NCBI GenBank assembly: GCA_034620365.1
Contig: JAQGEQ010000213.1
Location: 558,001 to 622,000, forward strand
DNA from: Pegea sp. RAD2-039
Taxonomy: Eukaryota > Chordata > Thaliacea > Salpida > Salpidae
Direction of reading: 5' to 3'
Length of the DNA: 64,000 nucleotides
Notes under the pieces: generated by a model
Databases searched by the model: none
The model's input: only the letters and a program-made list of their open reading frames with translations
Told to the model about the DNA's origin: nothing
Made by a program: the position numbers and the translations under genes
Part shown: positions 1 through 64,000 of the stretch, piece by piece
Layout of the letters: each line of letters starts with the position of its first letter
How positions within the stretch are numbered: position 1 is the stretch's first letter

Positions 1-3000
1 TATTCAGTAGCAAGTCGTTGGTATTTAGCTGGTAGTTCATTCATTTCTAACCCTAAAAGTATAAATTAGAATTAATATGTCAACTAAACAGTAGATTGAG
101 TTCATTATTTGGTAAGTTATATAACTTACACCTATTTGATTGTATAAATTACAAATTCAAGTTAATCATTTAAAACAAACAAAAGTTAAAATAAATATTT
201 AATAATTGATAAGACTTCATCACAACTTCAGGTGAAAAACTTTAGTTTAAATATGTCAAAAAGTTTAAATACCAATAATAAAACAGATATTAACCATTAA
301 ATTGTATATTAACAAAGAACATTAATAAAATATTTACTAAATATTATACATATTGATTAAAAGTACTTACTCATAATGCTAAAATAGTAAAATTTGTTGA
401 GTCTTAAAATAATTTCTATTTAAATAACTTTTTTTTAGTTTAAATCTTATTTTTGACATTTAGTTTAGTTCTTTTCGTTATAAGCTAACTTCTAAAAGAA
501 ATATAAAAAAGAAAAATACTATTAATAATATCTAAAATTTGAGCTCATTAAGAATAGATTTATAAGTGTCAAAAATTGATTAAGTAAAATTCAAAAATAA
601 TAGACTTACAAATTAAATTTATTCTAAGTTAAATCAAATAATATTATAATCAAGCTCCTAAAAACTTTATGAAACCTAAGTTTTATATAAGGTTCCTCAA
701 AAAATATTTCTAAATTAAGATAAAACTATATTATTACTGAATATTATTAAATTTCTACAATCATTATTGATAAATATGATCATGACTAATAACCATTGAT
801 TAACTTTTATCAAAACATATATGCTGTTTTATATAAAAAATTCTATGTACAAAAGTGTTATATAAAGAATAAAAACATGTTTAAAAATCAACTACTATAC
901 CAACCAGGTAAAACTAAAATAGATGAAATTTCATTTGAAATATAGAAAAACTTATTAAATATATAGAACTAGTAAAAATTTACTGCGGTACTTCTAAAAT
1001 TTCATACAAGCTGAACTAATATGTAATTGTACCAAATAAGGTTTATGTGCCTTTAAAATAATTCTAAGTTTTATTGAACACATAACAATCATCAACTTGT
1101 TGTTGAAACAAAATAATAAAGATCAAATCTTTTTTGAAGATAGTGACATAATTACATAAAAGCTTAAATTTAAAGATTAAAAAAAAGCTTATTTTTAAAA
1201 CAATGTAAATCATAACAGTTTTTTCCAAAATTAGTTTTTAATATTCAATAAAAATAACGTTTCAAAAACAAAATTGAAAAAAACAACTTGAAGACATTTT
1301 ACATTTAATTTCTAAATCAATGTCTGCACAGTTTACAATAATTTTCAACAGTTTTTCATTATTTGTTGGGAATATTGCTTTATAATGATTAAATTAAAAT
1401 AAATTTAAATATTTATTAATATTCTTGAACGTTTAGTTTAACAAACAAATTTTTGATACAAGTTCGTCCTTCACAATGTCTGTCTTCGATTTATTTATAA
1501 GAGCAATTTGTTTTGTGGTAATTTTAACTGGAGTTAGAGCAAATATATTTATTTCCAAGGTTATTTTATGTTCTGTTGAACAAAAGTAGATTTATGCTAT
1601 ATAAACTGCATTTCTATCTTTTTATTACTCTAAAAAAGCAAAAGCGTCTAAGCAAGTTTTATCCTTAAAACAACAGAAATATGATTTGGAAATTTGTGCT
1701 TCGTCACTTAAAAAATGAGGTAGTGTAACTAAATGATATTTTTAACTCAAAATAATTCAAGCTTGTGTATTAATTTAATTGCTTATTAGATTATGCCTTT
1801 GTTTAAAACCATTATTTATTAGAGCAGCAAACCTAACGTTAATAAATAATTAAAATGAAAGATATAAAATAAAAATTTCTGATATTGATCAACATTCCAG
1901 TTTTGGTTAGACAGCCTTACAAAAAAATCAGTCAGCCTAGTTAAACAGTTTGCGCATTAAAGTGTCAATTGAATACTTAGAGCTAGACTTGCAGCTTTAA
2001 TGGATTAAGATTATTTCGTGACCCAGCATATTTCAATTGCACTACTGAAAAATATTAAAAGAAAACAGGTTAAGCATAAAAAACTACTTAACTAGCAAAG
2101 CAAAACACCTGCATTAATTTAAGTGTAGATTCTCTATTTATATATATATTCTTACATTTGTGCAATTAAACTTGTACAAAATATTAGCTTAATGTATACA
2201 AAATTTGGCTTTTAAAACTTTTATAACATTTGGTAGTCTTTATCATTCAATGGAGAAGAATACATATACTCAACACTTGGATAGGCAAAACTTGAAAACA
2301 ACTTATTTAGAGGTTTTGAATTTTTAAGAAACAGCTTGAGGTTAAATTATTTAAGGTTGTATTGGGAGAAAAATAGCATACAAAAGAACAAAAAGGTTTG
2401 TATTTCACTTCCTAGATACATAATCAAACAATCTGGTAGCATCACACTATTTATACCACAAATGTTTCTCTAAGTAGACTATAAAAAAAAATACTTTCGA
2501 CTTAAGCTGAAGTAAGATAAAGAAATTGTTATAAATGGAGCTATGTAGTAAAAATTACTAAATGTAGAAAATTTTAAGAACATTTAAAATTTACAAAAAC
2601 TTTTCCATCTTTTCGAGAACGAATGAAGACAGTTGATTAAATGGCAAATTATTTGAAGCCATTTTATAACCAGTCGATTTTGTAATAACAGTTTGTTCTT
2701 AATCAGGAAATGTATAAAAATTATGTTAACGGTAAAAAATGTTCTTCTAGTAATACCTGCTATGTATAACTTTTGTTTAGTTTTAATTTTTTATTTTATT
2801 TCTATCTAATTTATCTAATAACTATTTCATGGTAAACCTGTTTTCATTTTTACCTGTTGGTAATATTGATGTTATTGTTTTCTTATTCTGTTTGCATTAT
2901 TTTTATTATTTGAAGAAGATTATAATGTAACATTTTTAGTTGCTAAAAGTGATATTTAAATTATTTGACCATCTTTTGTATTTTGGATATATTTATTTTC

Positions 3001-3392
3001 ACAACATTTAGTTACAATAAATAACTTCAAGTTGAGATGTACTTTGGTGTAATACTTTTTTAAATTGTTCAAAATTTATAAATATGTGTGTTTTAAGATT
3101 AAGCTAATTTTTTTATCACTTTTTATATAGCTCGTAATGATTTTTTTATATTTACTTAAACAGCTTTTCAAATTCCATCTTTATTATAACATCTGGTTTT
3201 AGTTTATAATGAAATCAGTAATTGTTCTAGATTTTTAAAGATTATGATTCCATTTTAAGTGATATGAACTAATGACATTCAATTTGTTTTAATTTTTATT
3301 TATAAAATGATTTTTCAACTAATTTCATATGTTTGAATATATAAATTTTTTAGCTTTTGATAAATTTAATATTTGTAAAACAACCTCTGATA
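1..3392. other. A+T-rich non-coding stretch upstream of PDCD5
   Basis: No exon-like open segment with splice sites and no recognisable repeat was found. It consists of short A/T runs and is taken as intergenic DNA. The last few hundred bases should hold the PDCD5 promoter and 5' UTR, but no clear TATA or initiator site stands out. Confidence 0.5.
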
Positions 3393-4321
3393 ATGGATTT
3401 GGAAGATATTCGTAGAAGAAGAATGGAAGAGTTGAAAAAAGGTCAACGTCAACAAGAAGTAGGTTGTTTTCTTATCTTTCAAAAAGCTTTTTTTTTGTTA
3501 ATATCACATTGTTTGTACCATTTAGTAATGTAGATATTAATTATGGTCCTATTTACCTTGAAATTTTATTAACAATAATTCCAAAATTAGACTTATATTT
3601 AAATGAAATACATTTTTGTTAGAGTGGAAATTTTGAGGCTCAACAGCAGGCCAATAAAGAAAGGTAAATCAATATTACTGATGTTATATTTAAGAAAATA
3701 AGTTATTAATGTTTGCCAATTATATTTGTGTAGAGAAGAAATGATCAATGGTATGTTGTCTCAAATCTTATCACAAGATGCCAGGGCTAGATGTAAGTTT
3801 GAAACTAAGTAATAACTAATCAATTACTTTTCAGATCTTTTCTAAATTGTAATTTATGATATTAAGATTTAAATGTTGGCTACTTTAAACTTTAATATCG
3901 ATTTTTCAGTGAGTAGTATTGCATTGGTTAAACCTGAAAAAGCTAAAGCAGTCACTGGTATGCTTATTCAAATGGCTAATTCTGGTCAAATAAGTGGCAA
4001 AGTAATTTACTTTTATGAATATTTTTGAAATTTTTTTTTCAATACTATCATTTATTTTTTGCTTGATATAGCTGATAAACAGTTATCATTTACATTATAA
4101 ATGCATATTTAACTTAGAACAGTTTTTAATCTTGTTTAACTATAAATGACAGATGAGCGATTCTCAATTATTGTCATTGCTTGAACGTGTAAGTGGAAAC
4201 TCTCAGAAGACTTCTGTGAAGGTGAAATTTTATATAAATCTGTTTAACTTATTGCTCAAGTTGAAAACTGTCTATGGTTTAGTTTGATAGACGAAGAGTG
4301 ATGGATTCCGACTCAGACTAA
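3393..4321 (+). CDS. PDCD5: Programmed cell death protein 5 (PDCD5 / TFAR19 family)
   Basis: Small helical protein of the PDCD5 family, which in animals acts in apoptosis promotion and in chaperonin (CCT) and TIP60-related regulation. Six exons: 3393-3458, 3623-3663, 3734-3792, 3910-4001, 4153-4221 and 4283-4321, all with GT-AG introns and consistent frame. The product is 121 residues; human PDCD5 is 125. It starts [16 protein letters not shown], matching the acidic/basic N-terminal helix. The core has [10 protein letters not shown], then [14 protein letters not shown], the family signature LxNLALVKPEK, then LIQMANSGQ. The C-terminus [12 protein letters not shown] matches the conserved FNRRKVMDSDED end. 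The first ATG fits the family start. It is convergent with the ropporin-like gene, 333 bp away. Nothing is truncated or odd. Confidence 0.96.
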
Positions 4322-4578
4322 TCGGAGTTCTTATAATGAAGTAGAAGGATTTACTGAAGGCCATTATTTTTCAAAATAACTTTTTTAGTTTGTAATTGTT
4401 TTTTCAGTTTTGAAAAGACAAAGATATTTGAATGATTACCATTTTTGATTAGTTATAATGTTTTCTTTACTTTTAGTTAATATTTTGTCAGGAACTGTTA
4501 TGCAAATACATATTAAGAAGTTGAAAGATCTGTTTATTGTTGTTACAAATTGAAAGTACATCAATAATAGAGTAATTA

Positions 4579-4584
4579 TTTATT
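4579..4584 (-). promoter_or_regulatory. Polyadenylation signal AATAAA for the ropporin-like gene
   Basis: A perfect AATAAA on the minus strand, about 70 nt past the stop at 4655, is the expected distance for a 3' end. In this A+T-rich DNA the hexamer is common, so position is the main argument. Confidence 0.45.
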
Positions 4585-4654
4585 ATAACAAATAAGCCTT
4601 AAAAGTAATGACAAGAATTTCAGTTTGCGAAAGATTGCTTATGAAGAATCATAT

Positions 4655-5714
4655 TTATGAAAGTTTGGGACTATCAGGTCCAAGAAAGTGTCTGGGTGAA
4701 ATACAGCCTCCTTCACTATAAATAAAATAGGATGATTAAGGGAACCATTTTTACTGATACCAAACTCCTGGATTAAAAAACTTACATCTTTGTTTGTAAT
4801 TTGGTGAGGACTTCATCAACTGTTTCTTGTGTAATTTCACCATCACGAGCAGCTAAATATCCATAAATGATCTTGAATGTTTCGAAATCCATCTCATTGC
4901 TTCGATTTTGTGAATTGATTCGCATGACTTGACAGACAACTTTCATTGAATCAGTAATATTCTATACAGCAAAATTGTTGATTAATCTCAGTATAAGCAG
5001 TCAACTTTTGTCAGAAAAATTCATTAAAAGAACTGATTATAAATTTGTCTTACTGAGTTTGCAATATGGCTTGCACCAATTGCAATAAAATGGAATACAT
5101 CAACAGCTTCATAATCACTTTCTACATATTCAATTTCATCAAAAATCTCTCTTAATTCGGATTCTAGAAGACCAATTTCTGTCCATACCCTTTTTATCAT
5201 CGATGTTTCAATGGCATTTTGACCTTCAAACTGATTATAAATCAATTCAAGCAAACCAGTAGTTAAGGTGCCTGTTTTGTTGCCAGCTTCTAGCCTCTTT
5301 TTTATAGGTAAAGGTCTGTTTGAGCTTAAAGCCCGGAAGTATCTATAAAAAATGTATTGTTTCAATAGATTAGTTAAGGAACCTAACTAAACTTTATTAA
5401 ATGCTTATAGCAAAAGTCAATCAAAGTATGTCAATATTTTGCACATTTTGAAATAGATTACATAACACAACAATAATGAATATTAAAATCTTGTAAATTA
5501 AAAAGCATTGTTTAATTTCATTTTATAGTTAAAGTATTTAATCAAATTGTGAAAGAACTTTAACATATTTAAGTTAGATGACTCACGAAGCAGACCAAGC
5601 CAGAACATCGGGAGGCTGGGTTCTAATAGCTGCTTTAGTAAAGTCTTTCAATAAATCAGGTAATTGAGGAGGAACATCTATTTGACTTCTATCATATATA
5701 TCAGTTGAAGGCAT
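4655..5714 (-). CDS. ROPN1L: Ropporin-1-like protein (RIIa-domain sperm/cilia protein)
   Basis: Four exons: 5714-5587, 5342-5054, 4961-4786 and 4715-4655, giving 217 residues; human ROPN1L is about 230. ROPN1L binds A-kinase anchoring proteins through an RIIa-like dimerisation/docking domain and belongs to the radial-spoke/fibrous-sheath machinery of motile cilia and sperm tails. The N-terminus has IDVPPQLPDLLKDFTKAAIR followed by TQPPDVLAWSASYF, nearly the vertebrate IPPELPDILKQFTKAAIRTQP motif. The middle (LTTGLLELIYNQF, VDVFHFIAIGASHIANS) and the end (EGGCISPRHFLGP) also follow the family. The third donor falls inside ATG-TAA, so keeping the last intron would stop translation at once and remove the last 19 or so residues. 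Its presence suggests the animal has motile cilia or flagellated sperm. Confidence 0.93.
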
Positions 5715-6950
5715 TTTGTACCACTATCACTACACTACAACACAAATATGATCTTAAAATATTATACACTAAAATGAAAGCATAATGTAAAATTTGGAAG
5801 ACATTTATTGTGTTTGTAATGTTTTATCACATAATCTAAGAAGTTAAACATTGATTATCATAAGTTAGCAGTAACACTTACTAAGTATTGAAGATTATCT
5901 TAAAACTATTTAACGTTCAGAAAAAATAAATAAATATAAGAAAATAAACATAAACAATATTGACTAAATTTAATTCGGCTGCAAATAAAAACACATTTAT
6001 TAATGTTTCAGTAGCTTAGAAATAGCTAAGAAATTCAAAATAAATCAGCACGCACTAACTACATACAGATTTAATTAAACAAGCTTAAATTTTAATTTGT
6101 AATGGACATAACTATTTGGTGATTAATGAAAGTTTATAAAATATCAATTACAGATTATATAGCAATGAAAAAGTGAAAATATTGTGAATAGTAAACTGAA
6201 CAAAAAACATGGAATTTAAATCTTTAGTTTAATTGATAACAAAATAAAACATTATAGAATTTTTAAGATGCTGTTTACTACTTGAAAATTTTTTACAATT
6301 ATTAATAAAGTAAATATTATAATTTTAAATACATGGCATCATTTTTACAACAATTTATACATCAAACAATTTTTCAGCATCTGACATCATAATTAAGATA
6401 TAACAGCCAAATTGGTTTCTTAGCAACATCATAAAAACACTATAAGACTTTCGTGCTTTAAATATGTAATAGCAGTAAATTCTTAAAGAAATTATCTTTA
6501 AGATAACACTATAAAATTGCTGTAAGTTTAAACAATATAAAGGAAATACTTAATAAAAAAAATTACTATTAATTATTTTATTTATTTGACTACACAACTA
6601 ATATTATCATTTTTTTCTAAGTAAAATGCTGCAGTTTGCAAAAGAGAAAAATTAAAAATTGATTATCAGGTATCATTTTTCATATAACTAATCAGAAAGT
6701 TAAATTGAAAAGTATTTCTATCACTTTAGCAACTTTTTTAGTTCTGTTTTGACAAATTTTTGTTTTACTGGATTTTTACATTTTAATTTACCTTATTATT
6801 TTATTTTACACTTTTATTTTAATTATTGGAAAATTTTAATCGGGTATAAACAACAAAACATGTTTATTAAAGCCAACAAAAACACTATTTTCAGAAAAAA
6901 CTTCAGAAAAATGTTGATTTAAAAGTTTAACTTATAATGTTAAACATCGT

Positions 6951-7035
6951 GTTTATTTATTTTCATTTATTTCAATAAATGCGAAGAAGGGTCCTGAAGA
7001 AAGAACCTGCCGCTAACATATATTCTCAAAAATAA
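6951..7035 (-). repeat. Orphan 3' tail of the window's non-LTR retrotransposon family
   Basis: Shares the core CAATAAATGCGAAGRAGGGT, followed by conserved CTGAAGA, GCTAACA and ATTCTCA blocks, with the 3' end of the retrotransposon at 28335-28415. Read on the minus strand it ends in A+T-rich AAATAAAT repeats. Similarity stops after about 85 bp. No reverse-transcriptase sequence is joined to it. Confidence 0.7.
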
Positions 7036-7693
7036 TTGTTTACTACTGTTTGCATAATCTTTACGAAGTTGTAATATTTTTAAAGATTATTTCTGTGTTT
7101 TCATAAATGATTTCAAAATGTCAGTATCATTAACCTATTTACCTTTTGCCAGAGTAAGCTCTGTAAATTAAGTAATAAGATCTATAATCCTTTTTCTGTT
7201 AACCTTGACACAAAGTAATTAATTTAGTAAGCTAATTAAATTAAATTTGGTACATTGATCGTATTATCAGTTGGTTTTTTTGCTTTTCAGAAATTAAAGA
7301 GCTTACCAGCCACCACCTAAGTAACTTAGGCTAGCAGGCTTTTTAAATATAGTGAATAAAGAGCCCGTTCTCAAATTGCTCATAAAACAATAAAAGTAAG
7401 AGGTAGAAATATTTAATGACAGTAAAGGTTTGGTAAGGGTGCGATGCATAAGAAGTGGGTCATATTAGTCAGTGAAAGTTAGCAACATTGTTAAAAAGAA
7501 GGCTAGAAAAAGTTTTAAATTTAATTAAGCAATAAAACTTTGCGTAGTATGTGCGCCGTATATAATTAATTTTATAAATACATTAAGTGTTTATGGTGAG
7601 TAGCGATAAAAACTGTTTCCTTGTGAAAGCAAAGATATGTACCATTTTTCACTATAGATATATAAAAACCTTTTTAAGTACTTTATGATCAGG

Positions 7694-7900
7694 TTATGTA
7701 TAGCCAAGTTTACTGCTAAACAACCCTGGGTACTTTGAAGTAATAACAAAAGTTAAGAAAAATTTAGTAAAAAAGATAATTATCTGATTAAAATGTAGAA
7801 ATTTATATGCTAAACATGGCAACCGAAAGCTAAAACTTATTAACTCTCTTATGGTGAACTTCCAACCTAAAGTTATATTTGCATCAACAGTAAGTATCAA
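7694..7900 (-). mobile_element. Possible degraded reverse-transcriptase fragment
   Basis: An open segment of 68 codons, including an ITLG...F start and a run FNQIIIFFTKFFLTFVI. This lines up loosely with ITLSSDFKW and FNSKNPCFFINFFKFYVL in the retrotransposon at 28817-29380. The spacing between the two blocks is similar in both copies. No catalytic motif is inside it, so this is a weak call. The stretch below it (7250-7690) has no further convincing match. Confidence 0.3.
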
Positions 7901-8170
7901 ATCGAAACATCTACTTAGCGCTTTAAATTATTGTATGAATTAAAAATGTTTGAGCTGAAGCTTAAAATATTTGATTTTCCCCTTATTTATAAATTTCACC
8001 TTTAGTTCTTCTGGTTTTGCTTTCATGTTTTTACCCATAATTGATATAGAAATTATTTTAAGTGGTGGCGTTGTTTTAGTTTTACTATTACAAACAGTAA
8101 ATATCAAATTAGTATTTGCTAGAAAACTTAACTATATTTTCTAAAGTTTGTTGCTAAATTTGCTTTATTC

Positions 8171-11100
8171 ATGTGTGAACACGTTCCTCATATCTATTCT
8201 AGGACTCCTGAACACTTTTTCAGCAAAGATTTGGTATTCATTTTTTATTTCTAGCTAGCTATTTAGTAATATTAACAAGTTATATAGCTGTATACTTTAA
8301 AATATGAAGCTTAATTATAAAAACTATTAAATAGTATTTTATTCTATTAAAAATGTATATTGCCAATTCTTTAATTTAATAAACTATTTAAGATTAGTAC
8401 CAAACTTATTTAATCTGATGTGACATAAATCAGAAAGTTTGATCCATAATTTTTAAAATCTGGTCTTTTATATGTTTATTAATAAATTATTTTTCTATTT
8501 AGTGTTTTATTTTTGTAAAGATTAATTTAAAATAAGTAAAAAAGTATTTTTAACTTATTTTTTTAAATAATTTACTTTTTTATACTGGATTAAGTAAAAT
8601 ACAAACTTATTATAAATTTTTAAAGTAAAAAGTAACTATTGAATGACCTGAAATATCAAATAACTTCCAAATGTTTCCTCAAACAAATGTTATTGTCATA
8701 AATTTAATAATTATTTGTATCTTAATTAATTTGTGTATATATTTAATTTATCTATAAGTTTAGGTGACATGAGAATCATAAAATGTACTTAAATTTAGTG
8801 AAATAATCTAAAATTGAAATATAATATTAAAATTTAATAACTATATGTGAAATTAATCTAAAATATTTTAAATAATAGTAATTACAACTATTATGATAAT
8901 CCTATTAATATTTTTGATAAATATTACCTTGTAATTTTATCTTGTTAATTTTATGTAACAATTTTTATCACAACTTTGATTTCTTTAATATATCAAATTT
9001 TCTTTTTCAGAATTCATGTGATTCTTGTTTAAAAACTGGTGTTGGCTTATGGGCATGCTTGGTGGTTAATAACTTTCATTACTATGAAATTCTTTTAAAC
9101 TTACACAATCATTTTGAAAGAATTTATTTACAATATTGTAACATGAGTTTTTTTCTTCAGGAAAAGTGTGAGTTTGTTGGATGCGGACGTGTTCTTAATG
9201 ATCATTCTCGTGATCATTTTGAGGTGAAAAAACGTTAAATAATTTGACTGATATTTGCATATTTCATTATCTAAATTATTATCATTATAATATTAGAATA
9301 ACTAAAAACGTTAATTTAGTAAACTTTGCAAACACTAGAATATTTCCAGAAACTTAATCACCCAATTGCAATCAACTTAAAATCTATGCGTTCTTGGTGT
9401 TTCTTATGTAACAAAGAAGTTCATCTTATTGGGGAACTATCTCCTTTTAAACTGGTAAACACCATCAGCTTATATATGTGATTCTCATAATACAAATTAA
9501 TTTCAGAAAAGCCTAAAGAACGTTTCTAATCAAGTTTATTCAAAGACTAATCAAACTTCAGGTTGTGAGTCTGATATTTTATTAAAATGATTTGAAACTA
9601 CAAGTAAATTCCTGATAATGAAATTATTTTCTTTTTACTTGCAATAAAATCATTTCTATCTTTTAAACATTTGTTAATGAAATAGGAATTTCAAGATATG
9701 CCTCTGTATCTGCATTGCGTGATGCTCTTATCAAAAATGATTGTGAAACAACTCCAAGAGGTTTGACAGGACTTAAAAATCTAGGCAATACTTGTTACAT
9801 GAATGCAGCAATACAAAGTTTATCGAATTGGTAAGAAATATTTGTAGGTATAATTGGAAATCAATATTTGATAAATAACAATTGGTGTCGTTTCAGTTAT
9901 CAGTTTTGTAATTATTTAATTTGTTTAATGAAACTTCATGAAGATAATAAAGACAACATGCCTCTAACCAACAAGTTATCTCAGGTAAATCAGACTTGAT
10001 TTATATAGATTTTACAACTTGAACTTGTACTTGTACAAGTTGATTTTTAACTTTTATCTTGATATTTTTACAACTTTTAATCTCTAATAAGAATTATTAT
10101 CAAATTAAAAGGATGTAGCTAGCTATGAAACGAGGTTTGAATGTTGGAGTAGTTTTCTGTGAAAAGCAATAACTAGTGGAAAAATAATTTATAGTTGATT
10201 TGGCATTTTTGACTTGTAAAACTTTCCACTTAGCTTTATATTTGATGATACTTACAAATCATTTTTTCAGTAGTTAGTAGTTTACACAGGTAGTTCTTGA
10301 TGATAACTTCAATCAATTAGTAGCTTTACTGTAGGTTAACTCTTATCAAGTCTGCTGTCCACATAATTATGAATTGAACAAACTAACTGTTTATACAATC
10401 GACTAAACGCTTTCTGTCTTCAATTGATCTCTTTTGCATCAGTTATCAAAATAATATTTGCAGTTATTGATTGGAATTTGGAGTTCAAAACATTCCAGCT
10501 TGTCGCCTGAAAATCTACAGATTCTTTTTCGTAATCTCAATCCCTCATTTCGAAGTTATCAAGAAGAAGTAAGCTGGAACTTCTAGCATGAAACATCATT
10601 TACAAATCATTGATTTAGGATACTCAAGAGTTTCTCAGATGTTTATTGTATAATTTACAAGAAGAAATGAAAAATGAGTTGCCAGTAGTGACTGGTTTTG
10701 ATCCTGTTGTTGTCAAAGAGGCAGCTGGAGACGCATTGGTTAGTTTGCTTCTTTATTTTGAGCTTCATTTAAAGTCTTACACAATTTTTGTTGTTTTTAG
10801 ATGAGTAAGATGAAAAAATCAGTTTCCGGTAGTAATGATACAGGTATTTGTATGAAGACCTTTGATTCATCATCTACTGTATTCAGGTAGCTAAAAACTT
10901 ATCATAAAAATGAAGTTTTAGTTAGAGTCGACAGCCAAGTGTTGCTGTATTAACATTATAATAAATAATTCTGATATTAAGGTTCATTCTTTTTCTAAAA
11001 ATTTCCAATTTCAATAAATTTTAGTAAATCTTCTATAGACTCTAATCAAAAATCTGCAAACTTATTAAAAGCCTAATTTAAGAAAAAATCGATTTTAAGA

Positions 11101-13519
11101 AGTTTTGTTTTCAATATGTTAAGTAAAGAAGATATTTGTTTACATCAAAAACTGATGCTTGTCACAAAACAATAACAAAATTTTGTATTTTTAATAGCGA
11201 TGAAGATGACATATCTGAAAATACTGCTGACAATTTTACTCATGTAAGTTTGTATTCAATCTTTTCGAACCAGTTTTGAATTTTACTAATTAAGGAGAAA
11301 TTACATTCGTTCGGTGCAATGGATGAAGATAAGTACATGAGCTTCAACTCTTCATCGGAGAGTAATGAAATAATTTCAACTGATAAATCATGTAAGTAGT
11401 TAGTTTGTTGATTAATCAAATGTCAAAGTATATCTGCTGCAGGTGAAATGAAAGTCGACAAAGAAAATGAAGCAGCAAAAATAAAGAAATTTGAAACTTT
11501 TAGTTTGATATCAGATATATTTGATGGGGTTATCGTCAGTTCTGTTCAGTGTAGAACTTGCTTTGTTAAATCAAATACAAAAGAAAGTTTTCAGGTGAAA
11601 TTTAATGAAGTTTCTACCAACAAATTCATTTATTTATTTCAGGATATTTCTCTTCCTATTCCTAACAAAGATGATACAGCTCGAATCCATGAGCAAACTC
11701 CTAATCTCACTTCTAATGTCACTTTTACTGAAGCTGATAATCGCGATAGCTATACCGCCTGGATTTGGTCCTATTTAACTACCTGGACAAGGTTTGATTC
11801 GCCACAATTTTCATCTATTTTCTTATTTGTTTGATTTGACAGCTTATTTAGTAATTGGATATGGGGTCCTGAGGTGGAACTGAGTGATTGCCTTTCTGCT
11901 TTCTTTTCTGCAGATGAATTGAAAGGTGATAACATGTATCGTTGTGAAAAATGTCTCAAGTGAGCTGACAAGAACCATCTAAAATCACTTCATTCACTTG
12001 TCTATGTAGGCTTCGAAATGGTGTGAAAGAATGTAAGTTGCTACAGTCACCTGAAGTACTTTGTATACATCTGAAACGCTTTCGCCATGAAACCTACTCA
12101 TCGTACTCCACGAAAATTGTAACCACAGTCAAATTTTCTCTAAAAGTAAGTTGAAAATATCAACCATAACTTCGAGTTGTACCTGTACACTTGTAGGGCT
12201 TGGATATGACCAGATACATGTCAAATGAGAGTACTTCACAAATATGTAAATATGATCTCGTCTCAGTGATTATGCATCATGGAAATGCTGGAGGTAGATT
12301 TTTTCTGATCCATCAACAACCTCTCATTTATCATCTTGTAGGTTATGGTCATTACACATCCTATTGTCGAAATCCAGCAAATTTGAATTGGTACGAATAC
12401 GATGATAAATTTGTGAGACAAGTTGATGAGGAAGATGTAGCAAATGCTCAAGCTTATGTCCTTTTCTACAAGTATACCTTCTTCAACAACCAGTTCTCAT
12501 TTAATGAATCGATTTGATGTTTACTTCAGAAAACAAGATGAACACATGCAAGTTATTCGAGATGAATTGTGTCATTTAGAGAAGCAACCCAAACTAATCT
12601 TCTACTATGTATCTGTTGAGTGGCTCTACAAAGTGTTCACATTTGCTGAACCTCCTCCTATCAACAACCGCTACTTTTTATGTCCTCACGGAGGTAATAT
12701 CTGATCTCAGCTCATTCATTAATTAATAAGTTTCACTTTTATATTAGATGTGGATCCAGTGAAGTTTCAAACCATTCAACACCGCGTTTGTTGCATCTCT
12801 GAGCAAATGTGGCATCTAATTCATAACAAGTACGGTGGTGGGCCAGTTGTTCCTCATCTACGAGCATGTAAGACTTGCTTGCATCAGCTCGAAGAACTGA
12901 AAGAAAAACGCAAGACAGAATTGGACATGTTTGTAAAAGTAGGTCATCGTGTCAACGATTATTATTATCTACCAAGATTTTATCAACATTTCATTGTTCA
13001 GTTTCAATGGAAGCTTTAATTTATCAATTTGTTGCTATTTCAACCATGTTTTTGTGTCGTTATAGTTATCTAAATCAGTGAGTAGTCAACAAGGTATAGC
13101 CGACCAACCAACTTTCTACATCAATATGGTTTGGTTTCGAACTTGGCAAGATTTTATTTTAGGAAAACGAAAAGGTGAAGATACTTTGTTTGTAAAAATT
13201 CTCAATAAAATGAGTTGCTTAAAAAAGTTGTAAAAAATTAAACAACAAACAAATGAGATTTAGAAATGATTGTAAAACTGTTGATGAAATTTGTGCGCAG
13301 AGCCACCTTCTCGAATTAACAACCAACAAATCCTGTTGGAAAACAACGGGAAGTTTGTTCTAAACAAAAGTAAGCAACAAATTCAAGCGCGCTTTCATTC
13401 TTTCTTCATTTAAATCTATCTTAGATTCAGATTTTGGCGAGATTCCTCTGATCGCCTGGAAGTATCTAGTTCATCGATATGGGGGCGGACCTCCCGCCCC
13501 AGCTGATCTTCATCATTAA
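8171..13519 (+). CDS. USP33: Ubiquitin carboxyl-terminal hydrolase of the USP20/USP33 type
   Basis: Cysteine protease that removes ubiquitin from target proteins; vertebrate USP20 and USP33 act in the secretory pathway, on receptors and on HIF. I join 23 exons (8171-8233, 9011-9061, 9161-9223, 9350-9454, then on to 13301-13369 and 13425-13519) into about 812 residues; the human proteins are 914 and 942. Order: zf-UBP zinc finger (about 2-85; CEH, then CDSC 19 residues later as in USP20, WACL, FVGCG, WCFLC); Cys box [13 protein letters not shown] (nucleophile near residue 149); [13 protein letters not shown] zinc pair; [11 protein letters not shown]; His box GYGHYTSYC (His near 563) with WYEYDD; two DUSP domains ([14 protein letters not shown]...YGGGP and WFRTWQDF...YGGGP). 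All catalytic residues are present. The start was chosen because the first exon supplies the first zinc ligands. USP20 and USP33 cannot be told apart here; it may be the single ancestral gene. Confidence 0.95.
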
Positions 13520-13813
13520 ACTGATCTTTATTTCATTTCTTCTTTCAGTTTTGACATAATATTTATTATTTTTCTTCAAATTGATCGGTACTTCATCAGC
13601 TGATCTTTTTAACAATTAGCATCTTAATGCAAATAATACTTTTTGTGATTCAAATTAAACGCGATTATCTGATCGGTGGTCAGCTGTTTCAAGCAATTTT
13701 TCGAAATTTGACCACAAAACTGATTTGAAATTAAAATGAGAGTTTACTAGCTTATTAGAATTAGTTTAAGTGAGTTACTTAACTTTGATTAGTTTGAGAT
13801 TAGTAAAGATGAA

Positions 13814-13939
13814 ATGACTGTTAAGTTTTATTCGTCGAGGATTTATAAGCTACCTCTGGCTACTAAACCGTCACCAGCATCAATTGAATTGCCACATGTA
13901 CAAGATTCTTGTTTATTTTGCAAGTTACCTAGTGTGTAG
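13814..13939 (+). CDS. Small ORF of 41 codons, unknown
   Basis: An ATG opens a 41-residue frame ending at TAG, 295 bp past the USP stop. Composition is protein-like (MTVKFYSSRIYKLPLATKPS, then an ELPHVQ segment and a C-L-F-C pair) and codon choice differs from the surrounding A+T runs. I recognise no family. It could be a small peptide, a terminal exon, part of the USP 3' UTR, or chance. The CxxC pair alone is not evidence of metal binding. Confidence 0.25.
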   Translation: MTVKFYSSRIYKLPLATKPSPASIELPHVQDSCLFCKLPSV

Positions 13940-14989
13940 CGCCACCTAGTGAAACATGCGTGGACCTGAACTTGACAAATAGATCTCAAAGATAACTGGA
14001 TCAGTTTAAAGAATTTTTTTATTTGATTATTGGCCTTTTATTTATGAGTTCAAATTTTGCAAATGCCAAAAAATCTAATCTGAAATCTAATCAGTCAAAA
14101 ATATGAGTAAAACTATCAAAGCAAATTTAAAAAAAAATATTTTTTGATTATTTAACTAATCTATTGTAGTAACTAACTACCTCAGTAAATTTAAGTCTTC
14201 AAACCACCATCAATCTTATAGATGATTAGTGAAATGAATTGATCTAATCGAAATTACGGATGGATCGCGTAAGAAAGATCCACCCTGAAATTCCGAATAC
14301 TTCAAACACTTCATTACCAAATTATTTCTACTTCACTAATATTTCTGAATCATTTTCACTCAAATCATTGTTCTTTCAAATATCTGGTAAAGTGCTTATT
14401 AAATGATGAGCATTTTTAAGTGATGAATACAAATAAATGAAAAGATAAATGTCGAATAAAGATAAATGTCATTAGCGTCATCTAATCACGTTAGCATTAT
14501 TATATCAGCTAACCTAATCGATGAAGCAAATCACATTTATTAGTTTTCAGGAAGGTCCGCCTTAATCTTTCATTTTAAAACATCTAAACAATCACTTTGG
14601 AAATAAAAATCAAGCTTAGATTTAATAAAACAACATATTAATTTACAAATGTTTGACACAATTGAATTAAATCGGTAAATTGAATGAAAGGAAAAGCTAA
14701 CAGGCTTTTTCTATATATATCTTCTCTCTTTTTTCATCTCCTCTTTGCCTTTTTCTAAATCTTGATGTAGATTTTGATCATGTTGTCAAAATTGTTTTTA
14801 AGTTGCAAAACCTCAATGAATGTTTATACTGAATGTACTTCATTTTAAGATTATGGATTCTCGCTGGTATGTGATTAATAAGTTTTTTAAAAATTGAATA
14901 TGGGCAATTTGTTAAAAACTTTATAAAATTTTGACAACTGCAAAAAAGTTTTGATCATTACGTCTAAATATGTAAATTAAAAAAAGTTT

Positions 14990-15100
14990 AAAATAATATA
15001 ATTAATATATAATAATAATAATATTATAATAATTATTTAATTTAATAATTTATTATTTATAATGATAAATGATATATAATATATTTAAAGAATATAAATC
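14990..15100. repeat. A+T-only low-complexity stretch
   Basis: Almost pure A and T, built from imperfect AATAATA, TATAATA and ATTTAAT units. It is typical simple-sequence DNA with no coding or hairpin signal beyond what such composition gives by chance. Confidence 0.8.
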
Positions 15101-16789
15101 GAATCTTAATTGTACATGTAAGAAAAGAAACTAAATTTTAAAAAGAAGAACAAAATTCAAATCTTTTCTAGATAAATATTCTAATAACTAATTAAAGTTT
15201 GAGTTTTTCTAAATTAAGGTAAGTAATCTGAAGAAACTTGTTGTATTTGAAGTTTTGTAGTCGTTTACTTCAAAATATACATTCAGGAAATTCGAATTTT
15301 TAATTATATTATGAATGTGAATCTTGATTATATTTAATATAATTTCTAAATTAAAAACAGACCAAAGTTTTTTGTGATGACAACAATCAACTAAATCAAC
15401 TAATTGAAATATGTTGTTTTTATTACAGGCAAATCAAGTGTTAGTTTTAAAGTTATTTTGTTGCATTTAACAATGAAAACATGGCTATAACAGCTTATCT
15501 GATCATTTTTTTTACAAAACAACATTTTTCAAAGATTCAACAACTTCTATTTTACAAACTTTTATTGCTTGAACTTAGCCAATAATTATTAAATTTAGTT
15601 TGTTAAAACAATTAAGAATTTAGTTTAAAATTTAAGATATTAGCATCTATCTAGATGAAAAACAGTTTTATAGAAGTTAGTCAGCAACTCTGGTTGGAAA
15701 AAATAAGAAAACTTCTTGTAAACATATTCAATGCTTAACAAACCACACGAATTTTTAAAAAATTTTATTTTTCAAGTACCTTTTATAAATTTTCGATATT
15801 AGGTATATGAACAAATGTAATTTGATATACCAGCCACGCTCAATAGTAATTAACCTATCAGATCATTCTAGCAACTGGATTTTAAAAAATCTTTTGACGA
15901 AACTTAGCCTGCAAAAGCTCTAATAAAACTTATCTTTGTGTTTTGAAGTGTAAAAGAAGAAACCAAATACTTAATTTTGCATAGCAGAGCTAATAATAAT
16001 GTACATTTTTATTAAAATTAAGATTTTTATGAAAACTTGAATGACTTTTATTATAGAAAAAAATAAATTCTTCAATGTATTTTTTTCGTAAATATTGAAT
16101 TTTTAAAATAATTTAGAAGAGACAATCATAGATTTAAATTTCAGTGTTAATGCTCAACAGTTTTATTTCATTCTCCAATCATAATTTAATCCACATGAAA
16201 GACAGTAACTACTTTCACAAAACTCAATAAAACAATGATCATGAAAAATGTATGCAGCAAATACAAACTAAGTGACTTTGTTTTCGTATACAAAAATTAT
16301 ATTGTTGCTTAAAGTTGTAATTAGTCGTGATACAAATCAATAAAAGCTATTCAAAAATGATATTAGTTTGGTTAGAATTAATAAAACAGTTATAATAATT
16401 GTTGTTTTTTATTTTTAACTTGAAAATGTAATATTGAACCAAGGCTAAATTAGAAAAAATGTGGTAAAAAAGTGCAAATTACAAAGTTTAGTTATTCAGT
16501 CTTTACGTTTATTGTAATCATTGAATAATAAATTTTATTCAACGCACTATTCAAAACAGATCAAACAAAAACATTATGACTGCAGAAAGAAAATAGAAAA
16601 GTTCTAACAACTACAGTTTAAAACATTTTATTAAAAAAAGAAACACTACAGGGGTATAATTAAACATAAGTTGTCGATAAATGAATCAAACATAGAAAAG
16701 AATTAAAAAAAACACTTGTTAACAGATTTAGCTTACTCATCCTTTTTAAAGAAAGATAACCTAAAAAGAACTGATACAATTTGTTGTTG

Positions 16790-17065
16790 TGTTAGAGTCG
16801 AAAACAAGATCCCAAACCATGGTTACCCTATTAAGGAGTTATTCTATTGTATTTGAAAAAAGCTATTAGTCCACTGGGTGTTAACAAAGTTGTTGAATGA
16901 CGAGCCTTTGTGAAAGATTGTGATCTTCAAAGAAATCTTTAAAATTTTATGGCAGAAACTATTAATATTTTAAGTAGGTCTTGATGCTGTAGGTATTTTA
17001 TATTAAGATTACAGAGACGTTCTTTGTATGAAGAAAAAGGTATGACACATCTAAGGAGAGCTTTT
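16790..17065 (-). mobile_element. Degraded non-LTR retrotransposon, C-terminal RT part
   Basis: Read on the minus strand with frameshifts, it gives SYKERLCNLNIKYLQHQDLL, then DFFEDHN and an FFKYNRI stretch. This is the order seen after the RT core in CR1/Jockey-type elements (sY..RL..LnL..L..RR, then dFF, then F.yR...WN.LP). The element at 28817 has the matching SYKHRLSFFNLYTLEIR. A second diverged copy lies at about 27640-27950 in the same orientation. Neither copy has a working frame. Confidence 0.5.
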
Positions 17066-17424
17066 GTAGTGAAAATCTTTAAACAGATTCAGGCTTTATA
17101 ATATCATTTTCAATTAAGAAAATTTATAATACTATTATTTATGCATTTATGTAGGTATCATAAAGATTTATTAATCTCTATTATAAGATTGAAGTTGGAA
17201 ACAAATGCCGCATTTAAACTTGATGAATGAATGTAGTATCGAGAGAGTAGTGAAAAAGTAAACATAAAAACTGTAAGCTAAGATGATAAGAGGCATTTAC
17301 ATAAATACTAGATAGATTTAAAAACTTTGATTCTTGTATTTAGATATTAATAATTCAGCGTTTCAATTTACGTTTAGAGAATAACTTTATTCACAGATCT
17401 CTTGATTAACTTAATGGATGTTAT

Positions 17425-17505
17425 TTGTGAGAATGTGTGTTAGCGGGAGGTGCTCTCTTCAGGCACCCTCCTTTGCATTTATTAAAATAAATAAATTAAA
17501 AATTA
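17425..17505 (+). repeat. Orphan retrotransposon 3' tail, plus orientation
   Basis: Begins with GATGTTATTTGTGAGAATGT, continues through a GTTAGC block and a CACCCTCCTTTGCATTTATT block, and ends in AAATAAATAAA. It matches the reverse complement of 28335-28415 nearly base for base. It lies just beside, but opposite to, the RT fragment at 16790-17065, so the two are separate insertions. Confidence 0.8.
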
Positions 17506-17984
17506 CTTAACGTAAATTTTAATAAATCCATCATTAAAACGTCTTCATTTCATCACGGAAATTTCAAAAAATCATAAAAAATCTTATGCAATCGAAAACC
17601 TTTTAAAATTCAACCTTTTCCAAACAATAATGACACAAAAAATTAATTTATTTATTTATTACAATAATGTTTAATAATGTACCAATCAAGTTACAATGGT
17701 AGTAAACAAACTTTACTTTAAATAATTGTTTTTTATACGAGTAAATTTTTAGGTTTTTTTTGTAATTGTTTAAGAATAATATTGTTGCATAAAAATAAAA
17801 AATACTTTTAACTATGTCAACAATTGGAGATACATTCCTTTTAAGGAATAGAAAATTTTCTTTCTTGGAAACAGGTTTAGTGGAAATCAAATAGACTTTG
17901 TAGTCTGATTACAAGCTTACTAAAACTCGAAATGCTTCTGCTAGGAGTCGCAGTTTAGCAAGTAATTAGGTATAAAAATACCAG

Positions 17985-18014
17985 GTTTATGAAATTTAAC
18001 TAGATTTCATAAAC
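17985..18014. repeat. Perfect 11-bp inverted repeat with 8-nt loop
   Basis: GTTTATGAAAT and ATTTCATAAAC flank an 8-nt loop. Just before it, at 17969-17982, GGTAT-AAAA-ATACC forms a second small hairpin. Role unknown; it may be a remnant of a mobile element or chance in A+T-rich DNA. Confidence 0.5.
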
Positions 18015-19216
18015 AATAAATCGGAAAGTTTTAAATTTGAGAAATGAAGTAATTTTGTATTTTAAAATCTTTGAATAGCTTATAAAATTGATAACTGCAA
18101 AAATGGAAGAAAGACATTTTATTTATGACCTGTATCCAAAAATGTTGGTTCATAACCTAAAGTGGATTCATACAGATCGATACGACAGAAACTTTGAAAT
18201 GTAAAATTTTTATAAACTAAGATCAAAATGAGATTAAAATATTACAGCTATGTAATCACAAAAATTTCCCTGAGTTTTATTCTTAATAACTCATTTGTCT
18301 TCTGTAATTTACTTTGAAAAATTTCAAACCATAAACAATAAAATCTAATCTGGTAATCTTAAGCGAATATTTGTAATATTTCATAATCATGATTACAGAA
18401 ATATGACATTACCTGAGGGGCCTAGAAAACTTACAATGATCATGTTAACACAATTTCATTTCAGAACATTTCATTTTAGTCAGTTGTTTTGCCATAAATA
18501 CGTTAGTAATACAACCTTTGGAGAAAATCAGTTTATTTTTTGTAATTATCCTAATTTCAATTACTTTATTAAATATTTACCGAACATTTTCAGTTCTTGT
18601 CCAAACATTCTAGTCTACATTGTTTTTACATTGAAAAATGTTTTTTGAATCAGTTGTATGAAGCTAAAATTTAACTAAATTTAGAGTTAAAACATTTTGT
18701 CACGTATCAAAAACTCTCACGATTTTTTAACTATCTAAATCAGGAGAAAAAATTTGACAGAATGTTTGGTTATAACTTTATTAAGAAATACTTTTTTCCA
18801 TATCAACAGTAAACAACATAAGCATTGCCAAACACAATTATTTTGTAACAGCTTAGCAGCTAACAAAAAAATTTGAAATATTCATATTTAGATTCGAAAT
18901 TAAATTACAAGAAAAATGAATATTTTAAACAGCGAAACGATTGAGTAAAAATTGAGAAATACTTCGTTGCATTTAAAAAATGTCAAGCTCAAGTTAATTT
19001 GTAAAGAAATTTTTGTATCTTCTTCAAAATACTCTTCTTTTAATCCATTTTTGCCTATTGAAGGAAATGTAAAATGTAGATGATAAATCTTTCCAACTGT
19101 ACCTGGAATGTTTCAATTGTAGAAGAAATCAAAATGAATCAAATTAACAATATGATACATGTGTATACAAAAAAAAAGCAAAAAATACAGAAGTTGTCTG
19201 TATATACAAGTGTGAA

Positions 19217-22200
19217 TCAGTTCATGGTGCGTGCGAGAAAGTCGCTCATATCCATCGACGGGAAGTCGAGTCCTTCATCATAATCCATATTATTCTGAGC
19301 ATTTGTAGTTTGGTTGCCATTTGATAAGACGGATGTTGGTTGAGTTGGTTGATTAGGGACTTGGCCGAAGTCACTGATGTCAGATCTAGAAACATGAAGA
19401 TGAAGAGAGTAGCTAAAAAATGAATTATTGAATTTACAAATCATAGCTAATAGAAGTGTGACGTGTGTCCTGTGATACTGGTGATGCTACTGCTAGAGGA
19501 GTTAACTGTTGAGACATCTCAATTGGGGTTGTAGGTGCGCTATGATCACCATTCATCGATAAACTATTTGATAAGCCAGGTGGGGGTCTGTAAAGAGTTA
19601 GATGATGAAATCAGTTAGATCAAATCACTTACTTACATTAATGTGATAGTTTGCATCAATTCAGTCCGGACGTACCCATCTACACATGATTCTGCAGAAG
19701 ATGGAAGATCAAAAGATGTAATGAAGTAATGAAGATGAAATACTTGAGCTGTTATCTGCTGGCGTTGAATAATATTTGCCGAAAGCTTCATCTTTTGGTT
19801 TCACAATATTATCAACTGTTACTACAAACATCAATTGATCTACATCCCGGATTCGATCAGGAAGTGCTCGGATGTTGTAATCTCGTAAAGAGTGAGGTTG
19901 GAGGTTGTAAACATCACCACCTGTAAGAGTTGGAAGATATGAAACTAATTCTATCATCCTATTTATGTCTTTACCATCTTGAATTTTATCTGATTTACAA
20001 GCGATCGTTAAACCTCCAATCTCAGAGTCAGAGTATCGGAGAAGGAAGTGTTTAAGAGGTTGAGGTAGAAGTTTTTCGCGACATTCAACTTTGCCAATAA
20101 ATCCAATTATCAAACTGAATTTAAGGAATCAAAAATAGAAGATTTTGTCAATCACTAACTAACCCATCATTCCATAAAGGCTGATTCAATTTATGTTTCG
20201 TTAACTCCATTATTCCATTAAACCATTGCCAGAAAGTGAAGCTTCTACCATGGAGTGGTTCGCGATTGAACTGTACCCATGAGACGAGTTGTTCAGAATT
20301 AGGTGGGAGAGTGTATCCTGTTCAAATATCTGCTGTAACTTTCAGATCTTTTAATAAAACAAACAAGTTACCGAACAACTTGTTAGCCAGATACTGCTTG
20401 GCTTGAACATTCAATCCTCGTCCACTGCAACATTCGTGCTTCCATTTAATGTCTAGCGCTTCAATTAGTCTGAACCAAGGAACTTTATCCGGGACATAGA
20501 AAGGAACTCGGCCCTGTTACAGTTCATTAAGTTTACTTTTCAGATACTTAAATGTTTGCTTTTTTGAAATTATTTCTCGTGAATTAATTGTTGAATTGTA
20601 TCAACACCACTACCAGCTACAATTGTACCAACAAATTAAAAATTAACTTTTCGCTTATACAACATCTAGTGACACGTGTGCACGTGCAGCATGCATCAGT
20701 TTGTGTTTGAACAACAACACAGCCACTAATGTATAAAAACAAAATTGACGAATTAGAGGTATTTTTGCTGAACGAGAAATTGCAGGAACACAAGTACTTG
20801 CTTACAACTACGGCACACTACAAAGCAGTTTTGTGCAGGCTAGCACAAGTGCTTCGATAGCAATACCTCATCAGCAAACGCATTCTCCCACAGAATTGTA
20901 CCCCTGGCATTACTCTCTTGGCTGACATTGACTATCACCACAAGTGGTAGTGACATTGCATGAGGCTTTCAGTTTAATATAAAAGAAAAAGAAATATTAA
21001 AATGATGTCGAGTGAGTCACCTGTTCAGAGAAAGCATTATCCCACAAGACACTGCCAGCTGCATTAGCTTCTTGGTTCCCATGAACGATTACAACAACAG
21101 GAAGAGAATGAGACTGATGAAGAGGTCAAGTTGAAGAGTAAAGATTTTATATTTATGTGAAAATAGTATCCTAATAAGCTTATAGAAGATATTCGAGTCG
21201 ACTCACCCGGACTTCAACTCCTATATCGTGTCCTAGATTGAAACTAGCTTGAAAAAGAATAGTAAACTTTTCCTCCGTCACACACTCTGCACCTCGTTTA
21301 TCGGCGCGTTTAATTCGACGTAGTGACTGAAGTGAAGACGAAATGTGATTGGTTTAGCGATGGTCACTTGATGCTCTCACCATGTTACGGAAGTTGACAC
21401 TGAGGATTCCTGACTGTGCGTGGTACTCCATTACACTTTCCGGATTCAAAATCTCACCACTTACTTCACTGACACTAAAAATTCATCAAAATTAAATTGG
21501 AAATACTCGAAATATCTTCGAGAAAGTACTTGCGACGTTGATCTGAATTAAGAGTCTTTGCTTGGACCTCACTAATGATGCTCGCTTTGACAGTGGGTGG
21601 GTTCATGTGGATATTCAACTTTCCCCCAATTAGCAACCGAACAGTTGCACCAAATCTTGTTTGTGTCTTCAAAACTTGCGGAGGCTGCTTCTCGATCACG
21701 AAAGCACTGAAACAACATTTGACTTCCGTTGTTTACTCTTAGAAACATTTTCACACAAAACCACTAGCCGAAGCTGATTTTTAAAAAGTTTTAAAAACAG
21801 GTTGAAAGCTACGAGTAAGAAGATGATGAAGGAATAGATTGATATCATTTGAGGATCGCTCAGAAAAAATTTAAAATTTTATTTTCACTTTTACATGAAA
21901 GTTTTCAACAAATGTTTGACAACATCTTTTTAAAACTTTTATTTATCATACGTGCTTATGTGGCAGAGCGATTTGTTCCTATCAAACACAGAAGAAAATA
22001 TAAAAAAAAAGTTTAATAGGCACCCTGGCCTCAAAAAAATTCTCTTTAAATTGATCTTACAAATAAATCTTGCACTTGGTGTAGCAAAGCACCTATTTAA
22101 TGGTGGCATGTATGATTTACAAAAGCCAACGAAAGCTAGGATCAAGTGATGTTGATGATGAAGTGAAAGTTGCCGAACTTGACTTGTACGTGACAACGTT

Positions 22201-24844
22201 TTAGTAACTAGCAGACAAAAAATCAAACAGTCGCCAAAGTATATCCTGTGTAAAGCGAGCGTCAAATACAACTATGAATAATCAAGTGTAACCTGTCAGA
22301 TTACACTTAAAAGTAAAATTTGTGAAAAATTGATGAAGTTAAAAATATAATTGAAAAGTAAATTGTGGGTAAATGGTATCGAATATCAGTAAAATTATAT
22401 TTCCATAAAATCAAAAATAAAATTAAAAAGTGGGTAAAATTGAAGTTTGAAACGTGTTGAAGGATTTGTTTGATCAAAAGTTGTAGATAAAATAGATTTT
22501 TGACTAGCATTTGAGCGTAACGAAGAAATTTCTTCAACATTTTGTTATGCGTTTAATTTTTAAACTAATAGAATCCTCGAAACAAATTTAATCAGGCCAA
22601 AATTTAAACATAAAATAGTATGAAATTGAAATTATTGTTCAACAAAATGTCTTTCAAGATTCATTTAGCGAAGAGAAAGAAGAAAATTCAAAATCAATTT
22701 TCAGGAAGAATAATAAAGTTTTCTTACAAAAACAAGCTTTTCAAGTTTTGATATTTCATCACAAGAATATATTTTATTCAAAGAATTTGGTAAACAAAAA
22801 AGTAGGTTGAAAATCGGCAAGTTCAAATTCCTGCAGACAATCAAAAACAAAGAAACGTTTAACAAGAGTGTAGAGCTAAGTAGAAACACTTTGACTCAAT
22901 AAACAATTGAAAAAACCTTGCAATAAGCTCCAACAACAAATCAGTAATCGTTGTATCTTGTTCACTTAGCATATCTCGTTGGTTGTGGAATGGTAGTTGT
23001 GCTCGCTGTAGTTGAAGTCTTTTGATTTGCTGTCTACTTTGCCAAACAATTTCAGCTAATTGTTCACACCTAAGTAAGATTGTTAGAATAAAAATATGCA
23101 AATGATAATGAAGCAACCATTGCTGAAGTTGATCAAGGTTGTCGCTATCTCTTGGTACTGCTCCATTATAAGCAAGCGCTTGTGAACGTTTCCATTTACT
23201 TAATTGATCGTTTAAAATTTCCTTTTGTAAATGAGATAGGCGAGCTAATAGGTCTTGATGATTATTCACAAGAGCCTACAAAGTAGATTTTAACGTTTAA
23301 ATTTGAGAAGAAATAGACTGAAGTAGAGATGAGTTAGTCATTTTATAAGCGTAAAAATACTAACCTGACTTTTATACATACTTTTATACTAACCTACTTT
23401 CTACCGATAAATCGTTTATATATTTAAACCTAACTACCAAGAATAATTGCTATGTGAAAGGTTACAGCTTAAAGTATTTAATATGCTTGTTAACATACCA
23501 GCCGCATTTGCACAATTTTTTGCTTTCCAGCGCAAAGAAGTTTATCGTATTCTTGACTTTTCCTCATCAAAGGTTGTTCCATCTGTATGCGGGTTGGGTC
23601 GGTCTGAGAACGTTGCCGATAATGTTGCAACTCATCTAAAACCACCATGATCAGATTACCAATCAAGATATTAAGCGGATAAAGAAGTTGATTTACTTAT
23701 TATGCGCGCATTATCCTGATATTTAATGATAAAAAATTCCTGTTCAGATTGAAGGTTTCTTAAATCTTGTTCAAAGTTGCGAACTTTTGTCAACAACTGC
23801 TCTAATTCTTGGTTAATTCTCATCGCATTTTTTGCATGAACAGAATTAGCTACATTGAGTGACTCAATTTTCTAAACCCAAAACAAAATTAGGAAAAATT
23901 AGTCAAGATAAAGGTTAGCTTACATCATTGTCTTGTTGAACAAGTCGACTTTCAATTGCAAGTATCTTCTTTACAATTCTTACAAGCTCTAGTGGAGCAG
24001 AACCATATACATGCTATAAAAATCAATTACCATAAATAATTAATTTTCTATTTAAAAATATTGATTTTTTTCACTTAAAACTAAAAATGGTAGCAGAGAA
24101 AACAAAATCATTTAAATTAAAAATAGTATATACCATAAATAGTTTAACGGTAAACAAGAAAACAACTTTAGAAAAACAAATCTTAAAACCGAAAAAGTTT
24201 ACACCACCATTAGTTGGCTAAAACTGATATAATAGCATGACACAGGAGTTGTAAAAAAAGTTTGGACAATCTACATAACAAAATGACAGAAATCAAAAAT
24301 TTAAAACTTACCTTAAAATGAGAAGCGATCTCGCTAAAATGAAGTCGTTGAAGAAAGTCTTTCCCTTCAGTCAAACGTTCACATTCGTTTTGAATTTCAC
24401 TCAAAAAAAGATCCAGAATATACTTTGCATGTGACTCTTCATCACCCTGGACATTGTCAGGATCAATTTGATTCCTTTTTTTAAATAAAAGTTTTAGCAG
24501 TTTAGCAGTTTGAGTGAGTCAAAATGGCAACAAATGTTTTGAAATAAGTAAAAATTGAATTTTTAAAGGCATAATGTTGAAAACAAATCGATAAAAGTTG
24601 GCGACCAAACTACATTTAGTTTAAGTACTTTTGTAATACAGGATTAATTTCTATGACAAATTCTTTTCCAGCTAACTTACAGTTAATAATTAAGCTCATT
24701 TTACATCTAAACTCACCAGGCTTGTCTTTCAATCAAGCTTGCAAAGTAGTGGCGAAACTGAATTGGAAAATTTGGGCCATATAAGCTTTGAATTTGTCGA
24801 AGTGAGTCTCCCCCCAGTTCACGCACTTTTTCCCACAAAGCCAT
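19217..24844 (-). CDS. STAT: STAT transcription factor of the STAT5/STAT6 class
   Basis: Latent cytoplasmic transcription factor, activated by JAK phosphorylation of a C-terminal tyrosine, then dimerised and imported to bind GAS sites. Exons run from 24844-24717 to 19385-19217, 18 per transcript with either version of exon 11, giving about 824 residues. N-domain: [20 protein letters not shown] and a PLELVR block. Coiled coil: [40 protein letters not shown]-binding domain: [48 protein letters not shown]. Linker: [27 protein letters not shown]2: [13 protein letters not shown] with the phosphotyrosine-binding Arg near 621. Phospho-site: VDGYVR, Tyr near 707. The Asp/Ser/Asn-rich tail ends DFLARTMN. 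Linker and SH2 are closest to STAT6 (LIIGFI, KPKDEAF); the N-domain and coiled coil to STAT5. The start fits STAT5 and is preceded by no other frame. Tandem exons 11a/11b are listed separately. Confidence 0.96.
20690..20695 (-). promoter_or_regulatory. UGCAUG (RBFOX-type) motif downstream of STAT exon 11b
   Basis: The pre-mRNA strand reads TGCATG here, about 170 nt past the 11b donor, in the 353-nt intron before exon 12. RBFOX proteins bind UGCAUG and, from downstream positions, usually favour inclusion of the exon before. The hexamer is rarer in this A+T-rich DNA than most. No binding has been shown. Confidence 0.35.
20867..20965 (-). other. STAT alternative exon 11b (V-N-V-S-Q version)
   Basis: A 99-nt phase-0 exon with an AG acceptor and a GATGAG|GTATTG donor. 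It encodes 33 residues: [16 protein letters not shown], then [17 protein letters not shown]. It is homologous to exon 11a just upstream, across the same secondary-structure elements of the DNA-binding domain. Its Asn in VNVSQ is like the SNVSQ of STAT1 and the SNICQ of STAT3. The frame is open and the codons are conserved, so this is not a decayed copy. Confidence 0.85.
21021..21113 (-). other. STAT alternative exon 11a (V-H-G-N-Q version)
   Basis: A 93-nt phase-0 exon, acceptor CATCAG, donor CAG|GTGACT, encoding [14 protein letters not shown] then [17 protein letters not shown]. This is the canonical STAT5/6 sequence at this point. Only 55 nt separate its donor from the 11b acceptor. Both versions join exon 10 (ending GVEVR) and exon 12 (starting GRVPF) in frame. 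Confidence 0.92.
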
Positions 24845-27800
24845 TTATCTAAAAGATAAAATAATTTGGAATCAAATTTCAGCTGATTAACTTTTTTTAC
24901 TACAGATTGACTGTGCTAATCACAGCTAACTAAAAGTTTTCTTATAGCACAAACTTACATAAGGACTTATAATACATATAGATAATAGATAACTGAAGAT
25001 AGCTAGATTTCCAGGAAATCTATTTGTATTTTTCTTTTTATAAAAATATATCGGAAAAGACCTGTACTATTTGATTGAAACTTTTAGTAATGTAAGAAAA
25101 ATATTTGCTAAGAATTAAATAACTTAGCTTTGGTATTAAAATTATTTAACTTTTTATAACAAGTTGTTGGCAATTTGTAAATCAAAATAAATAGATAGAT
25201 GATAATAAGTTGAACAAATGTTTTTCTCAAACAAATTATTACCAGGGCAAATATTTTTGAAAAAATTTAAATGAGAATATGAAATAAGAAATTTGAGGCA
25301 TTTTAAGCAAACTTTAATTAATTTACGAAATAAATTAGAGCTTTTGAAAATTGAAAAAAACACAAAAATAATTTATATATGAAACTTGTATGTATCTTAT
25401 AAATGAATTTACACAAAATAAATTAATAATAATAAATAACTTAGATTATTATTATAATAAAGATTATTATAAATCAATATTACTTAACTAACAGTCAGTC
25501 TAACTTACAATAAATAACTTTTTTTAAGCTTACCTTTTTAGATTTATAGTTGAAATTCAATTAAGAACCATCAGTTTTTTAATAGTTTTATGCTTAAATA
25601 TTGTTAAATTCTAATTTATTAAAAAGTAATTATTTTCATAATTAAAACATTTGAATTATTTGGCAAAATATTTTGAACATTTTAAAATATAAACTACAGA
25701 AAATAATGAATTATACAATCATGATATTATTAGCTAACATAAACAAAAATAAAATTATAAAAGTTACAACTAACTAAACTTAAAACTTTAACAAATTTTT
25801 ATACTATAAGCTGCAAACAAACAAAAAGCATTTTATCTAATAATATATTATGATTTTTATATTTGAAATAAGAAATTGATTTAAGTAAAACATAGTAGAA
25901 GTTACTATAAACATATATTCTACAAAAATATTTAAAAAACACTGCTTATCAAAACTATTTTAAAATTTGAACAATTAAAAAAAGTTCAAACAGGTAAACA
26001 AAGTTTAAGAAACGAGATGAGAAGTTTAAAAAGAATTTTCAATGTTTGCTTACTAGTGCTTAATTTACTAGTGTATTAATAAAACAAAATATTTATTATT
26101 CTAATCTTCTTTTACTTATAAATATTAATAACTCTAGTACCTTCAAAGTTTAATGCATTAAGTAATAATCAAAGTAATTAAACTTGAAAATGCTTATTTT
26201 ACTAATATCTACATTGTATATTTTAAGGATTTTAAATAAATATAAAATCATAAAAACTATTAGCATACAAATGTTATCTTTAAATTTTAACAAAGAAGTT
26301 TTTGAATAAAGATTAAAATGATTTTTAAAATATTTAATAAAAATATTTACAACAATTAAAATTTACCTGACCATTCAAAAATGTATTTTTAGTCAATTAA
26401 AGTTACTGATTTAAACTTAAGAAATGATACAACTATAAACATCTCATTGTAAAAAGAAGTATATATTTCATTCGTAAAAGAAAAACTTGGTAAAGTATCC
26501 CAAAATAACTTTTTTCTTTAATGACTGTGTGTTTATTAGGCATAATCTAGTAATAAGTGGTGATAACTATAGAAACTGTCTTTTATTAAAAAAAAGTTTC
26601 TTTTAATTTAAAGTTAAAACTATTAAATTAAAGTCACTGACTATAAATTTTATCCAAAAAACTGTTTACAGTGAAAAGTAGTTAATTTGGAATAATTAAC
26701 GAGTTACAAAATTTGCTTGAATTACATAATGATTCTATTTAAAAGTTATAACTTTGGTTATATGAACATTATAAAACTATTTCATTTATTAACTTCTTAA
26801 TAGATATTTGTTTCATTTTAAATTCGTAGAATACTTTAAAGATGACAATTTATTCTACGGTTAAAAGTTAATCTTTAATAAACCCATTGGAGGAACAGCT
26901 TTTTCGACAGGATAACCAAGGCTTAGAATTCCTTTCCTGATTCCATAACTACTTAAAAATCTATTGCATCTCTTTTACTTTGTTTTAAAAAAAGACTTAA
27001 ATAATTTTCTTAACGGGTGGCAACTTTCTTCTTCCATTACGTTATTTCTTTATTAAATGTTTGATCCATAGTTTACATTTTGCCTATGTTTACCTATCCG
27101 TATCCCTATTCTTTTAATATTAATTTTAAATTGCGATGAAGGCCTTTCAATTATGTCTTCGCTCAAAACATCTGGTTTTTGTTTGCTATAAAAGCTGTTG
27201 AATTAATAACTCGCAGCCACGTGTTGAATAAATAGATAAACTTTTAAGCCTATAATATAATAAATATAATAAAACTGCTATTTTGTGAAAGGTCATTTAA
27301 ATTGATACACCCTTTTTATTTTTTTGAAAGTACAAGTTGAAACTAGAAGTTTTTTTCTTAGCTTGAGGTGTTTTGCAAGTTTTGTATCTCCACACATTTG
27401 CCATATTTATTTCTAATTTTCATCTGTAATCAAAGGGAAAGCTTTTTCAACTTCTGTTAAGGATGAATAAGTCAAAAATACATTGAATCAATCTTATTTG
27501 ATTTGGCCAGTTGATTAAATCGTTTGCCATTTGAGAAACTAGATGTTGGTTCTATAAGGCTAATTTTACAGAAATATTGGTCAAAAACTCTGAGATTTTT
27601 ATTGTTTTGTTAAATCTTAAATCATACTTTTTGAACTCAATTTGTTGAGTTGAAAAGAAGATTAAAAACCATGACTACCATATAGAAAAAATTGTTTGCC
27701 TGCTGGGTGTTATTAAAATTGTTAGTCTTAATCGTGAATGAAAAATTATGAGAAAGGTACGATCTTCATAGAAGTCATTAAAATGAAAATGAGAAAAAAC

Positions 27801-28334
27801 CATTAGTAATTTTAAACACTGATACGAAATCAAAGAGAAGATGTCAATAGAAATTTAGCAATAAGTTTCTAAAGATGGTCTTTGTATTAGGAAAAGATCA
27901 TGCAGAATCGAAAGAGCAATATAAAGGAGTATTTTTGAATTGTATTTACTCTACTTAATTAGCTATTCTGATAAGATTTTAAAAATCCAAAATTCTATGA
28001 TGATGCTATAAAGGTTAAATATTTGTTATCTGCAAGAATTATTGGTTTATAAACGTTTATGAATGTTAGAAGAATTACTTTATTGAAGACTTTTATTTCA
28101 GATGTGATTCCTTTGTAAGTAACAAACAATAAAGTTTAGTTCCTTACTTAATAAGGCTTTGATTTTATAAAAATTGTATACGTTTGTAGGAACTTGAATA
28201 GATAATATATAAAATAAAGCATCAAAAAAGCCATAATTTAAATGATAAACTATATTAATCACCAGAAACAGTATAATATTAATAACGAGGCAAATTTTGT
28301 TTTTACCAATTTCAAACTCATTTTATTTTCTATT
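24845..28334. other. A+T-rich intergenic region upstream of STAT
   Basis: Mostly A/T runs. It should hold the STAT promoter near 24850-25000, though no motif is clear. It contains a diverged RT fragment (27640-27950) and a short coding-like stretch near 26880-26950 discussed under findings. No gene is supported. Confidence 0.5.
27640..27950 (-). mobile_element. Degraded non-LTR retrotransposon, C-terminal RT part
   Basis: Minus-strand reading with frameshifts gives LLFDFVSVFKITNGF, then DFYEDRTF, then NTQQANNFFYMVVMVFN. These parallel RRL.FDLi.vyKI.nG, dFf and ff.yRvv..WN of CR1/Jockey-type RT C-termini. It aligns in patches with the copy at 16790-17065 (for example a shared CTGGGTGTTA block). 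It is old and broken. Confidence 0.45.
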
Positions 28335-28535
28335 TATTTATTTATTTCAATAAATGCGAAGGAGGGTACCTGAAAAGAACACCTCTTGCTAACACACATT
28401 CTCACAAATAACATCTGTTTAGCCAAAAATATAGAAAGTAAAAGATGTAACACATGGTATTTCGATAGCCTTCAAAGCATATAACAGTGAACAATTACAT
28501 GGAATGTTAATAATATAAGAAAGAGAAAAAAAGTC

Positions 28536-29890
28536 ACAGTTTAGAAATGACAATGTTGGCAATATTATAACGGTTCAACTTCTGCTTGAACAACGCGAGT
28601 GACTTCGACATGGCAATGTCTGATGGCAGCTGGCTCCATGTACTAATTGTACGGTATGAGAAAACAAATTTGCTCTGACCAATGTACTAGGTGATATAGG
28701 CTTATTAAGGTGTAATGTGTGTCGTCTGAGCTGATATAACTTGAGGAAAAGACTAATGGAAACAAAATCATCAAACTGAATGTCAATTAAATTGTGGTTA
28801 ATTTTAAAAATAAGAATTAAGTCGTATTTAATTTAAGTCGAATTTCCAAAGTATATAAATTGAAGAAACTGAGACGATGTTTATAACTATCATATTTAAT
28901 ATTAAGTTTCCTACATACTAATCTTGTAAACGTGGCTTGAGCAGATTCGATTTTTTTGATATCACTAACTTGATATGGCATCCATGCACTGACATTGTAT
29001 TCAAGAATTGGAAGTACGTAAAATTTGAAAAAATTGATAAAAAAGCATGGGTTCTTAGAATTAAAGGTCTTTATAATAAGGAAGACAAGGTTGATTGATT
29101 TTGTAAAGATTTTGGAAACATAATAGCGCCATTTAAAGTCAGATGATAAAGTAATGCCAAGGTCTAGGACCGAAGATACTCGTTGAATAATAAATCTATT
29201 GATGGAGTATTGGTTCAAGGAGTTTGCAGCTGGTTTACGAGAAAAAGTTATAAGTTCAGACTTTGTGGGCTGGATTCTGAGCTGCCAATTCGTAGACCAG
29301 TTTTCTACAGTGTGTAGTTCAGTTTGAAGTTTTGAAGGATTACAAGATAATAGCTTGATATCATTTGCATACACAAACACTCTGACATCATCTACTGCTA
29401 CAAATTTTCTGATGAGGTCTTCGATGAAAATTAAAAAGAGAAGGGGACCCAGAACAGAACCCTGAGGAGTACCACTAGTGATTTGACTAGAAGTAGATAC
29501 AGATCTTTCTACACGAGTTTGTTGGGTTCTACCTGATAGGTAATCTTCAATCCACTGTAAGATAATTGATTTTTAAGTTTTTCAATACAGTAATGAGCTC
29601 GTTGTGTGGAACAGACTCAAACACTTTAGCAAAATCGAGATTTATGATGTCACAGGAAATGTTACTTTCATAATGGGCTGTAAGCTCATTAAGAAAAGTG
29701 AGATGTTGAGTCAGGGAAAATCTCCGTTTCACAAAACCATATTGGACATCAGATATTAGATGGTGCCCCATCAAATGACTGGTCATATGATTGTGAATGA
29801 TATGCTGAGAATGAGAGTTCTGCAGATAACTGAAGTCAGCGTAACTGGTCTGTAGCCCCCTTTTTATAAATTGGATCTCAAAGAAATGTT
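28536..29890 (-). pseudogene. Reverse transcriptase, frameshifted and catalytically altered
   Basis: In order on the minus strand: YKKG and a YRPVTLTSV stretch; LISDVQYGF; INLDFAKVFESVPHNELI (normally LDFSKAFDSVPH); SGTPQGSVLGPLLFLIF; FVYANDIKLLS; LEYNVSAWMPY; and a C-terminal FSYRTISTWSQLPSDI with a stop near 28536. These are the standard palm and thumb landmarks of a CR1/Jockey-type RT. The catalytic YADD box reads YAND, and at least three frame changes are needed to follow it. It is inactive. Confidence 0.85.
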
Positions 29891-29973
29891 AACCAAGTGA
29901 TGGAGAAAAAGAGGTTTAAGAAGACATATACGATACTAATATCATGGCATTGAGCAAAATCGATGATTACACT

Positions 29974-30270
29974 TTAATAATCATAAAAGAATTTCTTAGC
30001 ACTAGATTTAGTATTACCACTAACTTGGGTCGGAAAAGTAACCATCTGAGATAGATTATTGGCATTGAGGAAGCTTACAAAGGCATGACTTAGAAAGGGT
30101 AAATTAGTATTATCGCTATCCAAGTTACGAGATTTTCCAATAAATGCTAAGTTCGGGTTATTCCAATCAATTTCACCAAAATTAAAACCCCCAATTTTAT
30201 AAAAGAATTTGTTTAAATGTGAAGCATGTTCTGCAACTAGGGTAGTATGATTTAGTACCTTAATGAACAA
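29974..30270 (-). pseudogene. C-terminal end of an AP-like endonuclease domain
   Basis: Contains GGFNFGEIDW followed by FLNANNLSQMVTFPT. This matches the G-D-F-N-...-DW and FL...NL.Q.V..PT end of retrotransposon endonucleases. The usual Asp of GDFN is Gly here, so the nuclease would be dead even if intact. The N-terminal two thirds of the domain are absent. Confidence 0.7.
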
Positions 30271-31191
30271 TATGAGTTTTTAAGTTTCAAACATTTGAAT
30301 ATTGCAATTAGCAGCTTTGTTTATTTTTCAAATTAAATATGATAATTTCAATTTGCGTTGAATAAAATGGTTATTACAAAAAAATCAATGTGAACACATG
30401 TTACTTATCATGGGTTTTGTTATAAGCAGTTACAAGCCTTCTAACAGTTATCGACGACCAAGCTCTCTTTTAAATTTTCATTAAGACGAGTTCTTCTTAC
30501 CTTAGTTTGGTTGGTAACGAATCTTTACAGGCCAAAGGGCTGATGTGGTTCTTAGTGTTTGCTTTATGTTTTCAACAAATTGATAAGTAGTTTTGACACT
30601 TCCATATTTTGTTTGGGACAATAGACTGTCATTTGAGTGAGCCAGTAAACTTCTAATGCCGCCATTTTTCACAAGCTTACATTGGTAGCTTTTTTATTGA
30701 ACAACAATAATAACAAAAAAATTATTATTGTATATTTATTCTTATCCGAAATGTTAGAGTTTAGAGCAGATTAGATGGTAAATATTTTTGTATTGTTTAT
30801 TCTTTTTACGAAATTAAGAAATATACAAACAAAGTATTCGAAAAGTTACAAAAACAATTATGCAAAATAAATGCTAAAAAGGTGAGATTATTGCAGTAAC
30901 ATATTGAGATCAAAAAATCGTGTATTGAATACAATTTGCATATCACAAACACCGAAAAAACTAACTGTTGTTAAATCAAAGCATATGTACAAGTCAATTT
31001 CGACTGAGTCAGAGTTTATCGATTGACCAACGATAACTTGGATAAGATGAAAATTGGAACAGTAGAATTTCATGAAAAGAAAATAAGGAAAAAAAAAGCA
31101 CAAAGACTGAAATTTTTGATGAAATTACTTTATGTCTCAACCTAGTGACAACTTCAGCTACAAAAAACTTAAATTTTTTGGTTGAAGTTTT
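30271..31191. other. Gap between the retrotransposon and the CNC gene
   Basis: Contains one coding-like open segment (30502-30675, minus) and otherwise A/T-rich DNA. The part from about 30890 to 31191 is probably the 3' UTR of the CNC gene. Confidence 0.45.
30502..30675 (-). CDS. Coding-like open segment of 57 codons, unknown
   Basis: Opens after an AG (TGTAAG|CTTGTG), runs 57 codons with no stop and ends in TAA right before AAG|GTAAGA. The product starts LVKNGGIRSLLAHSND, has SLLSQTKYGSVKTTYQF and ends PVKIRYQPN. It has clearly better codon content than its surroundings. I recognise no family. It could be a terminal exon, an ORF1 or leader part of the retrotransposon next to it, or a gene relic. 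Confidence 0.3.
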   Translation of the reverse strand, partial: LVKNGGIRSLLAHSNDSLLSQTKYGSVKTTYQFVENIKQTLRTTSALWPVKIRYQPN

Positions 31192-34067
31192 TTAGAAACT
31201 TCTTTTATGAGGAAAATAGAGTTTAGAAGAGGACCGAGGACCTTCTTCTAATGTCGAAGATTGCAATTGGGGGTCATTAGAGATACTTTCATTTAAAAAG
31301 AAGTTATCTTGTGACCTTTCTTCATTTGACGTTGATTTACAAGAAGAAAAAACCTGAAATTTAAGAATCAAATAAAAAGACAAAATAAACAATTAGGTAA
31401 GAGACCTGGTTTTGAAAAAGATTATATTTAGCTGTAATATTTATCCTTTGTTGAAGAAGAATCTCCTGCTCTTCCAACAACTCTTTCTTTTTGCAACGCA
31501 GAAGTTCAACATCTTCCTGCATCTGACTAATCGTCTCAACTTTACGTTTTCGACAATTTTGAGCAGCAATCTGTTGAAGTTATCAAATATTAGAAGAAGC
31601 AATGAAGGACTTTAGTCTACTTTGTTTTTTCCTCGTCTACGAATATCTTTAATAAGTAGTTGCTGTTCGGAGTTAAGGGGGTACTGTGTAAGCATTTCGT
31701 TGAAGCTGTCAACTGGTGTATAAACAATTTGATCGACAGTGAAAGGAATCTTTAGATCCTCTGCTTTGCGTTCATCACGTGACTTACGTGGCTCGTTACT
31801 CTCAACTCTGTCAAGAAATATTTTTACTAAAACTGGATAAAACTGAAATAGGAGAGAAACTTTTTGATGCTTTTTGAAATTCCGTCGCTTCCATCATATG
31901 TGTGATTGTGATTAATATTTTTGAGCACCATTTTTTCTCTAGTCATATTATTTAAGACGTTTATATCATCTGTGAGAGATGATAGTTGGATTTCATGATT
32001 CTCGTTATTTGATTAATCGGCTTACCAGATTTCTGATTGCATCCTTGCATCTCTTGTTTAATCATCGAGTTTTCGTTAAAATCTAGCTGGCCTAAAAACG
32101 TGAGATCATCTAAAGAAGGGTCTTCAATTGTGATAGGATGCATCAAAGGTCTTTCTACCATATGAGACTGAATTACTGGTTGCTGGAGCGCTGTTGGTTG
32201 CATCATTGCTGGTTGCTGAAGCATAGGTGGTTGAATTTGGGAAAGCTGAAATGCTGCTTCCTGTATATTTATGGGCTGGTTGCTTGTGGATGGAAAGTTT
32301 GATATAAAAGAGTCGTTAGGTTGATTCTGTTGTTGCTCGTTGAAAAACATTCTGCCTGGGATCTTTTCTGCTTCTATTTTCATGGAATATTGAACTGGTT
32401 GCTGGTGCTGAAAGATTTCGATTTAAAAATGACAAAAATGAATGGTTGTTACTGACCAGTTGCTGATTAGTGGTATTGAAGCTATTGAAGTGGTTAGCTG
32501 TATAGTTATTATCTGGTATTTGACCGACCATGAAATCTAGAAGTAATTGTTGTAAAATTATTAGAACAAATCGATAGTTGTCAATTTATTGTTGAAATTG
32601 AAGCACCTTGTTGTATTGGTAAAAATATATCATCATTAGAATTGATTAAGCTATCTATATCAAGAGAAGAACTGACATCTTCCATCACATTTCGTAAAGA
32701 AATACTAAAAGTTGCAAAAAATTATTTTTTCTAAATGATTCCATCAATTGTAGAGCTTACAACCGTTTATTTGAAATCAAAAATAAATTAAATAAACTTA
32801 CTTGTTTGAAGTTTCAGGAAAACTAGAAATATCAGCAAAATCATTGCTGTAAAAACTCACATCTCTACCATCAGTAATATCCCAATTCTGCATTTTCTAG
32901 AATACAAGTTAATCAATCTTAAGACTTTAAGCCAATCACTGAGAAACTTACAAAGTTATGCTTTTCAGAAGTTTCGTTCGAACTTATATCCTAATTAAAG
33001 ATGAAAATAAAATTAGCTAAATTAGTTTGAAGAAATAAAAGTCATCAATAAATATCAAAGAAAGAAACAAAACTTACATTACTATCACTTGATTGACTCA
33101 TATGAGAACTTTCAAGAATTTGCAGATAAGCATCGATATCAAAATGATTATCATTATCAAAAATATCTGGTAAATCAGCCTGCATCAGAAAAAAATCAAA
33201 TTCCTGAAAATTGAAAAAAAGAATCTAGACTTACCTGTAACTCATTCAGCTTAGATTCTTGTTCACCTGTTTCCCCATCAATCACATAGTCATCAATAGT
33301 CTAAAGAGTGTTAATATTTCAATTACTTTCACACTATTTTTAAAGAGTATACCTCATTTTTTCTTAAGTTTTGTTCCAGCATTTTTTGAGAGGTATTTGG
33401 GGTTAAATGCTGCCAATGAAAACCGATATCTATGTCTTGCTCATACATTTGTTGAACTAAATCCATGTTGTGCTATAAAAAACGGTTAGTTAAGAAAAAT
33501 AATAAAGATTATAAAAAGTAATCGATTAAAACCAATTACCTGCTCTAAGTTACTTTCAGGGTCTAGATTCACTGAGGTATTAGATCTATCACTACCTGAT
33601 CTAGATGTTGATGGATTTGTTAGAAATTCTTCCCAATTAACATTACTTGAATGATTAGAGCTTTCTAAAATATTATCTGGTTCAACTATAGATCTATCTT
33701 CTGACTCAAAAAAGTTCTCAAAATCACTTTCACTCAAACCATCATGATTTATATGAAACATCATTGCCAAATAGTCTGCTCTTTGATTAGATTGCTCAAA
33801 CAATTGCGGAGTTCTTTGTAATGTATCAGCTATGATATCTCTATAATCTGACATAGAGTCATCATAGACCAACAAGCCTACTTTGCTTCTAAACATTGGG
33901 TTGTTGAAATGATGTGGATACCTTACAATACTTCTTGTTCTAACAATTCCATCATTGTCTATGACATAATTTGGATCTTCAATTTTTATTTCAGAAAAAG
34001 TAATATAAGAGAAAAGAAGTAGAACATCAAGAACTGCCATTAACATGGTTTTACTTTTTTTCCCCAT
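31192..34067 (-). CDS. NFE2L1: Cap'n'collar bZIP factor (NRF1/NRF2, CncC type)
   Basis: Stress-response transcription factor that pairs with small Maf proteins on antioxidant-response elements. Thirteen exons (34067-33540, 33472-33353, 33300-33235, 33179-33078, 32990-32952, 32896-32802, 32704-32607, 32536-32457, 32407-32026, 31969-31861, 31807-31621, 31570-31406, 31353-31192) give 710 residues. A membrane segment lies at about 8-25 ([17 protein letters not shown]), as in ER-anchored NRF1. A DLG-like motif EQDIDIGF lies near 187-194 and a KEAP1-type degron DGETGE near 224-229. The middle is rich in Gln, Pro and Met; then comes the CNC-conserved HNHTY. CNC domain (about 541-602): [29 protein letters not shown]. 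Basic region [10 protein letters not shown], leucine zipper to about 657, then a C-terminal LYFPHKRSF in the place of the VFLVPK end. An upstream exon may extend the start. Confidence 0.95.
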
Positions 34068-34085
34068 TTTAACAGAGTAAATTTT

Positions 34086-37000
34086 CTGAAAAAAATTGTT
34101 TATTTAAATATATTACCTAAACTGACAAAACAGCGTTTGCCATTTTAATATTTTAAATTTCATAATATACTAAGTTTTAAATATTTTTTGTAAAAGTTTA
34201 TTTTTATAAGATATTTCTTTATTCAAAAACATACAACTCATAACTCGTTTAGAAAAAAATTAGGTTTCTGTTTAGTAATGGACTTTTAAACAGATTAGAA
34301 AAATCTTATTCAAACAATAATGTTATAAAAATGTACTAATTGATATTCAAATTATAAAACAAAAAAGATTACTTATTAGGTTATAGTCTAACATAAAAAC
34401 TGCTACTGTTGTTTTACATATATATAGACTGATAAGGAATAGAAAAACTACGAAAAATTTAAAATACTTTGCAAATTATTGTGAGTTTAACAAATGATTT
34501 TACCAAAATTAATTTAAAGGTAATGTTTAAAATATTTAATGAAAAATACTTTAAAAACAGCTGTAAAAATTTGAAAAAGATTAGTAAAAGCATTTTTAGA
34601 AATATTTGCTAAGAAGGATATTTTATATTTTTGAAATGCTAAGCAATCTCAATGAATAACGTACTTGAGTAATATTTGACATAAAAATGAATAAACACTT
34701 TAATAAAAAATAAAGTGTAGACTAAATGGTAGGAGGCTATAGATAAAATATTTTATTTTACAAATTGACCAAAGCTTTGACCATGCTCAAAATTTCAATT
34801 TCAAAAGAAAATCATTGAGCCAAAAATAAATAAATTTTTTTAGAGAATTAGTAATAAAAATATTTTATAAATTGTCTTTTACTGAGAAATTCATCTATAT
34901 AAATACGTTAATATTAATTGTTAATAAATAAGTATTAAAATTAATTATTAATCTACTTTTGCAGCACACTAAAATCATATACTACAAATTTGAAACCTTT
35001 CAAAGATATAAAAACAATTAAATTATTTGTTAAATAAGTTTTTCAGATTTGGCTAAAATATGAAAAAGAAGTATTATTAGTAAATAATTGAGTTCACAAA
35101 CAATAAATTTGAAAATAGTACAAAACATAAGGCTGATTTAATAAGCCACAGAATGAATTCAGTAGACAAGTGGTAAAACTGAAAATACTTGTCAAAAATA
35201 TAAGTACAATAAAACTGAGCCACTTCAAAATATATCACAAATTAGAAAACTATTAGGGGGAACTTCCCAAAGTAAAAACTTGTAAGTAATTTTAAAAAAT
35301 AAATCAATAAGCTTTTTTTAGTATCTTGTTGCTAAGCCTCCGAAAACATCTCAAACTAATTAATAAAATTTTGCATTAATTAAATCAATGTATTATATTA
35401 GGGACAGTCTAGAAATTCTGCAAGAAGAAATAGATTTGTGTTGACAAGTACAAAAAATGAATAAGTTTCTCTACTAATTTTGAAATAACTAAATCAAATA
35501 AGTTAAGCATAACACTTTTTTAGTTTAAAAGTTCATGATTTATACTAAAATTATTATTTTAAAGTAATCTTTATATATCTAAAAGCTAAATCATACAAGA
35601 GATTATATAAGAAATAAAGCAAGTAATTTTGTACTTGGTGCATACAATTTATATTTTACAGAAGGCTTATTTTATTAAAATATGTTTGTCGAAGTCAATA
35701 TATAAATTTAAAAACTTAATCCCATGACAATACTTGAACAACCAATCTTTTTGCAAGCATTATCGTAAACACATTATCTTGATAGACTCATAGACTAAAA
35801 AAAGTTGTTTTGAAAAATTGGTAAAAAGAGTAAGGAGGATGCAAAGTCAAAATGAAAAGAAAATAGAGAGTTCTCAACTATTTTCAATAAAGCTTTGTTT
35901 TTGACTATTAGAGTAATAATCTAGTTGAAGAATAAAAAAATTTAAAACCTTAATAACTTTTGTTTAATAAGGTATTGTGAGTAATGTGTTATTATCTCAT
36001 AACATTATTTTAGTTTTATGATAAAATAAAAATTTTATTTAATTTAAGGTTTAAATGAGTTAAAGACTAGATTAAAATTTTTATTTAAATAGTGAATATG
36101 TTTTCCGGTTAATGCTGTTTCAAAAATTTTAAGGTTATGTATTTTAAACATTTTTTAATAATTATCTTTCAAGAAAAATAAAAACGGTTTACCAAAAATA
36201 TTTAAAGCATATAATTGGATATATGTAATATTCAAGAAAAACAAAGCTTTTTTTTATCAGTATTTCAAAAGTTCAGTGAATCTCTTGAACAATCATCACT
36301 ATTAGTTGTACAGAGGTAAAAGTGTTATCAGCCACTTTAAACGCTATTTTCTATGACAACCTGACACGACTTAGTAAATCAAGTTAACTACTTACGCAGT
36401 CAACTGATAAAGAAAAGACAAACAAAATGCATTATTTCGAGTTGTGATAAAAAGTATTTAAGATAATTTTTGCTGCTATGAACTTTAGAAGGTCACGTAG
36501 TGGATTTCAAACGTAGCTAAAAAATACGACCACGGTTTTTAAAAGTAAATATTTTTATGAATTTTTTTTGTGGTAGTAGTTAAACTGTATTTACTCATAA
36601 ATCAAAAGAAAATTTAACTTGTTTAATATGAACTTTTAACCTTATTTACTTGACATTGAAAAAAAAAGGTGCGAAAAAAATCTTTAAAAATCTGTTGAAC
36701 ATTTAATACATCTTTTGTGAATCATTCAAACGTAAAAATAAAAGAAAATTAATAAAATAAAGTTTTAAAGTTCGCAAACAAAACATTTGAAGAGCAGTCA
36801 ATTCAAGATGTAATATAATCTGGTAAGCTTTTCTCATAACTAGTTCATTAAATTTCATCTATCTTATCTTTCACCTAAAAACTGATTACTTTATAAAACT
36901 AAACTCAGAAATGTTAAACTTTTTAACCCTATTCTATATACCGTCGAACATTTTTAAAGCTTCAAAAACGGAAAGTCAAATTAAAAGAACCATTTTTCAT

Positions 37001-37087
37001 CCAGTTTTACATAAACAAGAATTTTTATTTTGAAAAATTACAAATGATTAAATAACTACATTATTTATTAGAAAGGTGTACACTTAC
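34086..37087 (-). other. Probable first intron of the CNC gene
   Basis: A+T-rich, with no coding segment found. A good acceptor (TTTTTTCAG) sits at its 3' end, just before the in-frame codons that precede the 34067 ATG. If the upstream exon at 37088 is not used, this is ordinary 5' flank. Confidence 0.45.
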
Positions 37088-37117
37088 TCTGACATCTAAT
37101 GGAAATTCCGAAGTCAT
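37088..37117 (-). CDS. Candidate upstream first coding exon of the CNC gene
   Basis: ATG followed by nine codons (MTSEFPLDVR), then a strong AGA|GTAAGT donor in phase 0. The acceptor at 34086 is followed by six open codons (KIYSVK) in the same frame as the MGKKSK start, so splicing gives [22 protein letters not shown]. That places the membrane segment about 16 residues further from the N-terminus. It is supported by frame and splice sites only; the exon is short. Confidence 0.5.
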
Positions 37118-39709
37118 TTTTGTGATGTTTCTTTGGTTTCAAATCGTCAAAAAGATAACTTAAAATTGTATTAAATCTAAAATACAAGTTTAAAAAAATC
37201 AGCTTAGATTAATCAGATGAAATATCTATTCTTAAATATTTATTTTGAGAATACTGAAAATTCACAATAAATATTTTTAGCTATCTTCTAAATATTGACA
37301 AACTGAGCAAAATTACAGGAAAGAAAAACAAATGATTATTAGTTAATTTTTACCATTTTAAAATAACAAACTTTAAATTTATAAGTTTGCTTAACCATTA
37401 ACTAAGAAATCTGAAAGAGCAAGTATAAAAAAGAAAAGAAAAAGTTTTGTTAAAATTGAAAAAATTCTAAAAAAAAAATTATTTCAAATTTTGTGTACGA
37501 CTTTTCTTCTAATAAACTATTATTAAAAAAAAATTCTATAAATTTGTTTGCTTTTGTCTAAAGATAAATACAGATATTGTGAATGATTGATAGAGACTGA
37601 CGTAAGAAAAACTAAAGTATCTTTCAAAATGATCTCAAACTAGGTTCTAACATTATATGTATTCTTTTTCTACCTTAAAAAATGTTTCAAAATATTTCTA
37701 ATCTTCTTTAAAGAGAATGTGAGATGAGATATTCTAAATAAGGAAACACAAATCTTCTTATAATAAACAAAGTGTAAAATAAAAAGCTGTAAATTTAAGT
37801 ATCAAAATATAAACAATTAGTTTTATAATTACGATATATCTAACTAGCTTGATGTTTCTTAACTGTCTTTCGCTTTAATGAATGTTGAACTGGTTCTGGT
37901 TCACTGCAGAGAGTGAGCAACTGCGCAAATTATTTTTTCTCTTTTATCTTGTTCTTACTGATAGCTGTTTTTTGTTTGTTTTTTCTTATTTTTGTTAATT
38001 TATTTTATTTTTTGTTGTTAAAAGTACAAAACCAACATTAAATGAAAATTATATGAAAACTGAAAGATTTTATCTATAAAATAATGAAAACTATGAGATT
38101 TTCTTTTATAAAATTTCAACTGAAATTTTATCCTAATGTTTGTTTAATTGGCGACCTGCTTAAAACCAACTAGAAAGCAAACACATGAGTAAACTTGATG
38201 AAGAGTTTAGTAAATAAGTCCTAAATAGCTATTTAGTGATAACTCAAAAATATCTTTTCAAATAATAAAGAAAAATCAAACTAATTACATAGAAATTAAA
38301 CTTTTGGTAAATCTCGGAAAATAAAAACATTTCTATTTGATCTGCTTAGCTTGCTTTCTTTCAATACTTTATTAGTAAATGATCTATTTTTATAATTCAT
38401 AACAAAATAAATAATAAAAAGTTTTAAAGGTTAAAGAGCATTTTTATCTGCGTTAAATTAGAAGCTTCCTAAATAAAGGAGCTTTGGTTTCTAAATATGT
38501 CTTTAAATGTTAAGTTTGACTAATATTAAATTTTTGATTAATTGATTTTTAGTGTTTTTCCAAATTGTATTTTGTCAAATTGATCTACTAGCAAAGTAAA
38601 TATTTTCTTCAATTTGTATAAAATCTCTTTTTAAACATATTGGTCCTTTATAGCTTTAGCATAGTAAAATGTCTTTTAGGTTTCACTAGAATTTACATAA
38701 TAATAGAATATCTTTTTAGAAATTAACTGATATTGATAAAACAAAAAAAATGTAATTCGAAGAATTAAATAGTTCTATTTTTCGATATATCTTAATAATT
38801 ATTATTATCCGATTTATAATTACGAAATTAAGTCGTAATTCTGTTCGACACACCAAACTGTTCGATAGATTTGTAAAATTATTTTAGAAAAATAGATTAT
38901 TTAATTATTAGTCTTCTATAACTTGATAGATGAAAAAATGGTTTTAATACAATAGCGTGACACAAGCTGCTGTAACAATAATGTTGAACAGTTTGATTAA
39001 TGGATAATGGTTATGTAACAACATTTTTGTGCAACCTTTTCTTACAGATGAATGTACAAATACATGAGCTTTTTAAAATAATAATATCTGTTTTGTTATT
39101 TGACTGTCACTTATTAGAAATTATAGAAGTTTAAATAAACATCAATAATACACAAAAGTTTGGTTCAAAGTAAAACATTTTCTTAGTGACGAAAAACCTT
39201 TCATTTATTTCTACAAGTTATGCAACTTCTTATATAAGTTTATAAGAAAAAGTTAGTAATACGTACGATCATGTTCAAACGTTATATAACTGGTTTGATT
39301 TGGTATTTTTCTTATTTTTTTCTTATTAATGGTTTCAGGTGGAACAAAACTAATAAAACTTTATAATTTTTATTTTACAAATACTAAAAATTACTCTTAA
39401 TAAGAAAAATCATGAAAAATTGATTGATAGAAATTAGTTTACAATCTATTACAGCTTTAAATCATAATTAGAAAACTTCAATCACAATTTTTCAAGCATT
39501 TAATTGAATTTCAAAATATAAACACTCATTTTCTTCAACTCACAACCTTTATGCAGTTCTAGAAAAAAAAAGTCTAAAAAGTATTTCAAAAAAAGTAGAA
39601 ATATAAATACAGTTGGCAATATTGTAAACACTTTCATTTTAAAGACTAACAAGTCGCTGAACAAGATATTTACGTTTATTTTCTTTATAACTGCTTCCGC
39701 TTCTCATAA
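37118..39709. other. A+T-rich region between CNC and MAP3K4
   Basis: No exon, repeat copy or clear regulatory motif was found. It likely holds the CNC promoter near its lower end and MAP3K4 3' flank at its upper end. A patch near 37860-37930 is less A+T-rich but not coding. Confidence 0.45.
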
Positions 39710-42700
39710 CTATTGATGTAATCCCTGTAAAAGAACGTCATATTATTCACATTTTGTTAAATAATTTCAAATATTTTAAAATAGAATTATCTATAGAACA
39801 AATAATGTACCAAGAAACTACTGAGAAAGATTAAAAAAAAAATTAGGATGAGTGGATGATAGAGAGAAAATCATTTCGAGGACTGTACAAGTATTTACAA
39901 AAGAAATTTTTTGGAAAAAACCCAACTTTAAAAACCTCAAGTTTCTATGAAAAAGCTTTAAAAAAGTACACTCTCCGTTCAGGGAACTTCCTCAAGGTTC
40001 ACACGGACAGCAAACATTTTAAACATATGAGCAGCTAACCACGTGATCAACTCACCCTAACAAACTGATGTGTTTGAAGCTTTTGAACAACCCAACGTTT
40101 TTCCGGATCAATCTCAAGACATCGATCCAAGAAAGATCGACCTTCTTCATTGAGACATGCAGGAGTTTGTGGTCTTGATCCCATTCCAACCTTATACATG
40201 ATTTGAAAAGGTTCATGGTCGTGCCAAGGACGCTAAAAGTCACAAAAGTCACTTTTATGACCAAACAAGGTCAAAAATGACTACCTTTCCAGAAGCCATC
40301 TCTATGACAACACATCCAATACTCCAGACATCAGCAGCTCTTCCGTATCCTCTTCTTTCGATACTGTTGATTACCTGATAATCCCATTTTCATCATCAGC
40401 TCACTTTTGATCTCTGCGCCTACCTCTGGAGCCGTATAAGCAGCAGTAATCCCGGAGTGGGAGCAGATCTCTCCCGGCATCGTTGAATTTTTATTTATTA
40501 ACTTTATTGCGCTTCCAAAATCTCCTAATTTTAAAAGTCCTCCAGATGTCAGGAAGATGTTGCTGCCTATGGTGAGATCAGATCTTGGATGTTGGAACAA
40601 TAAGAGGAAGAATAAGACCTTTAATATCACGATGAATTACTCCCTGTTCGTGGAGGACGGATACAGCTGAGAGTAGTTGAGAAGTATAATCCTGGATATG
40701 GATCATTGGAAGTCCTAAGAATCCGATTTCTTCAAGAGTGCCAGCATCGCAAAACTCCATGAAGATGTACCTTAGGACACACAGAGATCATGATCCCGTC
40801 TAAACTTTCATCTCTTACATCTGATCTTTGTAAATTTCAACTCCGTGATAACGAACCAGATTATGATGAGAAATCCCTTCAACAAGATTGATCTCATCAA
40901 AGACTTCTTTGACTTTCTGTTGATTACTGCTCTGAAATTCGACCTGCAAACAAATCAACAGTTTTGTACCATCAACTTGTTGACCATCTAGTTGTGGACC
41001 ATCTGACCTCTTTCATAGCTAGTATCTGTCCATTATCAAGATTGACGCAAGTATACACTTGTCCAAAGGACCCTTCACCCAGTTTTGTCCCACGTTGCCA
41101 TTTGAAGTTGACCGTCGACTTGTAGGCTGACTTTGACAAACTTCTCCAAGATTTGCCTTTAGGACATTCGATCACGTGACCTGCTCATCACAAGGTGTCA
41201 GTAGTGAGAAACAAAATGGCTGCTTGCTTCACCAATGATGCCATTTTGCAATTTCTGTTCATCATCAATTATCTCTTGATGACGTATGCAGTGACGTATC
41301 ATTTCCATCGGATTGACGTAATCATCAGTAGAATCACAAGACCGGAAGTTAACGTCATCACTCAACGTTTGAAGGCTTTTTACTAACAAATATGAAATCA
41401 GACTCATGATTGAGATGATGAGGATCAACCGTTACTGTTGATCCCAGAGCTTAATGATCTGTAGACGAGCACTGATGATTGTGGATGAGTACTGTCATCT
41501 AGCGGTTGCTTTTCAAGGTTCTATCAAATAAAGTTGCTTGTGATTGGACGATGAACAACTAATTTAGTTCACTTTTGTCCTAGGTCTTGATCCAATTAGA
41601 TGGTCGAGGAAAAGATCTATCTTCTGCTTAAATTGATGAAATTCTTCATCCGGAAGTTGATTAATGACATCTAAACTGATGTTGATGACAAAATTTAGTC
41701 CCTGAATATAAAAAATCATAATTAAAAAGAAGATAGAGTCCTTAAAGACATTAGAACCACTTTGAACTAATTATTTTCGATTACCCAACAAAAGTCATCT
41801 GAATATTATCAGAAAGTTTATATGAATTCAAAAAGAGGTTGAAGTAATCAAATAAAAATAATACAAAGATCAAATAAAGATCTTAAGCTTCTTAGAGATT
41901 TTAGATCAAAATTAACAAACAATTGTAGCCCAGTGGGGTCGAACACCGTATCCAGGATTCACGTACTCCAAAATGTAATCCATCCAAAATCGACTGATCT
42001 CTAGATGCAGCTTTTCTATTCTGTATCTTTCATCTCCTTTAAGTGATGAACATCAGATAAAAGCTGAAAATGAAGATCGAGAACCTGAAAAGAGCTTTGT
42101 TGCTTCTTTAAGAAACTCGAAAGTGAAATTGAAGTTCTTTTTGATGACTCTTTGAATCTCATTTTTCAGCTCTTCATCTTCTTTCAACCAGCGATTCATC
42201 TCTTTATGGAGATCTGTTGCCACCTAGTGACAGAGATTAAAAAGATGATGTTATTTGAGAGAACAGATGAGCGACTTGTTGGACATTGTTGCAGATCACA
42301 TGAGCAAGCGAATTAAGCGAATCACGTGTGTCTTTCACCACATCTCGCATTTTGAACAACAAACTTGTCTGTGCCAACTCAATCTAAGACAAATAAAATA
42401 TAAGTAGAAGATTTGTTAGCGTCTGAGAGTGAACTTGAACAAAGCTGCCAAAAATCTTCATCATCTTTTGACGTTTTTGACCAAGACCATGACCTGACAT
42501 GCACACGAGGACAAAGTCATGGTCCAATTGTAAATTCAAACAAATCAGTCTGAAGATATTCTTCTTTTCTGACAAATGAACTTCTTGTCCCTTCCAAACC
42601 TTATTAGGGAGAATTAAAAATTGATTTGAAGAACTTGAAATTGACAACCTCTTCTTCTGATCTTTTCATGCAAATCAGATGACATTCTTTATTAAAATTT

Positions 42701-45700
42701 TCTGATCTTAAAGTTCCTTGACAATATTCAACTGATAAAGAAAAGTTTTAAAGATTTTTTGACTGAGAGCAAGCAACAATCTCACCAAGCCATCTGCTGA
42801 TCGCATCTGCATCAATTTTCTTATCTACCATAAAAGATGACGAAACGAAGAAGAAGTAGTTGTCGTAGCAACCACTGTTTAACGTCAGTAGTTAGAAATT
42901 ATCTGGTTTTTGACGAAAAATACCTTTCAGAAAAAAATATCTTAATGTAGGATTCCTGATAAAGTTTCTGAAGCAAGCTCTTTGCTTGTTGTTTACTGAA
43001 AGAAAAAGAATCAGAAAAAAGATTTAGAAAAATAAGAAGATTTGAGAAGACTACCTTTTTCTACTCGTTATTTTTTCATTCTCATTTATTTGAGAGGTTT
43101 TGATGCTGAACCCAACAACAGATTCAACTTCTCTTCGTAGATCTTTGACAAAGTTCAGGATCTTCAAAGATCTTTCACGAATCTCATCAAATAAATCTCG
43201 AACAGATCTTTGATTTCAAAAATCATTAAATTAACAAAAAACACCGAACCTCACCTGCTAAGTTCAAACAAGTATCTTCGATTATTGTCGAAATATGAAA
43301 TGGAATAATCAGCAGAACTAACTTCACCCGGATCAGATGAAGAAGAGAAAAAGGGTTTTTTCAAACACTGATGATGGAACCACAGCAGTCCAGCCTTCAA
43401 ACAGATGTTCTTTAAATTTGAGAAAGTTCAATAAAACTTATTTAGAAAATTTGTTGACAGCTGGTTCAGTTGAGAAAATCAAACAAAATCGTTGATTACT
43501 TGTTTAGATGAAGAAGAAGAATTTGTAGATTTTAACAACAACTTTTCTGTTCCATTTTCATTACTTTTTACTGAAATATTTAATTAGTAAAAGATTTAGC
43601 AAAAATGTTGTTCCCAAACTTACTTTGGTTTGGATCTCGACAAATAGTTGATGTAAAAATTGCATTTAGTGCAGTTTGTATAAAATCTTCTACTGATTTC
43701 ACTGCATCTTTACAGATTATGATGTATTTACATTTACAAATTAAAGGTCCTTTAGTATCGATCAATTCTGCTACCTACAAACATTTAACGTTTGTCGATC
43801 ATAAATACTTTCTCTGATTTTTATTTAGTTTTGTCTAGTTTCCACACCTCATTACTAAAATTCCATTCATTATTTAAATTTTTCACAAATTCACGTGGTA
43901 GACAAGGTAAGCAAGTTAGTTGTCTGATTAGTAGTAACTGAGTAAAGTCCAAATAGATCGAATACATTTCCAGTAAGTCCTTATTAAATCGAAGCAAGTT
44001 TTTCTGGTATTATTGAAACCCAATTAAAAAAGTCAATTTATTTATAAGATAAATATAAATCTTGTTTACTTCTAGAAGACTGGCAGAGATAAGATCAACC
44101 AATAGAAAAGATGTGGCTGAAACAGTGGTCAAAGAACAAGTAATCACCTACAAATATGTAACAAAGTTTATTTAAATCATAGATATACAGTCGAGATTTA
44201 CAAACCTCTTTACATTCTACTACAACTTGTTGAATTGTCAGTAATCTTGAAGGAGATTTACAATTAGGCTTACAAGTAATTGCTTGATGTAGTCGTAGGC
44301 TCAAGCACTGGTTTATCATCTCTAATATCATCATACACAGACTGATGTATAAAATGCTCAAGTCCGGTAAGCCAAACCAATCTTCATTATAATCGAAGTT
44401 AAACTTTTTGATCTGGATACTTGGAAAAAGTCTTTTTAGCTCTTTTGGTATTTCTAGAAATAAATTACTTTTTGATTAGATAAAGTTAATATAAGACAAT
44501 TCATCAGTTTTTGTACAGAACTCACCTAGTGTTTGATGATTGAAATGAGTGAATAAAGAATGATTTGAAATTAAAGAACGATAAAACTTCAGGGCAAATA
44601 AAGACATAACAAAATGAACATCATATTTTCGTAAGTAGCTTTGAGCTTTCTGCGCATTGTAGATAGGTATATAAGTAGACCCCTAAGTAAAAAATACCTT
44701 GAGAATAGAACTTGATATCATACAACATAAGTTTTCTGTATCTTCATTTAGACTTTTTTTTCCGTTCCTAAAATGTGAAAGTTTTTGAAATTTATTAAAT
44801 ATTTAAAATTGTAACTTACAAAAAGCTATTTAAATGATTGATTCCAAGTAAATTTAAAAACGTTTTTAAGTTTGAGACTAATTCTCTGCAAACATTAAAC
44901 CAGACGCAGAGCTTTGAAAACTAAAAATAGAAATGAATTTTCATCAGTGAAAAATATTTCGAAGATTTCAACATGAAAAATTATCTGATGAAAAATGTTA
45001 AGATTCAACAAACTTTTTGCTGAAATTGGTCACTGTGGTAATTTGGATAATCTTCTGAAATAGACTGACTAGTTGGATAGAGATTATCGACTTTTTCTAA
45101 ACTTTCGAACACAAAAGACACCTATAAATAAATTTATTGAAATATTAAACAACTAATCAACGTCGAAAACTTAAACTAACCTTTTTAGAGGCATCTAAGA
45201 TGCTAGCTATATAGGATAAAGTCAAGGTCTGTATGCTGGCAAATATGAAATTATAGTTGTACTTTTTTAACTCTATAAAAAATTCACTAACCTGTTATGA
45301 GATATACATTTTTCTGAATTATTTGTTCTAGTTGAATAATCTGAAATTCATATATTTAGAATGACTATAAATTAAGTATAAATAAATCCTTTGCTTGATA
45401 GATGGATTTTGAAATTTCTTAATTTGATTAAGATTGTCAGATAGTCAAAATTAAAGAAATTTCATTATTGCTTTTATTTCATTTTTTCATGCCTATTTTA
45501 AAGTTACTTTTATCAAACCTAAACTTTGATATTCAAAATACAATGTAAATTAATCTGAATAAATTTATGTTACTGATTACTGAACTTTGTATTTTAGTTT
45601 AAGATTATTATAACAATATTTAACTATTTTAATAGATATCTAGAAAGAACAAAGTTTCTTATGAAGTACCTAATTGGAACGTTTTCTTCATATTTAAGAC

Positions 45701-46104
45701 AATTTTATGAAAATTAGTAAACAGAAAAATATAAATATAATAAGATAGAAAGTAAGTTAACCATAAGTATTCTCATATTTGAAGCTTATCAGTGAGTCAA
45801 GATATTTAGAAATATTGTCTCTCCTATAATTTATCAGCCATTCATCGAAAGCTTCATCTGATTGACCATTTTGCCATGCCTTAAAAAGTTAACGTGATAT
45901 TAGGATAACTTTGGAATTGTATGAAATAAATACACAAAATAGTTTCAAATTTACTTGGATTTCAAACCAAATTAATTTTCCCCAATCTTTCTTTAAACTG
46001 TTTTTGTCGTCTTCAACAAGCTTTGTCACGTTCCCGTGTGCTTTCATCAACAATCTCAATCCACGAAAATATTTCATTCGTTCCTTGAATCCATAAACTT
46101 CCAT
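39710..46104 (-). CDS. MAP3K4: MAP kinase kinase kinase 4 (MEKK4/MTK1)
   Basis: Ser/Thr kinase at the top of the p38/JNK stress cascades. I join 32 exons into about 1264 residues; human MAP3K4 is about 1608 and has a longer, poorly conserved N-terminus. The N-terminal conserved region starts [20 protein letters not shown] and includes LRLHQ...VVECKE. Then come [19 protein letters not shown] and [12 protein letters not shown]. Kinase domain: [20 protein letters not shown] (P-loop near 1008), AMKE Lys near 1030, [30 protein letters not shown] (Asp near 1121), KLGDFGS (Asp near 1139), [39 protein letters not shown]. All catalytic residues are present. Many introns are 48-60 nt. Uncertain ends: a stop at 40047 would result if the last donor (AGG|GTGAGT) is not used, and an acceptor just above 46104 continues the frame upstream, so an earlier exon may exist. 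Confidence 0.94.
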
Positions 46105-46679
46105 TTTAAACTTCAGAAGTAAATTGAGTTTAATCTCTGTTTTAAATTAAAATCATTTTCAATTTAATGACTCAATGGTTTAAACATTGTTTTTCTGAAT
46201 GCTTAAACTTAAAATTGTAAACTTGTTGTTCTGAATTTTTGAGTAAATTGAAAACAATAACTTTGCAAACAAAATTGAAAAATTAAGTTACTTATTTAGC
46301 TTAACTCTTAAGCTGCCATTAAATGTGTTTCGAGTAAGTTGATTTTAAAACAATAAAAAGAGGATTTAAAAAATTTTGATAATCACAATAAACCTTAAGA
46401 AGTTCTAAATATTTCAATGTAACAAAAAAATTTATAAACATCATTCATTTAACATTCCTGAACCAACGTTATCTTCTAAAGTGACAATAAGACATATTCA
46501 TCCTTTATCATTTTGAAGAAATTCATGTAACGTTCAGAACTTGTTATATGTATATTGTGTGTTGACAGTTGTTCTTAACTGTTTTAACTTTAAATTAAAC
46601 TTTTATAATTTAGAAATTCTTCATATTGTCACAAAACACTAGGTTATAACAGAGATTACATTCTAAGTATAATAATAAA

Positions 46680-46727
46680 ATGTTATTTGGTAATCTTGAT
46701 AAGTTAAGAGAATTTTATAGTCAATGG
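46680..46727 (+). CDS. Candidate short first exon, divergent from MAP3K4
   Basis: ATG plus 15 codons (MLFGNLDKLREFYSQW) run into TGG|GTAAGT, a strong donor. A possible next exon follows an acceptor TTACAG at about 47040 and reads GNNIKSRRYGNFLSY in phase. It lies some 575 bp from the MAP3K4 start on the opposite strand, as in a shared promoter. I recognise no family and the total ORF would be tiny. Confidence 0.22.
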
Positions 46728-47290
46728 GTAAGTTAAAATATTTTTTAATAATCTTAACCATTTTTGAAAAAAAAATTATGTGTAGTTTTTAAACTTAAAA
46801 AGTTCTAGGTACTATTGAAAAATCATAAAACATTCACATAATTGTATTTTTACTTTCCCTTTAAATCAATATCTGAAAAAGTGCAATTGATTCTTTTATT
46901 TTTGTATGAGACATTTACAAGTTCTAAATAATTAACTTTTGGGACTTTCCCTGTAATGCAACTATACAGCTCTAAATTGTCAAAGATCTAAAAATTACAT
47001 CTTGCAAATAAATGTAAAATTGAAATCAAACTAATTACAGGGGAATAATATAAAAAGCAGGAGATATGGAAATTTCTTAAGTTATAGTTTTATTTTATAC
47101 AGCCACACTTGAAAAATAAAGGAAAATTATAACAGGCCTAACAATTTCACATTTTGTTATTGAATTTTATACTAAAAGTAAAATTACATTGACTTGTGCA
47201 TCTTTTTTATTATTTTAATATAATTTGACTCTAATTTATTTCAAAAGTTTTTTTAAGATCATTATGTAAAACTATTTTCGGTTAAAAAGA

Positions 47291-47332
47291 TTTATTTATT
47301 TCAATAAATGCGAAGGAGGGTGACTGAAGAGA
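47291..47332 (-). repeat. Short orphan retrotransposon 3' tail
   Basis: TTTATTTATTTCAATAAATG followed by CGAAGGAGGGTGACTGAAGA. This is the terminal 42 or so bases of the family tail at 28335. Similarity ends sooner than in the other copies. Confidence 0.7.
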
Positions 47333-47824
47333 AAATATTGTTCTAATCCACTGTAGTTGTTTAGTTTTGCCGGTTTACTCTTTAACACTATTGCTTTTAA
47401 ATAGTTGAATGAAACTGCTCTAATTCTAAAAATTTCTAACTACGACATAAGAAATCAGAAAGATCGGTCCCAGAGCTAATCTAATAAATGTAGTTTGCTT
47501 AAAAATTATAAGCATCTATGCTGAGAAAAAAATATGAATTTTTGAGTGTGATCACAAAATTATTTGATGTAAACCTTCGAAACTTAAAAATAACTTAATA
47601 ATTTCCGACTACCCAGAAGAAATTGCTTAAACGAGTCTTATAAAAAGTAATTACATTTATCAATCAATATCTTTATTAATGACATACACAAAACAATTAT
47701 CAATTATTTGTTAATTATTTATAGGTTTTTAAACTTTCACTTTGCAAGTCAAATAACTACATTCTAAATCAAATTCATTTTACATATCTCAGTTACTAAA
47801 AATACTGTATATAAACCAGATTAA

Positions 47825-47830
47825 TTTATT
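47825..47830 (-). promoter_or_regulatory. Polyadenylation signal AATAAA for SDHB
   Basis: A perfect minus-strand AATAAA about 100 nt past the SDHB stop. Position is plausible; the hexamer is frequent in this DNA. Confidence 0.4.
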
Positions 47831-47927
47831 TTATAGAAATTTTTAAATTCAGTTTTGTGATATTAATAGATGCCACAGAAAATTGTTAGATAAGAGAGTA
47901 TTAGTGAATAACAGAATAACAAAAAAA

Positions 47928-49497
47928 TTAAGCAGAAGCAGCAACTTCTGCAGGAGTATCCTGCTCTGCTAACATCTTCTTTATCTGGGCAATGGCTCTA
48001 CCCGGGTTCAGTCCCTGCAAAAACATAAGTTGTTCACTAAAAGGAATTAATATATACCCATTTGCAACTACAGCACATAAAACTTTGAACTAGGATTTAA
48101 TACTAAGTATCATCTACCTTAGGACATGCTTTAGTGCAGTTCATGATCGTATGACATTTGTACATGGAAAATGGGTCATTGAGGCGTTGTAAACGTTCAC
48201 TTGTATACTCATCACGGCTATCAATAATCCAACGATATGCCTGATAATCAACATGTGAAATATAATAGAAAAGTAAAGATTATACTAAACTGACCTGCAT
48301 GAGCACAGCAGGGCCAAGATACTTGTCCGATGACCACCAATAACTTGGACAAGATGTGGAACAACAAGCACACAGGATACACTCGTAGAGTCCATCAAGT
48401 TTCTCTCTTTGTTTAACGTAAATGTGTCAATAAAAGTCTTTAATTAAAAGAAGAAGATACCTGTCTTCAACAGATTGATAGTTTTCTTTCCCAAGTTTGG
48501 AAGAATCTTTCTGCTTCAAGAATGGTTCAATCGAGCGATATTGAGCATAAAAATTATTCATATCCTTCAAAATTATCAATTGGATGAATATTTTGATGAA
48601 ATGATAGTAGAAAAATTATAATATCATTTCAGCTTTTTGGAAAAGACTGAAAGTGAGTATAAAGATAAATTAAACATTTCTTAAAGTATATACAAGTAAA
48701 GAAAAGATTTAAAGATCCAATCAGCACACAAACATAGTTAGAGGATGTGAAGGACTTCAATATCTTACCGGAACCAAATCCTTAATAACATACATGTGAG
48801 GAAGCGGGTAAATACGAGTTGTCTTCTTCAAGTTAGTATCAATGCGACTAAAAAGTAGAATAAAAATAAATACTAAAAGAAATGATTTAATTCAGAAATT
48901 AGTAAATACATGTTTAATAAAATAAAAAATAAGTTACAAATAAATAAAGACATACGCAAGACAAGCAAGTGTATTGGTTCCTTGAATATTCATTGCACAT
49001 GAGCCACAAATACCCTCACGGCAAGATCGTCTGAAGGTCAGAGTTGGATCAATATCATTCTTTATTTTTATCAAGGCATCCAAAATCATTGGTCCACAAC
49101 TATATTTTAAATTCATGTATTAGTTTCATTATATATAAACAAATGAGAGAAAATATTTACTCATTTAAGTCCACTTTATATTTTTGCATGTATGGCATAG
49201 ATTTTGGTTCTTCAGGATTATATCGATAAATTGAAAAGGTCTTATACTTTGGATCTTCAAAAGACTGTGTAGTTGCCAATCTTTTTTGCTATAAAAATAT
49301 TATATTTTTATAATAATAACTATGACAAAAATTTAAATTTATTTCAAAACAATACAAACATATTAACTATAAATTAAATTTTATAAACTTAATACTATAT
49401 GATATCAGTTTAAAATGCTTGTTATATAACATTGACATACCATTTGAAGCAAATAAGCTGAAGATGACAGACTTCTGGACAGCTTTGAAGCAATCAT
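47928..49497 (-). CDS. SDHB: Succinate dehydrogenase iron-sulfur subunit, mitochondrial
   Basis: Complex II subunit that carries electrons from the flavoprotein to ubiquinone in the inner mitochondrial membrane. Eight exons, first 49497-49441, last ending at 47928, about 277 residues; human SDHB is 280. The N-terminus [20 protein letters not shown] is Ser/Arg/Leu-rich without acidic residues, a good mitochondrial presequence. 2Fe-2S ligands: [14 protein letters not shown] and the later LAC. 4Fe-4[17 protein letters not shown]. 3Fe-4[29 protein letters not shown] and the [13 protein letters not shown] end also match. All cluster cysteines are present. The start is the only ATG that gives a presequence spliced in frame to [10 protein letters not shown]. 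Confidence 0.97.
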
Positions 49498-52400
49498 TTT
49501 TATACCAGCAACCAAGCTTTAGTTTAAAATTTATCACTAAAAACACAATTAAAATTAAGAAAATACTATTTTGGTCACAAAAAACCAACATTCAGTGATA
49601 AGATATTGATAATTATATAAAGTATAGAAAATCTTAAAAAATAACTAAATAAAAATATCTTATATCAACTAATTATAAGTTCCAGAAGCCTGTTATATAT
49701 TTCACTCAAATCAAAGTTTAAAACTCAAAAAACTAAATCTTATATATAAGATTTTGATTTAATTGACTAAATGTTGTATACACAACTAATTCATATGAAT
49801 CTTTGGAAATAAATCCTAATTATATTTAAACAAGTTACATATCTAAATAAAAACATTATTGGCACTTCATCAATATAATTAATTCAAACTGCAAGGATTA
49901 TGTGACAATAATACTAACAGTAGTGTCACTACTTATTCGAGAAACTATTAAAAATCAAACAAAAATTAAGTCACTGGATATATCTAGCGATTTTAAAAAT
50001 TTCAGCAAATCTACTTCAAAAAAATTAAAACGTATAAAAATTACTTTCCAAAGAGACGTTGAATACATTTTAATAACACAATCATAAAGGTTAGTGAATT
50101 AGGACGTGGTTATATAACAAAAAAATAAGCTTACGAGAAAATGTTGTCAATCATTACAACATAGTTAGAAATGCATAGTTAAAACGGCTTAATTTGAATA
50201 AGGCCCATTGTAGACAATATCTTAATAAGGAAACAAGCAGATTATTAGTTTATTACAACTTTAGTCATACAACTTACACTAATTTTCTAAGTTTTCACCA
50301 GTAACTCATTAAAATAAAAATTTTATTAAATTAAAATTCGTGTAAACAATTTTCTAACAAAGTTATTTCAAACAAAATGTGTTTTACAACAAAGCGAACG
50401 GCTTGTTCAGCAGTTTTAAAAAACTTGTTTTGAGATCAAGCTCACAAAGTTATAGATTTGAAATATATCTAATAATGTATAAAGCTTGATATATATTATA
50501 TTTATTTAATAATAAGGCTTTCAGTATACCTTTTGCAGGATTTAAATTAGGATATCATCTTTTATAATTTTGAGCGCTCAGTTAGTGTTGATTGTGTAAT
50601 AAAATAAAGAAAAAATAGACTTTTATAATACGTAAAAGCAAAATATTTTGTAAAAGTTCGAGCTGCTTAAGTTATAACTATTTACTGTATTATCAAACAA
50701 TAGTTTTACTGAGTCTTAAAACATTTTTTTGAAAATACGCAATAGCCTATAAGAGCTCAGCTAAAATTGATGCTCAACCTTTTCAAAGTTTAAAAACTTT
50801 GATAATAATACCATTGACCTTTTGTAAGAGCAAAATGAATTGTGAATAACGAATCTGGTGTAATGAATATTTTTATCAGAAATTTCTACATCGAGATCAT
50901 AATTAAAAATATCGTTGAGTGCAATATAACTTTATAAATAATAATAGCTCCTATCATAAATATACAATTTCAAAACAAACCTCTTAAAGTAGAAGGTTGA
51001 TGATCTCTCAATTAATTCATCTACTAATAAAGTCTACTACAAAGTGAAGTTTATCTATGATTTTTCTAGTGAGTTTTTCTATACTTTTTCTAAGACAAAA
51101 TAAGGTGTAATGCTTTGAGTAGTTTCTGAAAAAAACTAAAACTGCAAAGTTTTTAATCGCTTTTGAAAAAAGTTTAAAGGATAGCTGCTACATATTTTCA
51201 TAAGAGTATAAAGAAATATTAAATATAATTTAATTATCGTCATACTTTTAAGTGGCTGACGTTTACTTTTTGTTTTAACGTACTTTATTTTCTTTAAAGA
51301 TCTATTAAAAATATAATAAAAAAGAAATAGTGTTGTTTCATTTTTGTTTCATTAAGATTTTTTAAAGGATTATACTGGCTAATACTTTAAAAATTTTACT
51401 TGCAAATTGATAAAATATGGTATGCTAATTTTCAATTCATTTAAGCTGTACCATTTCACCGCAAATATTTTCAACTATTTACAAAAATCCTTCAATAGTT
51501 AGTAAAAGATTTTTAAGTATATAATTGACAAAGGAATTGTTTAGACTTGCTTATATCTTGTTAAGTCATAAAATTGTTGCTAAGAGCTTGTAACCAAATA
51601 CTACAGAGCACTATCCATATTTAAGTTTAATTTTCATCTATATATACTCTCAATACGCTCAATGAATTTCACATTCGTTTTATAAGATATTTTTCATTAC
51701 TTCTACATGATTTCTCATATATCCGGTTCCTTTAGTTATAGAATCTCATAAAGTATTCAGTTTTGGAAGGTTTCATTTCATTATCTCATAATCTTTAAGA
51801 TGATGAAAAGATCCGATCAGCTTTTTTTGAAGAACTGAGGGTAATATAACTTGACTTTACTTGCCGGCTACCGGCACACTTACTACTTATATGGATCAAC
51901 TTACTTCAATATGTCTGCTGCAGGCATTAGTGGTTCTTATATTGCGTTTTAACGATGGCAATTTTCTCTTTTCATCGCTCTTATTTGTAGACTGCTTCAA
52001 CTTACACGAATTTTTATATATTATTAAAATTGGTCAATTTTAGGCGCCGAATACCTTCCTTTTTAGTTTGATATCAACTGAAATATTTTGAACCTCCTAA
52101 TAACAAATTGAATAAAGCACGCTGATAGGGGCTTTAAAAATGATGTTTTTTCTTGAACTACTTGGCGCCAAATGAAGATGCCTTTTTAAGCCGTTGAGTT
52201 GTTGAAACATTCTAATCCTATAATATAAGTAACTTACTTAAATCTTATCATCTGTACACTTCTTGAAAATGTCAATAAATATCCATTATTAGCTTTCTTT
52301 TTTAACTTTATATAAACCCCTAAGGATAAATGATGGATTAGGATTGCTTTATATAAAAAAAAACTATTAAGCAAAATTTATAAGCAAATTATCTTGTTAG

Positions 52401-55400
52401 CAAAATAGTTTTAAACAGAAACAGCCATAAACAAAAAGGTGTTTTTAAACATGTTAAACAGCTAACTACCTAAATAGTTTTTTCTATAAATATAAAAACT
52501 TTACTTTTTATTTACACGATCAAATCCGATTGTCAAATATTAGAAATTATTTTACAATCTTGTCAATTACTTAAAATGATTAATTAATAGTAAATTGTTT
52601 ATTAGAAAAGATAATTAAAACTAATTAAAATTATGATCAACCTTCTGCCTTAAGTTTGTTAAAAAAGATTTAAGGATTTTAAAAATCAATATTTAATCAC
52701 ATTTTGTATGAAATTATTTAATTTTTAGCTAGTTTGATTTTTACTGAAAATAGTTTTCTTTTATTTATTTGATAAACTCATTAATCTTATTTTTAGTGTA
52801 TCCATTGTTTTATTATTCATTATAGTTTTAATAAACTTTTTAATAAAGTTTGAAAAACAACTTTGTTGTTATGAAAAAACACTTTCAATTTAATTTTAGG
52901 TTGCTTTAGTAATTTAGTTAGTTGCCTTAAATTTCTTTATTAAAGAAAAAATAAAAATCAGATGACAATTATATGTAGTGATTGCAGTAGAAAATATTCT
53001 TTTATTATGTTTATTTTATTGTTTGAATGTATGTTGTAATTAATTAATAAAATGTTAAAACTTTCTGTTAATGCTTGAAAAAACAGTTTATATAACATTC
53101 TTAAAATCGAATTAAACATTTTCTGAAAAACAGATAAACATACATTACAATATTCATACTGCATTTATCTAATTATAGCTATTTTTAAAAGTTACTGAAA
53201 AGTAAAATAAATACTAAAGGCTTTAATTATATGTGAAATAGAGGGCTACAAAACTCTTTATGATAATAAAACTTCACCAACTAGTTTTATTAACTCAGAT
53301 TTTGCCTTTGTATTTTTACATAATGAAAAAGTGGTTGACTTTTTATCAAGAATTTAGAATTAAACTTCAAAGTATTAAAAAGAAATCTTAATATTAGAAT
53401 AAGCAACTTCTTTTTTAATTCTTCTCATAGACTCCAATAAACTATCTTTAAATACATTCATAATTTTTTTTTAATTATCAGCTTAAATGCTTTGCTAAGA
53501 AGTTTCACTTTGCTAGATTTAGAAACTGTTCAGACTATATGAAAATAAATAAATGAATAGATATTTGGACTAGCTAGTCATGGTTGCACCTAAAAGTACA
53601 ATTTCATGTCTAATTGATAAGAAGAGCTTCTTAAGATTTTATAAAGACTTATTAATATATTAGTAAACTAATTTCTCAATTTAAAAGTTTGTGAAAAATG
53701 ATACGATAAAACAGTTCGGTATTGAAATATTAGATAACCTATTGTAGCATAATCTTTTTCTTAATTAGTTTTCCCCCAGTAATCTTAGTCAAAAATAAAG
53801 TATTTTTACTTTTAATTAAAAATTCATTTTTATATCTTAGAATTAATTTATCTCAATAAAAACAAACTTTGAATTTTATTCTTCAGATATTACAAATTCT
53901 AAGTTTGTAAAATGATTTGAACTTTTTTTAAAAACTAATCTTTGTATATTCATCAAAAACATTCAAGTTTACAAAATCGTTTTGTTATACAAAGCTCAAA
54001 TTAAAACTTTTAAATTAAATAAGCAATTGTAAACGATTAAGTTGGTAAATATTAATTGTAGTCTTTCAGTTTAATTTGACCTTTTACTGATAAACATAAG
54101 ATTGGCATATACTGAAACCCAAAGCAAACAAATATAAAAGTACATCGAATATTTAAGTGTAGAACTCCTTATAACTATAACTGCTTAAATGAGATTGAAG
54201 ATTATTATTTTGTTGAAAAACGTTTGCAAATAATAGCTTTGACTGTTATAACCGCTAGCAATATTCAAATATCTCAAAGCAACATGTTATTACGATTAGA
54301 TTTTTCTTTCCTTGCTTTTTGAAACACTCATTATTCAACTTTGTATTTGTATTGTTGGTAGATTTTATGCTTACTACTTAAGTTTAATTAAATTAAAGTT
54401 ATAAAAGAAGGTTATTTCTAACTATAATCTTTTTGTAACATCTTTTATATTACTTTTATAATCATAGTATAGGTCATGTATATACTATCTTCTCACTTAA
54501 AAGCCGTGAAAACGAAATGCATCATTTTTTAACTACATCTTTTACAATTGTTTGCAAGTTTTAAAGTTATCAAATTCTCTGTTCAATTTTTGATTTTATC
54601 TTTGATACTTTTATTTTAACAAAATCACTAAAATAAATTAAAAATAGATTGACTATTCTATTGACTAATCACACTAGAAAATTGTTGTTTACTCCTTAAA
54701 GAGCATTAAACAATTTACTGAGTTTACTATTTTTCATTTGTAAATGAAAGTAGATTCTTCATTCCAAACAAATACTTGTTTCTAAAAAATTTATATAAAA
54801 TAAATTATATCGAAATTATTATTAGGTTAAGATCTTAGAGCTTATTTATCTAATAAGTTTCATGTGCAATATGCTTCTATCAAGTTGAATGCTGCAATTA
54901 CACAAGCATTAAGGATCGTATAGGTCAAAATAAAACCATTAAAGTACTACTTGAAAAATTGCATCTAGTTGTCTGTTGTTGTCATTTGCTCTAAAACACT
55001 AATTTGGCTTTTTGAAAGGTATAAAAGTTGAAATTTGTTGTGATGTACCGAGCGAACTTATAACAGCACAACAAATATTGTTCATTAAAGTTGAAAAGCG
55101 TAATTGTATAAAGTCAAAACAAACATTTCTTTTACAATTTTTAGAATGATAATCAATAATACAAGTAGTAAACGTTCAATCAAAAATTAAAAAAAGATGA
55201 ATGTGTACCAGCGTGAAAAATTATTAGACAAATAACTTATTCAAATAAAATCAATAAGTTATTTAAAATATTGGAGTTTAACAATCAACATTTCTCGATT
55301 TAAAGTATTTTTTGTTTTAGAATTATTTTAAAAACAAGTAGAAACTTTATCAGGAATTAAAATGCTGTAATTTAACTATAATAAAATTTGATGTCAAACT

Positions 55401-57384
55401 TTACAACCGAAATCACCGCTTAGACTCTATAACAGATATTCAAAGATAAATTAGCTTTTTATAACATAAGTAAAACACAATTTGATTTTTACACCTATTT
55501 AATTGTAGGCATACCAGTTGAATTATTTTTCTTATAGCTGTAACTGGTCGTACGTTGTCGCTGTTTTTAATACAGTAAGGTGTTATTCAAAGATTATACT
55601 TTAAATTATGTAAAAGTTTCAATGTTGAAATATGTAATAACGGTAAAATCTACAAAAACATAAAACAAAAGATAGATAAATGTGCTTTTTTAGGCATCGT
55701 TAAAAACTTAGCTAGCCAAAAAATATCTTATTGAAAAAGACTTTTATTTCAGACAAAATAAAGAAATTTTTTGATTAAATATGAAATCATCAAGTGATAT
55801 ATTAAAAGAAAAGTATTTTTTATGCTTCATTTTTATATAACAGTATAAACACTCTCTATCAAAGTTGATTTCAGGTATATCTTTTGATCTATCTAAAATG
55901 ACAACGAGTTGTTTCAAATAAAAATAGTTGCTGAAAAGAATATGTAATAACATAATTTTGCAAGCCAGATATTCATAGAGAGTTAAAATATGGAATCACT
56001 GTAATTACTTATTTAAGGCTTCAATAAATTAATAATCTTCTATACTCATTTATAGAAGTGATACAAGGAAAACAAAAATTAGGTAAAATTGGCACACATG
56101 TAGTTTTTATATTCAAAAAATAAATCAAAATTATGTGTTATCTTAACGTTCAAACAATGGAATGATTTATTTATCATAGATTGGAATGGAGAAATTTAAA
56201 CTCATGAATGTTTGGTTTGCTTATTGTTGGTAATCTTTTCAAACAATATAAGAAAGTACGGATAGATTGACTAAAAGACGTTTAGTGATTGCCTACCATG
56301 TTGTAGGATTTTAGTTCACTTATACATCTTATTTGTGCATTCTTCGTCTGAAAAACATTTTAAGTCTTAAATAATTGAATAAGATAAGAATAAATAAAAT
56401 CATTAAGAATTGAAAGTTTAGATTAAAAAAATAATCTAATAGGTAAGTTTATTTTAAATTTTTTAAATTGTTTCTGTTGTATAACAAAAAACTAGAATAT
56501 TAAAAATTTCGCATATTTATTGAAATTTTTAAAATATTATGTAAGTTGATAACATATTCTATTTATATATTACCTGATAAAATTATCCAATATATTTATT
56601 CAAACATTTTTACATCAAAACTTTTTTTTCTTAAATAGCTGTTAAACTACACTTATCTCACAAACTCTTCAACTTTTCTACTTCAGTTGACTATAAACAA
56701 AAGAGCTAAATTGCTCATATAATTGTCGATACTGGTACGTAAAAGAAAATTACAAATGTTAGTCACTAATTTTATTGATGTTTGAGGACAAATTTTTGTC
56801 TATTTGTTTGATTTCTACCTTTAATTGGATCTGTCACTAAGGTAGAAAAACTCTAATTAGCCTTTTAAGGAAAGATTCATCAACTTTATGCTCTTGCTAT
56901 TTGAACTAAAGGTGTCTGTTTTACTCAAAGGTTTCTTAAACTGCTTGAGGCAAACTGACAGAGTCAATACAGCTGTGCGATTGAACTCAGAAGGGACCGT
57001 TGAGCTTATTGAGGCATAAAAGTTGATTGACAGGCTTTTATTTGAACATACCGCCACTCAATAATTCCTAAAAATTGAAACAATTGCTCCTATGCCTTTT
57101 GAAACCTATCTTTGTCTGAAAATGAACAAACTACATCAATAAATTACATCACATTAGTTTTACTAGCAATCCACAATAGTGGCAAAATCGATTAACATCG
57201 ATTACCGACAGTTTTATTTTGGGCAGCAGCAAAGGCACGTGACCACACCTGTGGTTGTTGATGGTGATTAGTTGTTTTCAGTCGGCCCGAATCTTTCACT
57301 ATTAATCGATTCCCTATCAAGCCTGGGTGGGCTTGCTCACTAATTCCCTTCATCTCGCAAAAACTGCTGAGATGATGAACTTAA
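49498..57384. other. Long A+T-rich gene-free stretch
   Basis: Nearly 8 kb with no exon I can support. A patch near 51860-52200 is richer in G+C, has a 60-codon open frame and two GGCGCC sites, but no family match or splice context. A 10-bp inverted repeat lies near 55035-55076. From about 57180 the DNA becomes less A+T-rich, with a CACGTGAC E-box at about 57236, and probably forms the promoter of the exon at 57385. Confidence 0.5.
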
Positions 57385-57558
57385 ATGACGAGCTTTTTTT
57401 GTTTTGATATAATTGAAATTATTGCTGAATACACCCACACGTATATGAACAACAATTCGTGGCGTTCACTTTTTATAACGACGATTCTGTTCTCGATGAT
57501 TCAGTTTGTTGCAAAATACGAAACGCTTTTCATCGACGACCAAATAATTCATTTAAAG
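57385..57558 (+). CDS. Probable first coding exon of a membrane protein gene, 5' part only
   Basis: ATG plus 57 open codons, ending in AAG|GTTTCT in phase 0. The product begins MTSFFCFDIIEIIAEYTHTY, then NNNSWRSLF, a hydrophobic run (FITTILFSMIQFVA) that would cross a membrane, and a short polar end. This resembles the short lumenal start plus single membrane anchor of sphingosine-1-phosphate lyase, where an EPWQ-like motif precedes the anchor, but the match is too short to name it. The downstream exons were not found; the first intron may run past the window. A less A+T-rich patch sits just upstream. Confidence 0.45.
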
Positions 57559-59319
57559 GTTTCTTAGTATCTTAAACTAATAATTTCACTGCAATTTTAT
57601 TGATAAATCTCAGTGTAATTGAGTTTCTATTAATATTTTTGATTAAATTTAACGTGGGTGTTACATTATGTTTGTTTTTGGTTCATTTTCCAACTTCATC
57701 TATTTCTTATCGAGCAGCCTGATTGAAAAATAAGTATAGAACATGATAATATTTAGTGCTTTGCAATTCAATTTGTTTAAATCTTAAATACGTATAAAAA
57801 ACATACATGTACACTAGAATGGTTTATTTGATAAAAATTGCTTTTTTCAAGTTTTTCTTCACCTAAATAAACAGATTAAAAAAGGTTTTTGTTTATTATA
57901 TTCCTTCTATAACTTTTATTATACCAGTAAAAAAATTAAAAAAACTAAACATGTTAAAGAGTCAAGAAGTCAACCTTATCCTAATTTTACAATTATAAAT
58001 GAATAAATTTGAATTTAATTGTTTAAAAAACGGAAATAAGAAAAAATATAAAGAAAGTACAGGTAAGGCTACTTAATCATATATTATTACTAAAATTTAA
58101 TCAATACTTTAAAATTGAAAAGCATTGTTTTGCACACAACCTCAGGAAATAAGTTTCAAAACGAATTATAAACAGCTGCTTTCAGATTTATATTAATCAA
58201 AAAAGCAGTTGTTGTCAGCAAAAGGAAAACACTTTAAATTACATTGCAAAATCTGTCTTCATGACTTTGTGAGGTCTACTTGATCTTTTCTTTGAAGTGG
58301 CTCATATCATATCATGCTTTTAACTTTAAACAATTTTGATTTATTATGAAATTCTAATTTTGATATTTTGAATTTTTATATGATTGATTTGTAATAATCT
58401 CCATTAATAAACTCCATCAAGATTTGCTCAAAAAAGATCACTTTAATCAAAGATATTTTTTTTCAAATTTTTGCATTAACCTTTATCTGTGGCCGTTTGT
58501 ATCAAAAGAGGTATAGACTGAAAATTGATTTAACCGTATCTCTATTATTGACAATTAATCACATACAAAAGTAAAAAAACGAAAACATAAGCATCTTGGC
58601 TATATAAAGAGTAGTGCTAGAAATAAAATTTTTTGAAAAATTGATTATGCGATTACAAGGTTTTCTCCACTTCTTTACTCTCTCAGTCTTTAGTTTGTTG
58701 TTCAACAACTTGTTTTTGTTTCATCGAATCTTGCGTGAAACTGATTTTATATTAATATTGAGAATTTCATCGAAGTAAAAAACTTTTTGATTAAAATCGA
58801 TAAATTTTTTTCAGAGGTTAATTTGACGCCGAAAAATATTAATTTGAATGTAAAGTTGAAATCAATCAAATCGTTTTCCAAATTTTGTTTCTTCAAGCAA
58901 TTTTGACAATATTATAAGCCATCTGGATAAACGAGTCAAATTTACAAAAAAGAACTGAAGAAAATTTGTTTTGAATCATACAGGGCTACCTTAAAGTTCA
59001 AATTCTCTTTAAAAAGCATTTAACTGCAGCTGTAGAAGCTCATATTGATCAGTCGTTTATCAAATCTTGAATTTTTCTGCAGAATCCCATTTAATCTTAA
59101 TGTGTGACTGAATCGTAAATTCTTCTGCTAACTTACTTGTTAATTGAATTTTTATTGCAATCAATAAACTAATTTTAGGAAGTTATGTTTGTTACCTGCA
59201 AATAACCATAAATAAAATAAAGTAAATAGTGAAGGCATCATGAAAATAAAGTATTCTGTAGAAAATAGGATTTTATTACCAGCAAAAGAAAGATTACATT
59301 TAGGCTAAAAATAATAACG

Positions 59320-59352
59320 ATGACGTCATCTTGGTGGAGTCTAACCATGATT
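59320..59352 (+). CDS. Candidate short first exon overlapping a CRE-like palindrome
   Basis: ATG plus ten codons (MTSSWWSLTMI) run into ATT|GTAAGT, a strong donor. The ATG lies in GATGACGTCATC, a perfect CRE/ATF-type palindrome. No confirmed partner exon was found. It could be an alternative start for the gene begun at 57385, or chance. Confidence 0.2.
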
Positions 59353-59739
59353 GTAAGTTAATGACTGGATTTGTATCTGGCCTCATTTAGTTGTTTTCAG
59401 GGCAAAATTTAGCTTTAAAATAACAATCACTGAAATAACAGTCTCTCAGACTGCGTGATAACATCTTTCATTTTTAATTATACCTAATTGCAAGTTTTTA
59501 GATCTAAATATCTCGACGATTCTTAGGAAAACTTTGAATAATTAACGCATTTTATTAAAAGTTCCTTAAAGTTACTACAAGTAAACTTTTAGGATTAATG
59601 TTCGGCAGCTAACAAAAAACTATTTCATACTAGTTTTATGGGGTTAGATCTTACTGAAATCTACTCAAAAAATTTGATATCTACTTTCATTAAAGTTGAT
59701 TTGATAATCAACGGATTACTAATAATTGTATTATTTCAG

Positions 59740-59820
59740 GGGAAGCACCAATACGAGAAGCAACTGGTGTACACCAACAAAAGATTAAATTGTTGATATT
59801 AGACTCACTTCATTTCATAG
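59740..59820 (+). CDS. Exon-like segment with a ubiquitin-like flavour
   Basis: Acceptor TTATTTCAG and a possible donor ATAG|GTTATT bound an open frame that reads APIREATGVHQQKIKLLIL. The TGV..QQK..LL pattern recalls the first helix and third strand of ubiquitin-like domains, but it is far too short to be sure. Base composition is richer in G+C than its surroundings. Confidence 0.22.
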
Positions 59821-62800
59821 GTTATTGGTTGAAAGACAATTTGCTTGTATTTTGTTGTTAACAGCAACCCTTGCGAAAGAATAAAAACAGGCTTAAACAC
59901 TTAATACTGATGGTTTGATCATGATTAATACAGTTTGTTTATCGATAACACAAGAGATTTTTCCTAGTGTAATCCGATTTATATCAGACAAAATGTAAGT
60001 TGATAGAAATAAAGAAGTTTTATGGCCGCCACAGTTTCTGTACTGTCACTTGATTGACATTTATGGATAGAACCAGCAAGTGTTATGTTTTGATTTTAAT
60101 AACAACTTGTTTAATCGTTCATACACTTAATATATTAGTTTAAAATTGGATGATTAAAAAAATAAAAATGAATTGATCTAAAATCTTAAAATTTTAATTT
60201 GAGTGAGAAATATATTCAAAGTATTATAATTGCTTAAATGTTGCAAAAATTATTCACTATCAAATTCTGATTAAGTTCTGTTAATACAATCTTAATTTAA
60301 AGATTAAAGCTTGAAAACAAGTTTTCAGCGTGTTATCGTAACTTTGTTTGATATCCATAGACTGCATTTATTCTATTTAAAGCAGATGTAATATGTATTT
60401 AGGAAAATATTTTAATTTTGATTGAAACGAGTTAAAAGTTTTTAATTAAATATCGAATAGTTTATTAATTAAATATTTTTGTTTTGTTGCAAATTATTGA
60501 CCAAAAACAGTTTTACAACTGTGTATAGGTAGGTCCTTAAAAAGTTGTGAACTTTACTGACGAAATACTTTGTTGTAATTTAAAAGTCTTTGCAAGTGAT
60601 AATGCTGCTAGTTTATATTCATTAAAAATATTCTTAAGATTGAATTCGATGTAGTACCTTATGAATGAGTCATATCAATTTTAAGGTTATAATAATTTGG
60701 AAGATTATCAAAAGAAACTACACAAGTGATTCCAAACGAAATTTTTTGAAAAATTTAAACAACAAATCAATTTTGATACACTTCAATAGTAATCATACGC
60801 TAATAATATGGTGTTTCATATTAAAAATATAAAACAATGTTGATATTTATCACCCCTTAATTTCAGCGCCACGATAAACAACTACAAAAAATAAACTACT
60901 GTTAATAAAGATTAAATAAATTAATGTTGTTAAAAATCTTTTGATCATTTTATGCATATTGTAATATGTTCTTCATTAAGTTCTATATGTAGACATATAG
61001 ACGCAGATACTTAGTTTACATAAAAAGAAAACATATTTTTATAATTTTTAAAAGTACCTCTACAATAGCATATATTTAATTCAAATTAATTTATAGGAAT
61101 TATGACATTTTATGGAAAGTTATAAATAGCTGGTTTTTGCATATTTAATTCAACCCAGATTAGACCGCAGTATTTAGATTCCAAAAAATGTCAAATTTAA
61201 TACAAAAGCTGCTTATACAACATAAAAAACAAGGGGAATATTTTGGATTAAGAAGGCTGTTAAAAAAGTCAAAAAATTTGTTTTATATTTAGTTGTAAGG
61301 AAGTGTTTAGCAAAAGCATAATTCATTTTTTGTAATTTTAGAAAACAAGAAATATAATTTATTTAAAATTGGTAATAAAAGAAAGTATTTTGTGAAAATC
61401 TTACAAAAATAAGCTTGTAAAAAAATTTAAACCATTTTTTTAAGTAGTATTAGCAAATGAACTTTCAGAGACTTACTATTATTATCTTATTAGCTTATTT
61501 AGTTGAAAACGATCTTAATAATACTTTAATTTTGAAATTTATCAAATAGATCTTTATAACAATTTAATGTTTTTTAATTTAAAAAACATAAGTTTTTGAT
61601 GTAACGTGCAAAGATGCAACATATAAGTTTATTTAACTTACCTGAACAAATATTTAGCAAAAATTATGAGAAAACTGTAGTTAACCTCTATAACTAATAA
61701 AGTAGCAATAAAGTAATAAGTAGTAATAAAGTGAAAGTATTTTATTTAGACGGCAATTTGGTTTGTTTGGCTTTGAACAACTATCTAGAATAAATTATAA
61801 TAAATCAAAATAGAAGATAGTAATGATTAAGTTGTTTACAACTTTTATAGGAAGCTTGTCAAAGCTTTGCTTTAACAAATATGAATGTTATTTATAACAT
61901 ACAATATAAAAGCTTGCAATTCTACTACCTCAAACCAAGTTGATGTAATTTCAAATGCCCATATCAACCAAACTAATTAAAAAATTCTCAAAAGTTATCA
62001 TTCCTTTAATTATTTTTATTTAAGTTTTGATGTACATGTTTTGAAAAAGTTAATATACAACCAAATTTTTACGAAAACAACTTTGTTTTAATTTTGAAAT
62101 TATACATTCTATCTTTTTTCTCAATAAACGAATTTCATAAATACTTCCTGTTATTTGCTATGAGAACTATAAATTTTATATTGTATGTTGATAGTTTTAT
62201 TTATCTAATTTATTGAGTTTTTTCATGGCTCTAACAGTAATATGATACGTTAAAAATACATTTTTATTACATAATGAAATGAAATTGATCGTGAAAGAAT
62301 AAAGCTATATCAGTATTAAAAACTTTTAATTGATAGTTATGGCGAAATAAATTATAAGAAACATAGAAAGTGCAAATTTTAAGTAATAGGAGACAGTTAT
62401 CTATAAGTTTAATTATTTAAGGTTATTATAAAACTTTATTATAGATGATAAAATTAATCATATATCAGTAAATTGTGTTTAGTTCATTTTTAAGCTTATC
62501 TTTATTATATAAAATTCTTGTGATTCTTGACAAATACTTGAGAAATAATGAGAAACAAATATGAGATAAGTTAAATACAATTGATTTAACTGCACATATT
62601 TCATTCAAAACAACGTTGGATTAGAAAAAAAGTTAATGATAAGAAATTCGAGAAGTTATTTTTCTGTGTTTTGGTTGAATTATTCAAACAATAAAAATAC
62701 CTGTTCAACTTTTTTCAGCTATATCAGGTTCATCATTGTTTTTAGTATGATCAGATCACTCTTTTTTATGAGTTGTTCACCATTCTATTGTTTAAATTTT

Positions 62801-63590
62801 TGTTTTCAATATACTAATTAGATCCAGAAAAAAAACTTTTGTTTGAAAGCTATATTTGTCTATCATTTTACAAATTAGAGATACCTTTAAATTAGAATTA
62901 AATATTATCTTTAGCTTACTTCCATTATTTATAATTATAGTTATCAAACGAAATAAATATTTCTTCAACAGCTTCTACGTTCTTTGTGTACGAAATTTGA
63001 AAAGCTTTTACAATTATTACTTTAGCTTATGCAATGAAATCTAAACTCAGTTAAAGGTTGGATTCAATTTTGATTAGTTAGTATATCATCAAATAAAAAA
63101 TAAGCTTTAAGTTAAAGGTAGAACAAAACAAAGATTTAGATCTTAAAGTTACATCTCGTTAATTAACGTTTGCTACTAATTAATTTTCAAGTGATATTGT
63201 GAACTTATTTATTCGTATGAGCATAATATCATCTGCAAAAGTGTTGTTGCTTTTACAATATTATAATAGTTATTAGTTAGTAACAGTTTAATACGAGTGC
63301 AATTAAAGAAATAAAGAATACATTATGTTGAGTACTTAAAAAATAAACATTAAATAACTTTAAAAATAAGTTGAAAAAATTTGCTTTGAACGCTTTTAAT
63401 AAAATAAATAAAAATAAAAGCATAAAATAAACTGAAACCATTTTTGCAGGTACGATATCTACATTAATTTAATAGAAATAAATAAATAAAGGGTTAGTAG
63501 TTTTACCCTGATAGTTAATTGGAAACTTCAAAAGTTACTTTTTCAAAGCTTATTTCCTTTTCTGTCTGCTTAGGTGTGTGATTGAATTAG

Positions 63591-63691
63591 ACGGAGAAAA
63601 AAGCTTCGACTGAATGTAGATGTAACATTAGAAGATAATAGCTTGATGCTCCCTATATTTTGTTCTAATATTATTGGGAGACTACAATATC
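63591..63691 (+). CDS. Exon-like open segment near the window end
   Basis: After an acceptor (GAATTAG) a frame reads RRKKLRLNVDVTLEDNSLML, then PIFCSNIIGRLQY. It can end at ATC|GTTTGT or at a TGA a few bases later. Codon content is better than in the flanks. I recognise no family. Confidence 0.2.
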
Positions 63692-64000
63692 GTTTGTGAT
63701 TTAATCATTTTGATTATGTCACTTTTACTGGGAAGAAACATTAAATTTGCAATGATACTTACTTTATAGGGCTAACTGCACCTGTATTTACTTTTAATTC
63801 AACCATTTTAGAAATCATAATGAGTCAATGGTTTCTTTGATAGTTATCGATGGTAATTTTGAACTATTCTATCATCTTTTAGTTACTAAACAACTGTAGA
63901 ATAAAATTATCACATAAACTGAAAAATGTTCAGCTCAAATGCGAATTTTTGAAATACACTAATAATGTAAAAGAAAGTTACTACTGTATAAATTTATTAA

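Follow-up and report, generated by a model that had tools for sequence, protein, structure and literature searches.

Among the closest described systems is mammalian FOXP1, in which the mutually exclusive, in-frame exons 18 and 18b swap critical residues of the DNA-binding domain, so that one gene recognizes two motifs (PMC11701043). As presented in the available text of that paper, the FOXP1 switch concerns a forkhead protein, is regulated in stem cells, and was characterized with binding arrays, whereas the putative switch considered here lies in an invertebrate STAT gene. Vertebrate STATs carry a DNA-reading turn in a His form (STAT5A, STAT5B, and STAT6) and an Asn form (STAT1). Both forms occur at the present locus, but in vertebrates they belong to separate genes, and here they appear as alternative exons of a single STAT5/6-type gene. 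In the silkworm, two proteins, STAT-S and STAT-L, are likewise made by splicing from one invertebrate STAT gene; according to the accessible part of PMC11537930, however, it is the C-terminal tail that varies there, and here it is the DNA-reading turn. Two-exon clusters of mutually exclusive exons, as outlined in the available portion of PMC6071210, consist of tandem homologous exons of similar length and the same phase, as in our case, and competing RNA structures have been proposed as a major mechanism for their regulation. Unlike in those clusters, the RNA pairing described below for exons 11a and 11b comes from a single genome and is not statistically secure.

The specificity of STATs is usually ascribed to the presence of several genes; if splicing were to switch the turn that contacts the bases, this would constitute a second route to such diversity. 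Among the matches listed in our literature search, where sources were represented in part and most subscription papers lay outside the scope, no STAT with tandem or mutually exclusive exons in the DNA-binding domain was encountered. The reading that we favor, with a probability of about 0.68, is that exon 11 of a STAT5/6-type gene underwent an old tandem duplication, and that the two copies serve as alternative exons, used one at a time, to produce two DNA readers.

Results

A complete STAT gene with a duplicated exon 11

The window, by which we mean the whole stretch of 64,000 nucleotides that was analysed, carries a complete STAT gene on the minus strand, with 18 coding exons per mRNA, as determined by an exon-by-exon rebuild from the ATG at 24844 to the stop at 19217. 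Exon numbers were taken over from an earlier note on this DNA, and serve as labels, not as annotation. The relevant features, with the evidence for each in parentheses, are as follows.

19217..24844, minus strand: STAT gene, ATG to stop (spliced model and Pfam)
21207..21326, minus strand: exon 10, the upstream partner, with donor CGG/gtgagt (spliced model)
21114..21206, minus strand: intron 10-11a, 93 nt (sequence)
21021..21113, minus strand: exon 11a, 93 nt, His form, encoding 31 residues (frame, splice sites, alignment)
20966..21020, minus strand: intron 11a-11b, 55 nt (sequence)
20867..20965, minus strand: exon 11b, 99 nt, Asn form, encoding 33 residues (frame, splice sites, alignment)
20514..20866, minus strand: intron 11b-12, 353 nt, containing TGCATG 171 nt in (motif scan)
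20372..20513, minus strand: exon 12, the downstream partner (spliced model)

The spliced product has 824 amino acids with exon 11a (isoform A) and 826 with exon 11b (isoform B), and the frame is also open with both exons (857 aa) or with neither (793 aa). The identity of the gene as a STAT, put forward in the earlier note, was borne out by Pfam: STAT_int, STAT_alpha, STAT_bind, and STAT_linker scored above the cut-off, in this order, in both isoforms, the search being run on the version that ends in exon 17 (769 and 771 aa). No separate SH2 model was detected in the translation at E 0.001. A stretch of 26 residues and the motif DGYVRTEL are present, which we take to resemble the SH2 and tyrosine region of STAT5.

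Two further introns of the gene deserve mention. The last one (window 19386-19437, minus strand, 52 nt) starts with GTAAAT, and its retention would lead to an immediate stop. Two C-termini are possible, a short one ending in SYDL and one with an acidic tail (a stretch of 17 residues), somewhat like the S and L forms of silkworm STAT. Intron 14-15 (window 19921-19974, minus strand, 54 nt) contains no in-frame stop; if retained, it would add 18 residues, which would presumably fall in the SH2 region.

Exons 11a and 11b are each open in frame 0 only, with acceptors ending in AG and donors starting with GT, and they encode the same segment of the DNA-binding domain. The proposal of two homologous phase-0 exons of 93 and 99 nt with GT-AG borders was confirmed, and its coordinates were exact. 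When 87-nt stretches on both strands of the window were compared with exon 11a at the peptide level, exon 11b scored 99 in BLOSUM62 (self-score 148) and the next-best stretch only 36, and thus the homology is far above chance. No third copy of exon 11 was found in the STAT gene, nor any comparable stretch on either strand of the window. A survey of mutually exclusive exons in the fly looked for pairs with comparable lengths (up to 20 aa apart by default), a shared frame, compatible splice sites, and homology, as stated in the available part of PMC3228551; exons 11a and 11b share all of these, with 31 versus 33 aa, phase 0, GT-AG sites, and homology. The anatomy of the pair is confirmed, and it is unusual.

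The recognition turn and the subfamily of the gene

The turn reads IVHGNQ in exon 11a and IVNVSQ in exon 11b, a change of HGN to NVS. Comparison with PDB entries located HGS in STAT5A and STAT5B, HGN in STAT6, where VHGNQ matches exon 11a exactly, and NVS in human STAT1 (ISNVSQ). The fly STAT92E presumably also has His at the contact position. In the accessible text of PMC11339341, H415 of STAT6 bonds guanine, an asparagine-thymine contact occurs at the like element of STAT1, and the DNA-contact element with H415 is said to set sequence specificity. The view that the turn reading the DNA lies within the duplicated exon, and that its His/Asn residue is one that contacts bases in known STATs, is supported.

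To which STATs the rest of the protein belongs can be judged from the scores of the DNA-binding region. Isoform A scored 271.8 bits with STAT5A, 178.9 with STAT6, 51.0 with STAT3 (1bg1), 50.6 with STAT1 (1bf5), and 45.8 with STAT2 (6ux2). The values for isoform B were 260.7 with STAT5A, 170.3 with STAT6, 53.4 with STAT1 (1bf5), 49.2 with STAT3 (1bg1), and 38.4 with STAT2 (6ux2). Relative to A, isoform B gains 2.8 bits with STAT1 and scores lower with STAT2, STAT3, STAT5A, and STAT6; outside the turn, it is accordingly not STAT1-4-like. By these scores, the gene is closer to STAT5/6 than to STAT1-4. Since the rest of the protein is STAT5/6-type, exon 11b is predicted to place a STAT1-type turn in a STAT5/6-type protein. 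STATs fall into the two subfamilies STAT1-4 and STAT5/6, and the sea squirt has one gene on each side, as reported in the available portion of PMC3296744. Invertebrate STATs lie on the STAT5/6 side of the tree in PMC13203501, the accessible text of which also reports a mollusc STAT1.

Among the best-scoring candidates in the genome, there are at least two STAT-like genes, namely the one in the window and a divergent one on another contig.

Contig C21, L007 about 3584-5474 as matched, plus strand: second STAT-like gene, in which exon 11 is single: SLPLVVTTHGKQEADANATIFWDNAF (genome search)

The second gene has His at the contact position (THGKQ), and its exon 11 is flanked by an acceptor AG and a donor GT at the corresponding phase-0 positions. 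No duplicate of this exon was found within the 9001 bases of L007. Turns of both kinds reside in the gene of the window; with the second STAT-like gene present, the animal has more than this gene alone to depend on. With His shared by exon 11a, the second gene, and STAT5/6, exon 11b would most simply have gained its STAT1-type turn independently.

The earlier note had gone further, and proposed that Asn is the residue found in other STATs and that the exchange switches the preferred spacing of GAS sites, isoform A favoring N4 sites as STAT6 does and isoform B favoring N3 sites as STAT1 does. The identity of the 11a turn with that of STAT6 speaks for such a switch, as does the H415N substitution, which is cited as altering the DNA specificity of STAT6 in the available part of PMC10499697. 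The statement about other STATs, however, is not supported as written, for STAT5A and STAT5B carry His. Since they share it, His alone cannot give N4 preference, and a clean change from N4 to N3 does not follow from the His/Asn exchange. The accessible text of PMC2877871 names no STAT other than STAT6 as mainly 4n, and fly STAT92E prefers 3n sites with weaker binding to 4n; spacing must be set by more than this residue. We regard the spacing switch as unlikely. The safer prediction, which we hold to be likely, is that the contacted position differs in the base it favors or in affinity.

Splice site strength and the probable choice between the exons

Splice sites were scored with a small matrix, for which 14 other introns of the STAT gene served as the training set. 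The acceptor of exon 11b ranked last of 17, with a score of −4.69 (next weakest, −2.25). The donor of exon 11a was the third best of 17, and its acceptor was average. An acceptor of average strength together with a strong donor suggests that 11a is the default exon, and the very weak acceptor of 11b makes this exon probably dependent on a regulator. The hexamer TGCATG in intron 11b-12, which we take to be an RBFOX-type site, is the sole one in the 17 STAT introns scanned, with 12 occurrences in the window on both strands.

A short intervening intron, a mixture of U2 and U12 sites, and nonsense decay are among the simple enforcers of exclusive splicing given in the available portion of PMC6071210. 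Twelve of the 18 STAT introns measure 48-61 nt, including the 55-nt intron 11a-11b and 11 others, and steric exclusion by a short intron was rejected, 55 nt being ordinary for this gene. Nonsense decay of the double-inclusion product was rejected as well, since 93 and 99 nt are both multiples of three and the 857-aa frame is open. With an ordinary intron and in-frame double inclusion, neither intron size nor decay enforces exclusivity. Incompatibility of U2 and U12 sites was discarded because all sites are GT-AG, with no U12-like donor recognizable by eye.

The fly survey (PMC3228551, available text) covered 16180 exons of the X chromosome annotated as not mutually exclusive, and just 90 of these (6 of 1705 genes) match a neighbor in length, frame, and homology, which speaks for the favored reading; that 39 of 65 predicted internal exons were predictions lacking annotation speaks against it. 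The authors hold that exons with such features are very unlikely to be constitutive. Alternative use of 11a and 11b is likely from their sequence features, and by analogy with described pairs we infer that mutually exclusive use is probable.

A search for inverted repeats between 20500 and 21330 revealed complementarity between the acceptor region of 11a and the donor region of 11b over 23 nt (78%). These regions are listed as possible helix arms, as a lead only.

21104..21126, minus strand: 11a acceptor region, possible helix arm, lead only (inverted repeat, duplex energy, fold)
20865..20887, minus strand: 11b donor region, the other arm, lead only (inverted repeat, duplex energy, fold)

Their duplex, at −26.4 kcal/mol, was the best of 15 pairs, and one of 368 controls and 7 of 300 shuffles were as strong. 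The pair of exon 10 donor and 11a donor came second of 15 (−23.5; 4 of 368 controls and 19 of 300 shuffles as strong). The predicted fold of 20840-21230 includes the helix of 11a acceptor and 11b donor, with a z of −0.54 and 30 of 100 shuffles equally stable, so that it does not exceed shuffled sequence in stability; that of 20960-21230, which lacks the 11b donor, has a z of +0.58 and forms a helix with the exon 10 donor instead. An AT-rich inverted pair (20967-20984 with 21145-21162; 18 nt, 83%) was also found. The duplex between introns 10-11a and 11a-11b was matched in strength by 5 of 400 shuffles, and its core, GACTCAC, recurs in intron 2-3; the two other intron-intron duplexes were unremarkable, with 83 and 344 of 400 shuffles as strong. 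The pairing of the 11a acceptor with the 11b donor is not statistically secure, and serves as a lead only. If formed, the helix would mask the 11a acceptor; splicing of exon 10 to 11b would then excise one of the arms and leave the 11b donor accessible, giving isoform B.

Age of the duplication and selection on exon 11b

Exons 11a and 11b share 17 of 29 aligned residues, 13 of which are encoded by different codons; at the level of bases, 31 of the 87 in the alignment are not the same. Nei-Gojobori counts over the 29 codons gave 16.2 differences in 20.2 silent sites (pS 0.80, saturated) and 14.8 differences in 66.8 replacement sites (pN 0.22), a contrast with a Fisher p of 5e-6 on rounded counts. 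Ten of the 12 replaced residues score positive in BLOSUM62, and the change of His to Asn is mild (+1); negative scores are confined to G to V in the turn (−3) and A to R (−1). The elements SLP, VVIV, LW, and NAF, shared with STAT5/6 and lying outside the turn, are kept in 11b. The contrast between silent and replacement sites indicates that 11b is an old duplicate kept for its protein under selection, not a pseudo-exon.

These observations bear on three other explanations of the exon pair. Exon 11b could be an optional or rare cassette that makes a modified or inactive STAT, for instance a dominant negative by double inclusion. We think this improbable: its weak acceptor and the open frame of the double-inclusion product would suit such a role, but the retention of SLP, VVIV, LW, and NAF despite silent saturation is what is expected of a working DNA-binding segment. 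Slightly less probable still is that both exons are normally joined, so that a single STAT would carry the strand-turn segment twice, over a total of 64 residues. The frames permit this, the 55-nt intron looks spliceable, and the strong 11a donor would promote it; however, the weakest acceptor of 17 and the opinion of the PMC3228551 authors on such exons, as given in its available text, speak against it, and a second core strand and groove turn would have to be fitted into a compact Ig-like domain. That 11b is no longer functional, or arose as an error of assembly, is very improbable; its weak acceptor alone could be adduced for this, but it has no stop, intact splice sites, and a pS far above its pN, and with so many base differences from 11a it is no duplicated read error.

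Discussion

Under the favored reading, in which the two exons are used one at a time, each exon would encode the final part of the Ig-like DNA-binding domain, and with it the turn reaching into the major groove. Exon 11a would create a STAT5/6-type reader (HGN), and exon 11b a STAT1-type reader (NVS). Isoform A would probably be made by default, and isoform B would probably require a regulator. As the parts for phosphorylation, SH2 function, and activation are common to both, the isoforms are expected to answer the same cytokine signal, and to differ in the base that each prefers where it contacts the GAS site. In heterodimers of A and B, the two half-sites could be read differently.

A more specific proposal is that a STAT5/6-type gene holds, as a splice choice, a turn of the STAT1-4 branch that it reached independently, and that one signal is thereby directed to two sets of target genes. 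We advance it tentatively, and think it somewhat more apt to fail than to hold. If it were true, the A/B heterodimers would read asymmetric sites. Isoforms A and B, separated by about a dozen changes, also constitute a natural minimal pair for testing site choice by STATs.

Other features of the window and the genome

Remains of a reverse transcriptase lie at window 28817-29572 on the minus strand (Pfam RVT_1), which we read as of the non-LTR type; a further open frame is present at window 29547-29888. An exon of a CNC/Maf-type bZIP factor is located at window 31612-31893 on the minus strand (Pfam bZIP_Maf). On the plus strand, window 12197-13019 contains an exon of a ubiquitin carboxyl-terminal hydrolase (UCH) and, downstream of it, an open frame whose match to DUSP stayed under the cut-off. 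Genome searches gave no hits for the odorant receptor family of insects (PF02949), the cuticle family (PF00379), or the cuticle collagen family of nematodes (PF01484), although the control genomes gave none either, so that these families may still be present; COX1 was not found, and 18S was. Elsewhere in the genome, eight diverged 18S copies, with 89-96% identity to the typed 81-base stretch, were found on contigs C278 (L011, L012, L014), C27 (L013), and C1. They are probably truncated tandem rDNA copies; C278 holds six of them in about 5.3 kb, and three of the five start-to-start gaps are exactly 798 bases.
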